DNA from: Prosthecobacter debontii
GTDB taxonomy: Bacteria > Verrucomicrobiota > Verrucomicrobiia > Verrucomicrobiales > Verrucomicrobiaceae
Direction: 5' to 3'
Assembly: GCF_900167535.1 (NCBI RefSeq)
Contig: NZ_FUYE01000010.1
Span: 124,001-188,000 of the forward strand
DNA: 64,000 nt
Shown: one piece after another, positions 1 to 64,000 of the stretch
Numbering within the stretch: position 1 is the stretch's first letter
Layout: each line of letters begins with the position of its first letter
The notes under the pieces: model-generated
The model's input: the letters and a program-made list of their open reading frames with translations, nothing else
Told to the model about the DNA's origin: nothing
The model's database searches: none
Translations under genes and position numbers: made by a program

Positions 1-1
1 C

Positions 2-1909
2 TCCATTCGCGACAATGGCACTGGCGTTGTCACGGTGATCCGGACAGGCAACAGCCCAGTCATCCTTTCAGGCACCAACTACCACACAGGTGGCACCATC
101 TTCACCCAAGGCCGCACCCGGGCGGACAGCATCGGTGCCCTGAGCACAGGGTCAGTGACGGTTGTCGCTGGCGGTCAACTTTGGGTCAATGCCTCCGGTG
201 TTTTTAACAATGACTTCTACCTCGCTGGCACGGGTTATGGTGAAGGCACCATCCCTGGAGCTATCCGCATGCGTGGTGGAGAAACGCTCGGCACTTCAGC
301 CAAAACCATCACGCTAACCGGTGACACCCGCCTCGGTGCCGTGAACAGTTCATCGCCGAGCACCCTGGCAGGCAAGATCACGGGTGACTATGCTCTGGAC
401 CTCGCGGGAGGTGCCGGTGGCACCAACATCATCGTGCTCAGCCACACCGGCAACGACTTCACCGGCAATCTCTCCATCAACACCAACCTCAACAGTACCT
501 CCGCCTTCAATCTCAGCGCTTTGGTCACTGTGCGGTTAGGCGCTTCCGAGGTCATTCCCCATGGCTTAGGGAAAGGCAATGTCATCATCTCAGGCGGCAC
601 GGGCACCGTCTCCACCAACAGCGCCACATTGGACCTCTTCGGTTTTAATGAGACCATCAACAGCCTGATCTCCTATGGCAATCATGCCAATGTCTTCGTG
701 ACGAACAGCAAGGCGTCCACCACTTCGACCCTGACCTTGGGAGGCAACGATAACAGCACCTCCACAAGCACTTCGGCCACTTACAACACCTTCTACGGTG
801 GCACGCTTCAAGATGGGGCTGGCGTCCTTGCCCTCACCAAGATTGGCAAAGGCACTCAAACCTTGAGTGGCACGAGCACCTATTCAGGAGCCACCTTGAT
901 CCAAGAAGGCACGCTGCAAACTGGAGCCGCTAATGCCTTATCCCCAAACTCCGATATCACCATCAGCGAAGGCAGTTCAAACATCCTCTCGCTGAGCAAC
1001 GGCCTCGCGGATTACTCGCAAACCATCAAGTCCCTCTCCGGCGGTGGCGTGGTGATTCTCGGCACGGTCGCTGCCGCCGATACAGCCGCCGCTCCTGGGG
1101 TTCGTCTCACCACAGGCAGCACGGCCGACACCCTCTATTCGGGTTTGATCGTCGGTGGGGGCGGGCTGGTCAAACAAGGCAGCGGACGCTTCACCCTCAC
1201 AGGGCCCAACACCTATGTCGGCACCACCACTGTGAATGCGGGCAACCTCCAAATCGGCGTGGCGGGTGTGGGGCAAAGCGGCAGTGGCGCTGTAGATATC
1301 ACGAGCAGTGGTACCCTTTCTGGCACCGGCACCGTTCGTGGAGCTACCACGGTTTCCGGTCTCCTCAGCCCAGGCGACAATGGCGGCGCTTCTATTGGTC
1401 AACTGGTCTTTAGCGATCTCACCGCCAGCAGCCTCACCCTTTCCGGTGGCGGCAGCGCTTCGGCACCACGCCTCCTTTTCACCCTCAATGGCGCCACTGG
1501 CAACGTCTCCGACTTGACCGGTGGGATCACGAATCCCAGCCTGCTGGATGGCACCTTTGGTCAGCATGACGCGCTCGAAGTCCAAGGCACCCTCAACCTC
1601 ACCAGCGGCAGCACCATCAAGATCGAATTGGCCGATGGCTACTCGCCGACTTTGGGGGACGTCTTCAACCTCATGGACTGGGGCACCATCTCGGGCACTC
1701 TCAATGCGGGCGGCTTCAACGCCGCCTCCGTCGGTGGCGACCTCGACCTGGAACTCAGCAACGACATGCTGACCAATGGCTGGATCTGGAACACCAGCCA
1801 GTTTTTGTCCTCTGGCATCATCTATGTCGCCGCTGTGCCTGAGCCTAGCCGGGTGACCTTCCTGCTCCTGGCCCTTGGCCTCCTCATCATGCGCCGCCGC
1901 CGGAATTAA
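2..1909 (+). CDS. Autotransporter-associated beta-strand repeat protein with PEP-CTERM tail (5' end outside window)
   Basis: The frame is open from base 2, so this is the C-terminal part of a larger protein; the GTG at 35 is only the first start-like codon, not a supported start. The product is low-complexity and rich in Gly, Thr, Ser and Asn, with recurring units such as LTKIGKGTQTLSGTSTYSG and LVKQGSGRFTLTGPNTYVG, which are the autotransporter-associated beta-strand repeat. It ends in VPEPSR, a hydrophobic segment and MRRRR, the PEP-CTERM sorting tail. The family is exported and probably forms a beta-helix at or beyond the outer membrane, with the tail cut by an exosortase. No exosortase gene is visible here. 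A second member lies at 45743-48610 on the other strand. The ligand or role is unknown. Confidence 0.9.
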   Translation, partial: SIRDNGTGVVTVIRTGNSPVILSGTNYHTGGTIFTQGRTRADSIGALSTGSVTVVAGGQLWVNASGVFNNDFYLAGTGYGEGTIPGAIRMRGGETLGTSAKTITLTGDTRLGAVNSSSPSTLAGKITGDYALDLAGGAGGTNIIVLSHTGNDFTGNLSINTNLNSTSAFNLSALVTVRLGASEVIPHGLGKGNVIISGGTGTVSTNSATLDLFGFNETINSLISYGNHANVFVTNSKASTTSTLTLGGNDNSTSTSTSATYNTFYGGTLQDGAGVLALTKIGKGTQTLSGTSTYSGATLIQEGTLQTGAANALSPNSDITISEGSSNILSLSNGLADYSQTIKSLSGGGVVILGTVAAADTAAAPGVRLTTGSTADTLYSGLIVGGGGLVKQGSGRFTLTGPNTYVGTTTVNAGNLQIGVAGVGQSGSGAVDITSSGTLSGTGTVRGATTVSGLLSPGDNGGASIGQLVFSDLTASSLTLSGGGSASAPRLLFTLNGATGNVSDLTGGITNPSLLDGTFGQHDALEVQGTLNLTSGSTIKIELADGYSPTLGDVFNLMDWGTISGTLNAGGFNAASVGGDLDLELSNDMLTNGWIWNTSQFLSSGIIYVAAVPEPSRVTFLLLALGLLIMRRRRN

Positions 1910-1987
1910 GCCTTTCGCGATTTTGTAGATCCTTGATTTTCCATTGACTCCACGCGTGGCTTTGTGGACGAAGGGGGTTTCCCATCC

Positions 1988-4000
1988 ATGGCTCGCAATT
2001 ACACCCTGCACACGGCCACTGCCGCCGCGCCCCGCATTGATTATCAGGCGGAGCTGAATGAGCAGCAGTATGCCGCCGTCACCGCACCGCCAGGGCAGAC
2101 CCTCGTCATCGCAGGAGCTGGTTCGGGCAAAACCCGCACGCTGACGTATCGCGTTGCCTGGTTGCTGGACAATGGCGTGCTGCCCGAGCAGATCCTGCTG
2201 CTGACCTTCACCAACAAAGCCGCCCGCGAGATGCTGGAGCGGGTCGCCTCCCTCGTCACGGCCGATACCACCCGTATGTGGGGCGGCACCTTCCACAGCA
2301 TCGGGAATAAATTCCTGCGCTGGAATGCTGAGCGCCTGGGCTATCGCAAAGGCTTCTCCATCATGGATCGTGAGGATCAGAAGGACCTCATGGAAACCGT
2401 GATCAACAGCAGCGGCATCGACACCGCAGGCTTTAAGTTTCCTAAACCCGAGGTCATTGGCGACATCTTTTCTCTCGCCGATAACACCTGCACTTCGGTG
2501 GAAGAGATCTTGAAGACACGCTACCCTTACTTCGAGAAAATCGCGGAACAGATCGTGCGCATCCGCAAGCTCTACCAGGACAAAAAGGTGGAGACCAACT
2601 GCATGGACTTCGACGATCTGCTGACGCAATCCGTGCGTCTGCTCAAGGAGCATGAAGACCTGCGTGAGCGTTATCAGCGGCAGTTTGAGTTCGTCCTCGT
2701 CGATGAGTATCAGGACACCAACAGCCTCCAGTGCGAGTTCGTCGAAATGATCACCGGTCGCGATGGCAACCTCATGGTCGTTGGCGATGACGCCCAGTCC
2801 ATCTACTCCTGGCGTGGGGCGGATGTGGGAAACATCCTGCAATTCCACGAATACTGGCCGCGAGCCACCGTGCATAAGATCGAGGTGAACTACCGTAGCG
2901 TGCCGGAGGTCCTCAGCCTCGCGAATGCCTCCATCGCCAACAACAAAAGCCAGATCCAAAAACAGCTCCAGCCCGCCCGCGAGGCCAAAGGCCAGCTCCC
3001 TGCCCTGGTGCCTCTGGACAGCGGCAGCGCCCAGGCCCAGTTCATTGCCCAGCGCATCCTCGAGCTTCAGGATGAAGGCACCGAGCTTAACGAGATCGCC
3101 ATCCTCTACCGTGCTCATTTCCACAGCATGGAAATCCAGATGGAGCTGACGGCGCGGGGCATTCCTTTCCAGATCACCAGCGGCCTGCGCTTCTTTGAGC
3201 AAGCCCATGTCAAAGACGTGGCCGCCTTCATGAAGTTCGCCATCAACCGGCGGGATGAAGTCAGCTTCATGCGCATGGTCAAACTCATCCCTGGAGTCGG
3301 CGGAGCCAGTGCGCTGAAGCTGTGGAATGCCTGGCTGAAAACGGACGCCTCCCAGGCCGATGTGATGACCGGCAAATTCTCCGATCTGCTCATCCCCATG
3401 AGCGTGCCGAAGAAAGCTCGCGAGACCTGGGATCAATTCGCCTACACTCTGGATGAGCTCATCATCGATGGCGTGCCCCAGCCACCGCCCGCCATGATCC
3501 GCAGCATCTATGAGGGTGTGTATGAGGAATACATGAAGTCGAAATTCAAAAACGCCGAGCAGCGCCAGCAGGATCTGGAGCAGCTCAGCAACTACAGTTC
3601 TCGCTTCACCGATCCCCTGGAGTTCCTCAGTCAACTCTCCCTGCTCAGTGGTGTGGACACCGACAACAAACCCGATGCTCAGCCCGAGGATCGCGACGCC
3701 GTCACCCTCACCACCGCGCATCAGGCCAAAGGCCTGGAGTGGCACACCGTCTTCGCCGTCTGGATGGCCGATGGCATGTTTCCCCATGCCCGTGCCGTGG
3801 AGGAAAGCGATGCCGGTCTGGAGGAAGAACGCCGCCTCTTCTACGTCACCATCACCCGCGCCAAGGACGAGCTCTACCTCACCTACCCACTCATCAATCA
3901 CCAAGCCCGCGATGGCGACATTCTCATGCGACCCAGCCGCTTCATCACCGAGCTGTCCATGGACCTCATGGAGAAATGGAACGTGAGAAGTGGGTGGTGA
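1988..4000 (+). CDS. UvrD/Rep/PcrA-type ATP-dependent DNA helicase
   Basis: This is a superfamily 1A 3'-5' DNA helicase acting in repair or replication restart. From the ATG at 1988 it is 670 aa. The Walker A motif GAGSGKT is at residues 43-49, the Walker B DEYQD at about 239-243, then GDDAQSIYSWRGA, NYRS, TAHQAKGLEW and the motif VI block EEERRLFYVTITRAKDEL, so all SF1A motifs are present and in order. An upstream in-frame GTG at 1964 would add eight residues. I prefer ATG 1988 because a GGGGG run lies about 11 bases before it. The length fits the Rep/PcrA range, somewhat short for UvrD. Which paralogue it is cannot be decided from motifs. It is followed by palindromic repeats rather than a linked gene. 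Confidence 0.95.
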   Translation: MARNYTLHTATAAAPRIDYQAELNEQQYAAVTAPPGQTLVIAGAGSGKTRTLTYRVAWLLDNGVLPEQILLLTFTNKAAREMLERVASLVTADTTRMWGGTFHSIGNKFLRWNAERLGYRKGFSIMDREDQKDLMETVINSSGIDTAGFKFPKPEVIGDIFSLADNTCTSVEEILKTRYPYFEKIAEQIVRIRKLYQDKKVETNCMDFDDLLTQSVRLLKEHEDLRERYQRQFEFVLVDEYQDTNSLQCEFVEMITGRDGNLMVVGDDAQSIYSWRGADVGNILQFHEYWPRATVHKIEVNYRSVPEVLSLANASIANNKSQIQKQLQPAREAKGQLPALVPLDSGSAQAQFIAQRILELQDEGTELNEIAILYRAHFHSMEIQMELTARGIPFQITSGLRFFEQAHVKDVAAFMKFAINRRDEVSFMRMVKLIPGVGGASALKLWNAWLKTDASQADVMTGKFSDLLIPMSVPKKARETWDQFAYTLDELIIDGVPQPPPAMIRSIYEGVYEEYMKSKFKNAEQRQQDLEQLSNYSSRFTDPLEFLSQLSLLSGVDTDNKPDAQPEDRDAVTLTTAHQAKGLEWHTVFAVWMADGMFPHARAVEESDAGLEEERRLFYVTITRAKDELYLTYPLINHQARDGDILMRPSRFITELSMDLMEKWNVRSGW

Positions 4001-4044
4001 CGCCACTTTGTCTTGGGCCAGAGCAGCACCTGTTGCCTCACTGG

Positions 4045-4178
4045 GAGTGGAGGCAGCTCGCCTCCACTCGTGCGCAACTCGATCTGATCCAGCCTCGGCC
4101 ATGAAAAGTCAGGGGCGGGCCGCCCCGACTCCTTGGTGGCGCCACGCATCTTCGAATGATGCGGGCACTCCTGCCCGC
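4045..4178. repeat. Cluster of extragenic palindromes (REP-like)
   Basis: Four perfect or near-perfect hairpins follow each other: a 10-bp stem 4045-4054/4060-4069 with 5-nt loop; GGGGCG 4112-4117/CGCCCC 4121-4126; the palindrome GTGGCGCCAC 4136-4145; and GCGGGCA 4161-4167/TGCCCGC 4172-4178. There is also a weaker GCATC/GATGC pair at 4146-4162. None is followed by a T run, so they are not typical intrinsic terminators. The arrangement 45 bases behind a gene end is like REP clusters. Copy number elsewhere in the genome is unknown. Confidence 0.55.
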
Positions 4179-4344
4179 AACTCCGGGCCTTGCCAAAACG
4201 TACCGATTTCTTCGTCTCCACCCAGGTCGTTAAGTTTTGTCGATAGCCTGAAACACGTTGTTGGTTAACCCTCATCCACCGACCGGATGAATTAACTGCC
4301 ACAAAAGCAAGCGACAAGTCGTGCTAACAGCCCTGACTCTGATC

Positions 4345-4500
4345 AGAGGCTGTCTGAAAAGTCCCACGCAAAGAGCGTGACTTGCCAAAGTCACGGCTTG
4401 GGGAATGCCGCATTCTCCCGGTTCACCGCGTTCGACGGCACTTGGCAAGTGCCGCTCCTTGAAATGGGACGCACTGACAGGCTTTTTTCAGACAGCCTCT
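4345..4500. repeat. 156-bp element with 16-bp perfect terminal inverted repeats (MITE-like)
   Basis: The left end AGAGGCTGTCTGAAAA (4345-4360) is the exact reverse complement of the right end (4485-4500). Inside are two further perfect hairpins: CGTGACTT/AAGTCACG at 4376-4383/4388-4395 with loop GCCA, and GCACTT/AAGTGC at 4438-4443/4447-4452. A second pair, GTCCCA near 4361 and TGGGAC near 4465, also matches. The element is too short to code for a transposase, so it could be a non-autonomous transposable element or a structured repeat. I see no convincing target-site duplication. The left end overlaps the palindrome CTCTGATCAGAG at 4337-4348. Confidence 0.5.
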
Positions 4501-4890
4501 CAGGCGGCAAGTGGTCGGCATACTCCATATGCGGGATACCACGCCGAAGTCTAGTCAGGTCGGCATCCCCTCACATCCTGAAGTCTGCCCGATCCAACTC
4601 CCAGCCAAACCACCGCATCGTCATACGGATTGAGAGCGCCCTTCGGAGCCGCCGCCCTCGCACGCCTCCGGGAAGGAGCACTCGATGTGTAGCGCCTCTT
4701 TACGTGAGCAATTCTCTCTTACGCGGATCACTCACAATCCCTGCCCTTCACTCACGCCGCCCCATCGCACCAGATAGCCGTGGACACAGGGTCCCTGAGA
4801 ACCGCATTCAAGAACATCCGCTCAAAGCAACCCCACCTTTGTCCTAATGAAATATTTGGAAAGCCTTAAAATATTGATACTGTATTGGAC

Positions 4891-4914
4891 GATATCGATC
4901 ACTATGATATCGAT
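4891..4914. promoter_or_regulatory. Direct repeat GATATCGAT x2 in AT-rich upstream region
   Basis: Two identical copies of the self-complementary 9-mer GATATCGAT lie at 4891-4899 and 4906-4914, centre to centre 15 bases. They sit in the AT-rich stretch 62 bases before the DUF3806 start. They could be an operator or part of a promoter; no well-spaced -35/-10 pair stands out. This is a position-based guess. Confidence 0.25.
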
Positions 4915-4975
4915 ATTGTAGCACACTAATTACACTGTTCGGCCAAAGAAAACAGTCCACGCCCCCTACAACACC

Positions 4976-5407
4976 ATGGAGCAGCGAGTCGAAGCACCAA
5001 ATGATGAGGATTTAGCTCGCATTGAACGCCAGCGAGAATGGGTTCGAGGCCACTTCGAGCCTGCGAGTCAGCCACTCTATGAGGAGTATGATCAGAAGCT
5101 GCGCTTACTTGATGCAATCCTTCAGAACGGATGGATTGAGCCATCGGAGACTTGGAAGCTGCAAAGTCTTGGCATCACATTGGGTGACGCATTCGTTCAG
5201 CGGTGCGGCTTCGAGTGGGTCAGCGTCGAGGATGAGTATGGACGTGACCCGGCACTAAGGCTTCCTGGAACAACCATAATTCTCTATCCTCTGACCATGA
5301 TCTCGAAGCGCGTTGAGAGGGGCGAGTCTGTTGATGTTTATTCTCTGATCGACGGAGTCGCCCAGAAAGCTGACGAGTTGAGAGCAAGTTTGCAGCAGCC
5401 AACATGA
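4976..5407 (+). CDS. DUF3806 domain protein
   Basis: A 143-aa soluble protein with no signal peptide or membrane segment. The central and C-terminal part (LQSLGITLGDAFVQRCGFEW, then EDEYGRDPALRLPGT and MISKRVERGE) matches the DUF3806 family as I know it. That family has no assigned function. The start is the ATG at 4976; there is no strong ribosome binding site. The gene is flanked by the 7-mer GTTCGGC at 4937-4943 (33 bases before it) and at 5532-5538 (behind it), the second ending an attC-like hairpin at 5430-5538. This gives it the layout of an integron gene cassette of about 595 bp. The neighbours on both sides are unrelated genes. Confidence 0.75.
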   Translation: MEQRVEAPNDEDLARIERQREWVRGHFEPASQPLYEEYDQKLRLLDAILQNGWIEPSETWKLQSLGITLGDAFVQRCGFEWVSVEDEYGRDPALRLPGTTIILYPLTMISKRVERGESVDVYSLIDGVAQKADELRASLQQPT

Positions 5408-5429
5408 AGCTGCACCACGAACAACCAAG

Positions 5430-5538
5430 GCCGAACAAGGCGCGGCTGGACAACTGCTGGGGCTGCTCTGTCGGCCATGCTTCCGTAACTTTAACCCGCC
5501 TTCCTGTCTCGGAGCGCCACCCCGCCCCGGCGTTCGGC
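5430..5538. other. Possible integron attC-like site after the DUF3806 gene
   Basis: The left arm is GCCGAAC (5430-5436), spacer AAGGC, then GCGGCTGG (5442-5449). The right arm is CCACCCCGC (5517-5525), spacer CCCGGC, then GTTCGGC (5532-5538). The outer boxes are exact reverse complements, the spacers are unpaired, and the inner boxes pair as 4 bp plus 3 bp around a bulge. This is the R-spacer-L layout of attC sites, and 109 bp is within their size range. Against it, GTTCGGC departs from the usual GTTRRRY at one base, and no integrase gene is in the window. A further GTTAGGT, which does fit GTTRRRY, lies at 5550-5556. Confidence 0.4.
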
Positions 5539-5568
5539 ACAGCTTAGAAGTTAGGTCTCACCAGCACA

Positions 5569-6258
5569 ATGATCAATCATATCCCTGAACGTAGCGCGCT
5601 GGTGATTCTGGCTGAGCAGGAGCCTTGCGACCTGCGCGTGGCGCTCAGGCGCTATCCCGTCAAGCAACTGACGATTTACGGCACCCCGGAGAATCTGAGC
5701 GCACTGAGCGATTATCCAGACATCGAGGAAGTCTCCCTACGCAAGTGCAGGATTGCCGATCTGCGGGCCTTGCGGGGTTTGTCCCGCCTGCGCCGGTTGG
5801 AGGTAGCTTTCGGGTCATTGTCGAGCGTGGACGTGGATTTTTGCAGCGGCACCTTGGAATCGTTCGCGCTCTGCCGACTGCGGCACCTCAAGGATCTGAG
5901 TACGTTGCCGTTTCTGCCGAAGCTCGAGTATCTGGAGCTGAGCCATCTCCATGGGTTTCGGCCCCCAGATTTCCTCTCGTTCTCGAATGTCCGTCATCTG
6001 TCGATCTGGAACACGGATTGGTCCACGCTCGGCTGGATCGAGCATCTGCCGATGCTGGATGCGCTGCACATCTCGCAAAGCAAGATCGAGGATCAGGACT
6101 GGCGCCCGATTCTGCGGCTCAAGCGGCTGCGTTACCTCCACGGCATGAAGGATGTCTTCAAAAGCGCGGCGACCAAGGAATTCATGCGGCTCCGACCCGA
6201 AGTGCGAGTGGACAAGGGAATTCCCGCAGGCTTAGAAAGACATCCAGAGATGAAGTAA
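5569..6258 (+). CDS. Leucine-rich-repeat-like protein
   Basis: A 229-aa protein without a signal peptide or membrane segment. From about residue 30 to 200 it shows a run of 20-25-residue units with spaced Leu/Ile, for example VKQLTIYGTPENLSALSDY, IEEVSLRKCRIADLRALRG and LEYLELSHLHGFRPPDFLSF, which is an irregular leucine-rich repeat or similar solenoid. Such folds usually bind other proteins, and no partner is evident. The start is ATG 5569. The gene begins 31 bases after the attC-like site at 5430-5538, and its stop is followed after 34 bases by a second attC-arm-like sequence at 6293. Confidence 0.65.
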   Translation: MINHIPERSALVILAEQEPCDLRVALRRYPVKQLTIYGTPENLSALSDYPDIEEVSLRKCRIADLRALRGLSRLRRLEVAFGSLSSVDVDFCSGTLESFALCRLRHLKDLSTLPFLPKLEYLELSHLHGFRPPDFLSFSNVRHLSIWNTDWSTLGWIEHLPMLDALHISQSKIEDQDWRPILRLKRLRYLHGMKDVFKSAATKEFMRLRPEVRVDKGIPAGLERHPEMK

Positions 6259-6292
6259 TACCAGCGATTTTGGGAGCGGCCCCTTGGTGAGT

Positions 6293-6304
6293 GCCTAACA
6301 AGGC
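6293..6304. other. Possible left arm of a second attC-like site
   Basis: GCCTAAC at 6293-6299 fits the RYYYAAC box of attC sites and is followed by the same spacer AAGGC that follows GCCGAAC at 5430. The two sites share AACAAGGCG. It lies 35 bases behind the stop of the LRR gene, as expected for a cassette end. I could not find a matching GTTAGGC right arm within the next 140 bases, so the site is at best truncated. Confidence 0.25.
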
Positions 6305-6419
6305 GATAGCGCCCCCACCGCAATAACCTACCTGATGCGTTTTTCCCGTTCGTTTTAGCAACGGCCTCAGCCTCCACCGAACTGCCCAAAGCTGGGGGGA
6401 AGTTTGCCTTGGGGGGTTT

Positions 6420-6674
6420 ATGCTGGGGAGTCTGTTGGCTTGCGTCGTGCTGGTGTCGAGTTTGGTCCTACGCCGTCGCTCGGCTTGGTTCCTCCAGACG
6501 GCATGGGTTGCGATGATCTTGGCTTCGGGCGCATTGGCCTTTGCAGCTCATGCTTATCAGATCGATTACACCCGATTTCATGATGAGGAGGATGCGGGTT
6601 CCTCTCAACGATTCGTGGGCAAATCAGCAGGCCCCCATCAACGGCCCACTAAGATCCTGTGCCAGCCGTGGTAA
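6420..6674 (+). CDS. Small membrane protein, possibly a remnant
   Basis: The 84-aa frame begins with two hydrophobic segments (about residues 3-16 and 24-44) split by a short RRRS stretch, followed by a hydrophilic tail. It has no recognisable family. A GGGGGG run just before ATG 6420 could act as a ribosome binding site, but the spacing is only 3 bases. The C-terminal 30 residues look like non-selected sequence, so this may be a gene broken near residue 55. It lies between the attC-like arm at 6293 and the lipoprotein gene. Confidence 0.3.
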   Translation: MLGSLLACVVLVSSLVLRRRSAWFLQTAWVAMILASGALAFAAHAYQIDYTRFHDEEDAGSSQRFVGKSAGPHQRPTKILCQPW

Positions 6675-6787
6675 AAGGCAGAAGGCTATCCACGATTGGC
6701 ATTGCGTAGGCCAGCAAACACAGCCAATCTCTTAGTCCTAACGATCTAACTTTACCACAATTTCACCCAAGCCGAACATCCATTTTA

Positions 6788-7438
6788 ATGCGCGCCTGTT
6801 TCATTTTTTCGATCGTTTGCTTACTGAGTCTGGCTCTTTGCCAATGCACGACCAGCCGATTCAAAGGTGGTGCTTATCAGAGTGCAGACCGCAAGCTTAC
6901 CTGCCGACTACCCTCGCATAACACTGCCTGGACGATGAAAAAAGAAAGTGGACCCGGTAGCCAAGCGGTGACTTGGTGGGACGATTTCACGGGGGAACTC
7001 TACAAAGTCGAGATCCTTGATGCCTCCATGCTGCCTTCCGAGTTTTTGGCCTTACCCAAGCGTGAGCAGATGATGACCAATCTAACGATCGTTTTAAATA
7101 ACCTCCGATCCGTTTCCGCGCAGTCTCGCCTGATCAGCCAGCGATACCTGGCGGATATCCAAGGAGGTGCGTCTTACGGCTTTTATAATGCCCCAGGAAC
7201 CTCTCCCATTGTGACAACCCGAGGTACGCCTAACGGCCCCTATCATTCTTCTCGGGCCAATGTCACCCGGGCCGTCATGAGCTTTCGTTCCCAACGCCAT
7301 CTCGTGATCGTCACCCACATCAACGAACACTTGGGTGCCATCATCAATCCTGAAGCTCCCATCTCCTTCGTAAAAAATGAGGAGCAAAGCCTGCCCAAAT
7401 TACTTGCATTCGTTCGCTCCATTCAACTGTCTGACTGA
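6788..7438 (+). CDS. Predicted lipoprotein of unknown function
   Basis: A 216-aa protein with a typical lipoprotein signal: a hydrophobic N-terminus (MRACFIFSIVCLLSLAL) followed by a Cys around residues 18-20 in ALCQC. The mature part is mixed alpha/beta with no repeats and no family I recognise. It includes a stretch of polar residues (about 129-160) and ends in KLLAFVRSIQL. It is probably anchored to a membrane on the periplasmic side. The start is ATG 6788. No ribosome binding site is clear. Its neighbours on both sides are short genes of unknown function, so context gives no role. Confidence 0.65.
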   Translation: MRACFIFSIVCLLSLALCQCTTSRFKGGAYQSADRKLTCRLPSHNTAWTMKKESGPGSQAVTWWDDFTGELYKVEILDASMLPSEFLALPKREQMMTNLTIVLNNLRSVSAQSRLISQRYLADIQGGASYGFYNAPGTSPIVTTRGTPNGPYHSSRANVTRAVMSFRSQRHLVIVTHINEHLGAIINPEAPISFVKNEEQSLPKLLAFVRSIQLSD

Positions 7439-7743
7439 CGAATGTAAGAGGCCTAACTATGAAGACCGTGTGCCGCAACATCTGCATCATCCTTGGTGGA
7501 CCCCCAGAGGCCTTGAAGAATCGCCTTGATCGTGTGACGCCCTTCCCAAGCAGCCGGAATGTGCAGATTCATTTGGGAGAAAGAGGCTCCGACTTGATCC
7601 TTCTGATCCATGGGTGGACCACTTGAATCTAGCCCGACCAACTCGACCTCGGGTAATTTTCTCGAAGAGCGATATCGCTTCGCCCCCGCCTTTCCAGCTG
7701 CCAGTCCTTCCCCATCCGAGCGTTAGTCCTCGTCAGGCCTCTC
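7439..7743. other. 305-bp interval without a convincing gene
   Basis: Short frames exist on both strands (plus 7459-7626, 55 codons; minus 7453-7641, 62 codons), but neither has a ribosome binding site or a recognisable product, and they overlap each other. GCCTAAC occurs at 7451-7457, just behind the lipoprotein stop, and GTTAGTC at 7722-7728, just before the next gene. They resemble attC boxes but are too far apart (278 bp) for one site. Confidence 0.45.
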
Positions 7744-8088
7744 ATGAACGAACCATCACCATCCAAACCCAAAGTGCCCGTAGGGTCGCTCCTTCTCATT
7801 GTATGCATGTATGTTCCTTGGTTGTTCCACTTCTTTGGTCCACGCACACTTGCCAACGACGATGCGGGATTGGAATTTCCATTTAGCATCATCATCGCCT
7901 TTCTGACTCTCGGATATCTGGTTCTCATCATTGTCTTACCGATTCGTCTTTACCGGCACCGAACGGCATCCCTCGCACATAGAGTCGCCTTTTATGCTGT
8001 CATCGGCATCTTCGTCTTGTTTGGCTTTTCCTTTTTTTGGAGTTTCCTAACTTCCTCATTCGCTAGTACCCCTGCACCTAACCATTGA
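7744..8088 (+). CDS. Small three-helix membrane protein
   Basis: A 114-aa protein with three predicted membrane helices, at about residues 13-31, 46-68 and 81-103, separated by short charged loops (RLYRHRTASLAHR before the third). No family is recognised. The start is the ATG at 7744. Codon use and hydrophobicity make it a credible gene, but there is no ribosome binding site of note. It is surrounded by other short genes of unknown function. Confidence 0.55.
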   Translation: MNEPSPSKPKVPVGSLLLIVCMYVPWLFHFFGPRTLANDDAGLEFPFSIIIAFLTLGYLVLIIVLPIRLYRHRTASLAHRVAFYAVIGIFVLFGFSFFWSFLTSSFASTPAPNH

Positions 8089-8200
8089 TCTCTCTCAATG
8101 AGACCTCCATCAGAACCTCATGATGATTTTCAGTGACATCGATAAGCCCCTTTTCCAACGGCCATGCATGCCATCCAATCCTCAACAGAAAAGTTAAGCC

Positions 8201-8557
8201 ATGGATACTAGGCCATCACTTTTCCAGCTCTTCGTGGGGACGGTTATATACAAGATGCCGTATCGCGAATCTCGACGATGTCTGGATCTGATCGCCAACC
8301 ACGGCCTTCCGATCACCTATCTGGAACTTTCGGCCCATCACCTCGCTGGCGGTCGAATCGGCTCTTGGATCGAGGGCTTGATCTATGCACAAAATCACGG
8401 GATCAAAATGAGCGTCACGAATGCAGCCGCACGCGATTTGATCGAAGTCTATGGCTCCAAGCTCACCTTGCTTAACCATATTCAGGCGTTTGAGCGGCTC
8501 GGTGTTAAAGATTTGGATTCTGCACCGCTCGATCTCGATAAGATCAAGGAGGTCTAA
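8201..8557 (+). CDS. FloA-like N-terminal region, stand-alone fragment
   Basis: The 118-aa product resembles the segment of flotillin-like FloA (YqfA) proteins that lies between the membrane anchor and the SPFH core. The pattern LPITYLELSAHHLAGG, then IEGLIYAQNHGIKMS and NAAARDLIE matches the FloA pattern of LExHYLAGG, then ALIAAQRAxIxL and ERAAAIDL. The upstream part LFQLFVGTVIYKM also aligns with FloA's LVGMRLRRV region. FloA proteins are about 330 aa and have an N-terminal membrane anchor; this protein has neither the anchor nor the SPFH and coiled-coil parts. It could be a decayed gene or a small domain protein reused on its own. The frame is intact from ATG to stop. Confidence 0.6.
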   Translation: MDTRPSLFQLFVGTVIYKMPYRESRRCLDLIANHGLPITYLELSAHHLAGGRIGSWIEGLIYAQNHGIKMSVTNAAARDLIEVYGSKLTLLNHIQAFERLGVKDLDSAPLDLDKIKEV

Positions 8558-8696
8558 TTAGACGCCATCAGTTGCGATGCCGCATTTTTGCAAACTTTCA
8601 AGATCAGTGGCGTCCGTCTTCCGTGTACATCTTCCCGTGAACCCCATCCTTTCCACTTGGCAGCCCTTCCTCATCCATGCGATGGGATGAGGCATC

Positions 8697-10040
8697 ATGA
8701 GATCGAAAGGCCTAGGACATCGTCAACCACGCATCATCAGCGGTCAGGAAGTGACCCCACGCAAGAGCATGGGGCAGAACTTCCTGGTGGATGAGGAGAT
8801 CGCGCGTTGGATCGCGGATCAGATCGAGCCGGATAACGCGGGCTTCGTGGTGGAGCCGGGACCGGGTCTGGGGGCGATGACACAACATCTGGTGGGTCGT
8901 CCGCAGAAGCTGCTGCTGATCGAGAAGGACAATCAACTGGCCCCGGAGTTGGTGAAGAAATACGGCCCGCAGGGGGTGGAGGTGCAGCATGCGGATGCCA
9001 CCCAGGTGGATCTGCGTGAGTGGTATCGCCATGGCGATGTGCGGGTGATCGGGAACTTGCCGTATTCGGTGGGCGGGGAGATTTTGAAGCACATGCTGAC
9101 GCCGCCGACACCGGTGAAGAGCGCGGTCTTCATGCTGCAAAAGGAGGTGTGCCAGCGGCTGGCTGCCAAGCTGGGAGAGGATTCTTACGGGGGGCTCTCG
9201 GTGCTGGTCCAGCGGGACTGGGATGTGGAGCTGCTGCGCATCATCCCGCCGGAAGCGTTTAACCCGAAACCGAAGGTGGACAGCGCCATCGTGCGGATGA
9301 CGCCGCGCGATCCACGGACGCTGCCGGTGTATGATCGCAAGCTGTTCGAAAAACTGGTGCGGATGGGTTTCAGCCAGCGGCGCAAGCAGCTCAAGAATCT
9401 GCTGCCCCCTGCTCCCGGCAGTTGGGAGGGCTTAACGGAGTCGCTGGGCATGCCCGTGACGATGCGGGCGGAGGAACTGTCTGTGCTGCAATGGGTAAAC
9501 CTAGCCCGCTGGTATGAGGAGCGCCAAACGGCGGATGCTGGGCAAAAGGCGAGCGAGATCTTTGACGTGGTGAATGAGCGTAATGAGGTGATCGGCCAAA
9601 AGACGCGCGGCGAGGTGCATGCGCAGGGTCTGCTGCACCGAGCGGTGCACGTGTTTCTGATCAACAAGCGTGGCGATGTCTTCCTGCAAATGCGCTCGCA
9701 CCTGAAGGATGTGTCCCCTTTGAAATGGGACAGCAGCGCAGCGGGGCATCTGGATGTGGGCGAAAGTTATGCCGCCTGTGCCATCCGCGAGGTGCATGAA
9801 GAGGTGGGGATCGAGATCACCGGAACCGAACTGGCCGCGCAACTACCCGCCGGTGAGCATACTGACCATGAATTTGTGGAACTGCACATCGCCCGCCACA
9901 ACGGCCCGGTGCGCTGCCTGCCCGAGGAGGTGCCCTATGGCGAGTGGTTCAGCCCCGAACAGATCACCGCCTGGGTGACCAAGCGGCCGCAGGACTTTGC
10001 CAAAGGCTTCGTGACCTGCTGGAAGGCGTATGTGAAGTGA
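8697..10040 (+). CDS. rsmA: 16S rRNA dimethyladenosine transferase RsmA fused to a Nudix hydrolase
   Basis: Residues about 20-277 are RsmA/KsgA, which dimethylates two adjacent adenines near the 3' end of 16S rRNA. The N-terminal SMGQNFL, the SAM-binding EPGPGLG (53-59) and the catalytic NLPYS (120-124) are all intact. Residues about 287-447 are a Nudix domain of the YfcD/isopentenyl-diphosphate isomerase-like group: FDVVNERNEVIGQKTRGEVH, then a complete Nudix box from G350 to I372 with REVHEEVGI. Both domains therefore look active. Normal RsmA is about 270 aa, so this is a true fusion, with a short linker (EERQTADAGQKAS). ATG 8697 is taken as start, with GATGAGG just upstream. The Nudix substrate is unknown. 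Confidence 0.93.
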   Translation: MRSKGLGHRQPRIISGQEVTPRKSMGQNFLVDEEIARWIADQIEPDNAGFVVEPGPGLGAMTQHLVGRPQKLLLIEKDNQLAPELVKKYGPQGVEVQHADATQVDLREWYRHGDVRVIGNLPYSVGGEILKHMLTPPTPVKSAVFMLQKEVCQRLAAKLGEDSYGGLSVLVQRDWDVELLRIIPPEAFNPKPKVDSAIVRMTPRDPRTLPVYDRKLFEKLVRMGFSQRRKQLKNLLPPAPGSWEGLTESLGMPVTMRAEELSVLQWVNLARWYEERQTADAGQKASEIFDVVNERNEVIGQKTRGEVHAQGLLHRAVHVFLINKRGDVFLQMRSHLKDVSPLKWDSSAAGHLDVGESYAACAIREVHEEVGIEITGTELAAQLPAGEHTDHEFVELHIARHNGPVRCLPEEVPYGEWFSPEQITAWVTKRPQDFAKGFVTCWKAYVK

Positions 10041-10218
10041 GGGGGCTATGAAGTAGTAAGCTTTTACGAGGCTCCGACAGCCTCAAGGTCGCACGACTTC
10101 GCGTCCCAGACAAACCTCTCTCGTCTGAGGCAAGGTAAGCATCTTTTCGAGCCATCCTCTTCTTAACATCAACTCTCACAGAGTTCACTGGACAAACCCG
10201 CTCGCCCCAGGCTTCATC

Positions 10219-11040
10219 ATGGATATGGAACGTCTCTGCATCCACACCATCACCACCAAGCATTGGACCACGGAAGAATGCATCACTCGCTATTCAGCGG
10301 CAGGCGTGACGGGGATTACTTTTTGGCGTTACAACCTTGAGGGTCGAGATGTGACTGCGGTAGGCCGTCGTGCGCGGGAAGCTGGGATGAAGGTGGTGAG
10401 TCTGTGCCGGGGTGGTTTTTTCCCCAGCAAAACCGCGGAAGGACGCCAAAAAGCCCTGGATGATAACCGCCGGTGCATTGAGCAGGCTCGAGAGCTGGAA
10501 GCGCCGATGATCGTCCTGGTGTGTGGTGCGGTGCCTGGGCAATCGCTGGAGGAATCACGAAAACAGATTACGGACGGGATCGCCGCCGTGCTGCCCGAGG
10601 CAGAAGCGGCGGGGGTGAAGCTGGCCATCGAACCCCTGCACCCGATGTATGCCGACGACCGCAGCGCGGTGAATACCATGCGCCAGGCCAATGACATCTG
10701 CGATGCGTTAGGCTCGCCTGAGAATGTGGGCATCGCAGCGGATGTGTATCACATCTGGTGGGACCCGGAGCTGAAGCATCAGATCGAATTCACGTCCGCA
10801 CAGAAGCGCCTGTTTGCCTTTCATATCTGTGACTGGAAGACCCCCACGGCCGATCTCCTGAATGATCGGGGACTCATGGGAGAGGGCTGCATCCCCATCC
10901 GTCAGATCTCCGATTGGGTGGATGCCACGGGTTTTACCGGGCATCGTGAGGTGGAGATTTTTTCCAATCTCTACTGGGCCATGGATCAGGCAGAGTATCT
11001 GAAAAAGATCAAGGAAGCGTATCGCCATCTTTACGTGTGA
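10219..11040 (+). CDS. Sugar phosphate isomerase/epimerase (TIM-barrel, xylose isomerase-like)
   Basis: A 273-aa cytoplasmic protein of the AP endonuclease 2/xylose isomerase-like TIM-barrel family. Typical metal and substrate residues lie in LAIEPLHPMY (about 134-143), IAADVYHIWWD, FHICDWKTP and REVEIFSN. These are the usual Glu, Asp, His and Glu positions of hydroxypyruvate isomerase or inosose/tagatose epimerase type enzymes. The exact substrate cannot be read from the sequence. The next gene, a secreted sulfatase, starts 28 bases behind the stop on the same strand, so the two are probably co-transcribed, which fits a role in breakdown of a sugar released outside the cell. Confidence 0.85.
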   Translation: MDMERLCIHTITTKHWTTEECITRYSAAGVTGITFWRYNLEGRDVTAVGRRAREAGMKVVSLCRGGFFPSKTAEGRQKALDDNRRCIEQARELEAPMIVLVCGAVPGQSLEESRKQITDGIAAVLPEAEAAGVKLAIEPLHPMYADDRSAVNTMRQANDICDALGSPENVGIAADVYHIWWDPELKHQIEFTSAQKRLFAFHICDWKTPTADLLNDRGLMGEGCIPIRQISDWVDATGFTGHREVEIFSNLYWAMDQAEYLKKIKEAYRHLYV

Positions 11041-11068
11041 TTGGCTCCGCTGACGACGTTGAAGGGGG

Positions 11069-12568
11069 ATGCAAGCACGACGATTCCTTCTCGCTTTGGG
11101 TCTCACCGGTCTGCTGCTGAGCAGCCAAACGGTACAGGCCCGCCCGCTGAATGTGGTCTTTATCTTAGCTGATGATCTCGGCTGGGGGGAAGTGGGCTGT
11201 TTTGGCCAAGAGAAGATTCCAACCCCAAATCTGGATGCCTTGGCGGCTGAAGGCACACGTTTGACCCAGCACTACTCCGGCGCGCCGGTTTGTGCCCCTT
11301 CCCGCTGTGTGCTCATGACGGGCAAGCATCTGGGGCATGCGGAGATTCGGGGAAATCTACAGGCGAAGAAGCATTTCCCGCAATTCAACGAAGGTCAGCA
11401 CCCGATTTCTGAAAAGGCCCTGACCATGGCCCAGGTCTTCCAAAAAGCAGGGTATGCCACAGGAGCGATGGGCAAATGGGGACTCGGCCCCGTGGGCAGC
11501 ACGGGCGAGCCTAACAAAAAGGGCTTTGACCTCTTTTTTGGCTACAACTGCCAAGCCGTCGCCCACAGCTACTATCCGCCCTATCTCTGGCGAAACCGTG
11601 AGCAAATCACCATCAATACCCACCCCATTCCCGGCCATGCCAAGCAGCCCGAAGGCGATGTAAAGATGGAAGACTGGATCGGCGAAACCTATGCACCGAA
11701 GCTGATGATCCAGGAGGCGGAGAAGTTCATCCAAGATCAGGCGGAGAAGCCTTTCTTTCTCTACCTCGCTTTTATCGAGCCGCATGTCTCCATGCATCCC
11801 CCCAAAGCTTCCGTGGAGAAGTTTCCTGCCGAATGGGATACCGAGCCCTACCGAGGTGAAAACGGCTACGTGCCGCATCCTCGTCCACATGCCGGTTATG
11901 CAGCCATGATCTCAGATCTGGATGGCTATGTGGGACGCGTGATGGCCGCCCTGAAAAAGGCTGGCGTGGCGGATGAAACCTTGGTCATTTTCACCAGTGA
12001 CAACGGTGCCACACATGCGCGTTCGCCCAAGTCCCCTTTCCATGTCGGTGGGGCAGATCCTAAATTCTTCCACAGCACGGCGGATCTTCGTGGCTACAAA
12101 GGTAGCGTCTATGAAGGCGGCATCCGAGTGCCGACCATTGCTCGTCTGCCAGGGAAGATCCCTTCTGGAGCTAGCAATGACACCGCAGGCTTCTTTGCCG
12201 ACTGGTTCCCCACGCTTTGTGAGGCCACAGGTGTTGCCGCCCCCACAGGATTGGATGGCCAGAGTCTCTGGCCTGCGCTGACTCAAGGCAAGAAGCAGGA
12301 GCGCACGCAACCGCTGCTTTGGGTCTTTCCCGAGTATAATGGTCAAGTGGCCGTGCGGATGGGAGATTACAAAGCCGTGCGTCAAAATCTAAAAACCAAG
12401 AAGCCCGGTTCCTGGGAGCTGTATGACCTCTCCCAAGACCGGGCTGAAGCCCATGACATCGCAGCGGCCCACCCCGACTTCATCCAGAAAGCGGAGACCA
12501 TCCTGAAGCAGGAAGTCAGTGAAAACTCCACCTTCCCACTCGTCATCCCCGGAGTCACTGGAGAGTAA
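11069..12568 (+). CDS. Secreted sulfatase, Cys-type (arylsulfatase A-like)
   Basis: A 499-aa protein with an N-terminal signal peptide (MQARRFLLALGLTGLLLSS, cut near VQA). Metal-binding DD follows at 35-36 (FILADDLGWG). The formylglycine signature is CAPSR with the modified Cys at residue 75. The frame continues through MGKWGLGPVG, TSDNGAT and GGIRVPTI, all standard for the family. It hydrolyses sulfate esters, probably on a polysaccharide, in the periplasm or outside. Its start, ATG 11069, has GAAGGGGG upstream. The upstream isomerase gene is 28 bases away. The end nearly touches the convergent gene at 12579. It needs a formylglycine-generating enzyme, which is not in this window. Confidence 0.95.
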   Translation: MQARRFLLALGLTGLLLSSQTVQARPLNVVFILADDLGWGEVGCFGQEKIPTPNLDALAAEGTRLTQHYSGAPVCAPSRCVLMTGKHLGHAEIRGNLQAKKHFPQFNEGQHPISEKALTMAQVFQKAGYATGAMGKWGLGPVGSTGEPNKKGFDLFFGYNCQAVAHSYYPPYLWRNREQITINTHPIPGHAKQPEGDVKMEDWIGETYAPKLMIQEAEKFIQDQAEKPFFLYLAFIEPHVSMHPPKASVEKFPAEWDTEPYRGENGYVPHPRPHAGYAAMISDLDGYVGRVMAALKKAGVADETLVIFTSDNGATHARSPKSPFHVGGADPKFFHSTADLRGYKGSVYEGGIRVPTIARLPGKIPSGASNDTAGFFADWFPTLCEATGVAAPTGLDGQSLWPALTQGKKQERTQPLLWVFPEYNGQVAVRMGDYKAVRQNLKTKKPGSWELYDLSQDRAEAHDIAAAHPDFIQKAETILKQEVSENSTFPLVIPGVTGE

Positions 12569-12578
12569 AGATCTTGTT

Positions 12579-13307
12579 TCAATCCGCCAGTGACCACACC
12601 TGCACATCATCCACCTCAGCGCTTTTATTGACGGCCAACGTGATCATGCGCTTGGTGGGATGCGCAATACCTTCCGACTTGAATTGGCCGATCTCCAGGC
12701 CATCCAGCGTAAAGCGCATCACGTCCCCTTGCACAACGATGAGCATCTCATGCCAAGCCTCGGGGTCCATCTTCAAAGGGAACCCTGCGGATTTGCTCTT
12801 CAGCAATTGAGCGAGTTCAGGTGAGTTACCCTCCTTTTCCCGGCGCTCCTTAATCTTCAGATCCATCGCTCCGGTCTTCGAGTCCCGGAGCGTCACATTC
12901 TTCGAAGTCACCTGAGCCACGCAAAGATGGCCCGCATGCACGGTCTTGCATTCTCGATCCACAAAATCCACGCCTAGGTCTCCCTCAGTGCCCAGCTTAA
13001 ACTTCAGCTTCACCGCACCATCACGAAAAGCTACGTCGTGGAAGATGGCTACACCGTGATTCGCCACGGGAAGCCGAGTCACCACCATGTGGCCTTCATT
13101 CAAGTCCACCTGCTTTTGTCCCTGCGCACGCCAAGCACTGTTGGTCGTCCAGCCGTTGCCGATGTCTTCCTTATCCGGGGTCGCTTCATCGCGCTCAAAG
13201 TCATCGCTGAATAGCAGACGACCTTGTTTCTGCACCAAAGCCTCATCGGCAGAGGCAGCCCAAGCAGCGGAAGACAGCAGGGAGAGAAAGAGAAGAGGAC
13301 GAATCAT
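12579..13307 (-). CDS. Secreted DUF1080-like (concanavalin-fold) protein
   Basis: A 242-aa protein with a signal peptide ([19 protein letters not shown]). The body starts with [12 protein letters not shown] and contains [11 protein letters not shown], then [19 protein letters not shown] and ends in VDDVQVWSL. That pattern is typical of the 3-keto-disaccharide hydrolase/DUF1080 and related LamG-like jelly-roll domains, which are abundant in Verrucomicrobiota and Planctomycetota. It probably binds or cleaves a glycan. It is the last gene of a minus-strand series (18934 to 12579) with gaps of 54, 63 and 59 bases, so it is likely co-transcribed with the sulfatase, peptidase and GH67-like gene. 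Confidence 0.75.
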
Positions 13308-13366
13308 AGGCCGCTGAAACGTCGTTCAGAGGACCAGCTATCAGGCGGAATGAAAGGGCGGTTGCA

Positions 13367-14755
13367 TCAGTCTCCCCCACCCTTCTTGCCCTTCCCTCCC
13401 AACTCCGTGGCTCGTGCAGGATCATAATCAGGATTTGGCACCGGCATCTGCGCCTGGACTCTCTCACGCCACTCCGCCAAGGCAGCGCGCAGTTCGGCCG
13501 CTTTCTCCGGCAGTTTCTCAGCCAGATTGGTGCTCTCGCTCAGATCTGTCGCCAGGTCATAAAGCTCGACGTGCTGATCTTCATAAAACTCAATGAGCTT
13601 CATATCTCCCTGACGAATGGCACTGGCAGGCGTGCTGTGATGGTAATGAGGCAGATGCCAATACAGCGTATCACGAGCAATCTTGGCCTTCGGATCGCGC
13701 AAAAGAGCCGCTAAGCTCACGCCATCTTGCGGCTGCTGCATCGGTGTCTGCACGCCGCCGAGTTCACTGAACGTGGGGTAAACATCCAGGGTGATCGCCG
13801 GTGTGGGGCACTCACTGCCTGCAGGCACCCGACCCGGCCAACGCGCAATCGCGGGAATGCGAATGCCCCCTTCATACAGCGTGCCTTTCTCTCCATGCAA
13901 CGGAGCATTGGAAGTCACCACACGCCCGCTTTGTTCATGCGCAAGCCCACCATTATCGGATAGGAACAGAATGAATGTCTTTTCACTCAGCCCCGCTTGA
14001 TCCACAGCCTGCATGATGCGGCCCACACTCTGGTCCAACTCTTCCAACAATCCCGCATAAATAGGATTGCTGGGATACCCCGGCATGGGTGGGCGCTGCT
14101 CATATTTCTTTTGCAACTCGGGTGTCGTGGAGAGCTGGATGTGCACCGCATAATGAGACACCTGGAGAACAAAGGGCTTGGTCTTATGAGCTTCGATGAA
14201 AGCCACTGCTTTATCCGTGAGAAACTCGGCCGTGCGTTTCGGCTCCGCTAATCCCGTAACAGACGGCGGCTGTGTATGCCCCTGACACTCCAGAGCATCC
14301 TGCCAGCCTTGATCCGCCGGGCCGAATCCCTGCTTACCCAGATGCCACTTGCCGTAATAACCCGAAGCATAACCAGAAGTGCGGAGTCTCTCAGCGTAGG
14401 TCTCCACCTCCAAGGGTAGTTGCAGAGGCACCACGGGATCTTTGAGCTTCGCATACGGTCGCCGATGTCCAGGGATGTGCTGCGTGATGCCAAACCTAGC
14501 CTGGTCCTGACCACTTTGCAGATTGGCCCGAGTCGGCGAACAGACGGGACCTGCATAGAACTGGGTGAAGCGCATGCCTTCGCGAGCCAGTCGATCAATG
14601 TTCGGTGTTTGATTGAAGGTATTGCCATAACACCCTAGATCTGCCCAGCCGAGATCATCGGCCAGGATGACGATAAAACTCGGCAGATCTGGAGCCGCCC
14701 GCAGTGAGCTTGCTCCCGTGAGAGCGACGATCAAAAAACAAAGAAGCGCCTTCAT
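13367..14755 (-). CDS. Secreted sulfatase, Cys-type, with KG-rich C-terminus
   Basis: The reading frame opens at 14800, but the start is put at the ATG at 14755, which begins a clear signal peptide (MKALLCFLIVALTGASSLRA); this gives 462 aa. The active-site motif is CSPTR with formylglycine Cys at residue 72, preceded by the metal-binding LADDLGW. Later family blocks are YYGKWHLGKQGFGP, LFLSDNGG and YEGGIRIPAIARWPG. The protein ends in the basic tail GGKGKKGGGD. It lies 59 bases upstream of the DUF1080-like gene and 63 bases downstream of the S9 peptidase. Substrate unknown; the setting suggests a sulfated glycan. Confidence 0.94.
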   Translation of the reverse strand: MKALLCFLIVALTGASSLRAAPDLPSFIVILADDLGWADLGCYGNTFNQTPNIDRLAREGMRFTQFYAGPVCSPTRANLQSGQDQARFGITQHIPGHRRPYAKLKDPVVPLQLPLEVETYAERLRTSGYASGYYGKWHLGKQGFGPADQGWQDALECQGHTQPPSVTGLAEPKRTAEFLTDKAVAFIEAHKTKPFVLQVSHYAVHIQLSTTPELQKKYEQRPPMPGYPSNPIYAGLLEELDQSVGRIMQAVDQAGLSEKTFILFLSDNGGLAHEQSGRVVTSNAPLHGEKGTLYEGGIRIPAIARWPGRVPAGSECPTPAITLDVYPTFSELGGVQTPMQQPQDGVSLAALLRDPKAKIARDTLYWHLPHYHHSTPASAIRQGDMKLIEFYEDQHVELYDLATDLSESTNLAEKLPEKAAELRAALAEWRERVQAQMPVPNPDYDPARATELGGKGKKGGGD

Positions 14756-14818
14756 GGTGGTGCCTCTTCGAACGTGCTTTCGCTGCCCACATTTCGGCAA
14801 AAGCTCTGCGGATCTGTT

Positions 14819-17161
14819 TTAGTTACCGCTCGGGTTCAAGTGTTTGACCAGGAACTCCATTCTCGCACGCGATCCCTGAAGGGTCTCCGCTGCGCTGTGG
14901 CCTGTGTCGACGAGAGGCAAGTAGTCGAAAGGCTTTTGAGCCTCTTGCAGTGCCTTCACGACTTCATAGGTGCTGGCGGGGTCCACATTGGAGTCCATCT
15001 CACCCACAATCAAGAGTAGAGGTCCAACGAGCTTAGCCGCATCGACCTTATTGGAACTGCGTTCATAACTCTCATCCACCGGCCAGCCCATCCACTGCTC
15101 GTTCCACCAGATCTTGTCCATGCGATTGTCATGACAGCCACAGTCTGCCACAGCCACCTTGTAAAAAGCCGAGTGGTCTAACAAGGCCCGCATCGCGCTC
15201 TGCCCCCCCGCACTGCCTCCGTAGATGCCGATGCGATTCAGATCCATCCACGGGCGCTCCTTTGCCGCCGCTTGGATCCAAGCGATGCGATCTGGAAAGC
15301 CTGCGTCCTTGAGATTCTTCCAGGCAACATCGTGGAATTTTTTACCGCGATGATTGGTCCCCATGCCGTCTGACTGCACGACGATGAATCCCATCTCGGC
15401 CATCTGCTTTTGACGACCAAAGACACCGAACTCATGAGGAGCAAAAGAACCATGAGGACCCGCATAGACCTGCTCGACCACCGGATAGCTTTTGGCGGGG
15501 TCAAAGTGTGAGGGCTTAAAGATGACGCCATGAATGATCGTCTGGCCATCACGTCCAGGTGCGGAAAAGCGGTCCGGCATCTGCCAGCCGGTGCTGAGCA
15601 ATGCGGAGATATCAGCTTTTTCCAAAACGCAAATCAGAGCCCCATCCGTGCTGCGGCGTAATTCTGTGACCGGCGGTGAATTGACCCGGGACCAGGTATC
15701 GAGGAAATAGCTGTGATCCGGGGAAAACTGAATGCGATGGTTACCATCGGCCGATGTCAGGAGGGTCAATCCTTTGCCGTCCAGATTCACACGACACAGG
15801 TGTTGATGATAAGGGGCTTCATTGGCACGGCCGCCTGCCATCATGAACCAGATCTGGCGCTTCGTTTCATCCACATGCAGCACCTCACGCACCACCCAGG
15901 CCCCTTGAGTGATGGGATTCTTCGGACGCCCCATGCGAGCATCATAAAGATCCAGGTGACACCATCCCGTGCGTTCACTCATCCAGATAAGCTCTCCCGT
16001 AGCGAGCCAGTGACGCCATGTCTTCTGGGTGTAATCGATGAAGGTCGGGCTCTTCTCCTGGACCACCACTCTCACCGCGCCAGTTCGGGCCTGAATACTC
16101 AAGATCTGGTAGAGTTGGTGGCCGCGTTGGTTGTAATCAAAACTGACTTCCTGACTATCCGGCGTCCAGCGGAAATCAAAGTGATGTTTCTGAATGAAGG
16201 GATTCGGAAACAGAGTCCGATCCACTTGAACCACCTGAGGCGTTCCGTTGCCGACATGCACAATCCAGGGTTGCGGCTTGGGGAGCTCATCTCCCGGCTT
16301 GACGTAATCGATGACTTTCGTCTTCGGCTTCTCCGTATTCCCCGAGTGAGGGCTGACCAAGGTGATCTGCCGTTTTGACACGCGTTCCGCGACACACACC
16401 GCGAACTTGGCGGAATCGGGTGCCCAATGAATGCCTTCAATGACGGGCTTAGTGATGTCTGCAGGAGTCGCCACGGTGTCAGTCTTACCCGTGGCGATCT
16501 CAGTCACCTGCAATTGATCTGACTTCACCTCAGCCAGCCAACGACCATCTGGAGATGGCGCTCGGCCGACCCCGGATTTCCCTCTCGCATTGATTTCCTC
16601 CGCCACGCGCGAGTAGCCATCGATCAGTACATCCAGTTCCTGAGTTTTTGACACCACCACCGCCACCAAGTTCTGCTTGGGGTCATCGAGTCTCCAAACA
16701 TGTCCGACCGAGGTGTTCTGACTGAGGGCGTCTCCCGGTTTAATCAGCCCGTAGTCCTTGGCGCGGCCTGTGGTGTCGATCCAGAAGAGCTGGACGGGAT
16801 CCTTCCATTGATTGCGGAAGGTGATTCGGGTGGCCGGTCCATTGCGCGAAGATTGGGGTGCCTCATCACTCAGACTGGTCTTGACGGTCAGCACCGTGGG
16901 AATGCCCAGCGAAGCCAAGTCCGCTCCGACCTTCCGCTTTCCCGTGGTCGCATCAATGAGGACGACCTCAGTCGCCTGAGGGCCGGTTCTTACACGATAC
17001 CAAAACTGCTGCTCAGATAGCCATACCGGCCTGATTTCATCCCGATATATTTTGTTATTCCAAGCTTTATCAACGACCAGCGCCTCGTCGACGGTCACCG
17101 CGTGAAGTGAGGCGCAAAAGAGGGTCAGTGTACATAGCCAAGCTTTCATGAAGAGATTCAC
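14819..17161 (-). CDS. S9 family peptidase (DPP IV/prolyl oligopeptidase type), secreted
   Basis: A 780-aa protein with an N-terminal signal (ends near LHAVTV). The first 500 residues form the beta-propeller, with repeated WxxD and aromatic-rich strands. The C-terminal alpha/beta-hydrolase domain has the nucleophile Ser650 in GGSAGG, Asp723 in GEMDSNVDP and His755 in DTGHSA, so the triad is complete. Members cut dipeptides after Pro or Ala from peptide N-termini, usually in the periplasm. Two ATGs are possible (17161 and 17149). It sits in the four-gene minus-strand group between the GH67-like gene and the sulfatase, which suggests joint use of proteoglycan-like or mixed material. Confidence 0.93.
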   Translation of the reverse strand: MNLFMKAWLCTLTLFCASLHAVTVDEALVVDKAWNNKIYRDEIRPVWLSEQQFWYRVRTGPQATEVVLIDATTGKRKVGADLASLGIPTVLTVKTSLSDEAPQSSRNGPATRITFRNQWKDPVQLFWIDTTGRAKDYGLIKPGDALSQNTSVGHVWRLDDPKQNLVAVVVSKTQELDVLIDGYSRVAEEINARGKSGVGRAPSPDGRWLAEVKSDQLQVTEIATGKTDTVATPADITKPVIEGIHWAPDSAKFAVCVAERVSKRQITLVSPHSGNTEKPKTKVIDYVKPGDELPKPQPWIVHVGNGTPQVVQVDRTLFPNPFIQKHHFDFRWTPDSQEVSFDYNQRGHQLYQILSIQARTGAVRVVVQEKSPTFIDYTQKTWRHWLATGELIWMSERTGWCHLDLYDARMGRPKNPITQGAWVVREVLHVDETKRQIWFMMAGGRANEAPYHQHLCRVNLDGKGLTLLTSADGNHRIQFSPDHSYFLDTWSRVNSPPVTELRRSTDGALICVLEKADISALLSTGWQMPDRFSAPGRDGQTIIHGVIFKPSHFDPAKSYPVVEQVYAGPHGSFAPHEFGVFGRQKQMAEMGFIVVQSDGMGTNHRGKKFHDVAWKNLKDAGFPDRIAWIQAAAKERPWMDLNRIGIYGGSAGGQSAMRALLDHSAFYKVAVADCGCHDNRMDKIWWNEQWMGWPVDESYERSSNKVDAAKLVGPLLLIVGEMDSNVDPASTYEVVKALQEAQKPFDYLPLVDTGHSAAETLQGSRARMEFLVKHLNPSGN

Positions 17162-17215
17162 TCTTCAACGCATCACCTGCCCTTTTATTGGTGCTTTTTC
17201 AATCCCGCTCGCCAT

Positions 17216-18934
17216 TCATCGAAACACCACATCCACGCCCATGGCGCTCTTAGAGGCGAATCCGGGGATCCAATGTGGACGTCGAGCAGCAATCACACGA
17301 TAGATCAAAGACAACGCACTCAGAATGATCAGCCGATCCACCATGCGATAGCCGCGCTGCCGACGCATGAGAAACTGCACCGCCCAACCCAGATGCCGCG
17401 GATTCAGCAGCAGTGGTTTAAAGTCCGTCTTGACCCGATAACGTGCTCGCAGTCCTCGCTTATTGTATTTGGCTTTGTAGGCTTGTTTCGCCGCGGCAAT
17501 GCGCTCCTCGATCTCCACGGCGTCATCGGCAAAGTAGTATTCCCGCGCCAACGCCAGCAGCTGGAAGGTATCGTGCATGTAGTCGATATCCGCCACAGGC
17601 ACACCAGCTCGCTCAGCCAGACCTTTCATTCGGGCCAGATTATCCATGCAGCGCTGAGCACTGCGCAGGGCACCATCCGCATCCCGCACAAAGTAACGCA
17701 ACAGTTTGCGAATGCTGTGACTGACAAAAATGTTTCCCCAATAAACCGTCAGCACCGGCGGGATACGTACTCGTCGGAAGAACAACTTCTGCTGAGCAAA
17801 CTCCTCCACATACAAGAGCTCACGTACACATTCGTCGGAGAGCCGCAGCAGTTCCAGCAGCGCATCCGCATCACCGAGGCGACGCTCCTTGGCAAAAGAT
17901 CTCACCGCATCCTCGACCAAAACCCCTTCCTTCACCACGCGGATCGTGACGTAGGTATTGAGATCGTTCCACAGGGCCTCAGGATCAATGAACGCCAAAC
18001 GGCGAAATGGCACCCAGCCTCCGGTTTGACACCACACCATACAGCCAATCACATTCTGAGCCTGTTTCAGCTCCCGAGCATAACGCTCATACAACCAACC
18101 GACGAAGCTGGGATACTCTCCACAGCCTTCATACTCACGGCGAGTTTGCAGTTCGACAATCTTGGCCAGCGGCGTTCGGAAGAAGTTTCGGTTCAGAGGT
18201 AAATAGCGGAAGAAGTCCGTCTCCCCATACTTCATGGAGACCACTAGGTTCGGGCTGGTGATTCCCTTGAAGGTTTCCGCGAAGGTATCCCGATGCCACA
18301 TCAGATCTCCAATCGGATACGCCCCCACCGTCCAGGTGCGGAAGATCAAACGCTTCCCATGCTTTTCAAAAACGGGTAACAAACTTTGCAACATCTCCCG
18401 AGCATCGGCTGGAGTTTTGATCACGAGCTGACTGCGGAAATCATCATGCACGTCCTTTCCATCAGACTCGCCGATACGCACGATCACACCCGCCACATCA
18501 GGAAAATCCATCAGGAACTGATCCAGCAGCCCGACCAGATAGTCATTCACTTTCATCTGCTCCAGAGCTAACCTCTTCAGCAGTCCCGGCGTCGCGGAGA
18601 AGACATCCATCGTCACATGCACCGCCAGTCCGGCCCGGGCCAACACTTGAAAGCAATTCCGCATTTCCGAGCGATAACGAGCGATACGCCGCCTCACCTC
18701 GGGCTCGATCCAGGCATGGTCGGCCAAATGCGCCACATCATCGATAGACGCCGCATTGAATCCCCAACTCACTGCCTGCCGTGCAATCACATTCAGTTCC
18801 CGGCACACCGTCTCCCACCATGCGCCTCCTTGCCTCCCCGCATAATCCCAAGGGATTTTCGACCAGTTGATCACACGGCGATCATAGCCGCGGAAAAAGG
18901 GTCCAATGGTATCAATGAGGAGCAGGTCGGTCAC
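17216..18934 (-). CDS. GH67 alpha-glucuronidase-like TIM-barrel protein
   Basis: A 572-aa protein without a signal peptide. The stretch about 195-315, with IFRTWTVGAYPIGDL, NLVVSMKYGETDFFRYLPLN and IVELQTRREYEG, resembles the catalytic core of alpha-glucuronidases of family GH67, where (E)xQxxxEYxG carries acidic catalytic residues. The C-terminal 200 residues are helical and Arg-rich, with no match I can name. The call rests on this partial resemblance only, so it may be a sister family of GH67. It is the first gene of the minus-strand group, 54 bases ahead of the S9 peptidase. A role in releasing uronic acids from glycans would fit. Confidence 0.5.
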   Translation of the reverse strand: MTDLLLIDTIGPFFRGYDRRVINWSKIPWDYAGRQGGAWWETVCRELNVIARQAVSWGFNAASIDDVAHLADHAWIEPEVRRRIARYRSEMRNCFQVLARAGLAVHVTMDVFSATPGLLKRLALEQMKVNDYLVGLLDQFLMDFPDVAGVIVRIGESDGKDVHDDFRSQLVIKTPADAREMLQSLLPVFEKHGKRLIFRTWTVGAYPIGDLMWHRDTFAETFKGITSPNLVVSMKYGETDFFRYLPLNRNFFRTPLAKIVELQTRREYEGCGEYPSFVGWLYERYARELKQAQNVIGCMVWCQTGGWVPFRRLAFIDPEALWNDLNTYVTIRVVKEGVLVEDAVRSFAKERRLGDADALLELLRLSDECVRELLYVEEFAQQKLFFRRVRIPPVLTVYWGNIFVSHSIRKLLRYFVRDADGALRSAQRCMDNLARMKGLAERAGVPVADIDYMHDTFQLLALAREYYFADDAVEIEERIAAAKQAYKAKYNKRGLRARYRVKTDFKPLLLNPRHLGWAVQFLMRRQRGYRMVDRLIILSALSLIYRVIAARRPHWIPGFASKSAMGVDVVFR

Positions 18935-19100
18935 AGCCTCTGCTCCATCCAGATTACCGGTTCCCGCAAGACCATCCGTGTGACGATTTGTTCACCCTGT
19001 GACTACAGATAAAGTGACCGCATTCCGAGCCAATACCTCAACGAACTTAAAATTTTCAGCTTTCCCATGCCCTCATTTCCGCTTTGCTTCCCCTTTCTTC

Positions 19101-19970
19101 ATGTCCGTTTCCCTCACTCGCATCCTCACGCACCCCGGTGGCAGTCACAAAGACGAACTTCTTGCCTGTAGTCTCCTGACCGCCGTCCACCGAGTGCCCA
19201 TTGAGCGACGCGAGCCGACCGAAGCCGATCTGGCCGATCCCACTATCGCTGTCGTCGATGTAGGCGGTGAGCATGCCCCGGAGCGGCATAACTTCGATCA
19301 CCATCAGTTCCCCGCCGATCACCCGCCCATCTGCGCCCTCAGCCTCGTGCTCCAGCATCTCGGCGTCTATGAAGACGCCCGCCAGTTCTGCGATTGGCTG
19401 GAGCCCGCCGAGTGGTTCGATACCCGCGGCCCCAACACCACCGCCAAGTGGCTCGGTATCGGCCGCGATGCCCTCAGCCGCCTCTCCTCCCCCATCGACA
19501 TCACTCTCCTCCGCCGTTTCGCTCAAGCCCGTCTCCTCCAGCCCGGCGAGCCCCTCTGGGAAATCCTCACCTACATCGGCCAAGACCTCCTCGATTACCT
19601 GCGCGATCTCCGCAGCCGGCTCGACTTCATCGCCCAAAACGCCACTTTCTGGTCGCTCCCGGGCAGCGATCTCAAAGTCCTCTTCCTTCCCCGCACCGAT
19701 CCCCTGCCCGACGATCCCTCTGCCGGCATCGGTCGTTATTTGGAAAGCATCGGCAAGAGCGACACCGTCGCAGCCCTCGTCTATCCCGACCGCCGAGGGG
19801 CCGGTTACGGCCTCACCCGCCACAACGACTCCCCCCTCTACGACTTCACCCGCATCAGCACCCAGCCCGACGTCCACTTCGCCCACGCTCGCGGCTTCGT
19901 CGCCAAAACCTCCGCGGTTGATCAAAGTCGTCTTCGAGAGCTTCTGCACCTGAGCCTTTTCGACGGCTAA
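19101..19970 (+). CDS. MYG1/UPF0160 family protein
   Basis: The frame is open from 18999, but the family N-terminus begins at ATG 19101 (MSVSLTRILTHPGGSHKDELLACSLL), giving 289 aa. That THxGxxHxDE motif, then AVVDVGG and FDHHQ, mark the MYG1 (UPF0160) family, related to DHH phosphoesterases with a metal centre made by these His and Asp residues. Members are known as exonucleases in eukaryotes, and bacterial versions are poorly studied. The segment 19056-20027 is also open on the minus strand, but that is a compositional shadow. It starts head to head with the GH67-like gene 166 bases away. Confidence 0.85.
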   Translation: MSVSLTRILTHPGGSHKDELLACSLLTAVHRVPIERREPTEADLADPTIAVVDVGGEHAPERHNFDHHQFPADHPPICALSLVLQHLGVYEDARQFCDWLEPAEWFDTRGPNTTAKWLGIGRDALSRLSSPIDITLLRRFAQARLLQPGEPLWEILTYIGQDLLDYLRDLRSRLDFIAQNATFWSLPGSDLKVLFLPRTDPLPDDPSAGIGRYLESIGKSDTVAALVYPDRRGAGYGLTRHNDSPLYDFTRISTQPDVHFAHARGFVAKTSAVDQSRLRELLHLSLFDG

Positions 19971-20222
19971 GTCATTCCGCGTGCCTTGAAGCGGCCTCTT
20001 TGGAATTTTTCCCTGCGGGTAGGTCAAGCAAAAGGGGATCGAAGTAGTGGTGCCAGAGTCGTTGAAAGTTGGGTCTGTCGGAACCAGGTCACATGCATAT
20101 TACCAAGCGCTTCATCAAACTGCCATCAGTGTAGAATTCGCTTCGGTAGTAGAAATGGTTTATTCAGGCTAGCCTTGCCAAGTCACCAAAATCGCGATTA
20201 CTGAATCACTCGCTTTCGATTT

Positions 20223-21416
20223 GTGACCACCCGCCCTGCCAGCCGTTTAACCCTTGCGCTGCTCTTCTTTTGCACCTGTTTACCCATGGGCATGTGGAAC
20301 GTGCCGCTAGCCAATATCTACACGGCTTATGGGAAGGGACATCTGGTGCCTTGGGTATTGGCGACGACGGCGATTGCTGCCTTCATCGCCCCGCTTTTTG
20401 TCGGAGCTTTAGCAGATCAAAAGACCTCCCCGACTCTGTTGCTTCGCTGGCTGGCATTGGCCACTTCTGCAACCCTCGGCTTGACGTGCCTCTCACTCGC
20501 CAAGGGCTGGAGTGATGGCATGGTGCTGCTCTGCGCCCAGATTCAGGCCCTTGTGGCGACTCCCGTATGGAGCATTGCCAACAGCATTATTTTCTCTCAG
20601 CTTCATACGCCCACTAAACAATTCGGCCCTTTGAGAGCCTGTGCAACCCTGGGGTGGATGGCGGGCTGCTGGATTGTGAGTCTGGTGCTGCATGCGGATG
20701 CTTCTTTGACGGCCGGTTATGCGGCCTCGATGTTCTGGCTGCTTGTCATGGGCCTGTCCTGGATGCTCCCGGTGATTCAGCCTGGCGATGTCCAGGAGAA
20801 ACGCAGCTTCAAGCAGATTCTAGGACTTGATGCGCTGGATATCCTCAAGCACCGAGATCACCGAGTCGTCTTCATCACCGCAGCACTCTACAGCATCCCG
20901 CTGGCAGCATTCTATCCTTATACAGCCAAGCATCTGCGGGATCTCGGCGTCGAAAATATCTCGGCGGCTATCTCGCTGGCCCAAGTCTCCGAAATCCTGA
21001 CGATGCTACTGCTGGCAGGCGTACTGGCTCGATTTCGTCTCAAGTGGGTCTTCCTAGCCGGCATTGCCATCTGCACTTTTCGTTACGGCCTGAACGCTTT
21101 GAACACTCAAAGTTGGGTGCTTCTGGGCACTTCGCTTCATGGCTTCGCTTATACGCTGTATTTCATCACGACGCAGATCTATTTGGAGGACCGCATCGAG
21201 CATCGCTTGCGGGCTCGATCACAAGCCTTGCTCTATCTATTGATGAGCGGCGTCGGCAACCTCATCGGCTACCTCGGAGGTGGTTGGTGGCATAGCTTTT
21301 GCACCGTCTCCGGGCAGACAAACTGGAATCAATTTTGGTTAGGCGAAACCATTCTCACAGCGGCTGTGTGCCTATCTTTTGCAGTTACTTACCGTGGAGC
21401 CAGAGGATGTAAGTAA
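20223..21416 (+). CDS. MFS transporter, nucleoside:H+ symporter-like
   Basis: A 397-aa protein with about 12 membrane helices along its whole length and the loop GALADQK between helices 2 and 3. The overall pattern (MGMWNVPLANIYTAYG at the start, QIYLEDRIEHRLRARSQALL in the second half) resembles the nucleoside/H+ symporter group of the major facilitator superfamily (NupG/XapB). The substrate is not certain. The start is a GTG at 20223 without a good ribosome binding site; the next in-frame ATG is 21 residues later, inside helix 1, so the GTG is preferred. The 252 bases before it hold nothing I can identify. Confidence 0.85.
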   Translation: MTTRPASRLTLALLFFCTCLPMGMWNVPLANIYTAYGKGHLVPWVLATTAIAAFIAPLFVGALADQKTSPTLLLRWLALATSATLGLTCLSLAKGWSDGMVLLCAQIQALVATPVWSIANSIIFSQLHTPTKQFGPLRACATLGWMAGCWIVSLVLHADASLTAGYAASMFWLLVMGLSWMLPVIQPGDVQEKRSFKQILGLDALDILKHRDHRVVFITAALYSIPLAAFYPYTAKHLRDLGVENISAAISLAQVSEILTMLLLAGVLARFRLKWVFLAGIAICTFRYGLNALNTQSWVLLGTSLHGFAYTLYFITTQIYLEDRIEHRLRARSQALLYLLMSGVGNLIGYLGGGWWHSFCTVSGQTNWNQFWLGETILTAAVCLSFAVTYRGARGCK

Positions 21417-21606
21417 TTGGCTTGCATGCTAATAAAGGCTCGGGTTCAACATGAATAAAGATACGGAAAACTGATACCCGGAAAAGGCATTTTCAGTTGG
21501 CCATTCAAGATCCCGTCCGTAGCAAAAAGAGAGCCGCGTTTGCGAGAGCCTGGACCTTCAAAAGGTCGCCATCAGGCTTCGTGCGGTGTGACCTCAGCTT
21601 TCTAGA

Positions 21607-22980
21607 ATGAGCACCCTCACAGCAAAACTCCCCCCCTCTCCACGCCGTCGGCAGCGCCGCCGGATCGCCATGATCTCCACCCACGGTTACGTGGCAGCCT
21701 CCCCTCCTCTGGGCGCTCCAGACACCGGAGGCCAGGTGGTTTTCGTGATCGAACTGTCCAAACAATTGGCTAGGCTCGGTTACAAGGTGGATATTTGGAC
21801 CCGGCGATTCGATAAGCAGCCGGAATCCGAGGTGGTGGATGAGAATGTGAACATCCTGCGCGTGCCATGTGGCGGAAAGGATTTCATCCCCAAGGAACAG
21901 CTCTACCGAAATATCCCAGAGTGGGTGGAGAACGCCCTGCGCCTGATCAAGAAGCAGGGCCTTGCTTACTATTTCATCAATAGCCATTACTGGGATGCGG
22001 GCCTAGCAGGTCAATCCCTGGCCAATGCCCTGAACATTCCTCATCTGCACACACCACATTCTTTAGGCTCCTGGAAAAAGCGTCAGATGGAAGATGCCGC
22101 TCCTGAAGACAAACAGAAATTGGAGGCCCAATTCAATTTTAGCGCACGGGTGCATCATGAGCAGAGGCTCTTTCAGGAATGTGACATGGTGATCGCTACG
22201 ACACCGCCGCAATCCGACTTCATCGCAGCCGATTACGGAGTGCCGACGGGTAAAATCCGCATGATCCCTCCCGGCTATGATGACAATCGCTTCTTCCCTG
22301 TCAGCGAGGCCTCGCGGCAAGGTATGCGGACTGAGTTTGGCTATCATGGTCCGGTGATCGCATCCATTGGTAGGCTGGCGCGCAACAAGGGTTTTGACCT
22401 GCTAATCAAAGCCTTTGCCATCGTCGCTGAGCGCCTCCCCGAAGCCAAATTACGTCTAGCGGTGAGCATGCAGTCATCAGACCCGGGTGACTCACGTATG
22501 CTGGAGGAACTGCATGAACTGGTGCGTGAGCATCACTTGGAAACCAAGGTCATTATCTCCGACTCGCTTCCTGACGAGCAAATGGCCGATTATTACCGTG
22601 CGGCGGATGTTTTTGCTTTGTCCAGCCGCTATGAGCCCTTCGGCATGACCGCCATTGAGGCACTGGCTTGCGGCACCCCCACAGTCGTTACCACCCGAGG
22701 TGGACTGTATCGTGCTCTCGATTTCGGTGTGCATGCTCTCTACACGGATACGGAAGACATTCAGGAGTTTGGCATCAGCCTCCTACAGGCATTGAAGTAT
22801 CAGCGATTGCGCTCACGCCTGTCACATCAAGGCAGCATGCGAGTCCGTGCCCTCTTTGCCTGGAGCGGCATCGCCCAGCAGCTGCTGAGAGCGGTGGAGG
22901 ACCGGCTGCACACGGATGTTGCTGCCCCGGAAACAGCAGACTGGAGCAGCACGATGTGGCGACAGAACGTGGAGATTTAA
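21607..22980 (+). CDS. GT4 glycosyltransferase, sucrose-phosphate synthase-like
   Basis: A 457-aa GT-B enzyme. The N-terminal domain begins after an Arg-rich lead with ISTHGY and PDTGGQVVFVIELSKQLA, the hallmark of sucrose synthase, sucrose-phosphate synthase and mannosylfructose-phosphate synthase. The C-terminal nucleotide-sugar domain has SIGRLARNKGFDLLIKAF and the EPFGMTAIEAL motif with the GT4 EX7E glutamates. It probably joins a hexose from a nucleotide sugar to fructose 6-phosphate, but the donor (glucose or mannose) cannot be told. Its partner 39 bases downstream carries a sucrose-phosphatase-type domain, which supports synthesis of a sucrose-like disaccharide as compatible solute or reserve. 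Confidence 0.88.
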   Translation: MSTLTAKLPPSPRRRQRRRIAMISTHGYVAASPPLGAPDTGGQVVFVIELSKQLARLGYKVDIWTRRFDKQPESEVVDENVNILRVPCGGKDFIPKEQLYRNIPEWVENALRLIKKQGLAYYFINSHYWDAGLAGQSLANALNIPHLHTPHSLGSWKKRQMEDAAPEDKQKLEAQFNFSARVHHEQRLFQECDMVIATTPPQSDFIAADYGVPTGKIRMIPPGYDDNRFFPVSEASRQGMRTEFGYHGPVIASIGRLARNKGFDLLIKAFAIVAERLPEAKLRLAVSMQSSDPGDSRMLEELHELVREHHLETKVIISDSLPDEQMADYYRAADVFALSSRYEPFGMTAIEALACGTPTVVTTRGGLYRALDFGVHALYTDTEDIQEFGISLLQALKYQRLRSRLSHQGSMRVRALFAWSGIAQQLLRAVEDRLHTDVAAPETADWSSTMWRQNVEI

Positions 22981-23019
22981 AGCCGCACCTACCCTTCGAT
23001 TTACTAGGCCCCCTTTGCT

Positions 23020-25092
23020 ATGACTTCGACCATCAAGCTTTTTTGTGCCGATCTCGATGGCACTCTTCTCGGCAAGCCGGATTCCACCCTGCTTTTCAAA
23101 CAGATTTGGGAGACCATTCCCGAAGCCACCCGACCGGTTTTGGTTTACAATACCGGGCGTCTGCTTCAGGACGCTCTGCGCACCATTCAGCGCTCTGACC
23201 TCCCGCTCCCTCAATATCTCATCTGCGGTGTCGGCACCACCATTTACGATATGCAGAAGCGTAGCGTGATGCGGGAGTTTGCCGAAATCATGAGCGAGAA
23301 CTGGGACCGCGAGCGGGCAGAGCAGGTTGTGCTCGGCATCACCAACGCCGTGCGCCAACCCGGCCAGTTTCAAAATGCCTTCAAGTCCAGCTGGTATCTT
23401 CATCAGGCTCCCGTAGAGCAGATCACCCTCCTGGAGAAAAATCTGGTGGATGCCGGTCTGGAAGTCGTCGTCGTTTACTCCAGCAGTCGTGACTTGGATA
23501 TCCTGCCCAAATACGCCAACAAGGGCAATGCTCTGGAATGGCTGCTGAGGCATCTAGCACTGGCAGGCCATGAGGCCCTCGTCGCCGGTGACTCGGGAAA
23601 TGACAGTGCCATGTTTCAGATTCCCGGTGTGCGAGGCATCGTGGTCGAAAATGCCCAACCCGAGTTGGTGGAGGCAACGCTCGGCCAGGAATGCTTCCGT
23701 GCCCAACGCATCTGTGCCGATGGAGTGCTGGAAGGCCTGTTCCATTATGGCGTCATTCCGAATGTCTGCTCGCTCGAAGCGACCCATGAACCCCGGCATC
23801 GACACTTCGAGCCAGAGATCCGCCAACTGCTCAATGAAGCATCTCCGGAGGCACTGACGCCGGAAGATCGTGCCTATCTTCAGACCGCCTACCAGAAAGC
23901 CATCGCCGCGCTGAAGAAGAATATTACGCCCATGGGTTTCTCGGCCTGTTCGCTGGATGACAACGAGACTCGCGGCACGGATGCCAACTATCGCAGCGTC
24001 TGGGCCCGCGATGGGGCCATCACCATCATCGCCTCATTGAGCCTTGATGATCCTGACATCCGTAACTGCCAGCGGCAGACTCTGCGCACGCTTCTTTCTC
24101 AAGCCTCCCCGCACGGTCAAATCCCCGCCAACGTGCGAATCGCCGACGGTGCGCCGGACTACTCAGGCGTCGGCGGCATCTGCTCCATCGATGGCGGGTT
24201 ATGGGTCATCATCGCGGCTTATGAATACTATCGCGTCACCCGTGAGACCTCCTTCATCCGCGAGCACTTGCCCATCCTGCAGCGTGCCATGGACTGGCTG
24301 ACCGCCCATGATTCAAACTACGATGCCCTTCTCGAGATCCCCGAAGCAGGTGATTGGACCGATCTGTTTGGACGGTCTTACAACGTCTTGGTGGATCAGA
24401 TCATCTGGTATCGCGCCAACATCGCCTTTGGCCGCCTGCTAGAGTCCTTGGGGCAAAGCAAACGCGCTGGGGAATACCTGCGCTGGTCACAGAGCATCAA
24501 GATGGCCATCCTCCAGAGATTCTGGCCGACTACTGCCCTGAGCCCCAATAGCACGCGCACCTTTGCCGACATGCAGTTTAGCCTGGGAGACACCGCCTAT
24601 CTGTTGGCCCAAGTTACCCCCTTCGACTTCAACTGGCGCTGCGATGTCTATGGCAACATCCTGGCCTTCCTATTCAACGTCCTCGATGTAGAACGTGCCC
24701 GCCATGCCTTCCGTTTCATGTGGGGGGTCGGGGTGAATGAACCGTTCCCAGTGACCAATCTCTATCCCGTGGTAGCGCCAGGCGATCCCGACTGGAAGCC
24801 CTACTACGCCGTCAATCTGCTGAATCTACCCAACCACTACCACAACGGGGGCATTTGGCCATTCATCGGGGCCAAGTGGGTGCAATTCATCGTCCGTCTT
24901 GGAATGCGCCCCCTGGCCCTGCAAGAACTCCTGAAACTGGCGCGCCTGAACCAGCGTGGCGTGCAAGGCGAGTGGGAGTTCAATGAATGGGCCCACGCAC
25001 GCACTGGCAACCCCATGGGGAAAGCCTATCAGGCGTGGTCTGCCGCCGAGTTCATTCTGGCCTGTCATGAGGCCGGTCTGGATGAGAATTGA
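23020..25092 (+). CDS. Fusion of HAD sugar-phosphatase (SPP type) with a glucosidase/invertase-like (alpha/alpha)6 domain
   Basis: A 690-aa two-domain protein. Residues 1-about 260 form a HAD phosphatase of the sucrose-phosphatase kind: DLDGT with D11 and D13, YNTGR, and GDSGND near residue 190. Residues about 290-685 form an alpha-helical barrel like amylo-alpha-1,6-glucosidase, GH63 or GH100 invertases, with VWARDGA near 327-333, GDWTDLFG, and LPNHYHNGGIWPF. Known families suggest that the first half dephosphorylates a disaccharide phosphate and the second half hydrolyses a glycoside. The gene is 39 bases behind the matching GT4 synthase. One polypeptide could thus make and break the same sugar, but the glycosidase substrate is only inferred. 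Confidence 0.85.
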   Translation: MTSTIKLFCADLDGTLLGKPDSTLLFKQIWETIPEATRPVLVYNTGRLLQDALRTIQRSDLPLPQYLICGVGTTIYDMQKRSVMREFAEIMSENWDRERAEQVVLGITNAVRQPGQFQNAFKSSWYLHQAPVEQITLLEKNLVDAGLEVVVVYSSSRDLDILPKYANKGNALEWLLRHLALAGHEALVAGDSGNDSAMFQIPGVRGIVVENAQPELVEATLGQECFRAQRICADGVLEGLFHYGVIPNVCSLEATHEPRHRHFEPEIRQLLNEASPEALTPEDRAYLQTAYQKAIAALKKNITPMGFSACSLDDNETRGTDANYRSVWARDGAITIIASLSLDDPDIRNCQRQTLRTLLSQASPHGQIPANVRIADGAPDYSGVGGICSIDGGLWVIIAAYEYYRVTRETSFIREHLPILQRAMDWLTAHDSNYDALLEIPEAGDWTDLFGRSYNVLVDQIIWYRANIAFGRLLESLGQSKRAGEYLRWSQSIKMAILQRFWPTTALSPNSTRTFADMQFSLGDTAYLLAQVTPFDFNWRCDVYGNILAFLFNVLDVERARHAFRFMWGVGVNEPFPVTNLYPVVAPGDPDWKPYYAVNLLNLPNHYHNGGIWPFIGAKWVQFIVRLGMRPLALQELLKLARLNQRGVQGEWEFNEWAHARTGNPMGKAYQAWSAAEFILACHEAGLDEN

Positions 25093-25120
25093 CGGCAAAT
25101 CCCTCCCACTTTGGATTGCA

Positions 25121-25139
25121 GACTCCAGAGTCTTTTTTT
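25121..25139 (+). terminator. Weak terminator-like hairpin
   Basis: GACTC/GAGTC at 25121-25125 and 25128-25132 is followed by seven T. The stem is only 4-5 bp with a tight loop, so it is a weak candidate, but the position 29 bases behind the fusion gene fits an intrinsic terminator. Confidence 0.3.
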
Positions 25140-25332
25140 ACACCGTAGGAAGCGCTCCAATGAGAAGCTAGTCCATGGCACGGAATTTGCCTCTTTTCTG
25201 ACAAGCCAAACTGCTTGACCGGTTCCTCGGAAACGGGCTTACTGATCACGTTAGAAATGGCCCGCCCGTTCTTTTCTAGCGTGTCATTCGCGTCTGCTGC
25301 GAATCCCTTTCAGTTTGCTTTCCCATTTCTGC

Positions 25333-25947
25333 ATGAATGTTTTTTCCCCCCGGTCCTTTCTTCTCAAGCTCATCCTGGGTGCGGCTTTCCTTCTGGCACC
25401 ACTGGTTCAAGCCTTCGATACGGTGATTCTCGATCCGGGTCATGGTGATTTCGACCGCGGAGCCGCCATCGGTTATGTCTATGAAAAGCATTTGGCCTTG
25501 GATACAGCACGCCGGGTGGAGCAGCTTCTGAGAAAAGCTGGTCTGAAGGTCATCATGACTCGGAGCCGTGACGTCTTTATTCCGCTACAAGACCGCTCCG
25601 CAGCCGGGAATCGCTACGGCAATGCGATCTTCGTCAGCATTCATTACAATTATAACCGAGGAGGCAGTGGAAGTGGCGTGGAAACGTTCTACCACCATTC
25701 CAAAGGCTACACGCTGGCCGCTTATATCCAGGCCTATCTGGTGCAGCGCACCCACATGAGCAATCGGGGCGTCAAACACGCCAGTTTCCATGTCATCCGA
25801 AAAACTGAGCGCAATCCCGCAGTGCTGGTGGAATGTGGCTTCGTTAGCAATCCCACGGAACGAGCTCGCATGATGACTGGAGAATTTCGCTCTAAAATTG
25901 CCGAGGGCATCGCCCAGGGGATTGTCGCCTACCGCAAGGCCAAATAA
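25333..25947 (+). CDS. N-acetylmuramoyl-L-alanine amidase (Amidase_3)
   Basis: From ATG 25333 the product is 204 aa; an upstream TTG at 25315 would only add six residues. It has a signal peptide (to about LAPLVQA) and one Amidase_3 domain. Zinc and catalytic residues are in place: His37 in DPGHGD, Glu51 in EKHLALD, His104 in SIHYN and Glu167 in LVECGF. It cuts the amide between MurNAc and L-Ala in peptidoglycan in the periplasm. There is no separate cell-wall binding domain. The NAD(P)HX repair gene starts 17 bases downstream, so the two may share a transcript. Confidence 0.93.
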   Translation: MNVFSPRSFLLKLILGAAFLLAPLVQAFDTVILDPGHGDFDRGAAIGYVYEKHLALDTARRVEQLLRKAGLKVIMTRSRDVFIPLQDRSAAGNRYGNAIFVSIHYNYNRGGSGSGVETFYHHSKGYTLAAYIQAYLVQRTHMSNRGVKHASFHVIRKTERNPAVLVECGFVSNPTERARMMTGEFRSKIAEGIAQGIVAYRKAK

Positions 25948-25964
25948 CTTTTTCAACGACCGCC

Positions 25965-27458
25965 ATGCTGGTGACTTGCCGCCAGATGCAGGAGATGGAG
26001 AGCCGAGCTTTTGCCTCTGGCCTTGATGCTGCTGACCTTATGGAGCAAGCCGGGCAGGGCATTGCCAGGGTTGTGCACCAGTTTTTTCCCGCGGCCGGCA
26101 CTTTGATCCTCTATCTAGGCTCTGGCAACAATGCCGGTGACGCACTGGTGGCCGCGCGTGAATTGCAGGGCGATGGCTGGGACGTAAAGATCCGGGCCAG
26201 TGTCCCCCTGGATGAGATGAAGCCTTTGCCGAAGAAGCACTGGCGGAGCTTAGGGCGTGCCGAGGTCCTGGAATCTGCGCCCACGGCAATGAGCAGGACA
26301 CCCATCGTGCTATTGGATGGTCTGGTAGGCATCGGAGCCCGAGGGCCTCTTCGCCCCAGACTGCGTGAACTGGCCGCCGAGATGAACTCGCTACGCCCAC
26401 GATCAGGTGCACAAACCGTCGCGATAGACATCCCTTCGGGGCTCGATGGCGATGCAGGGATTCCTGAAGCGGACTGTGTTATGGCTGATATCACGGCCAC
26501 GATCGCCGTGCCCAAGCTGGGTCTCTTGGCAGACTCAGCCATTCGGCATGTAGGGCGGCTCGCTCTGGTCCCTCTACCTTCGCTTGTGGCTTTTGCTGAA
26601 GGCGAATCTTTAGACAGCTCAGACCTGATTACGCCTTCACAATTGAGGCCCTGGCTGCCACGTCGGGCCTTTGATATGCATAAAGGCCAAGCGGGGCGCG
26701 TGGGCATCATGGCAGGTTCTCGAGGTTATTTCGGGGCGGCTCAACTTGCCTGCCACGCAGCACTCAGAGCAGGAGCCGGGCTGGTAACATTGCTGGTGAA
26801 ACCTGATGCTTATGACATCCTCGCTCAACGTGTGCCTGCGGAAGTGATGGTCAAACCGGTGAAAGACTATCGGGAAGCACTGGACCTACGTTTTGATGCC
26901 CTAGCCATCGGCCCTGGGCTAGGCCTGACCTATCAGGACGAATATCTGGACGTGATTCAGCAGAGCACGGTGCCGATGCTGCTGGATGCGGATGCGCTGA
27001 CAGCGTTGGCCTCTCATCCGGAGATTCTTTCCAAGGTCCAAGCGCCGTGCCTGTTAACCCCGCATCCAGGAGAAATGGCTCGGCTCATGCCTGAGGGCGG
27101 CGTTCTCAGCCGCGCTGACCAAGCCGAAACTTGGGCTCAAGCCCACCTTCAGCAAACCCTGCTTCTGAAAGGTTCTCGCACCGTCATCGCCCATGCCGGC
27201 GAACACACACGGTTCAACACCACAGGTCATCCAGGCATGGCCACGGGAGGTATGGGGGATGTGCTGACGGGTGTTTGCGCCGCCCTGCTGGGACAGGGCC
27301 TAACCACCTATCACACGGCAGCGCTGGGCGCTTGGTTGTGTGGTAGAGCGGCAGAGATTCATGCCCTTTCGCAGGCCCAGGAAAGCACCCTGCCCACCGA
27401 TGTCATTCAATGCTTGGGTCAAGCTTGGCAGGGTATTGTGACAGGAGAGGTCTTTTAA
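25965..27458 (+). CDS. nnr: Bifunctional NAD(P)H-hydrate epimerase/dehydratase
   Basis: A 497-aa repair enzyme with two domains. Residues 1-about 215 are the YjeF_N epimerase (GSGNNAGDALVAAREL, then PSGLDGDAG). Residues about 225-490 are the ribokinase-fold ADP-dependent dehydratase, with HKGQAGRVGIMAGS, LLTPHPGEMARL, NTTGHPGMATGGMGDVLTG. Together they convert damaged NADHX and NADPHX back to NAD(P)H. Both catalytic loops are intact. It begins 17 bases after the amidase gene. Its 3' end is 16 bases from the convergent fmdB-like gene. Confidence 0.95.
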   Translation: MLVTCRQMQEMESRAFASGLDAADLMEQAGQGIARVVHQFFPAAGTLILYLGSGNNAGDALVAARELQGDGWDVKIRASVPLDEMKPLPKKHWRSLGRAEVLESAPTAMSRTPIVLLDGLVGIGARGPLRPRLRELAAEMNSLRPRSGAQTVAIDIPSGLDGDAGIPEADCVMADITATIAVPKLGLLADSAIRHVGRLALVPLPSLVAFAEGESLDSSDLITPSQLRPWLPRRAFDMHKGQAGRVGIMAGSRGYFGAAQLACHAALRAGAGLVTLLVKPDAYDILAQRVPAEVMVKPVKDYREALDLRFDALAIGPGLGLTYQDEYLDVIQQSTVPMLLDADALTALASHPEILSKVQAPCLLTPHPGEMARLMPEGGVLSRADQAETWAQAHLQQTLLLKGSRTVIAHAGEHTRFNTTGHPGMATGGMGDVLTGVCAALLGQGLTTYHTAALGAWLCGRAAEIHALSQAQESTLPTDVIQCLGQAWQGIVTGEVF

Positions 27459-27474
27459 GTCGAAGACAGACTCA

Positions 27475-27987
27475 TTATGTCCATTCACTCATTTCGTAGA
27501 GCGTGGGATTGCGGACTGGCTGGCGATTGCCTGACATGATCTTTTTCACCTGTGCAAAGAGTACATCCCCCTCGGCTCCAGCCATGTCTCCGAAGGTGGC
27601 CTCCAGTTTTTCAGGGTCTTCACCCGCCTCGAGCCGCTTCACCATTTCACGGAGTTCTGAAGGTGTTTTATCACCCATGATATCCGTCATTTTTCTCATG
27701 AAATGCCCAAGCTGCTTAGGATCGGGATTCTCGGCATCAAGCACTCCCATTTCAACCTCCATATCCGCCATCAGGGCATCCATCTTGGCATCATCTAGGC
27801 CTGCAAAGGGGTCCCCCTCAGTTGCCTCCTGGGCATTGCCGACAATGGCGAAGCGAGAGACTTGCTTCACCATCTGAAACGCCGGGTTGTCAGGACACTT
27901 GGGCACCTTGCTGCGATAAGCTAAGCTGCGGGCCAAAAACTGATACACCGTGTGGTTTTCCGGGCAGTAAAACTCGTAGATCGGCAT
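27475..27987 (-). CDS. FmdB-like protein with degenerate zinc ribbon
   Basis: The frame is open up to a GTG at 28047 that overlaps the stop of the upstream TPR gene, but FmdB-family proteins start MPIYEFxC, so the ATG at 27987 is taken as start (170 aa). In the usual zinc ribbon each half has CxxC; here they are C8-P-E-N11 and C31-P-D-N34, so two of four Cys are gone and zinc binding is doubtful. The remainder (about 60-170) is a negatively charged helical domain. It is the last gene of the minus-strand run hisG, COX24-like, TPR. Function unknown. Confidence 0.7.
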   Translation of the reverse strand: MPIYEFYCPENHTVYQFLARSLAYRSKVPKCPDNPAFQMVKQVSRFAIVGNAQEATEGDPFAGLDDAKMDALMADMEVEMGVLDAENPDPKQLGHFMRKMTDIMGDKTPSELREMVKRLEAGEDPEKLEATFGDMAGAEGDVLFAQVKKIMSGNRQPVRNPTLYEMSEWT

Positions 27988-28043
27988 GGCTTCAGGAAAG
28001 ATCGCGGTTAACCGATAAAGCGGACCTGCCCATCTGGCAACGA

Positions 28044-29777
28044 TCACTCAGTCGCTTTGAGGCCGTCCTCAATTCGAGAGCGTACTTTTTCATCAGCAGG
28101 CTGAAGATCACGGGCTTTTTCAAAGTATTCACGTGCCTTGGTCGGCTCATGCATTTTCAGATACACTTGGCCGATGTGTTCAATGATTTCAGCATCCTCA
28201 GGCTGGAGTTCTTTGATCAATCCCACTGCCCGCTGCAACTCCGTCAAAGCACGTGGATATTGACCTGTCTTGTAAAGCCACCAGCCAAGACTATCCACAT
28301 ACGCAGGATTATCAGGCATGAGGTCATTGGCATGCCGAATCAACTCGCCTGCTTTTTCCAGATGACGGTCCAGCTCCAGCCACATGTAGCCGAGATAGTT
28401 CATCGTATTGGCCGCGGCTTCGACATCATCTTTGGGCGTCAACGTGATGGATTTCTCAAAGATCTTGCCCGCGTCTTCGTGACGGCCTCCGCGCTCGAGA
28501 GTCATGCCATACTGAAAGTAGAAGCGATGATTGATGAGCTCGCCCTGGCTGTTGGAAGCGAGGCTATCAGCCTTCTCGAAGGATTGTATCGCCTTGTCCC
28601 ATTGCTGAAGGGAACGTAGCGCTAAGGCCGCCTGCACATGAAACATGGCTTGGTCAGGGAAAAGCTTGATGCTGCGCTGAGACAACTGCACCACTTTTTC
28701 AAAGAGTTGGGCGCGCAGCATCAACTCCCCGAGATAAAGGTAATCATCCCCTTCTCCTCCCCCGAGCTGAATGGCGGCTTCATAATAGGTCGAGGCCTTG
28801 TCAAACTGATCTCGTGCCTCATAAGCGCTAGCCAACAGGCGTAACTGCTCGACATCATGCGGATCGGTCTGCACCACGGCTTCGAGTTCAGCCAATGCTT
28901 TGTCTTTATCACCGAAAGCATCGTGCAACCGATAGAGGAGCTTGCGGGCCTGGAGATTACCGTTTTGAGCCACCATCTTTTCACACAGGGCTCTAGCTTC
29001 CTCCAGTTGGTTGCTCAGAAGGTAGTATTGAGCCACCTCCATCTGAACAGCTTCATTTTTTACGCCTGGAGCACTTCTCAGCGCCTTTGCATAGAAAGCA
29101 TTGACCCGCTTAGCGTGTTCTTCACGCATCTCCGTCTGCCCCAAAGGCCAAACCTGCTGAGCCGCTCGCCCTAAAGTGAGCCAAAAATCTGCCTTGGAGA
29201 CCGTCTGACCCAATGCCTTGTCCAGAATGGCCATGGCGGCATCACGGTCGCCCTGCGTGAGATAGGTCACGGCAGCAAAGCCGTAAACCTGAGCATTTTG
29301 GGGAAACTTTTGCAGCGCTGTTTCCAGGGTCTGACGAGCTCGATCATTCTCGAAAGGATCGTCGGGGGCGTAAGTTGCACAAAAACGCGCCAGATTGAGA
29401 TAGGGCTCCGGGATACCCGGGCTGATTTCTACGGCTTTTTGTAGAATCACCAAGGCCTCTTGGCGTCCACGGAAGCTATACGCCAACTCAGCCGTATGCA
29501 TGGCTAAATCAGGATTGGCTGGATCAACAGCCAGGGCCGCCAGATAATGATCCAAGGCCTCCCGAAGCTTTCCGGTATTTTCAAACTGAAGCGCACTGGA
29601 ATAATGCGCCAGAGCCGCCGCCACACGCTCACCTCCCGGCTGGAGCTGGAACGCCTGCGGGCTTGAAAGGGGTGGAAAAGACAAATCCGCCTGCTCCATG
29701 GACTGACGTGCACCTCCACAGAGGGGCAACATTAGGCCGAGCAGGCAGACTCGAAGCGGGTAAAAACCGCCAGACAT
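28044..29777 (-). CDS. TPR-repeat protein with signal peptide
   Basis: The frame opens at 29831; the ATG at 29777 is preferred because GGGGGTG precedes it and it begins a signal-like segment (MSGGFYPLRVCLLGLMLPLCGG), giving 577 aa. From about residue 55 to the end it is a run of tetratricopeptide repeats, for example LREALDHYLAALAVDPANPD, DKALAELEAVVQTDPHDVEQ and TKAREYFEKARDLQPADE. Such exported TPR proteins scaffold envelope or secretion complexes. There is no enzymatic domain. It lies 71 bases behind the COX24-like gene. Confidence 0.85.
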   Translation of the reverse strand: MSGGFYPLRVCLLGLMLPLCGGARQSMEQADLSFPPLSSPQAFQLQPGGERVAAALAHYSSALQFENTGKLREALDHYLAALAVDPANPDLAMHTAELAYSFRGRQEALVILQKAVEISPGIPEPYLNLARFCATYAPDDPFENDRARQTLETALQKFPQNAQVYGFAAVTYLTQGDRDAAMAILDKALGQTVSKADFWLTLGRAAQQVWPLGQTEMREEHAKRVNAFYAKALRSAPGVKNEAVQMEVAQYYLLSNQLEEARALCEKMVAQNGNLQARKLLYRLHDAFGDKDKALAELEAVVQTDPHDVEQLRLLASAYEARDQFDKASTYYEAAIQLGGGEGDDYLYLGELMLRAQLFEKVVQLSQRSIKLFPDQAMFHVQAALALRSLQQWDKAIQSFEKADSLASNSQGELINHRFYFQYGMTLERGGRHEDAGKIFEKSITLTPKDDVEAAANTMNYLGYMWLELDRHLEKAGELIRHANDLMPDNPAYVDSLGWWLYKTGQYPRALTELQRAVGLIKELQPEDAEIIEHIGQVYLKMHEPTKAREYFEKARDLQPADEKVRSRIEDGLKATE

Positions 29778-29848
29778 GGCACCCCCGTTAGCGAATCGAA
29801 CAGTTCTCTTCGCGAAACGGAGGCACATCATGTGACCGAGGTTAGCGC

Positions 29849-29953
29849 TTAGGACTTATAGCGCAAACGCTTCTTGTGGCGGTTCGCACGCATGCGCTTC
29901 TTACGCTTGTGCTTATTGATTTTAGTCTTTCTGCGCTTTTTCAGCGATCCCAT
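29849..29953 (-). CDS. COX24/AURKAIP1-like small basic protein
   Basis: A 34-residue protein, MGSLKKRRKTKINKHKRKKR and on to RANRHKKRLRYKS. Over half the residues are Lys or Arg. It matches the bacterial proteins named AURKAIP1/COX24 domain, which resemble mitochondrial small-subunit ribosomal proteins. A ribosomal role is likely by family but not shown by context. Its start is ATG 29953 with AGGAGA about 8 bases before it. It lies 32 bases behind hisG on the same strand. It is too short for usual gene finders. Confidence 0.85.
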   Translation of the reverse strand: MGSLKKRRKTKINKHKRKKRMRANRHKKRLRYKS

Positions 29954-29985
29954 GTCTGTGTTCTCCTGTTTTCTTGTGGTATCCC

Positions 29986-30876
29986 TTAAGGGATGACTTT
30001 GTTCAGCGGGTATTCCACGATGCCCTCGGCACCGAGAGATTTGAGTTGCGGGATGATCTCCCGCACGACGGTTTCCGCAATCACCGTCTCAACGGCAACC
30101 CAGTCCGTGTTGGCGAGCTGGGAAATGGTAGGTGAGCGCTCCGAAGGGAGCACCTTCAAAACTTCAGCCAGCACAGAGGCGGGCACGTTCATTTTGAGTC
30201 CGACTTTTTCGCGAGCCTCAAGTGCGCCGCGAAGCAGCATCACCAGAGTCTCCATTTTCTTCCGCTTCCATTCATCCTGGTAAGCGGCCTTACTGGAAAC
30301 AAACTGCGGATAGCTGACCGTGAGCGTATCCACAATGCGCAGCTTATTGGCCCGCAGGGAACTCCCGGTTTCGGTGATATCCACGATGGCATCCACCAGT
30401 TCAGGCACCTTCACTTCGGTGGCACCCCAACTGAATTCCACCTCAGCCTTCACTCCGTTTTTCTTCAGATACTCCTGCGTAAGACCAACGGCCTCCGTAG
30501 CGATCCGCTTACCTTCCAAGTCTTTGACGGACTGAATGGGGGAATTCTCTGGAACGACGAGTACCCAGCGAGTGGGCTGCTTAGTTGCGCGGCTGTAGTT
30601 AAACTCAGCCAAGACTTCAACGACGGCTTTGTTTTCCTCGATCCAGTCTTTGCCTGTGATTCCGCAGTCGAGGAATCCATGATCGACATATCGGCCCATT
30701 TCTTGAGCGCGCAGCAGGCGCAGTTCCAGTTCAGGATCATCCACGGCAGGACGATAGGAGCGGGAGGAAACAACGATGTTGAACCCCGCCCGCTTGAAGA
30801 GCTCAAGCGTCGGCTCCTGCAGACTGCCACTTGGCAGGCCGAGGCGCAGAATATTTTTTGGCGGTTCAGATTCCAT
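29986..30876 (-). CDS. hisG: ATP phosphoribosyltransferase, long form
   Basis: HisG makes phosphoribosyl-ATP, the first step of histidine synthesis. The start is put at ATG 30876 ([20 protein letters not shown]), 296 aa; a TTG at 30900 is less likely. The catalytic part has [18 protein letters not shown] and the PRPP-binding [15 protein letters not shown]. The C-terminal 75 residues (about 220-296) form the ACT-like regulatory domain, so this is the long, histidine-inhibited form that works without HisZ. No other his gene is in the window. It heads the run that continues with the COX24-like and TPR genes. Confidence 0.95.
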
Positions 30877-31030
30877 TTGGTCGGGGAAAAGGGCGCGCAA
30901 GGTAGCGGGGTTTGGCGGGGTGCAAAGGATTATTTAACTGAGATGGAAGATCGCGTCCCATCTCAGCCATTTTTTTCGCAAAAAACCGCTTCAAATACCC
31001 CACAAACGCCCTTTTTCGCCACTCCCTGGG

Positions 31031-32572
31031 TCAGGGAATGACGGGTTTGAGCGGAGTCATCGTACCTTTTTCCAAAGGAAACAAAGCCTGGTGTTTGATC
31101 AGAGCCTCATCCAAGGACAGCATCATCCGCTTCAGTACCTGTGGTTCAGCCGCGGCCAGATTCTTTTGTTCAAAGGGGTCTTCGCTCAAATGGAACAGCT
31201 GATAATGAGAACCCTCTGAAACTTCGGTGGGGAAATAATGATAAACCACCTTCCACTCGCCTTCCCGGTAGGACGTAAAATAGTCTGTTCGGTGTGGGGA
31301 GTGAGGGTAGTGCATCAAAAACGCTTCCGGCCTTGAGTCGTCATGGGCACCCGTCAGAAGCTGATCCAAAGAACGACCGTCGACGGTGTAGCTAGCGGGG
31401 ATTTCCTGCCCCGCGAGCTTCAAAACGGTGGGAAATATGTCAATCACCGCTGCCTGTTGATCCTGGATTCCATTGCCCTTGATCGGCAACTGCTTCTGGC
31501 ACGATTGGCTCGCATCCGGTTTCGCCCAAGCTGCGATGAATGGGACCCGCATGCCGCCCTCATAATGGGAGCCTTTTTTACCCCGCAGCGGCGCGGCACA
31601 GGCCACAGCGTGCTGGTCGCCTAAAGGCGCATCCGATCCATTATCTCCAAGGAAGAGGATCAGGGTATTCTCTGCGATGCCCAGTTTTTCGAGGTGGTCC
31701 ATCATGTCGCCGAGGGACTTATCCATTCCTTCGACCAGGGTAGCGAAGGCCTGGGCTTGCTCGGACTTATCCGAGTTTTTGTAATGCTCAGCAAACCGGG
31801 GATCGGAATTGAAGGGGGCATGCACCGCATAATGGGCAAAATAAAGGAAAAAGGGCTTCTCCTCCTTCACCGCTTCAGCCACCTGAGCCTTGGCTTCCAG
31901 AGTTAAGGCTTCGCTCAAAAAGATGTCCTGACCGTGGTATTTCTCTAATCCAGGCACCGCATTACCTTTCTTGTCACCGTTACCTTTAGCCTTAGCTTTA
32001 TTCACTTTCAGCCAGCCAAAGCCTTCCGTGCCATAATAGCTGGCCGGCGCACCGATCGGCCCCCCTGCCACATTCACATCAAATCCGATATTCAGCGGAT
32101 CAGCACCATCCGAATCCCTGGGACCAAAATGGCCTTTCCCCACGTGGATGGTCTTATAACCCTTGGCCTTCATCAGGGCAGGAAGCGTCACGTCACCCGT
32201 TTTCAAGCCTTTCCAATTCCACTCAGGCGGTCCTTGAGGGCCTGCATTGTCTCTATCGGGGTTGATCCAATTCGTGGTGTGATGTCGGGCGGCATTTTGC
32301 CCCGTCATGATGGAAATGCGCGTCGGCGAACACACACTCATGGCGCAAAATTGGTTAAACCGAATCCCACGTTCAGCCAATCGCTCCATATTCGGCGTAC
32401 GATACCAGCCATTCAGCGGGTAGCGCTGGGGCTTTCCTTCAGCATCCGTGAGGAATGGCAGGGAGGTATCCATGACGCCCATGTCATCGACTAAAAAAAC
32501 CATCACATTGGGTTGAGCCGCGTGAAGGCATGCAGCCGCAGCCAAGGACAAAAAGAGAGCGAGATGTTTCAT
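31031..32572 (-). CDS. Secreted sulfatase, Cys-type
   Basis: A 513-aa protein from ATG 32572 with a signal peptide (MKHLALFLSLAAAACLHAAQ). The metal-binding DD is at 29-30 and the formylglycine Cys at residue 81 in CSPTR. Family blocks HVGKGHFGP, FLGDNGSDAP, GKKGSHYEGGMRVPF are present. An insertion near residues 193-206 (KVNKAKAKGNGDKKG) is Lys/Gly-rich, as in other sulfatases of this window. It stands alone, with 154 bases to hisG and 190 bases to the divergent kinase gene. A sulfated sugar or glycan is the probable substrate. Confidence 0.94.
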   Translation of the reverse strand: MKHLALFLSLAAAACLHAAQPNVMVFLVDDMGVMDTSLPFLTDAEGKPQRYPLNGWYRTPNMERLAERGIRFNQFCAMSVCSPTRISIMTGQNAARHHTTNWINPDRDNAGPQGPPEWNWKGLKTGDVTLPALMKAKGYKTIHVGKGHFGPRDSDGADPLNIGFDVNVAGGPIGAPASYYGTEGFGWLKVNKAKAKGNGDKKGNAVPGLEKYHGQDIFLSEALTLEAKAQVAEAVKEEKPFFLYFAHYAVHAPFNSDPRFAEHYKNSDKSEQAQAFATLVEGMDKSLGDMMDHLEKLGIAENTLILFLGDNGSDAPLGDQHAVACAAPLRGKKGSHYEGGMRVPFIAAWAKPDASQSCQKQLPIKGNGIQDQQAAVIDIFPTVLKLAGQEIPASYTVDGRSLDQLLTGAHDDSRPEAFLMHYPHSPHRTDYFTSYREGEWKVVYHYFPTEVSEGSHYQLFHLSEDPFEQKNLAAAEPQVLKRMMLSLDEALIKHQALFPLEKGTMTPLKPVIP

Positions 32573-32762
32573 GGTGCTAACAATCCTGAAAAGCAAAGGT
32601 GAGTCAGGGATGGGTGGTAACGCAGATCAAGGCCGGGTGTTACAAAGTCTCGTCAGCAACCTGGTTTAGAGGTGTAACAAAAGATTGGCAAAGCCGCATG
32701 AATACGGGATGAAATCATGTCTTGATCGTCACCTCAGCCACTCTTGATTTCCCGATCCGCTG

Positions 32763-35759
32763 ATGTCCGCCCAGAATCCTCGAACCTGCCCAATCTGCGA
32801 AACCGCCATACCGGTAAGTTTCCCCGCAGGAATGTGTCCAAAATGCCTGCTCAACAGCGCCGCATCTTCGGACAAGAGGAATCCTAAAAGCGCGGACGCA
32901 CCGGATTCCACACACACCGGTATTCCGACCCTGGAAACCCTTCGGCGCTATTTTCCCGACCTGGAGATCATCGAATCCCTTGGGACTGGGGGCATGGGAG
33001 CTGTTTACAAGGCACGACAACCGCGTCTGGCTCGCCTAGTCGCGCTGAAGATCATGACCTACAAGCCCGGTCATGAAGTGGACTTTGCCCTCCGTTTTGA
33101 ACGTGAAGCGCAGGTCTTGGCACGACTCACCCATCCGCACATCGTCATTATTTATGACTTCGGTGAGTTGGACGAGACTCGCACGGGTGGAGATCCCCTT
33201 TTCTACTTCCTCATGGAATATGTGGATGGCACGGACCTCGCCCAACTCATCCGTGCAGGTGAAATGAAGGCTCCGCAGGCATTGGCTATCGTGCCGCAGA
33301 TCTGTGAAGCTCTTCAATATGCGCATGATCAAGGGATTACTCACCGGGACATCAAACCCGCCAATATTCTCATAGATCAAAGAGGCACGGTGAAAATTGC
33401 CGACTTTGGGCTGGCCAAAATGGCTCACCATCATGAGCCCTATCTTCACACGGGTCTGACTCAAACCGGCATGGCACTTGGGACCCCCCACTACATGGCG
33501 CCGGAGCAGTGGGAAAATCCAGATCTGGTGGATCACAGAGCTGACATCTATGCCTTAGGCGTAGTTTTCTACGAGATGCTAACAGGTGAGCGGCCCGCAG
33601 GTGTCTTCGAGCCGCCCTCCAAGAAAAGCGCCGTGGATAAGAAGCTGGATGGTGTGGTTCTCCGCGCCATGGAGCGCAATCCCGACCGCCGCTACCAGCA
33701 AGCCAGTGAGATCAAAAGCGATGTGACCCGCATCTCAGGGCGACAGCGCCAAGATCCCCACAATCCCACAAATAAAGCCAGCCCGAGTGGGTTCAAAAAG
33801 ATCTATGGCCTTGGCCTGGGTGCCATCATCCTAACGGGTAGTTGGCTGTATTTTCAGGGCCCATTGAGACAAGATTCAGACCAGAAGCTTTTCTCTACCC
33901 GCTTAGCGACAGCCTCAACGAATACGCTCCGTCCAGGCCGACTCCGAGCAGCAGGCGTGACCTATGGCGGCCAACCGCATGACCTGTCTAAGTTTGCGCC
34001 TTATGACGACTACATCGACGTGGCAGGTGGCTGGCATCAATGGGTCGCGCTACGAGCCAATGGCGAAACCCTCTCTTCGAATGGAAAGAGTGATCTCACG
34101 GGCATCCGACGCATTGTACGAGGGCTTTTGGAAACCTACGCCTTCATCAATGAGAGTAACCACCTGATCGTGCCCACGCATTTACCGATATCTCTTCCAG
34201 AGCCGCTGTTGAAGACAGCCATCGTGGATGCCACCTTTGGCCGAGATCATGGCATCCTGCTCACCACGGAGGGCACCGCCATTCCTTATGGCAAGCGATA
34301 CGAAGAAACCATCGGCGACTGGAAAGATCCGACCCAGTGGGATACCCCGCGCTGGCCTCCCCCTCCGGGAAAAGCCCTGCGTGACGTCATCGACATCGCC
34401 GTCACCGCCACCCATGCGGCCACTCTGAATCACAAGGGTGAAGTCACCCTCTGGGGCTGGGATGGCGTGACCACATGGGCACCCGAGCCTAACATCAAGC
34501 ACGTCACCAACATCGAATCTGATGATGATACCTTGTGGCTACTGGATGAGGCGGGGCAGGTCTGGAGTCTCTATCTACCACGAAGTCCCTCGGCTCACAA
34601 AGTGGTCTTCTTCGATCACAAGCTCAAATTCGCTGCGGCTAATGTGGTCCAACAACGACAACGCTTCTGGTGCTACAAGGACGGCACTTGGCGGAGCAAC
34701 CGCTCCGAACCAAACCTCAACCTGTCTGATTTACCACTGAAGCCTGACGGCGCTTTTTCGGTGAGTTCGGGGGCATTCAATGGCAAGGTTCTCAGTTCCG
34801 CACTTTGGATTGAGCCCGAAGCTCAACATCCCCTTGTTACTCCAACCTTCACAGCCAAACCCGGCAAACTAACCTCCCTCGGCAGCCTCCGCGCAGGCAG
34901 GCCGATTGACCTCCGTAAAGCCGAAGGCATCACCGATTTCACCCAAGTTGTTCTGCATGACAAAGGCTGGGTGGCTCTTCGAGCCAATGGTCAAACCGTC
35001 TCTAGCGACGGCCGAGGCGAACGTCAAAATATTGTCAACATCTGTCCAGGGATCGACACCGTCTTCACCCTGATTGATACTCATAATCACGTCGAGGTCT
35101 TTGCCCGCCTTGAAAGCTCGGAAGATCTCAACACGATCCTGCCATCGGATATCCAGAAGATCGGCGTGACCAACCTTCTCTCAGATGGTCAGCAGTCCTT
35201 AGCCTTGCTCAAAGATGGCACGGCTCGTGTGTGGGGAAACCGTTATGACAACCCCAGCGCTGTGCCTGAATGGATGGGGCGAGAAGCCTGGGAACGCCCC
35301 CCAACAGGAGCTCTCGTGAATGTTAAATCCATTGCCATCACGTCCCTATCCGCTTCCACAGTCACTGCGGATGGACGCCTTTGGACTTGGGGCAAAGCCG
35401 CATCGGGTGAGCTTCCCGAGAATGCAGCCGCTTTGCAGGGGCAGTATGCGTCTCTGGTCTCCAGCAACAGTGGGCTCTACGATGCCCTTGCTCAAGATGG
35501 CCGCCGCATTAGCTTCAACCTCAGCACGCGTGAGGCCCAAGTGGGTGCGCCCGGGATCGTGGCAAGTGCTTACGGGGGCTATCGTCCGCTTCACCAACGC
35601 GCTGAAGGGTATTGGAGCACCGCTTGGAATCGCTCTGAGTTCCAGCCCTATTTCGATGCGATCCGTCGGCGTCCAGCTTCTACCTTTTCACTCATGTTCT
35701 TCCATGAAGGCGATGAGCGTGTCAGTGTCGGTTTATTAAAAATCGATTCGATCGAGTAG
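32763..35759 (+). CDS. Membrane Ser/Thr protein kinase with duplicated RCC1-like extracytoplasmic region
   Basis: A 998-aa receptor-type kinase. It begins with a zinc-ribbon-like CxxC pair (C9/C12 and C25/C28). The kinase domain (about 68-325) is complete: GTGGMG loop 74-79, Lys96, HRD at 194-196, DFG at 214-216, APE at 246-248. One membrane helix follows (347-364). The outer part is two copies of one ~300-residue module, 390-695 and 699-998, each with VALRANG(E/Q)T(L/V)SS(N/D)G and tryptophan-rich WGW or WGN strands, similar to RCC1 propeller repeats. The sigma factor gene lies 49 bases downstream, so the kinase probably controls it. Confidence 0.92.
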   Translation: MSAQNPRTCPICETAIPVSFPAGMCPKCLLNSAASSDKRNPKSADAPDSTHTGIPTLETLRRYFPDLEIIESLGTGGMGAVYKARQPRLARLVALKIMTYKPGHEVDFALRFEREAQVLARLTHPHIVIIYDFGELDETRTGGDPLFYFLMEYVDGTDLAQLIRAGEMKAPQALAIVPQICEALQYAHDQGITHRDIKPANILIDQRGTVKIADFGLAKMAHHHEPYLHTGLTQTGMALGTPHYMAPEQWENPDLVDHRADIYALGVVFYEMLTGERPAGVFEPPSKKSAVDKKLDGVVLRAMERNPDRRYQQASEIKSDVTRISGRQRQDPHNPTNKASPSGFKKIYGLGLGAIILTGSWLYFQGPLRQDSDQKLFSTRLATASTNTLRPGRLRAAGVTYGGQPHDLSKFAPYDDYIDVAGGWHQWVALRANGETLSSNGKSDLTGIRRIVRGLLETYAFINESNHLIVPTHLPISLPEPLLKTAIVDATFGRDHGILLTTEGTAIPYGKRYEETIGDWKDPTQWDTPRWPPPPGKALRDVIDIAVTATHAATLNHKGEVTLWGWDGVTTWAPEPNIKHVTNIESDDDTLWLLDEAGQVWSLYLPRSPSAHKVVFFDHKLKFAAANVVQQRQRFWCYKDGTWRSNRSEPNLNLSDLPLKPDGAFSVSSGAFNGKVLSSALWIEPEAQHPLVTPTFTAKPGKLTSLGSLRAGRPIDLRKAEGITDFTQVVLHDKGWVALRANGQTVSSDGRGERQNIVNICPGIDTVFTLIDTHNHVEVFARLESSEDLNTILPSDIQKIGVTNLLSDGQQSLALLKDGTARVWGNRYDNPSAVPEWMGREAWERPPTGALVNVKSIAITSLSASTVTADGRLWTWGKAASGELPENAAALQGQYASLVSSNSGLYDALAQDGRRISFNLSTREAQVGAPGIVASAYGGYRPLHQRAEGYWSTAWNRSEFQPYFDAIRRRPASTFSLMFFHEGDERVSVGLLKIDSIE

Positions 35760-35808
35760 CATTTTATGGCTTGGCAAATAGCGCCACAGCGCCTAAACCA
35801 GCCCTGAC

Positions 35809-36540
35809 ATGGATGAAGGGAAAAGTCAGGCTAAGCCATTTCCGACGACCCAATGGACATTGATCTACCGGGTCGCCCATGAAGACCCCCAAGTTCGCGA
35901 GCATGCACTGTCTGAGATCTGTGAGCTTTATTGGCCTCCAGTCTATGCCTTCATTCGCTCGCGTGGTTACGCACCTCATGATGCAGAGGATCTGACCCAA
36001 GGCTTTTTCGCCAAAATTCTGACCCGAAATGACTTGGCACGGGCAGATATGCAAACGGGGAAGCTGCGGTCCTATCTGCTCACCGCCATCAAAAACCACC
36101 TCAACACCGAATACCGTCGTGATGAGTCACTGAAACGTGGAGGTGGCAAAATCATCCTTTCTCTCAATCGCGAAGCCGCGGAATCTCGCTGCCTCATTCC
36201 TGAGCCCATCGACGAACTGAATCCCGAGAAGGTCTTTGAGCGCCAATGGACCATCACCATCATGGAGAGTGTGGTCACCTCTCTGGAGGCTCTGTATGCC
36301 TCAAAGAATCAGACCCAACTCTTCGAGGCGCTCAAGCCCTACATCATCACCAGCACTGAACAACCACCTCAGGCGGAGATCGCCCACAGGCTAGGCATGA
36401 CCGAATCCGCCATTCGAGTCTCCATCCATCGCATGCGTCAGCGATATGCTGAGCTACTTCGTCAGATCGTTCATTCTACCCTGGAACAAGGCGAAGATGT
36501 GGACGCTGAGATCAGCCACATGATGGCGTCTTTTCAGTGA
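35809..36540 (+). CDS. ECF-type RNA polymerase sigma factor
   Basis: A 243-aa sigma factor with region 2 at about 20-90 (YWPPVYAFIRSRGYAPHDAE and LTQGFFAKI) and region 4 at about 185-225 (QAEIAHRLGMTESAIRVSIH). The DLTQGFF variant and the neighbouring kinase are typical of a group common in Planctomycetota and Verrucomicrobiota. No anti-sigma factor gene adjoins it, so control by the adjacent Ser/Thr kinase is a reasonable inference. It starts 49 bases behind the kinase stop, probably in the same transcript. Target promoters cannot be read from this window. Confidence 0.9.
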   Translation: MDEGKSQAKPFPTTQWTLIYRVAHEDPQVREHALSEICELYWPPVYAFIRSRGYAPHDAEDLTQGFFAKILTRNDLARADMQTGKLRSYLLTAIKNHLNTEYRRDESLKRGGGKIILSLNREAAESRCLIPEPIDELNPEKVFERQWTITIMESVVTSLEALYASKNQTQLFEALKPYIITSTEQPPQAEIAHRLGMTESAIRVSIHRMRQRYAELLRQIVHSTLEQGEDVDAEISHMMASFQ

Positions 36541-36568
36541 GATCTCGGGCGTGCCCCCGAAGATCAAC

Positions 36569-37027
36569 TCAGTTAACGGCCACTTTCACCACTACCTTAA
36601 AAACCTCACTGGGCTTTTCCCAATCAATGCACGGAGCATGCGCATCTTCAGGGTAAAGGATGGAAAAGTGACCTGGGTTCATGTGCAGGGCTGTCATGTC
36701 AGGCACCAGCTTCCAGAGCGCGGCATCTTTCTCATCGCTGTAAGCCATGGTTTCTTCCGCCATCTTTGTTAGAGGTGCCCATAGAATGGTTTCACGACCC
36801 GATTGAATGAACTGTACATCAATGTATTTCCTGTGGGCTTCAAACAGCGCCTTTTCCTGCGGTTTCGTCGTGTAAGTCTGAACGATGGCAAAGACCTCAT
36901 CCCCGACGATATCCACCCGTCCGAGTTCCTGAGTGCCATCCACACCACGAAGGTATTCGAAGGCCTTGGCAAAGTGTGGATGCAACGCTTCGTAGCGTGA
37001 GGAATTCTCCAGGGTGTCTTGGATCAT
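36569..37027 (-). CDS. YhcH/YjgK/YiaL family protein
   Basis: The open frame reaches 37135, but family members begin near MI(V/Q)DTLEN, so ATG 37027 is used (152 aa). The body has RYEALHPHFAKAFEYL, HRKYIDVQFIQSG and a C-terminal HFSILYPEDAHAPC, the cupin-like YhcH pattern with conserved His and Glu that bind a metal. These proteins occur with sialic acid, galactoside and xylulose catabolism; the enzymatic role is poorly known. Its gene ends 28 bases from the convergent sigma factor gene and is alone. Confidence 0.85.
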   Translation of the reverse strand: MIQDTLENSSRYEALHPHFAKAFEYLRGVDGTQELGRVDIVGDEVFAIVQTYTTKPQEKALFEAHRKYIDVQFIQSGRETILWAPLTKMAEETMAYSDEKDAALWKLVPDMTALHMNPGHFSILYPEDAHAPCIDWEKPSEVFKVVVKVAVN

Positions 37028-37151
37028 GAGTGCTGATGGAATGTGAAGCGGCTCTTTTATCTGCGAGGTGGCAGCTACGCAAGGCAGGAATAGGCTCCGG
37101 CCGGATTCAGCAAATTCCCTTTTAGTTAGGTCCACCTCGGAGTGTAACGAG

Positions 37152-38141
37152 CTACTGAATCGTCACCGGCATGCCCTTAGCGACGAGCGTGTAAAACACC
37201 GCCGCATCCCAGTTGGCTAAGCGGATGCAGCCATGACTACCAGAGCGACCTATCGTCTCGGGTGAAGAGGTGCCATGAATGCCTACCCCAGGCCGATTGA
37301 GACCGGTCCAAAGAATTCCCACGGGGCTATTCGGCCCGGGTGGCAGATTGAAGAAAGTCTCCGTGCGTTCCCCTCGCTTCAGGACACCTTCATCATAACG
37401 ATACCAAGGCCAGGGCACCGCACCTGCAATCTTCCATTCCCCGAGGGGAGCCGGATGTTCTGAGGAACCTGGCGTCAGCGGAAAGGCGGCCAGTAACTTC
37501 TCTCCATCCATCACCCTGAGCATGCGCAATCGGGTATCCACAATCACGCGCCGGTGAGTAGCGACAGCCGTAGATGCACGCGGATACGATGACGGGTAAG
37601 CATCCACCAAGAAAGGCTGTTGAATATTCGGCACTCGCACCCATTCCCCTGCCTGCAAACCATTCAAATCACGACCAGGATTGAGCTCACGCAGAAAGGC
37701 CATCGTGGTGTGAAACTTCTCCGCCAGCAACTCCGTCAAACTGGTGTAAGGCAGGCTTTTTTGTTGGGCTAAATCAGCAGGCTCGGATGCCATACTCCCG
37801 AGTCGCGCCAGATCTTCTGACCTCACCGCATAATTCGTATAAGGCTGAATGTAAGCCACCTCAGGAGTTACGTTTTCAGGCAATCCCTGTGATTCTCGAT
37901 AAAGCGACAACGCCTTGCTGGTGAACTCCCCTGGATAGCCATCCACAACCCCAGGTCCGAAGTGCTGACTATCCAGAAAGATCTGCAACTGCACCGTGCG
38001 ATCTCGCGACATGGCGTCCACCACGGGATCAGGCGTATGTCGGCGTGTCTCACAAGACATGAGCCCCCATAAACTCAAAGTCAGGAGACACAAACCAGTG
38101 ACGCGGAAACGCTGGAAGCGCGGGTCGGGGGAGGATTCCAT
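37152..38141 (-). CDS. L,D-transpeptidase (YkuD) lipoprotein
   Basis: From ATG 38141 the product is 329 aa. The N-terminus has a signal with lipobox LMSC, so the protein is probably anchored as a lipoprotein. Residues about 45-90 look like a peptidoglycan-binding helix unit (VQLQIFLDSQHFGPGVVDGY), followed by a LysM-like segment (LTELLAEKFHTTMAFLRELN). The YkuD domain (about 195-329) carries HGTSSPETIGRSGSHGCIRL with the catalytic Cys. It forms or edits 3-3 crosslinks in peptidoglycan. The upstream open frame to 38267 is not needed and lies in the neighbour's 3' end. Confidence 0.93.
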   Translation of the reverse strand: MESSPDPRFQRFRVTGLCLLTLSLWGLMSCETRRHTPDPVVDAMSRDRTVQLQIFLDSQHFGPGVVDGYPGEFTSKALSLYRESQGLPENVTPEVAYIQPYTNYAVRSEDLARLGSMASEPADLAQQKSLPYTSLTELLAEKFHTTMAFLRELNPGRDLNGLQAGEWVRVPNIQQPFLVDAYPSSYPRASTAVATHRRVIVDTRLRMLRVMDGEKLLAAFPLTPGSSEHPAPLGEWKIAGAVPWPWYRYDEGVLKRGERTETFFNLPPGPNSPVGILWTGLNRPGVGIHGTSSPETIGRSGSHGCIRLANWDAAVFYTLVAKGMPVTIQ

Positions 38142-38214
38142 GAAGGTAAGAGGCCCCCAAGCCCAGCTTATTGCATCCACCCTGGCTTTTTGTCCAAATT
38201 CCTTACCGAGAGAG

Positions 38215-38649
38215 CTATACAGCCTGCTGGCGCGCCAACTCCGATTGCAGACGAATCTCCTGCTCACGCAGTTCTGGGGTCAACTCCTCGCCGAAATCTT
38301 CCATTTCGTAAAAGGGCCGCAACTCGACTTCGGCGTCCTCTCCAGGCATCGGGTGCGGACAGCGTTTCATCCATTCGAGAGCTTCGTCCATGGATCCGAC
38401 CTTCCAGATCCAAAAACCGGCGACCAGCTTTTCCGCCACCGGAAAAGGGCCATCCACGACTTCCTGTTTGTCGCCTACAAACAGCACACGCTTCCCGTGC
38501 TTGCTCGGCTTCAGCCCGTCGCCTGCCTGCATGACTCCGGCAGCGATCAGCGCTTCATTGAACTTACCCATCGCTGCAAACATCTCCTCGCTCGGCATGG
38601 CTCCGGATTCCGAGAGCTTCGTTGCTTTGATAATGATCATGACTCTCAT
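38215..38649 (-). CDS. YCII-related domain protein
   Basis: The start is taken at ATG 38649 (MRVMIIIKATKLSESGAMPS), giving 144 aa; the frame upstream to 38775 has no family support. The YCII signature is clear: VDGPFPVAEKLVAGFWIWKV and then DEALEWMKRCP, with the DGPF motif. This is a ferredoxin-like fold of uncertain enzymatic role, often next to ECF sigma factors. No such sigma gene adjoins it here. It ends 73 bases before the L,D-transpeptidase start on the same strand. Confidence 0.88.
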   Translation of the reverse strand: MRVMIIIKATKLSESGAMPSEEMFAAMGKFNEALIAAGVMQAGDGLKPSKHGKRVLFVGDKQEVVDGPFPVAEKLVAGFWIWKVGSMDEALEWMKRCPHPMPGEDAEVELRPFYEMEDFGEELTPELREQEIRLQSELARQQAV

Positions 38650-38773
38650 TGTGCGGTGTCTTTCTTTTGGAGTTAAGGGTGATCGAGGTCGCCATCTGCA
38701 CCTCATTTCAAAGCCATGACGAATGGAGTCGGAGGCAAAGGACAGAGCGGACTCACTTTTCCACACGTCACAC

Positions 38774-38806
38774 AAAAAATCCCGTCGCCTGGACAGACGA
38801 CGGGAT
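38774..38806 (-). terminator. Intrinsic terminator of icd
   Basis: Read on the minus strand, a 9-bp GC-rich stem (38798-38806 with 38779-38787) and 10-nt loop is followed by a run of T (38774-38779). It lies 24 bases behind the isocitrate dehydrogenase stop. Confidence 0.85.
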
Positions 38807-38829
38807 CTTCGAAGGGATTGCAGCCGATC

Positions 38830-41067
<2,238 letters not shown>

Positions 41068-41185
41068 TTAAGTATCTCAGACCTAGACGCACCCATGCAG
41101 CAACGCAACGGCCAAGCACCCCGAAAATCGCATGTCCAGCCCGGAAAGAGGTGCGAACGTAGCCTCTTTCCGCAGAACCAGGGAT

Positions 41186-42643
41186 TTAATCTTCCTTTTT
41201 TGCTTTCTTCCCCTTTCCTTTGGGAGAGCCATTCAGGTAGCTCTGATATTCCCAGCGGTTTTTCCAGCCCTCGATGTAGGGGCGATAAGCTTCGGACTCA
41301 TACCAAGCGAGAGATTCAGGATCAGGAGGAGAAACCCGGCCTTCAGGGTAATCCTTCCCGGCAAAGCTGGCATCCGCAGCTTCATTCCACTTCAAGAAAG
41401 CAGCCTTCATGGCGGCGAAACGCTCGGGTGTCTCGGCACTCAGATCGTGGGTTTCCTGCGGATCTTGTTTCAGATCATACAGCATGAATTGATCCTTTTT
41501 GAGGTCCTCCGTCACCAATTTATAATCGTCATCCACCCAAGCGGCTTTCGAGCCATACCGAAAGGGCAGCGCCTGCTGGCGAGGACCCATCTCCTGTGTC
41601 AGGAGTGGCTTGAGGCTCTTACCATCCACCGGTTGCACCATCACCTCCCTAGGCAGTCCGAGAATGTCTGCCACCGTGGGAAAAAGATCCATCGTGCAGG
41701 CTGGGTAAGATGTCACGCGGGGTTGAATGACCGCAGGCCATTCCATGATGGCGGGGACACGAATGCCCCCCTCAAAGGTCGTGCCTTTAAATCCGCGCAA
41801 TCCTCCCACGGTTTCAGGCTGGATCTTGGGCAAACCACCATTGTCACTATTGAACATCACCAGGGTGTTATCCGCGATCCCCCATTCACGCAGTTTTGCG
41901 CGTAAAACGCCCACGCTGCGGTCCAGAGCGACTAACTCGCCATAATGATCTGCCGAGGCCGCATCCAAAGCTGCAAAGGCGGCCTTATCTTCCGGAAGGG
42001 CACGGAATGGACTGTGGGGGGTGCCATACCAGATCACCGTGAAGACCGGCTGATCTCCGGCACAATGCTTCTCAATGAACTTCAGCGCCTCATCCACAAC
42101 GATATCCGACGAATCGCCCTTGAACTCCGTGATTTCTCCCTGACGAGACATCAAGGGATTTTGGTCGTAGAAGTTCGTCACAGAAACCCATTCATCGAAA
42201 CCGAAAGTGCCTGGGCTCATCGGATCATCCCGCAAGATCGGAGCACCTGGCCCACGATAGCCATTGAGATGCCATTTACCGAAGTGGCCGGTGACATAGC
42301 CAGCGGTCTTTAAAGCCTGGGCAATCGTCTTTTCCTGCCGCCGCAGAGCATCGCCGTGAGTCAATACCCCGGTGCGATCCGGGGAGCGCCCTGTCAGCAC
42401 GCTCGCCCGAGTGGGAGAGCACACGGGGGAACCTGCGTAAAACCGATCAAAGCGAAGCCCATTCGCTGCCATAGCGTCCAGGTTCGGAGTCTTGAGCACT
42501 GGATGACCACGATACCCCGTCTGGCCCCACCCCATATCATCAGCCATAACAAAAATGATGTTAGGCCGTTTCTCGGCCGCTCGAGCGAGTGTCGTGGCAA
42601 GCAGGATAGATGTAAGAATGAGAAAGAGGGGCTTCATGGGCAT
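41186..42643 (-). CDS. Secreted sulfatase, Cys-type, with KGKGKK tail
   Basis: A 485-aa protein with a signal peptide (MPMKPLFLILTSILLATTLA). DD at residues 35-36 and CSPTR with formylglycine Cys75 are present, then FGKWHLNGYRGPG, MFNSDNGGLP and FEGGIRVPAIMEWP. The C-terminus is basic (GSPKGKGKKAKKED). It is 15 bases behind the PhoD-like gene on the same strand and surely co-transcribed, which suggests joint release of sulfate and phosphate from one class of compounds. The start may also be the second Met. Confidence 0.94.
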   Translation of the reverse strand: MPMKPLFLILTSILLATTLARAAEKRPNIIFVMADDMGWGQTGYRGHPVLKTPNLDAMAANGLRFDRFYAGSPVCSPTRASVLTGRSPDRTGVLTHGDALRRQEKTIAQALKTAGYVTGHFGKWHLNGYRGPGAPILRDDPMSPGTFGFDEWVSVTNFYDQNPLMSRQGEITEFKGDSSDIVVDEALKFIEKHCAGDQPVFTVIWYGTPHSPFRALPEDKAAFAALDAASADHYGELVALDRSVGVLRAKLREWGIADNTLVMFNSDNGGLPKIQPETVGGLRGFKGTTFEGGIRVPAIMEWPAVIQPRVTSYPACTMDLFPTVADILGLPREVMVQPVDGKSLKPLLTQEMGPRQQALPFRYGSKAAWVDDDYKLVTEDLKKDQFMLYDLKQDPQETHDLSAETPERFAAMKAAFLKWNEAADASFAGKDYPEGRVSPPDPESLAWYESEAYRPYIEGWKNRWEYQSYLNGSPKGKGKKAKKED

Positions 42644-42658
42644 AGAGAAGATGGTGGA

Positions 42659-44641
42659 TTAGACCTTGAGCGTTTTCTGCCCCGCTTGTTCTTTAGCATG
42701 GGGCTCCAGACCGGTCAGCAGGTCCTTTTCAGGCTGATCCTTCCCCGCACGGACAGTGTATTGCCCCCCCTCATAGACCCGAGGTTGGAAGCGCCCCCCC
42801 TGGACACGAATGGTGTAGAGGATCTCACCATCCTTTTCCTTCACCACCTGCACCACCGGATTACTGTCGTCTTCGAAGACAAGTTCTGGCAGGTAGCCGA
42901 CAATCTTACGTCCATCGTTAGCTTCCATATCGACGGTGATCGGCCAGCCTGCAAATTGCCCCTTATCGCCATCCTTCACATCGGAGAACCGAGGCCAGCA
43001 TTCGAATACAATCTTACGTGACTTCTTGTTAAACCGAACCACACCATATCCATCGGCGCGTTGCTTTTCGTCCGTGATGTCGGGCGGATTGGCATAGGCC
43101 ATGATGCTGATCTTGTTACCCAAGCCATCATGGAAATCTCCGGTCCAGGGCAGCGGGCTATTGGCGATCGGATTGGGTCCTGGTTTTTCATCCTCCGGAT
43201 GCCACCAGCGTCCATAGATGGTATTGACCAAAGCCGGGCTGGTGAAAGCATAAGGTCCATCACCAAACTCTTTGATGCCTTGCTTGACCGTCACGGCGAG
43301 GTGTTGGTCCCCACATAGATGCACTGCCCAGGCACGGCGGATTTCTTCCAGAGCACGGTCACGAGGAGTTTGCGGCCAGCCATTGCAATCCAGATCGGCT
43401 AACAACCTTTCATTCTCCTTGCCATGCATGTGGACGGCTCCGCAGAAGGCCGTCTGGGAAAGCACTGCCTTCATTTCAGTGCCCGTCCAGTCCTGTGTCC
43501 ATTGTGCGAGGAAGCGCTCTTGGCGTTCACCAAGCAATTGCAGACCCGGCAGGTCGATCGTCTTGGGATCGTAAGATGGATCATTGATGTGATCCGGACG
43601 TGGCCCCATCTGCGGAATCTTCCCAGCGGGACCGCTCTTAAACTTGCGGTCTTCAAGGATCGCAAAGTCCACTCCCCCCACAGTGAGGCGTGTGAAGTAA
43701 ACTGTGATACCCCGCTCCACAGGCGCGGGGTCCACCGGATCGGGCAGGTTCCAGGACTGCTGACGCTGGACCTGGTTCACATACTCCACCGGATACATGT
43801 AGCCACCATCGGCATTGCCCGGAATGACAGAGAGTTTACCGTTTTCTCCCCACAGGTTGGGGTGCCCCACATCGTGGTCATCGGGGATGCAGATCGTTGG
43901 ACGATCGCGCATGATCTCACGGAATTGCAGACCGAACTCGATCCATCCCGCCGTATGCTCGGTGTGACGATAGGTCTGGTCTCCGGCAAAGAAAAGCAGA
44001 TCGGGATTCTGGGCCTTGAGATTGTCAATGATCTCGGGGCGGAGACCGGTCGTGCGGCTGGAATTGCAGGACATATTGGCCACCACAATCTCCTCTTTGT
44101 CCTTGGGGTCCTTGCGGATGAGGCCTTCAAACATGGCGTTTTCCCCATGCCGCACACGATACGGGACATCCTGACTCGCGTCCCAATTCTCCAGACGAAA
44201 GTGAACATCCCAGCCCGGGTAGATGACATCCGCTTTCGCCACCTCTTTCCACTCTCCATCTCGCTGGATTTCCAACCGTGCTTCCCGTGACTCACCGGGC
44301 TTCAAGGGGTAAAGCTGGCCGGTCATTTTCAAAACACCGTTTTGATGGGTGTAGATGGCAAAGGCCACCACGTCTTCACGCGGCACATCCATGGCAGGTG
44401 GTGCGGAGGGGCCTTTTCCCTTCCCTTTGCCTTTACCCTTACCCTTGGCTCCCGCTGCCGCCCCGCCCTTGGCCCACCACTCCCCCGTCGCTAGCGAGTC
44501 GAGCATGGGGAACTCAGCGCCAAATGGAGTGGCAGCCTCCTGCGCCACCATCTTTATCGGATCGAGCGCCAGCGCCCCCAGTCCAGCAGCAGTCAGTTTC
44601 AAGGCATCACGTCGGGAGAGAGCAGAGCGGTCTTTCTTCAT
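42659..44641 (-). CDS. PhoD-like alkaline phosphatase with Tat signal and GK-repeat linker
   Basis: A 660-aa protein with a twin-arginine signal (SRRDALKLTAAGLGALAL). A linker at about 60-85 holds repeated GK units (AGAKGKGKGKGKGKG). The phosphatase core follows: VANMSCNSS, DLLFFAGDQTY, ICIPDDHDVGHPN, VLSQTAFCG and VHLCGDQHLAV, which are the metal-binding blocks of the PhoD/calcineurin-like family. It hydrolyses phosphate mono- or diesters in the periplasm or outside. It lies 15 bases ahead of a sulfatase gene. The Lys/Gly repeats are coded by varied codons, so they are not a simple slippage artefact. Confidence 0.9.
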   Translation of the reverse strand: MKKDRSALSRRDALKLTAAGLGALALDPIKMVAQEAATPFGAEFPMLDSLATGEWWAKGGAAAGAKGKGKGKGKGKGPSAPPAMDVPREDVVAFAIYTHQNGVLKMTGQLYPLKPGESREARLEIQRDGEWKEVAKADVIYPGWDVHFRLENWDASQDVPYRVRHGENAMFEGLIRKDPKDKEEIVVANMSCNSSRTTGLRPEIIDNLKAQNPDLLFFAGDQTYRHTEHTAGWIEFGLQFREIMRDRPTICIPDDHDVGHPNLWGENGKLSVIPGNADGGYMYPVEYVNQVQRQQSWNLPDPVDPAPVERGITVYFTRLTVGGVDFAILEDRKFKSGPAGKIPQMGPRPDHINDPSYDPKTIDLPGLQLLGERQERFLAQWTQDWTGTEMKAVLSQTAFCGAVHMHGKENERLLADLDCNGWPQTPRDRALEEIRRAWAVHLCGDQHLAVTVKQGIKEFGDGPYAFTSPALVNTIYGRWWHPEDEKPGPNPIANSPLPWTGDFHDGLGNKISIMAYANPPDITDEKQRADGYGVVRFNKKSRKIVFECWPRFSDVKDGDKGQFAGWPITVDMEANDGRKIVGYLPELVFEDDSNPVVQVVKEKDGEILYTIRVQGGRFQPRVYEGGQYTVRAGKDQPEKDLLTGLEPHAKEQAGQKTLKV

Positions 44642-44708
44642 GGACCCCTCGTAACGTCTCCAAGGACGCTAGATTTCATGGAACCCCGGATTCTTTTGCG
44701 CCGCCGAC

Positions 44709-45587
44709 TCAATCCGCATGGCCAAAGGGCTCCACATGCACGATGATATCGAGAAACCGCCGATCCGAAGCTTTCAAGGCATCCTGGACGTCATGGCCAA
44801 TCCGATGCCCCTCTGCCACGGATAAGGAACCTTCCACCTGCACATGGATATCCATGTGGTAACCGAGACCAGACTTCTTCATGCGCAGTTTTTCGATCAT
44901 TTTGACACCTGGCACAGTCGCACCGATGTCCCGTGCTTCCTGATAAAGCTCCTCGGTCGCTGCGCCATCCATGTTTTCGTGCAGCGCCGTCTTCAGCATA
45001 AAGAACCCATTGAGGAAAATGATGAAGCAGCCCACCAGCGCCGCCACATCATCAGCCATCTCGTAGCCATCTCCACCCAGCAAAGCCACACTGATGCCTA
45101 GCAACGCTGCGCCAGAAGTAATGGCATCCGCGCGATGATGCCAAGCATCGCCTTTGAGAGCGGTGCTAGTCGTCTCATCGCTCTTCCGCATCGCATAGCG
45201 TGAGAGTCCTTCTTTCACGATAATCACCACGACCAAGATCGGCAGGGTAAACCATTCGGGCGAAGTATGCCGATGCATGATGTTGTGCACGCTCTGCCAG
45301 GCAATGGTGCCCCCGGCAGCCAGCAATGAAAGGGCAGAAAATAATCCAGCCAGCTGCTCCGCGCGGCCATGGCCATAGGGATGATCATCATCTGGAGGCT
45401 TTTCAGCCACCTTCAGCCCGACCCAAACCATCAATGAGGCGAAGATGTCATTCACGGACTCAATGCCGTCGGCGATCAAAGCATAGGAATGACCTAGAAT
45501 CCCAGCCGTAACTTTCACCACCGCCAGACCGGCATTGAGCACAATGCTCCATAGAACAGCACGAGCGGCGACTTGATTGTGACTCAT
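44709..45587 (-). CDS. Cation diffusion facilitator (CDF) metal transporter
   Basis: From ATG 45587 the protein is 292 aa with about six membrane helices and a cytoplasmic C-terminal domain. Metal-site residues appear as ADGIESVNDIF in helix 2, DDDHPYGHGRAE after it, and DAWHHRADAITS in helix 5. The C-terminal domain (from about 205) has GYHMDIHVQVEG and a closing IVHVEPFGH. It exports divalent metals such as Zn, Fe or Mn in exchange for protons; the metal is not clear. The gap to the PhoD-like gene is 67 bases. Confidence 0.93.
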   Translation of the reverse strand: MSHNQVAARAVLWSIVLNAGLAVVKVTAGILGHSYALIADGIESVNDIFASLMVWVGLKVAEKPPDDDHPYGHGRAEQLAGLFSALSLLAAGGTIAWQSVHNIMHRHTSPEWFTLPILVVVIIVKEGLSRYAMRKSDETTSTALKGDAWHHRADAITSGAALLGISVALLGGDGYEMADDVAALVGCFIIFLNGFFMLKTALHENMDGAATEELYQEARDIGATVPGVKMIEKLRMKKSGLGYHMDIHVQVEGSLSVAEGHRIGHDVQDALKASDRRFLDIIVHVEPFGHAD

Positions 45588-45742
45588 GAGGAAGACAAAC
45601 CGAGAAGGAGGAGGGCGTGGCTGAGCGATCCACAGAATCACTCGGAGCAGGCTTGGGGGCCAAGACTATCCCGAGTCTCAGAGAAAAAGTCAACCCCAGG
45701 CACTGACCTTAGGCTTGTGCTGATCGGAGAACCTGCCTTTTT

Positions 45743-48610
45743 TCAGCATCGACGTCGGCGCAGAAACACCAAGCCCAGCCCAGACACTAAAAATAAGACA
45801 CGAGTAGGCTCAGGAACCGCAACGACATTCCAGCTGATGCTGCCGCCATTGAGCCCTGTTGATAGGAATTCACTGAAATCCCAGGTTCCAACATTCGCTC
45901 CATAATCAAGGTTCAAGAAACGCAGGTCCCCACTGGCACCATTACCCACGGTAAAGCCGGAAGACACGAGATTGGCCCAGTCGAAGAGGTCCAGGGTGAA
46001 ATTACTGGAAAAGTTGGACGAACTGAAACCCGTGAAGTCCACATTGACGATGCCATCCAGCGTGACGGTGTCGGTCACAACCACCTTATCATGATCACTG
46101 AGTGAAGCGACTTCGAGCTGTGTCGTGGCAGCACTACCGAGTGTCAGACTGCCACTGATCGTCAGAGTATCACGCGTGTCGGTCAGAGTGGTATCGCCAG
46201 GGCTAAGCCGCCCATTGACGGTGACCAGAGTGCTGCCAGTGCCCACTCGTCCGAAGCCGCCTAAAGTGCCTGCTGCAGCCACCGTGACTGGCCCGACTCC
46301 CGTCGAAGAAGCTGTCGTAACAGTCCCAGTGTAGTTCGCCAACAACGTGCCACCGTTGACACTGGTGATGCGGGCGTAAGTATTGGCTCCGGTCAAGGTG
46401 AGCAGGCCCATGCCCTCTTTTCGCAACCCCGAAGTCGCGCCACTGATGGCACCGGAAAGCACTGCGTAATCCCCCCCGACGCCTGAGTTAACCGTGACAA
46501 CGCGGTCACTGTTGGATGAGTTGAGATTAATATCGCTGGTGAGCTCCACCTTGCTGTCGGCAGTCGGTGAACCAAAGATGAAATTGGTGCCAAAAATATA
46601 GAGAGCCGTATTCAGGCCGATACTGCTGCCCAGATTGAGGGTAAGATCGCCACCTCGCGCTGCAAAGCCACCGGTTTGGCCAGACAGCTGCCCTGCGGTC
46701 GGGGTCGCGTTGGAACTAAACGTGCGATTCAAAGTGCCGTTCCCTTGCAGAATGGCACTGTTCGTAAAGGTTAAACCTCCACTGCCAAGGTTGGTCATCG
46801 GGCCAATATCCAGAATGCCCCCTGTGATGTTGTTTTGCCCGGTATGCAACATCGCTCCAGTCAGGGTCAAAGTGCCGGCACCACTTTTGGTAAGCCCTCC
46901 TGTGGTCGCTGTGGTGCTGCCAGTGATCGTCAGATTCGTGGCAGCTGTTGTGACTTCAATCGTCGCCGTTTTGGCTGCATTGATGGTGAAACTGCGATCC
47001 GTGCTGGCCGTGGCACCGGTATAACGAAGGGTGCCACCATCGAAAACCAGATTGCTCGCTGCATTGCTGGACGCGCCGAGGTTACTCACCACACCGCCAT
47101 CAGCAATGGAGTCGATGCTCAGAGTGCCTGCGGCGATCTGGGTGACACCGGTATAGGTGTTGGCGGCACTCAGGATGAGCAGGCCCGTGCCGCTCTTGGT
47201 AATGCCGGAAGGTGACAATCCCACGCCGCCATTGGAGAGGACACCGCGCAACTCAGCAGAGTCTCCACCTACCCCCGAGATGACCGTGATGTTACGGCGT
47301 CCGGCACTGTTGATCACAATGGGATTCAGAACGACCACTTTATTATCTGCCGTGGCCGAACCAAAACGGAAGTCATTGCCAAAGATATAGCCGGAACCAT
47401 TGAGAGCGATGCTGGAAGGCGTGGCATTACCACCGAAGTTCAAGATCAACTCCCCACCACGCGCTGCAAAACCGCCGTTTTGACCTGCGACTTGATTGGT
47501 GCCGGGAGTAACATTGCTGCTGAACGAGCGGGTAAAGGTTCCATAACCTTGGAGAGTGCCATTGCCATTGATCAGAAGACCGCCTGATCCGAGAGAACCA
47601 TTGCTGAGATTCCCCACATCCAGCACGCCATTATTGATCACCGTCATGCCCGTGTAGCTATTGCTACCGGTGAGATAAACCGTATTGGCCCCCGTCTTCG
47701 TCAACGTCGAGGCTCCACCACTGTTGTTAGCAATGTTTCCAGTGAGAGTGATGTCCCCCGTAGCCGCATGCAAGGTGAGATCGCGTGAACCACCGATGAC
47801 TACGTTGCCACTGAAAGAAAGCGCTCCGGTGCCAGCATTCAAGATCCCTTTGGCAGAGAAGTCACCCGTCACACTTGCCGCAGCACCGATGTAACGAACG
47901 GTGTTAAACGAAGCTCCTGCTCCCAAGGCTCCACCCGCCGCAAGATCATAATTTACCGTGCCCGTGGCATCGGTGATCAGGTTAGCCGTAGCGGCCGCAG
48001 TGCCTGCCGTGTAAGCGATAATATGGTTGGATCCATCCACCGTCGCGTAACGAATGGAAGCACCAGTGCCCATCGTGACCCAAGGGCCTATGATGCCTTG
48101 GACATTGGAGATATTCGTCGTCGTGATGGTGCCTGTGCCTTGGATATTCAAAGTAGCTCCTGTGCCTCGAGTGAACGTTCCGTCGCTCAAGGTAAGCGTG
48201 CGGCCAGATGCGATATTCCAACTCTGAGAGGAACCACTGAGCAAAGTCAGTCCAGACTGAATGGTCAGATTTTGAGTCGCCGAACTCATGTTGATGCTGT
48301 GGCCCGAAGGGCTGGAAAAACCCAGTGTTAACGTATTGCCTGTGCCAATGAGTACATCACCACCTGGATTGGTGATCGTGATCCCGCCCCACGTCACATT
48401 GCCTCCAAGCAACAGAGGGGTGGCGGCACTTGTCGCAGAAAAAGCGCTCGTCCATTGAGCTACATCGAAGACTCCAGGTGCAGTGCCTCCACTCCAACTC
48501 GCCCCTTGATTGAGATTCGTCGTATTATCAGCCTTGTTGACGGCCCGAGCGGTCATCGGGAAAATCACGCATGCGAGAAGAGAATAAGGAAGGAGAGAAA
48601 TGCGGATCAT
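45743..48610 (-). CDS. Autotransporter-associated beta-strand repeat protein with PEP-CTERM tail
   Basis: A 955-aa exported protein with a signal peptide (to about MTARA). It starts with the NLNQGASWSGG-type motif seen in such proteins. The body is Gly/Thr/Ser/Asn-rich with repeats such as LTKTGANTVYLTGSNSYTG, ITKSGTGLLILSAANTYTG and LTKSGAGTLTLTGAMLHTG, then RRRR after VPEPTRVLFLVSGLGLVFL. It contains two similar sections with FIFGS-type blocks (YIFGNDFRFGSATADNKV and YIFGTNFIFGSPTADSKV), so part of the protein is internally duplicated. It is complete, unlike its relative at 2-1909. Role at the surface unknown. Confidence 0.92.
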   Translation of the reverse strand: MIRISLLPYSLLACVIFPMTARAVNKADNTTNLNQGASWSGGTAPGVFDVAQWTSAFSATSAATPLLLGGNVTWGGITITNPGGDVLIGTGNTLTLGFSSPSGHSINMSSATQNLTIQSGLTLLSGSSQSWNIASGRTLTLSDGTFTRGTGATLNIQGTGTITTTNISNVQGIIGPWVTMGTGASIRYATVDGSNHIIAYTAGTAAATANLITDATGTVNYDLAAGGALGAGASFNTVRYIGAAASVTGDFSAKGILNAGTGALSFSGNVVIGGSRDLTLHAATGDITLTGNIANNSGGASTLTKTGANTVYLTGSNSYTGMTVINNGVLDVGNLSNGSLGSGGLLINGNGTLQGYGTFTRSFSSNVTPGTNQVAGQNGGFAARGGELILNFGGNATPSSIALNGSGYIFGNDFRFGSATADNKVVVLNPIVINSAGRRNITVISGVGGDSAELRGVLSNGGVGLSPSGITKSGTGLLILSAANTYTGVTQIAAGTLSIDSIADGGVVSNLGASSNAASNLVFDGGTLRYTGATASTDRSFTINAAKTATIEVTTAATNLTITGSTTATTGGLTKSGAGTLTLTGAMLHTGQNNITGGILDIGPMTNLGSGGLTFTNSAILQGNGTLNRTFSSNATPTAGQLSGQTGGFAARGGDLTLNLGSSIGLNTALYIFGTNFIFGSPTADSKVELTSDINLNSSNSDRVVTVNSGVGGDYAVLSGAISGATSGLRKEGMGLLTLTGANTYARITSVNGGTLLANYTGTVTTASSTGVGPVTVAAAGTLGGFGRVGTGSTLVTVNGRLSPGDTTLTDTRDTLTISGSLTLGSAATTQLEVASLSDHDKVVVTDTVTLDGIVNVDFTGFSSSNFSSNFTLDLFDWANLVSSGFTVGNGASGDLRFLNLDYGANVGTWDFSEFLSTGLNGGSISWNVVAVPEPTRVLFLVSGLGLVFLRRRRC

Positions 48611-48716
48611 GAGACAAGTCAGCTTGCCTAAATGAACGCCAAAGGTCTTTCAGCTATCGCACCCTAAATCTTCAGATTTTGCGTCACCCCATAAGAACAC
48701 CCCTGCGACAACTCTA

Positions 48717-49613
48717 TCAGCCTGCTTTTTGGGGAGCTCTCAGCATTCGCAACCAATCTGAAAGCGACTGGCTACCCTTACCCTGACGGCACGCAAAGAC
48801 ATGCGTGATTTGAGGTTTTTCCTTCAAGGCAATTGCATGAACCGATTTCTCCATCAGACGAGCCAAGGTCGCTGGTAGAAGGGCGATGCCTGAACCTGCC
48901 GCTACCATGAGGGCGACGGCCTGCGCCCGCGGAGACTCCAGAATAACTCGAGGTCTGAAGCCCGCTGTTTTACACAATTCGCGAATGTGTGCGGCAAAGG
49001 CAGGGGCTGAATCATGAGCGACAGCAATGAATGACTCCTCCCGAAGATCTGCCAGGGAAAGTGATTTAACCGCAGCCAATGCATGCCCAGCAGGAACGAA
49101 ACACAGGAGAGGCTCTCGATGCCATGCCACCCATTGGATACCGGCAGGTTTGACGGAAGGAGCCACCCCGACAAATCCACCATCCAGATGACCGGTGGCA
49201 ATGGCTTTCAACTGATCTTGCGGTGGACTATCGTGCAGCATCACCTGCACCTGTGAATACTGCTCACGGTATCGGCGGAATGTTTCCACCAGCTCATCAT
49301 TCATCACCGCACTAACGAATCCCAATCTTAGGCGAGCTGTCTCACCCAAAGCACAACGACGAGCCGCCTCCCCAGCCCGGCTGAGCACACGGGGAACGTT
49401 ACGGATTTCCTCATAAAATAAGCTACCGGCAGAGGTGAGCGTGACTTGGCGTGCCTCACGAGAAAACAACGCCGCTCCGATTTTCTCCTCAAGGGTGCGG
49501 ATGTGCCGAGACAAAGGAGGTTGCGCCAAATGGATGCGTTTAGCGGCACGAGTGAATGACAGTTCCTCGGCCACCGCAATGAAACATTCGAGTTCTCGGA
49601 TCGAGTAGTCCAT
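48717..49613 (-). CDS. LysR-family transcriptional regulator
   Basis: A 298-aa regulator with an N-terminal winged helix-turn-helix (RELECFIAVAEELSFTRAAK, then QPPLSRHIRTLEE) and a periplasmic-binding-like effector domain (about 90-290) of the CatR/BenM/HcaR type. It is divergent from ilvD with 94 bases between starts, which is the classic LysR arrangement and suggests control of ilvD or of itself. The effector is unknown. The ilvC/IlvY system is the best known analogue, but this protein looks more like aromatic-pathway regulators. Confidence 0.92.
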   Translation of the reverse strand: MDYSIRELECFIAVAEELSFTRAAKRIHLAQPPLSRHIRTLEEKIGAALFSREARQVTLTSAGSLFYEEIRNVPRVLSRAGEAARRCALGETARLRLGFVSAVMNDELVETFRRYREQYSQVQVMLHDSPPQDQLKAIATGHLDGGFVGVAPSVKPAGIQWVAWHREPLLCFVPAGHALAAVKSLSLADLREESFIAVAHDSAPAFAAHIRELCKTAGFRPRVILESPRAQAVALMVAAGSGIALLPATLARLMEKSVHAIALKEKPQITHVFACRQGKGSQSLSDWLRMLRAPQKAG

Positions 49614-49624
49614 ACCGTTTTGAT

Positions 49625-49646
49625 ATCAATACACGACAAACTTGAT
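49625..49646. promoter_or_regulatory. Possible LysR operator between regulator and ilvD
   Basis: ATCAA at 49625-49629 and TTGAT at 49642-49646 form an inverted repeat with 12 bases between, in the 94-base space between the divergent genes. LysR proteins bind interrupted dyads of this kind (T-N11-A). It is 12 bases before the regulator's start. The call rests on position and symmetry only. Confidence 0.4.
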
Positions 49647-49707
49647 TCTTTCATCATGAGTTATTCATCGAAGTTTAGTCAGCGTCAGTTCACAACAACT
49701 TCGACTT

Positions 49708-51387
49708 ATGGCCATCAGCGACAACATCAAAAAAGGAGCTCTCCGCGCTCCACACCGCAGTCTCCTCCGCGCCACTGGCGCGATTCAGAGTGAAGAGGAT
49801 TGGAACAAACCCTTCATCGCCATTGCCAACTCCTTCGTTCAGATCATCCCAGGCCACGCCCACTTGGACATCGTGGGCAAAAAGGTGCGGGATGCCGTAC
49901 GTGCCGCAGGGGGAGTGCCTTTTGAATTCAACTGCATTGGTGTGGACGATGGCATTGCCATGGGGCATGGCGGCATGAAGTATTCTTTGGCCTCTCGCGA
50001 AATCATCGCTGACAGCATTGAAACCATGCTGCGTGCGCATTGTTTTGACGGCGTGGTTTGCATCCCCAATTGCGATAAGATCGTTCCGGGGATGATGATG
50101 GGCGCAGCACGAGTGAACATCCCCAGCTTATTTGTTTCCGGGGGACCCATGCGCTCAGGCAAAGACCCGGTCACGGGGCGTTCGCTTAACCTCGCTTCTG
50201 TGTTTGAAGCTGTGGGGCAACTCTCCGCCCAGACCATCACCGAACAACAACTCAGCGACATCGAAAAAAATGCCTGTCCGACCTGTGGCTCATGCTCGGG
50301 CATGTTCACGGCCAATTCCATGAACTGCCTCTGCGAGGCTCTTGGCTGGGCACTTCCCGGCAACGGCTCTATCCTTGCCGTTGATCCTGCTCGTGATGCT
50401 TTATTTGAGCGCGCAGGCAAAACCATCCTGCGGTTGGTGCGAGATGATGTGCGTCCGTCTGACATCCTGACTCGAGAAGCCTTTGAAAACGCTCTGGCTC
50501 TGGATATGGCGATGGGCGGCTCTTCCAACACGATTCTGCATACACTCGCGATAGCTCGGGAAGCAGGTGTGCCTTTGACCATGCAAGATTTCAATGACAT
50601 CGCCGAGCATGTCCCGCACCTCTGCAAGGTGGCTCCGTCGGGTCAGTATTATATGGAGGATGTGGACCGTGCCGGAGGCATCTCGGCCATTCTCAAACGA
50701 TTGCTCGATAAGCCAAGCATCCTTCATCCAGATACCCTCACCATCACTGGCCTAACACTGGGTGAAACCATCTCGACCGCAGAAATCACGGACGATGACG
50801 TCATCCGCCCACTGGATCAAGCCCACTCCGCTAAAGGAGGGTTGGCTGTTTTATTTGGAAATCTGGCCCCCGATGGCTGCGTGGTGAAGACGGCAGGTGT
50901 GAGTCCCTCGATGATGGAATTCACCGGCAATGCGGTCATTTTCGAGTCCCAAGAAGCTGCTCATCTCGGCATCCTGGGTGGCGAGGTGAAAGCAGGGGAT
51001 GTCGTCGTTATCCGTTATGAAGGTCCGAAGGGAGGTCCTGGCATGCAGGAAATGCTGGCACCGACCGCAGCGATTGCCGGCCGTGGCCTGGGCGATTCCG
51101 TGGCACTCATCACCGATGGCCGTTTCTCCGGAGCGACCCGAGGAGGAGCGATCGGCCATGTTTCACCTGAAGCTGCCGCAGGAGGCCCCATCGCCTTCAT
51201 CGAACCAGGAGATCGCATCGCTATTAACATCCCCGCACGAAGCATCACGCTCTTGGTTTCCGACCAAGAACTGAGCGAACGTCGAGAGCGCTGGACACCT
51301 CCCGCCCCTAAAATCACCCGTGGATATTTAGCTCGTTATGCTGCCATGGTAGGAAGCGCGGACACTGGGGCGGTATTAGCGATGTAA
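49708..51387 (+). CDS. ilvD: Dihydroxy-acid dehydratase
   Basis: A 559-aa enzyme of branched-chain amino acid synthesis that dehydrates 2,3-dihydroxy acids to 2-oxo acids. Fe-S cluster residues are in IPNCDK (Cys122) and [11 protein letters not shown] (190-200), and [12 protein letters not shown] is intact. Late blocks [15 protein letters not shown] and [20 protein letters not shown] complete the active site. The start is ATG 49708. It is divergent from the LysR gene, whose product may regulate it. No other ilv gene is nearby. Confidence 0.96.
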
Positions 51388-51466
51388 GCGGTCATTACTT
51401 TATGACTTTCCTCGATCTAGATTTGAGCCTCGACGTAACCTGGAAGATCATGCCAGTTATCTTCAC

Positions 51467-52162
51467 ATGCATTTTCTACTCACCAATGACGATGGTTACG
51501 AGGCTCCGGGGCTAGCCGCTTTAGCAACAGCGATTTCAGCTTTGCCTGGAGTGCGGGTGTCCATCGTCGCTCCAGAAGATGAGCAATCCATGTGCGGGCA
51601 CGGCGTCACCACTCGTCGTGCCCTCCACGTGCGCGAGCGCGGAGCAGATCGCTGGTCGGTTACGGGCATGCCCGCCGATTGCGTCCGCATCGCCCTCTAT
51701 GCCCTGAATTTAAAGCCCGACTGGGTGATCTCAGGAGTCAACGCCGGTGGTAACCTGGGGCAAGACATTGTCATCTCAGGCACGCTGTCAGCCGCCCGAG
51801 AAGCCGCCTACCACGGCATCGCGGCCATGGCATTCTCTCATTATCTGATCAAAGGCATCGAAGTGGACTGGTCACGCACGTCCGAGTGGGTGCATGAAAT
51901 CATTCGCACCCTCTCCGCGGAGCGCCTGCATGATGGGGAGTTTTGGAATGTAAATTTTCCACATCATCCGCCAGGGCCTAGGGTCATGCCTGCGTTGGTG
52001 AGATGTTATCCCGAACGCCAGCCTCTGAATGTCGCCTACACGGCTTTGGGAGAAGGCAGCTATCATTACACAGCCTCCTATTCAGAACGCCCCCGCATCC
52101 CAGGCTCGGATGTGGATGTCTGCTTCGGTGGACAGATTGCCGTCTCCCGATTGAAGTTATGA
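51467..52162 (+). CDS. surE: SurE 5'/3'-nucleotidase
   Basis: A 231-aa survival-protein nucleotidase. Metal-binding residues come from LLTNDDGYEAPGL, APEDEQSMCGHGVT and SGVNAGGNLGQD; the later SGTLSAAREAAYHGI is also typical. It removes phosphate from nucleoside monophosphates and possibly short polyphosphates in the cytoplasm. The middle motif has MCGHG rather than the usual SGxG spacing. Its stop overlaps the start of the yraN gene by ATGA (52159-52162), so the two are translationally coupled. Confidence 0.94.
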   Translation: MHFLLTNDDGYEAPGLAALATAISALPGVRVSIVAPEDEQSMCGHGVTTRRALHVRERGADRWSVTGMPADCVRIALYALNLKPDWVISGVNAGGNLGQDIVISGTLSAAREAAYHGIAAMAFSHYLIKGIEVDWSRTSEWVHEIIRTLSAERLHDGEFWNVNFPHHPPGPRVMPALVRCYPERQPLNVAYTALGEGSYHYTASYSERPRIPGSDVDVCFGGQIAVSRLKL

Positions 52163-52704
52163 GTGAAAGACGTGATTCCGGCAATGCTCTTCCTGATGCC
52201 TGGTCCATTCCAGGCATCATCGCCCGCATCACGAAACATCCCTGGCTGCGCCGCCAAGCTCTCTCGTGGTTCATTTCTCTCGACGCATTTTTTCATCCGA
52301 CACTCCTCGGCCAACCGATGAACCGTGCCGAAATCGGGCTTTTGGGGGAAATCCTGGGCGCACGCTGGTTACATTGTCAGAATCGCAAAATTCTCTATCG
52401 CAACTACAGGGGCTCTCGCCGGGGCGAGGTGGACATCGTCGCCAGACATGGTGAAACCCTCACATTCATTGAGGTTAAAACACGCACAAGCCGTGGATTT
52501 GGCCGCCCAGCTGATGCCGTCAATCCAGATAAACAAAGGTTGATCCAGCGTGGTGCTCTGGATTGGCTACGACTTCTAGGGAAACCGAAAATTCCTCACC
52601 GATTCGATATTTTAGAGGTGCTACTGGTTCCAGGAGAGCCCCCTCACCTGCACATCATCGAAAACGCTTTCACCCTGCCCGATTCTGCTCTGAGCGGACG
52701 ATGA
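52159..52704 (+). CDS. YraN/UPF0102 family endonuclease-like protein with N-terminal extension
   Basis: The start is the ATG at 52159, which overlaps the surE stop; this gives 181 aa. The UPF0102 domain begins at about residue 54 (MNRAEIGLLGEILGARWL) and has GSRRGEVDIVARHGETLTFI and EVKTRTS with the Glu/Lys of a restriction-endonuclease-like fold. YraN proteins are about 120 aa, so 50 extra residues precede the domain (MSERRDSGNALPDAWSIPGI and on). The ATG at 52318 could be a second start for the plain domain. Function of the family is not settled, but a nuclease role in DNA processing is suspected. Confidence 0.85.
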   Translation: MSERRDSGNALPDAWSIPGIIARITKHPWLRRQALSWFISLDAFFHPTLLGQPMNRAEIGLLGEILGARWLHCQNRKILYRNYRGSRRGEVDIVARHGETLTFIEVKTRTSRGFGRPADAVNPDKQRLIQRGALDWLRLLGKPKIPHRFDILEVLLVPGEPPHLHIIENAFTLPDSALSGR

Positions 52705-52775
52705 TCACTTCATGCTTTGACATCGCAAAGGCAACCCGCTAAACCTTGCGACCCCAAAACCATCGCAACCCGACT

Positions 52776-53786
52776 ATGAGCAAAAACTCCGCGAAGAAGA
52801 TCATCAACGATCCCCTGAAATGTGCCGACGAACTCTTCGAAGGCCTGGTGCTGGCCTATGACGGCAAAGCTAAGCGTGTCGGCAAGCGCTCCATCGTGAT
52901 GAACGATCTTCGTCCGGGTGCCCCAGCTCTGCTCATCGGTGGCGGTGCTGGTCATGAACCGATTTATCATGGTCTCGTGGGTAAAGGCATGGGCGATGGT
53001 GCCGCTGTAGGGGACATCTTCGCAGCACCGCCACCTGACATCGTTTTGGAGGCCACCCAGGCCGTCAACCGCGGCAAAGGCGTCCTTTATCTCTACGGCA
53101 ACTACGCAGGGGATATCATGAACTTCGACATCGGAGCCGAACTGGCCGAGGAAGAAGGCATCACCGTGAAGACCGTCATCATCAATGACGACGTCTGCTC
53201 CGCTCCTCCTTCCGAAAAAGGTAAACGCCGCGGTGTGGGAGGTCTCGTCCCCATCGTGAAGCTGGCGGGTGCTGCCGCTACCCGAGTGGATACCCTGGAT
53301 GAACTGGCCCGCATTGCTCAGAAAGCCGTGGATTCCACCCGCACCGTCGGCGTCTCCACAAAGCCAGGCTCTATCCCTGCCACAGGCGAACCCACCTTTG
53401 AATTGGCTGATGACGTCATCGGCCTTGGCATGGGCATCCATGGTGAAAAAGGCGTGGGACTCATCCCCATGTGCACCGCTGATGAACTTGCAGCCAAGAT
53501 GCTCGAACTGCTTTTCGGCGATGACTTGGAGTTGAATGCTGGTGATGAAATCGTTTTCTTCGTCAACAGCTTGGGCAGCACCCACATGATGGAGTTGCTC
53601 ATCCTCCTGCGTGCCGCTCGCCCAATCCTCGACGCAAAAGGCATCAAAGTTCATCAGACTATCGTGGACAGCATCGTCACCTGCCAGGAGATGGCAGGCG
53701 TCAGCTTCAGCATCACGAAGCTGGACAGCGAACTGAAAGAGCTTTGGGATCTGCCTTGCGAGAGCGTCGGTTATACCAAGCTGTAA
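52776..53786 (+). CDS. dhaK: Dihydroxyacetone kinase subunit DhaK, without DhaL nearby
   Basis: From ATG 52776 the protein is 336 aa. It is a DhaK/DAK1 domain: GGGAGHEP with His60, YAGDIMNF with Asp115, and GMGIHGEKG with the substrate-binding His222. DhaK binds dihydroxyacetone covalently; phosphate is passed on from DhaL, with DhaM or ATP. No dhaL or dhaM gene is adjacent, as the next gene on this strand is a hydrolase 2.5 kb away and an intrinsic terminator follows. So it either works with a distant DhaL or has another role. The upstream gap to yraN is 71 bases. Confidence 0.94.
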   Translation: MSKNSAKKIINDPLKCADELFEGLVLAYDGKAKRVGKRSIVMNDLRPGAPALLIGGGAGHEPIYHGLVGKGMGDGAAVGDIFAAPPPDIVLEATQAVNRGKGVLYLYGNYAGDIMNFDIGAELAEEEGITVKTVIINDDVCSAPPSEKGKRRGVGGLVPIVKLAGAAATRVDTLDELARIAQKAVDSTRTVGVSTKPGSIPATGEPTFELADDVIGLGMGIHGEKGVGLIPMCTADELAAKMLELLFGDDLELNAGDEIVFFVNSLGSTHMMELLILLRAARPILDAKGIKVHQTIVDSIVTCQEMAGVSFSITKLDSELKELWDLPCESVGYTKL

Positions 53787-53812
53787 TTGATCTTACTCGG
53801 ACTTTTTCGTCG

Positions 53813-53841
53813 AAAAGGCGGCACTCAGTGCCGCCTTTTTT
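53813..53841 (+). terminator. Intrinsic terminator of dhaK
   Basis: GGCGGCAC (53817-53824) pairs with GTGCCGCC (53828-53835) with a TCA loop, followed by TTTTTT. It is 27 bases behind the dhaK stop. Confidence 0.9.
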
Positions 53842-53861
53842 GCTGCCCTAGGCCAATCTAT

Positions 53862-53890
53862 AAAAAAGCCCTTCTCCTGAGAGAAGGGCT
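53862..53890 (-). terminator. Intrinsic terminator of the S41 protease gene
   Basis: On the minus strand a 10-bp stem (53881-53890 with 53867-53876, loop of four) is followed by a T run (53862-53867). It lies 30 bases behind the protease stop. Confidence 0.88.
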
Positions 53891-53919
53891 CTGTTTGTGA
53901 TTTATCGAGCGATCGAAAG

Positions 53920-56253
53920 TTACTTCGCAGGTTTTTCGTCGGCCTTAGCCGTAGTCGGCCGCTTGGTCGTCAGATCAAGGAAATCGCGCATGATATTGAT
54001 AGCCTCAAGCTTCATGGGCTCAACGCCATAAGGGAACTTGGACAGTTCAGAACCTTCTTCACCATCGGCTTTCGCAGCCATTTTCATACCTGTGCTTTGT
54101 TCACGGGTGAAATTGGATTCCAAGACCAACTCAGGAGCATCGACGTTATCCAAGGTGAGGTGATACACTTTGAAGCCATCGTCTTTCAGCTTCTCATTCA
54201 GAGTTTTCACCCGAGTAGCCCGCTCTTCATCCTGCTTCTCACGACGAGCCTTCGTTTCTGCGGCTTCTTTTTCACGCTCAGCCAGATTTAAGGAGGCCAC
54301 GTTACGGTCGATGCGCTCTTTCAGTCGCTTCGACTCTTCCACGACATATTGGAATTCAGGATTCTTATCCACACGACTCTTCAACCGGGTGGTCATCTCC
54401 TCGAGAGGGAATGGCTTCTCGTGAATAAGATTGTACTTGCGAGCCGGAATGGTGTCATACGGAAGGGCATTTTCTGCGGAAGCTTCGCCGATGTCCAAAA
54501 CGTCGCGAATAGAAGGCAACACCAGATCGGGTTCCACGCCCTTGAGCTGAGTCGAGCCCCCTGCAATACGATAGAACTTCTGGATGGTAACTTTCAAGTT
54601 ACCAGCACGGCTCTTGTCGCTAAAGAAGGGCATGAAACGCTCCACTGGAAGGATGGTCTGGACAGTGCCCTTACCGAAAGTGGACTTGTCTCCCACAATC
54701 AAGGCGCGGCGATAGTCCTGCAGAGCTGCTGCCAAGATCTCCGAAGCGGAGGCGCTGGTCTTATCCGTCAGCACCATCATCGGGCCATCGTAAAAGGCTT
54801 TAGGATTTTCACATTCACGCCAGGAGATGGAGCCACGCCAATCCTTGGCCTGAACTACCGGGCCGGAAGGAACAAATAAACCGGTCAGACGAATCGCCTC
54901 TTCCAGCGAGCCGCCACCGTTGCCACGGAGGTCAAGCACGAGACCATCGATCTTTTCCTTCATGAGACGGCTGAGCAAACGCTGTACATCATCGGTGGTG
55001 CTGACGGTGCCCTCTTCCATATCGGCGTAAAAGGAAGAAAGATTGATCCAGCCGATCTTGAGACGCGGCCCCATTTCAGCAGGAGTCATGAGAAGCTCGG
55101 CATTGGCGAGCTTTTCCTTCAATTCCACCTCACCGCGCACAATGCTGATGATCGTGGTGCTGGCAGGGTTATCTGCAGGATTCACACGCAGACGAACAGT
55201 CGTGCCATCCTGACCACGGATCATGTCCACGATCTTTTGGAGCTTCATGTACTTGGTCTCCACGAAGTCAGCGTCGCCCTGAGCGACCCCTGTGATTTTG
55301 TCATTCAGCTTCAGTTCACCCTGTTTATCCGCAGGTCCCCCGACAACGATACCCTGAATCTGGGCCACATCATCCACGAGCCCAAGCAGGGCGCCGATGC
55401 CCACGAGCTTATGCTTCATCTGGATGTTGAAGTTATCCGTCTCATTGACACTCATGTACTCCGTGTGGGGATCGTAAGCAGCCGCCAAGCTGGAGAGGAA
55501 GAAATCAACGACATCCTCTTGATCGTTCTCTTCGATGCTTTCCAGAAGGCGCTCATAATCCTTCAACACACGAGCTTCTGGAGTCTCAGGTTTTTCTTCT
55601 TTAGCAGCGGACGCGACAGCCTTAGAGGCATCGGCTTTGGGTTCAGCTTTGGCAGATTCGCCTTTCGGGGCTTCACCTTCCTTCTTGGCCTTCTCAGCAG
55701 CTTTTTCAGCTTTCTTTTTGGCCTCCTCAGCCTTGGCTTCATCGGCTAACCGTTCCTGCAGGAGGTTATCTTCCAGAATGTCTAGCCAGAGCTTATCCTG
55801 CTCGGCTTTGTCTTTCGGATAAGGGGCCTTATCCCGCTTCAGCTCAATGGTGCGGGAAGAATCAAAAGTGAACTTGTGATCTTTAAGCGCAGTCTTGGTG
55901 AACTCGATACGCTCCTTAACCCGCTGGGTGTAGATGTCGTAAATCTCGATGGCCGGGCTGATGTTGCGCATCAAAACGTGGTCATCCAGCGTCGTGTCAT
56001 ATTTGCTTTTAAAGCCATCGACATCTTCCTGCGTGAAGAACACATGTCGGAAGTCGAGCATGTTCAAATAGTTCTGGAGGAGTTTGGCCGAAACCGCATC
56101 ATCGAAATCTTGATGGGAGTAATGCTGGCTCTGGAGCATGTAGGCCACATGCATGGCCACCTGGCCAAAATTCGTCTCAGCCCGGGCAGGCGTGAACGCT
56201 AGCGAGATGGTCGCCAAACCGGCGGCCATAAGGGACAATGGGTTGCGAGTCAT
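53920..56253 (-). CDS. Tail-specific (C-terminal processing) protease, S41 family
   Basis: A 777-aa periplasmic protease with a signal peptide (ends near PARA). It follows the Prc layout: an N-terminal region (QHYSHQDFDDAVSAKLLQNY), a PDZ domain (about 280-360), the S41 domain with SASASE at 500-505 and Lys528 in STFGKG, and a C-terminal DUF3340-like part. Prc cuts proteins with non-polar C-termini. An unusual Ala/Lys/Glu-rich stretch at about 175-240 (KAEEAKKKAEKAAEKAKKEG) inserts a long charged helix. It starts on ATG 56253 and ends in the terminator at 53862-53890. Confidence 0.93.
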   Translation of the reverse strand: MTRNPLSLMAAGLATISLAFTPARAETNFGQVAMHVAYMLQSQHYSHQDFDDAVSAKLLQNYLNMLDFRHVFFTQEDVDGFKSKYDTTLDDHVLMRNISPAIEIYDIYTQRVKERIEFTKTALKDHKFTFDSSRTIELKRDKAPYPKDKAEQDKLWLDILEDNLLQERLADEAKAEEAKKKAEKAAEKAKKEGEAPKGESAKAEPKADASKAVASAAKEEKPETPEARVLKDYERLLESIEENDQEDVVDFFLSSLAAAYDPHTEYMSVNETDNFNIQMKHKLVGIGALLGLVDDVAQIQGIVVGGPADKQGELKLNDKITGVAQGDADFVETKYMKLQKIVDMIRGQDGTTVRLRVNPADNPASTTIISIVRGEVELKEKLANAELLMTPAEMGPRLKIGWINLSSFYADMEEGTVSTTDDVQRLLSRLMKEKIDGLVLDLRGNGGGSLEEAIRLTGLFVPSGPVVQAKDWRGSISWRECENPKAFYDGPMMVLTDKTSASASEILAAALQDYRRALIVGDKSTFGKGTVQTILPVERFMPFFSDKSRAGNLKVTIQKFYRIAGGSTQLKGVEPDLVLPSIRDVLDIGEASAENALPYDTIPARKYNLIHEKPFPLEEMTTRLKSRVDKNPEFQYVVEESKRLKERIDRNVASLNLAEREKEAAETKARREKQDEERATRVKTLNEKLKDDGFKVYHLTLDNVDAPELVLESNFTREQSTGMKMAAKADGEEGSELSKFPYGVEPMKLEAINIMRDFLDLTTKRPTTAKADEKPAK

Positions 56254-56354
56254 GGGGGTTGCTCTCTAGTTACGCACCGAAAGGGGAGAAATCGTCACGG
56301 ATTTTGCCGTTTGCGGCTTGAAATGTCCACTGGTTTCCCACATCAGCATCAGTA

Positions 56355-56969
56355 ATGTTGGAAGTAGAAACATATACGGGCGGAATCGTTGAAACGAATG
56401 CTTATTTGGCACGATTTGCTGGCGGAACGCTGCTGGTGGATGCGCCACAGGGGGTGAGCCACTGGCTAAAGTCCAAAAAAGTGAAGGTGGACGCTCTCCT
56501 ACTGACGCATCAGCATTTCGATCACGTTCTGGACGCCGCGGAAGTGAAGGCCGAAAACCGTTGCCCGATCTACGCTTGGTCAGACTTTGATCGCGATCTG
56601 ACCCTGGAAAACTTTTTTGGTGCCATGGTAGGGAGCAGTTTTTCCGTGCCAGAGTTCAAAGTCGATCACCTCCTAGCAGGGCAATCACACCTTGATGTCG
56701 TTGGCTGCACTTGGCAGCTCTTTCACATCCCAGGCCACTCTCAGGACAGCGTTTGTTTTTGGCAGAAGGAATCCAACGTCCTATGGAGTGGCGATGTTAT
56801 TTTTCGCGGAAGTCTAGGCCGCACAGATTTTCCGGGAGGCTCCTTCAAGCAACTGGTGACTGGCATTCAGCAAAAGCTGTGGCCTCTACCTGAAGGCACG
56901 CAGGTCTATCCCGGTCACGGAACTCCAACGACGCTCGGACTCGAGCGTCGGGAGAATCCATTTCTCTAG
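56355..56969 (+). CDS. MBL-fold hydrolase, glyoxalase II-like
   Basis: A 204-aa metallo-beta-lactamase-fold protein. The zinc ligands are in LTHQHFDH (about 49-56), HIPGHSQDS, GDVIF and YPGHG, so the metal site is complete. The group (GloB-like, YcbL type) hydrolyses thioesters or is of unknown substrate. The protein is shorter than true GloB and lacks its C-terminal domain. It is divergent from the protease gene with 101 bases between starts. It converges with the sensor gene at 56995. Confidence 0.9.
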   Translation: MLEVETYTGGIVETNAYLARFAGGTLLVDAPQGVSHWLKSKKVKVDALLLTHQHFDHVLDAAEVKAENRCPIYAWSDFDRDLTLENFFGAMVGSSFSVPEFKVDHLLAGQSHLDVVGCTWQLFHIPGHSQDSVCFWQKESNVLWSGDVIFRGSLGRTDFPGGSFKQLVTGIQQKLWPLPEGTQVYPGHGTPTTLGLERRENPFL

Positions 56970-56980
56970 CCCGTAGAAAC

Positions 56981-56996
56981 GATTGGCGAGCCAATC
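56981..56996. terminator. Hairpin between convergent genes
   Basis: GATTGGC (56981-56987) and GCCAATC (56990-56996) form a 7-bp stem just behind the hydrolase stop and over the end of the sensor gene. There is no T run on either strand, so a termination role is only possible. Confidence 0.3.
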
Positions 56997-58911
56997 ACTG
57001 AACTGTGGTCTGCGAGGAAGCCTGCGGAACCTGCACCTTGGCTGAGCTTTTCTGAGGCGAGGTCAGCATCTTAGGCAGTCCTTTCGTCAGCGCATGACCG
57101 ACGGCATTCAGCAAGTCCAGCACATCAAACGGCTTCGGCAGGTAATTGATGCCAAGCTGTAGGTTAGTGGTCTGTCCAAGGATATCTGGACAGTAGCCGC
57201 TCGTGAAGATGATGGGGAGCGTGGCATCATCTCCCAAAATGGCACGACCGAGATCGAACCCGCTGGCATCGCCAGGAAGGTTAATATCCGTGATGACCAG
57301 ATTGATGGTGTGGCGGTGAGCGCGCCAGAGCTGCCAGGCCTCGTGGGCATCCTTAGCCTGATAAACGGTATGTCCCTGGTTCTCCAAGACGTAGTTCATC
57401 ACATGGCAGACGCTGGTGTCGTCATCGACAATCAACAGGGTGCAGGGCGAAACATCGTGAAGCAGGCCATCGAAGTCTTTAGTGGCAGCCAACGGAGTTT
57501 CCAGCATGGAACTCTCCCCGACCACAGGAAGGTAGAGATGGAAATCCGTGCCCACTCCGACCACACTGGATACCGCCACCCAACCGCCCATGTGGCGGGT
57601 AAGACCGCGCACCATGGCCAAGCCCATACCCGTGCCTTTGCCGGGCTCTTTGGTGGTATAAAAGGGATCGAAGATCTGGCCGATGACCTCGGATGGGATG
57701 CCGCATCCTGAATCGCTGATCGTGACGACCACGAACTCTCCCGGGCGTGCATCTGGATGCAATTCCCTAGCGTCCTGCAAATCCGTGACAGTGACTCTGC
57801 GTGTGGTGATGGAAAGCTGCCCGCCTTTCGGCATGGCATCACGGGCGTTAACCGCCAGATTGACTACGATCTGCCCCAGAGACCCCGCATCCGCCATCAC
57901 CTCCGGAAGGTCTTCATCGATCTTGATATCCAGGGTAATGTGATTGCCCAAAGTGCGCTTCAACAACTCCACCTCAGATTGCAGTTCCTCAGCCAAAGAG
58001 GTAGGCCGAGGCGCTTTGTAATCCCGACTCGTGAAATTAAGCAATTGCTTGGTGAGGTCCGCAGCACGGCGGGCAGCCAGGAGCACCTCGCCCATGGATT
58101 CAGCGATGCCGGGAGGCTGGTCGCCGTTCATCAGGTTCATGCTCAGATGTCCCTGAATGACGGTCAGCACATTGTTAAAGTCGTGCGCGATCCCGGCCGC
58201 TAGACCACCGAGCGCATCCATCTTCTGCATCTTGCGCATGTCTTCCTCCAGGCGCATGCGGTCTTCATGCTCCTGACGCAGACGAGCGTAGGTGTCCTCC
58301 ATGCGCTTGGCATTGTCCCACAGTCGAGTCTGCATGCCGAGTTGGCGGAGCGCAGACTCACGTTCATAGGCCCATTTACAGGTCAGGGCATTGGCAATCT
58401 GAATGACCTCGATCGGATCGAACGGCTTTTTCAGGATGACGAGTCGATGGGAGATGCCGAGATGATCCACGATGTCATCCCAGGTATAGTCGGCGTAAGC
58501 GGTGCAAATGGCGACCTGCAGGTCAGGCTGGATTTTCCACAGCGACTTAATCGTGGAGATACCATCCATCCCAGGAGGCATACGGACATCAACCAGAGCC
58601 AGGGCAAAAGGTCTGCCCTGCTGAAGCCCCATTTCGGCAAGCCTCACCGCACCATCGCCTTGGGCAGCAAACGCCAGTTCAAATTCAGGCATGGCCCTCG
58701 AGGTTTGCGTATCGCCAAAGACAGCAGACTCGATCATATTCAGATCGGCCTCACCAAAGTCCGTGGGCGACAGGATCTTGCGAAAATCCTCATGAATCGT
58801 GGTGTTGTCATCCACAATCAAGATGCGGTGATTCACGTGCAACGGATCTTGAGCCACAAGATCAGACGCCGGATCAGAGATGCGGTAGGTGGAGTTCATG
58901 CGAGGGTTCAC
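56995..58911 (-). CDS. Hybrid histidine kinase with two receiver domains (REC-HK-REC)
   Basis: A 638-aa cytoplasmic protein. Receiver 1 spans about 29-178 (acceptor Asp108 in LVDVRMPPG, Lys161-162), the phosphoacceptor His243 is in the HisKA part (GIAHDFNNVLTV), the ATPase core spans about 335-470 with NARDAMP and DSGCGIP, and receiver 2 is at 488-605 with acceptor Asp542. There is no membrane segment and no DNA-binding domain. The GTG start (58911) overlaps the upstream kinase stop by four bases, with an ATG at 58899 as alternative, so the two are translationally coupled. Signal output is unknown. Confidence 0.92.
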   Translation of the reverse strand: MNPRMNSTYRISDPASDLVAQDPLHVNHRILIVDDNTTIHEDFRKILSPTDFGEADLNMIESAVFGDTQTSRAMPEFELAFAAQGDGAVRLAEMGLQQGRPFALALVDVRMPPGMDGISTIKSLWKIQPDLQVAICTAYADYTWDDIVDHLGISHRLVILKKPFDPIEVIQIANALTCKWAYERESALRQLGMQTRLWDNAKRMEDTYARLRQEHEDRMRLEEDMRKMQKMDALGGLAAGIAHDFNNVLTVIQGHLSMNLMNGDQPPGIAESMGEVLLAARRAADLTKQLLNFTSRDYKAPRPTSLAEELQSEVELLKRTLGNHITLDIKIDEDLPEVMADAGSLGQIVVNLAVNARDAMPKGGQLSITTRRVTVTDLQDARELHPDARPGEFVVVTISDSGCGIPSEVIGQIFDPFYTTKEPGKGTGMGLAMVRGLTRHMGGWVAVSSVVGVGTDFHLYLPVVGESSMLETPLAATKDFDGLLHDVSPCTLLIVDDDTSVCHVMNYVLENQGHTVYQAKDAHEAWQLWRAHRHTINLVITDINLPGDASGFDLGRAILGDDATLPIIFTSGYCPDILGQTTNLQLGINYLPKPFDVLDLLNAVGHALTKGLPKMLTSPQKSSAKVQVPQASSQTTVQ

Positions 58912-60947
58912 GGTAGAGTTGAGGCAGGGAGGCTGTTCGGGGGATTGAATGGACCCGATTTCGAGTCCTTACGAGCGGGGATGTCGAGGGTGAAGCGAGC
59001 ACCTTTGCCGATGCCGTCACTCTCCGCCTTCAACGTCCCTCCCAGGTCTTGAGCGAGAAGGCAGGCATGGTGCAGACCGAAACCGTGCCCATCTCGTTTA
59101 GTGGTGAATCCCTGGGTGAAAATGTTGGTTAGATGCCGCGGATGAATCCCGCAGCCTGTGTCTTCCACAGAGATCTTAACGCGGTCTTCTTGGGGCAAGA
59201 TTCGCAAAGTCAAAATGCGTTGGTTCACGGGCTTATCCCCCATCGCCTGACATGCATTCCCCAGGAGATTGACCAGAATTTGCAGCAACAAGCCACGAGC
59301 TGAGTAGATGGGAGGGAGGTCGGCATAATGCCGCTCTACCCGCACTTGCTGATGAGTGATATGAACATCTGTCTCAAGGCGCAGGGCCTCTTCCATGACC
59401 GTGGCCAGATCCAGAGGCTCCCAAAGGGTGCGCACACTGCTGTGTGACTGCTGAAGCATGATCATATCTCGGATGTGCTCGATCCGTTCGATCATATCGC
59501 TGACCGCAGCATCCAGGCGGTTCTGTTCGTCCCGCAAGTACTCCGAAAGATCTGCCAAGTAACCGGGCAGCACCTGCCCTTTCTTGTCATTGACAAAAAA
59601 GTCAGGATCTGAAGGCAAGTGCTCTTTGAGGAGTTGCGTGGCTTGACAGAGCTTATCCAAGCGGGACTTTTTCAGCCGTTCAGCCAAGAGCTTGGCACCG
59701 ACATTGAGGCTATTCAGGACGTTGCCCACATTGTGCAGCACACCTGTGGCCACCTCAGCCATGCCGGCTTGTCGAGAGGCTTGCACCATCATCTTGTGCA
59801 TGTCCTGCGTCGTAGCCTCGGACTCGCGTTGCGCCGTCACGTCTAACAAAATACCTCGCAAGACTTTGCCATCCAACATCAATCGGGCGGCCTGCCCGTA
59901 TTCATGAACGAAGGCGGTGCCGCCATCTGCGCGCACCACCCGGTATTCGATCTGATATTTGGTGAGGTTTTTAAGAGCCGCTTTCCAGACATCCTGAACA
60001 CGGCTGCGATCCTCCGAGTGAACGATCTGTTCCAGGAAATTGCTTTCACCACTCCACTTTTCCAGTTTGTAGCCAAAATAGCCATCCGCATTCTGGCTAA
60101 GGTAGGTGAAGCAGCCGCTGCCCGAGGTTCTCTCCCATACCACCCCTTCCACCGAGTTCACCATGCCGTCCAGACTCTCGATGTCTTTCATCAGAGGCTG
60201 AATTGCCTTTTCCAACTCACGACGGCGACGGTTTTCACTCGTCACCACAAGAAACCCGGCGAGGCAAACGCAAATGATTAACAGACCGCTGAATTCACCA
60301 ACGATCCGCCACTGCTCCATCAGCCAAGCCCTGTTCCATGTCTCGACAGTAAAATCAAGGAGCAGCACACCCTGCACGTTATCGGCAGCGTCTCGCAAAG
60401 GCACGATGGCAATGAGACTTTTAAGGGGCTTATCCTTATCCCGGCCTCGTTCTTCATGCCAGACTTCCTGTCCGCGAAAACCTGCATCGATTTTCTTTTT
60501 ACATTCCGGTGAAATGGATGGGCGATCCTTAAAATCCGCAAGACCTAACGAATGATACTGACGTGTTCCCTGATTGTCTTTGACGACCACAGCCGCCGAT
60601 GAACAGTCTTTCGCTTCATTACCCAAGCGTCTGAAAACATGCATGAGGGCGGGCTGAGCCGTATCAACCGTTAATTGATTGATCTGGGGAGAGGCTCTCT
60701 CCAAGGCGTGCGCAAAGGTTCGGGAAACCCCCATCCAAGTTTGTTGGAGATCATCTCCCTCATGCTGAGCCTTTTTTTGGATACGCAAGGGCGCGAGATA
60801 GCCGACCGCGCCCACCAACACAAAGACCATCAGATGGTGGTGTGTGTGGTGGTAACGCTTCTTTAGAAAGCCGAGGCAAGCGCCGCCCACAGCGAGCGTG
60901 ATTGCCAAGAAAACCAAAGCTGGGGTTCCCCATTCCATAATTTTCAC
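58908..60947 (-). CDS. Membrane sensor histidine kinase with PAS domain
   Basis: A 679-aa kinase. Three membrane helices are predicted (about 8-28, 39-54 and 219-236); the part between the second and third (55-218) is a periplasmic sensor, CHASE-like, with LKSLIAIVPLRDAADNVQGV. A PAS domain follows (about 260-375), then a phosphoacceptor region of the HNVGN type (GVLHNVGN, His405) and an ATPase core with NLLGNACQAM and DTGCGIHP. The HNVGN type is a recognised HisKA variant. It has no receiver, so the overlapping downstream protein (REC-HK-REC) likely receives its phosphate. Confidence 0.92.
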   Translation of the reverse strand: MKIMEWGTPALVFLAITLAVGGACLGFLKKRYHHTHHHLMVFVLVGAVGYLAPLRIQKKAQHEGDDLQQTWMGVSRTFAHALERASPQINQLTVDTAQPALMHVFRRLGNEAKDCSSAAVVVKDNQGTRQYHSLGLADFKDRPSISPECKKKIDAGFRGQEVWHEERGRDKDKPLKSLIAIVPLRDAADNVQGVLLLDFTVETWNRAWLMEQWRIVGEFSGLLIICVCLAGFLVVTSENRRRRELEKAIQPLMKDIESLDGMVNSVEGVVWERTSGSGCFTYLSQNADGYFGYKLEKWSGESNFLEQIVHSEDRSRVQDVWKAALKNLTKYQIEYRVVRADGGTAFVHEYGQAARLMLDGKVLRGILLDVTAQRESEATTQDMHKMMVQASRQAGMAEVATGVLHNVGNVLNSLNVGAKLLAERLKKSRLDKLCQATQLLKEHLPSDPDFFVNDKKGQVLPGYLADLSEYLRDEQNRLDAAVSDMIERIEHIRDMIMLQQSHSSVRTLWEPLDLATVMEEALRLETDVHITHQQVRVERHYADLPPIYSARGLLLQILVNLLGNACQAMGDKPVNQRILTLRILPQEDRVKISVEDTGCGIHPRHLTNIFTQGFTTKRDGHGFGLHHACLLAQDLGGTLKAESDGIGKGARFTLDIPARKDSKSGPFNPPNSLPASTLP

Positions 60948-61055
60948 TGATTATAGCAATTATATAACCAAAGGCAAAGGTTCATCGCTGCTAAATGAAA
61001 TTTTTTTGTCGGGCAATTTGCAGGACCGACTTCCCCGCTGAGAGCGTTGTATAGC

Positions 61056-61448
61056 TTACCCAACCCACCCGGCGTAGCCTGCGCCAACGTAAGCAGCCTT
61101 ACAGGCGACATGCAGCACCTGATCCTGATTGAAGGTGGTCTTCCCTTCACACTTCGCCACGTCGATTCCCCAATGAACAACAAGCTCGATCAGCGCCAAG
61201 AGCGAAGACCCGGTGATCAGCCACACGGCCCCTGCATGGATCAAGCAATGCGCCCCCATGCAAACCACCCAGATATGCACCGGCCGGGAAGGATCCTGCA
61301 TTCGCATCAAAAAGCGTCGATTCTTCCCAGTCGCGAGGTATTCCCCCTGAAGCGGAAAATCCGCAAGGGCATGGCCGATGCAAAGAGCAAACAGCGCTTG
61401 TAGGGCAGCCAGCCAGTGATGCGGGGGAAACTCCACGAGTTCAGACAT
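61056..61448 (-). CDS. DUF3307-like membrane protein
   Basis: From ATG 61448 the product is 130 aa (MSELVEFPPHHWLAALQALF). It has about three hydrophobic segments, the first with GHALADFPLQ, then HIWVVCMGAHCLIHAGAVWL and ELVVHWGIDVAKCEG, ending with FNQDQVLHVACK. The combination (H)xLADFxLQ, paired His and DQxLH matches DUF3307, a family of small membrane proteins without known function that are sometimes phage- or plasmid-borne. The open frame upstream to 61496 is not required. It stands apart from its neighbours by 51 and 108 bases. Confidence 0.7.
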   Translation of the reverse strand: MSELVEFPPHHWLAALQALFALCIGHALADFPLQGEYLATGKNRRFLMRMQDPSRPVHIWVVCMGAHCLIHAGAVWLITGSSLLALIELVVHWGIDVAKCEGKTTFNQDQVLHVACKAAYVGAGYAGWVG

Positions 61449-61499
61449 GGCTGACAAGGTCACATTTGGGCTAAACACTCGCAACTTGAAAATCAAGTC

Positions 61500-62093
61500 T
61501 CAGGGCGGAGGTAAAGGAACATCGGAGGGGGGAGCGGCAGGACGCCCTCCCGCACTTGGACCGGGACTCGCCTGTCCCATTGCCGAGGCTGGGGGGAGCA
61601 AAGGGGTGATCGGAGCCTGCGGCACTGGCACAGCCGGGCGGGTTTCTAACGCAGGTGAAGCCTGGGCAGACGGCGCGGGATTTTCCGTCACGTCCGCAAA
61701 GCCGACCCAACCTGCCACATCACCTTTCTGCAATTGCACGCGGGTTTTATCCATGGTCGCCCCTGGAGTTACTTTGCGAATCTTGATGCCACTTTCGTTC
61801 TCCGTCCCGAGTCGGGCTTCGGAAATCTGGGAGGTGGTTCGGTCCACCAAGACCGCCACTGCTTGCCCATCCACTTCATACACCCCGGCCAACGAGAGAG
61901 CGTCGGTAAAAAGAGGTCCCGCAGGAGCATCTGGAGAAGGCAGATCTCGGGTGGTGAAAATCGAGCGTTCCCACAACGGCGCAAAGTGAGGCAGATCTGG
62001 AAAGGCGACAGGCGGCTCGGCGGCCATGAGCGTGGAAACACTCACTAACGACAAGAAAAACCAAAAGTGCCGAATGAAGGTTACGATGTTCAT
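61500..62093 (-). CDS. Secreted protein at the end of a secretion operon, GspC/PilP-like by context
   Basis: A 197-aa protein with a signal peptide (cut near LMAAE). The middle (about 35-133) has FAPLWERSIFTTR, then LAGVYEVDGQAVAVLVDRTT and KIRKVTPGATMDKTRVQLQK, the strand pattern of GspC HR or PilP domains. The last 60 residues are Pro/Ala-rich (APSAQASPALETRPAVPVPQ). The ATG overlaps the stop of the GspM-like gene (62090-62093), so it belongs to the same operon. The GspC/PilP assignment is inference from context and pattern. Confidence 0.55.
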   Translation of the reverse strand: MNIVTFIRHFWFFLSLVSVSTLMAAEPPVAFPDLPHFAPLWERSIFTTRDLPSPDAPAGPLFTDALSLAGVYEVDGQAVAVLVDRTTSQISEARLGTENESGIKIRKVTPGATMDKTRVQLQKGDVAGWVGFADVTENPAPSAQASPALETRPAVPVPQAPITPLLPPASAMGQASPGPSAGGRPAAPPSDVPLPPP

Positions 62094-62686
62094 GGCTCAG
62101 TGCCCTCCGATGACCGAACGGGCCGAGCCGTCGGTTGTTCGCGATAAAACTGGGTGACTTCAACCTCCGCATTGATGGTCTTGCCTTGACCACTCGGATT
62201 GATTAAGAGCCGAGTGATCCCCAGAAAGCCCTGAGGCTGCTGGAGTGCGTGCATCCATTTAAAAAAGGGTTCTTCTTTAACTTGGCTGAGGGTCACACGC
62301 ACGGTGGCTTGCTCAAAATAGCCGGAGATCTCTTCACTTGGCTGGCCATCCACGTCCACCTTGGAGCGAGACTCCAAGAACTCGCGCCCGGCCAAGGTTA
62401 GGCCTGCTTTTTCCGCTTCGCGCTGCAGGCTCTCCAGCAGGCGAGTCGAAGCTTCCTGACGAGAGCTGAGGGTGGGCACATTTTCATCCAACCACTCACT
62501 GCGGCGCTGCCATTCCGCACCTTCCGTGATGGCTTGATTCATCTCAATGAGGCGGTTTTTCAATCCCTCCACTTCATCCGAGACCTCGCGGTAGTGATTG
62601 TAAGCCAAGGTCAATCCACCGCCTCCAATGATGATGATGAACAACAGACCGAAAACGGCAAGCAGAAGCTTTTCGCTCTTCTTCAT
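62090..62686 (-). CDS. GspM/PilO-like inner membrane component
   Basis: A 198-aa protein with one N-terminal membrane helix (LLLAVFGLLFIIIIGGGGLT), a coiled-coil-like stretch (about 35-95) and a small ferredoxin-like domain, as in GspM and PilO. It has no catalytic motif. It starts on ATG 62686 overlapping the upstream stop and its own stop overlaps the next gene, both by ATGA-type contacts. This supports an assembly platform role in type II secretion or type IV pili. Confidence 0.65.
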   Translation of the reverse strand: MKKSEKLLLAVFGLLFIIIIGGGGLTLAYNHYREVSDEVEGLKNRLIEMNQAITEGAEWQRRSEWLDENVPTLSSRQEASTRLLESLQREAEKAGLTLAGREFLESRSKVDVDGQPSEEISGYFEQATVRVTLSQVKEEPFFKWMHALQQPQGFLGITRLLINPSGQGKTINAEVEVTQFYREQPTARPVRSSEGTEP

Positions 62687-63903
62687 GGCTTCAGCCCTCC
62701 TTTCAGTTCAAAGGTAGCACTGTTGTCGCTGGCAATATCGGGTGGCGGAGTCTCCCAATTATAACGACTGAGGCCTGTCACTTCAGTGATCTCCTTGGCA
62801 TACTGCAGGGCCAATGCAGGCGATGGAGTGCGGCCTCTCAACAAAAGGCGATCCGGGGTCCACTCGAAATGAGTCATGGAGACTTCAGGTGAGGCCGAAG
62901 GCTCCATGCTATCGAGCAAAACTTGCATGGGGAAGAAACTGGGATCCACGGCGGGAGAAGCTTCGAGCCAGCTCTTTTTTTGATCCATCACTTGAGACGC
63001 ACGCGGGGTCAACTCAGCGACGCGCTCTCGAAGCATATCGCGCTCCTGAGTCGCCCAGACAGTCAACACAGTCACCCCAGCAATCACCGCCGCAGCAACG
63101 AAGCCCAGACTGAGAGCCATCACCCGCGTCCGTGCTGCGCTTGCTCCTTTCTTGCGAGCTTCCAGAAGATCGGACGGGACCAAAGTGCTACGCCCAAGCT
63201 GGGGCATAACGGGCTGCGGCTTCGGCTCGCGCAGAGCCGTTAAGCCTGTCACCTGACGTATTTGCTCAAGGTTTCCTTCTTCGGCGAGCCACAGGATGAT
63301 GTGCTGAATCTGACCCAAGACGCCTTGAAAACCGAGCTGGAGGCACAGGTGGTTAACCTCACCCAAGGCATCAGCATTCAACTCCCCTGCCGAAAGTGGG
63401 CTGGCATACACCCACTCATGCCCCCGTGAGATCATCAGCACCAGCTTGCCGAGCTCACGACAAATCACCATCGCATCCGCAGGAATCGGCAGACAGTCTG
63501 CGCTCAGCACAATCTCATCGGGAAGAAGCGCCAAATCCAAGGACGGCAGAGCGGCCTCTTTCAGAGCCGTCATACAGACCAAGTGAGCACCATCTTTTGA
63601 AGCCACTTTGCGCACCTGCAAACCATGTTCGAGATCCGCCACACGCACACCGAGGCGCTCCAGATGCAGAGCCGCCATATCCCGCAAGTGAGCGTCATCT
63701 CCTTGCAGCCATGCCGGCAGAACCCAGAAATGAGCCAGCGGTAAAGCCAACACACGCGACTGCGCTTCTCGTGCAAATGCCAGCGTGTTGTGTCCCAACT
63801 GCGCTTCATGTTGGCAGGGTTCCCCTGGAGAGCCCGTCCAGCGCTCCCAACCCGCCGCACCCGGCATCAATAGATCTTGGGTGGGTTTACGAGTCTTGGC
63901 CAT
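62683..63903 (-). CDS. GspL-like (PilM-PilN type) secretion platform protein
   Basis: A 406-aa protein with a cytoplasmic N-terminal part (about 1-260), one membrane helix at about 264-288 (VMALSLGFVAAAVIAGVTVL), then a PilN/GspL-like domain (about 290-406) ending with TPSPALALQYAKEITEVTG. This is the GspL arrangement, where an actin-like cytoplasmic domain and a periplasmic domain lie in one protein. The start (63903) lies within the preceding gene's last 17 bases, so translation is coupled. Sequence similarity to GspL is weak and the call rests on layout and neighbours. Confidence 0.6.
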   Translation of the reverse strand: MAKTRKPTQDLLMPGAAGWERWTGSPGEPCQHEAQLGHNTLAFAREAQSRVLALPLAHFWVLPAWLQGDDAHLRDMAALHLERLGVRVADLEHGLQVRKVASKDGAHLVCMTALKEAALPSLDLALLPDEIVLSADCLPIPADAMVICRELGKLVLMISRGHEWVYASPLSAGELNADALGEVNHLCLQLGFQGVLGQIQHIILWLAEEGNLEQIRQVTGLTALREPKPQPVMPQLGRSTLVPSDLLEARKKGASAARTRVMALSLGFVAAAVIAGVTVLTVWATQERDMLRERVAELTPRASQVMDQKKSWLEASPAVDPSFFPMQVLLDSMEPSASPEVSMTHFEWTPDRLLLRGRTPSPALALQYAKEITEVTGLSRYNWETPPPDIASDNSATFELKGGLKP

Positions 63904-64000
63904 GCAGGGGAATTTCTCCGCGCCAAAGCGCCTGTTGGTTTTGGGTAATAAGGATCAATCGACGACGAATATCACCGAACTGCCCCGTGCTTTCAATACG
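63887..64000 (-). CDS. C-terminal end of a GspK-like protein (5' end beyond window)
   Basis: The minus-strand frame is open from base 64000 and stops at TAA 63887-63889. The 37 residues, RIESTGQFGDIRRRLILITQ and on to QALWRGEIPL, read like the end of GspK pseudopilin-type proteins, which finish with a YRVxSxG strand and a Trp-Arg-Glu tail. The gene order K-L-M is that of type II secretion operons. It overlaps the GspL-like start by 17 bases. Confidence 0.55.
   Translation of the reverse strand, partial: RIESTGQFGDIRRRLILITQNQQALWRGEIPLHGQDS

Follow-up and report, generated by a model that had tools for sequence, protein, structure and literature searches.

A putative attI-headed gene cassette array without an adjoining integrase gene in Prosthecobacter debontii

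The window, a stretch of 64,000 nucleotides from the genome of Prosthecobacter debontii, carries a short row of putative integron elements. They are arranged in the order of an attI site, a DUF3806 gene cassette with its attC site, and a leucine-rich-repeat (LRR) cassette with a truncated attC site (Table 1). The window contains one complete attC site and one attC 5' half in total. No integron integrase gene (intI) was found near the array in the window.

Table 1. Positions in the window of the putative array elements and of the repeats beside them.
Feature	Position	Strand	Basis
Putative attI site, "type B"	4843..4943	+	Profile R3 match, 63.8 bits; the window copy is one of nine R3 training sequences
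Putative gene cassette 1 (DUF3806)	4938..5550	+	Begins with TTCGGC and ends with the G of R'
DUF3806 protein gene, 143 aa, intact	4976..5407	+	PF12713, E 9.5e-26
Putative attC of cassette 1, 127-bp family	5430..5556	+	Homology to intI-linked attC, covariation, covariance model R2
Putative gene cassette 2 (LRR protein), 3' end missing	5551..6313	+	Bounded by R' of attC 1 and by the attC 5' half
LRR protein gene, 229 aa	5569..6258	+	PF12799 LRR_4, E 7.2e-8, passes the Pfam cut-off
Putative truncated attC of cassette 2, R''-spacer-L'' half GCCTAACAAGGCGATAGCGCC	6293..6313	+	Top attC 5' half in 64 kb
Dispersed repeat, left of the array, the side expected for intI	4032..4313	+	Four genome copies
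MITE-like element AGAGGCTGTCTGAAAA..TTTTCAGACAGCCTCT, between repeat and attI	4343..4503		89% identical copy, L120 472-632

Both repeats on the left side recur in the genome. The ~280-bp repeat has only four genome copies, all adjoining integron loci: contig C8 at 244650, C10 at 84987, C30 at 21573, and the window. The copy on C30 abuts an intI pseudogene; it was initially considered an insertion into intI, a view that was revised since the repeat occurs only at integron loci. The MITE-like element has a terminal inverted repeat of ~16 bp, as read from the sequence. A partial copy lies beside the C8 array, and the L120 copy is located near the cassette arrays of C13.

On the right side, the array is followed by several small genes and a ksgA/rsmA-like gene (8697-10040). 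Further cassettes were sought between the array and this gene (6314-8690), and no convincing attC match was obtained with a covariance model of attC (R2) trained without this genome. The small genes (starting at 6420, 6788, 7744 and 8201; span 6420-8557) lack homologues around ksgA in relatives, and 8201-8557 shows a sub-threshold match to FloA. The ksgA/rsmA-like gene encodes 447 aa, is conserved in full length across relatives, and appears to be fused to a Nudix-like domain, as read from the sequence.

A sequence-only reading had proposed cassettes with attC-like sites here, based on the 7-mer GTTCGGC and related motifs. The motifs are indeed present where it placed them: GTTCGGC at 4937-4943 and 5532-5538, GCCGAACAAGGCG at 5430-5442, and GCCTAACAAGGCG at 6293-6305. 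GTTCGGC occurs 8 times in the window against 9.5 expected. This is an ordinary frequency, and thus the 7-mer by itself proves nothing. The 13-mer GCCKAACAAGGCG is rare: the 6.29-Mb genome contains it four times, twice in the window, and does not contain its reversed control pattern.

The sequence 5430-5556 is predicted to be an attC site. It shows 86% identity over 124 bp to an attC site (L047 3916-4042) in an array beside an intact intI in G231, a genome of the same family. Seven such sites can be aligned over ~127 bp. The AAC and GTT cores of R'' and R' are invariant in the seven homologues, and R' starts with GTT at column 123, corresponding to position 5550 of the window. The site in the window is composed of R'' (5430-5436, GCCGAAC), a spacer AAGGC, L'' from 5442, L' (5536-5543, GGCACAGC), a spacer TTAGAA, and R' (5550-5556, GTTAGGT). 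The GTTCGGC at 5532 is aligned with GGTCGGC inside the G231 site, indicating that it is internal to attC and is not the R' box. The attC-like hairpin proposed at 5430-5538 therefore stands as an attC site, while its end and its R' box are to be moved to 5556 and to GTTAGGT at 5550.

The R and L helices covary in the seven-member family. In eight pairs both sides are changed, and pairing is seen in 89.7% of the cells; when the partner was slid by 1-3 columns as a control, 0-1 both-side changes and 31-47% of pairing cells remained. The pairing of L'' and L', with an extrahelical base and short spacers, is clear in the family. Several L pairs are broken in the window copy, where L'' pairs poorly, and they are kept in a close relative of this attC at C8 8210. 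We read the lost pairs as probable decay. Folding did not bear out the proposed hairpin: 5430-5538 folds like its shuffles on either strand, the bottom strand included (z -0.01 and 0.59), and unconstrained folding of 5430-5557 was likewise no better than shuffles.

The covariance search of 5430-5538, set beforehand as a test, gave a weak match. Model R2 picks 5430-5538 at 15.2 bits (E 0.19 over 122 kb, 0.006 over 4 kb), preferring the 5538 end, and most other attC sites in the genome score 14-67 bits. An earlier model of joined halves (R1) failed on the longest attC sites and gave false ends on known sites, and R2 was used instead. The two grounds on which the sequence-only reading was to be abandoned, a missing covariance match and conserved synteny, were not observed: the match exists, weak as it is, and none of the array genes is present beside ksgA in relatives, whose ksgA flanks are too diverged for an empty-site comparison.

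The half-site profiles for the attC 5' and 3' halves were trained without this genome, and the chance level was taken from thirty 64-kb simulations. Over the whole window, 5536-5556 is the top-scoring 3' half. Among the 5' halves, 6293-6313 ranks first and 5430-5450 second. The former scores 25.9 bits against at most 18.3 in the thirty simulations; the latter scores 14.2 and is, alone, not above chance. No L'-R' half matching 6293-6313 is seen among the top 3' half-site matches. The attC-like site suspected behind the second gene is thus present, but as a 5' half only. A search against Rfam gave no match. Genome-wide, R2 finds 27 attC sites at E 10 or better, and the site in the window ranks last. 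Local searches add further sites, and about eleven clusters are recognized on C3, C5, C8, C10, C13 and C30. The arrays on C8, C3 and C10 include two or more attC sites each.

The DUF3806 gene is a real gene cassette, as judged from its borders and its recurrence. A 91% identical copy of the protein is encoded between attC sites in G291 (Prosthecobacter sp. HKST-UBA37), whose ksgA is 71% identical to that of the P. debontii genome. The nucleotide identity between the cassette and its G291 counterpart (L090 2086-2594) is 85%; it begins exactly at 4937, which corresponds in G291 to R' of the preceding attC, and ends just behind R'' (5430). One gene and one attC are present between G/TT borders, and they recur in G291 as a unit with a different attC. 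The attC behind DUF3806 is of the 127-bp type in the window versus an about 90-bp type in G291, and it appears that the attC was exchanged at R''. The dN/dS between the two DUF3806 genes is 0.09, indicating that the gene has been kept under selection. A DUF3806 homologue from Pedosphaera also has an attC behind the gene. DUF3806 was not found in viral contigs. The sequence CACGAACAACCAAG precedes R'' in three cassettes (window 5416-5441, L090 2568-2592 and L047 2006-2030).

The LRR gene is considered a second putative cassette, whose attC is reduced to the 5' half. No homologue of this gene was found in 387 Verrucomicrobiota genomes at E 1e-15, and its left border is therefore placed from the attC family alone.

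The sequence in front of the DUF3806 cassette is predicted to be an attI site, by its identity with an element in front of intact intI genes. Its core is GATATTG..ACACTAATTACACT directly followed by GTTCGGC, with the crossover between G4937 and T4938. The GTTCGGC at 4937 forms the end of this putative attI and is no stray attC-type box. The sequence immediately preceding 4937 is also found at the head of other arrays. Nine attI copies, the window copy among them, were aligned to build the profile R3, so the window score is not independent, and attI is argued here from the copies next to intI. Four divergent intact intI genes, in G340, G319 (two loci) and G314, have this element 494-570 bp in front of them; in G319 C24 and G314 it is followed by attC. 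The core ACTAATTACACT with the following GTTCGGC is identical in the window and G319. Homology among 14 attI loci ends within about 20 bases past the G of G/TT. About 90 bp ahead of the junction, several copies carry a promoter-like box of the type TTGA(C/T); the window attI is diverged or shortened in this upstream part.

In the search of 68 family genomes with R3, ten strong copies (six on C10, three on C13, and one on C4) and two partial ones were found in the P. debontii genome, and copies were also found in eight other genomes. Nine of the ten strong copies are followed, within about 2.5 kb, by an attC of the same orientation, in some cases a weak one; no attC match was found behind the remaining copy, C13_41k. 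None of the ten (0/10) has an adjoining intI. A second type of attI, GTTTCTCATCAACTA followed by GTTCG, heads the arrays of C30, C8 and C3. Tandem attI-cassette units, in which several attI copies point the same way over 8-13 kb, are seen at L118 5991-16732 (C10, 44-55 kb) and L120 6296-19646 (C13).

The genome was also searched for intI, as the sequence-only reading had advised, and yielded one convincing match to the TIGR02249 profile. It is on C30, covers profile positions 3-175 of 315, and contains an in-frame TAG. The only intI of the genome is thus a putative truncated pseudogene on another contig. In tyrosine recombinases, the remaining catalytic residues lie in the C-terminal half. The C30 gene is truncated before this half and lacks the part with those residues. 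It is ~40% identical to the integrases accompanying type-B attI and represents a different type. The integrase that acted on type-B attI in this genome is either gone or unsampled. No integrase of the type matching type-B attI was found in the genome (99.6% complete, 56 contigs). Given the 56 contigs, a missed integrase is possible though unlikely. The C30 locus (G000; L013 11308-17972) looks like a decayed integron, with the truncated intI, the second-type attI and several attC sites. An IS110-like transposase gene, its type judged from the sequence, is inserted in its array.

A cluster of attC sites lacking an integron integrase is called CALIN (Cury et al., reviewed in PMC8618304), and off-target insertion, intI loss and rearrangement are named as its origins (PMC8618304). 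The array in the window appears to be a real array of the CALIN kind, attI-headed and decaying. The proposal of cassettes with attC but no neighbouring integrase is upheld by the attC family, which lies beside intact intI in relatives, and by the recurrence of the DUF3806 cassette. The locus resembles CALINs in its attC-bearing cassettes, in having no intI nearby, and in the dead intI that the genome has at another place. Unlike them, it keeps a recognizable attI at its head, as do at least nine other loci in the genome, and has one complete attC left against the usual CALIN threshold of two sites. The anatomy of attI, attC and cassettes is that of sedentary chromosomal integrons, and the attI type is that of the G314, G319 and G340 integrons with intact intI. 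In contrast to those, the window attI has no intI next to it, and the platform of this genome is dispersed over many loci. The CALINs of Xanthomonas away from ilvD are similar in that the integrase is often lost or truncated and several fixed loci are occupied, but the accessible part of that source reports no attI, while each type-B array here has one (PMC12444791). In delta-attI-type cassettes of class 1 and 2 integrons, attI sequence is also found away from intI; there, however, the gene is followed by a short piece of attI in place of attC, whereas in the window attI stands at the head of the array and the gene is followed by an attC (PMC12901181). The literature searched gave nothing usable on attI-bearing CALINs.

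Very likely, this locus is the remnant of an integron array that has an attI of its own at the head and lacks an integrase, and an integrase from elsewhere inserted the cassettes at G/TT. At least ten attI sites in the genome, the window attI among them, have no intI. An integron integrase encoded elsewhere would have recombined circular cassettes at the G/TT of the window attI, as suggested by the exact G/TT junction and the identity of attI. A promoter inside the attI element may drive expression of the cassettes. The array is probably frozen now, since the only intI lacks its C-terminal half and L'' and L' of the remaining attC pair poorly.

Other origins differ greatly in likelihood. The ordinary 7-mer frequency and the shuffle-like fold would fit a chance combination of GTTCGGC repeats and orphan genes without any integron, but this can hardly be reconciled with the 127-bp homology to an intI-linked attC, the cassette homologue with exact borders, and the attI. 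It is very improbable that an integrase acting outside its own integron made an off-target insertion at a secondary, attG-like genomic site. This is one proposed CALIN origin (PMC8618304) and agrees with the lack of attC before the first cassette, but the sequence at the left junction is not random: a conserved element of ~100 bp stands there, and it is found at ten loci and in the attI region of four intact integrons. An insertion at a secondary site, at 4937, was an early working idea and was dropped once the element turned up at other arrays. The element could also be a dispersed mobile repeat, a preferred target of cassettes rather than attI. Its dispersal in several genomes and its near-identical copies in G231, which look recently spread, are in line with this. 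We consider it improbable, however, because the position before four intact, divergent intI genes is that of attI, the identity of the element ends at G/TT, and the promoter-like box is situated as expected for Pc.

It is somewhat doubtful, although possible, that all attI-headed arrays started as full integrons and lost their intI genes one by one, with attI never used in trans. C30 shows intI decaying in place, and the repeat abutting this broken gene is also upstream of three attI loci, as if marking intI deletions. Full integrons are frequent in the family, where 24 of the 68 genomes have an intI match above the model cut-off (28 of 68 at E 1e-45). However, tblastn detected no IntI remnant near the ten type-B attI copies, and three attI copies within 8.3 kb of C10, all in one orientation, are hard to derive from three full integrons. 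The G231 genome also speaks against it. Three attI loci without intI on its contigs C49, C53 and C18 (L165, L166 and L169) have different first cassettes. On the left, 470-640 bp up to and including attI are common to them, and on the right about 440 bp, composed of attC and the next sequence; both sides show 92-94% identity. The sole intI of G231, on C16, is of another type than the attI-matching integrases. The simplest reading is that different cassettes would have been inserted after the attI unit had spread. Recombination between arrays would give a picture like that of trans insertion.

The near-identical G231 loci with different first cassettes suggest that dispersed attI sites may be served in trans by one integrase. 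Returning to the attI-headed array in the window, it is quite possible, as a tentative model, that it belonged to a distributed integron: scattered attI platforms, probably with promoters, would each gather their own first cassette, be served by one integrase in trans and be spread by a mobile unit, and here the integrase is dead and the platforms remain.

Integrons are common in the family around Prosthecobacter. At the phylum level, 79 of the 288 Verrucomicrobiota genomes sampled had an integron integrase at E 1e-70. The remark that such clusters had not been shown for this lineage holds for the genus in the literature searched, but not for the phylum, as Verrucomicrobiota are listed among integron-carrying phyla (PMC8618304). 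The attI profile R3 and the attC covariance model R2 are usable for integron searches in the family. For the origin of integrase-less cassette clusters, dispersed capture sites used in trans are a directly testable answer. If the integron is distributed in this manner, many cassettes would sit in the expressed first position. Orphan capture sites of this kind point to a way in which integrons may spread and work at a distance.
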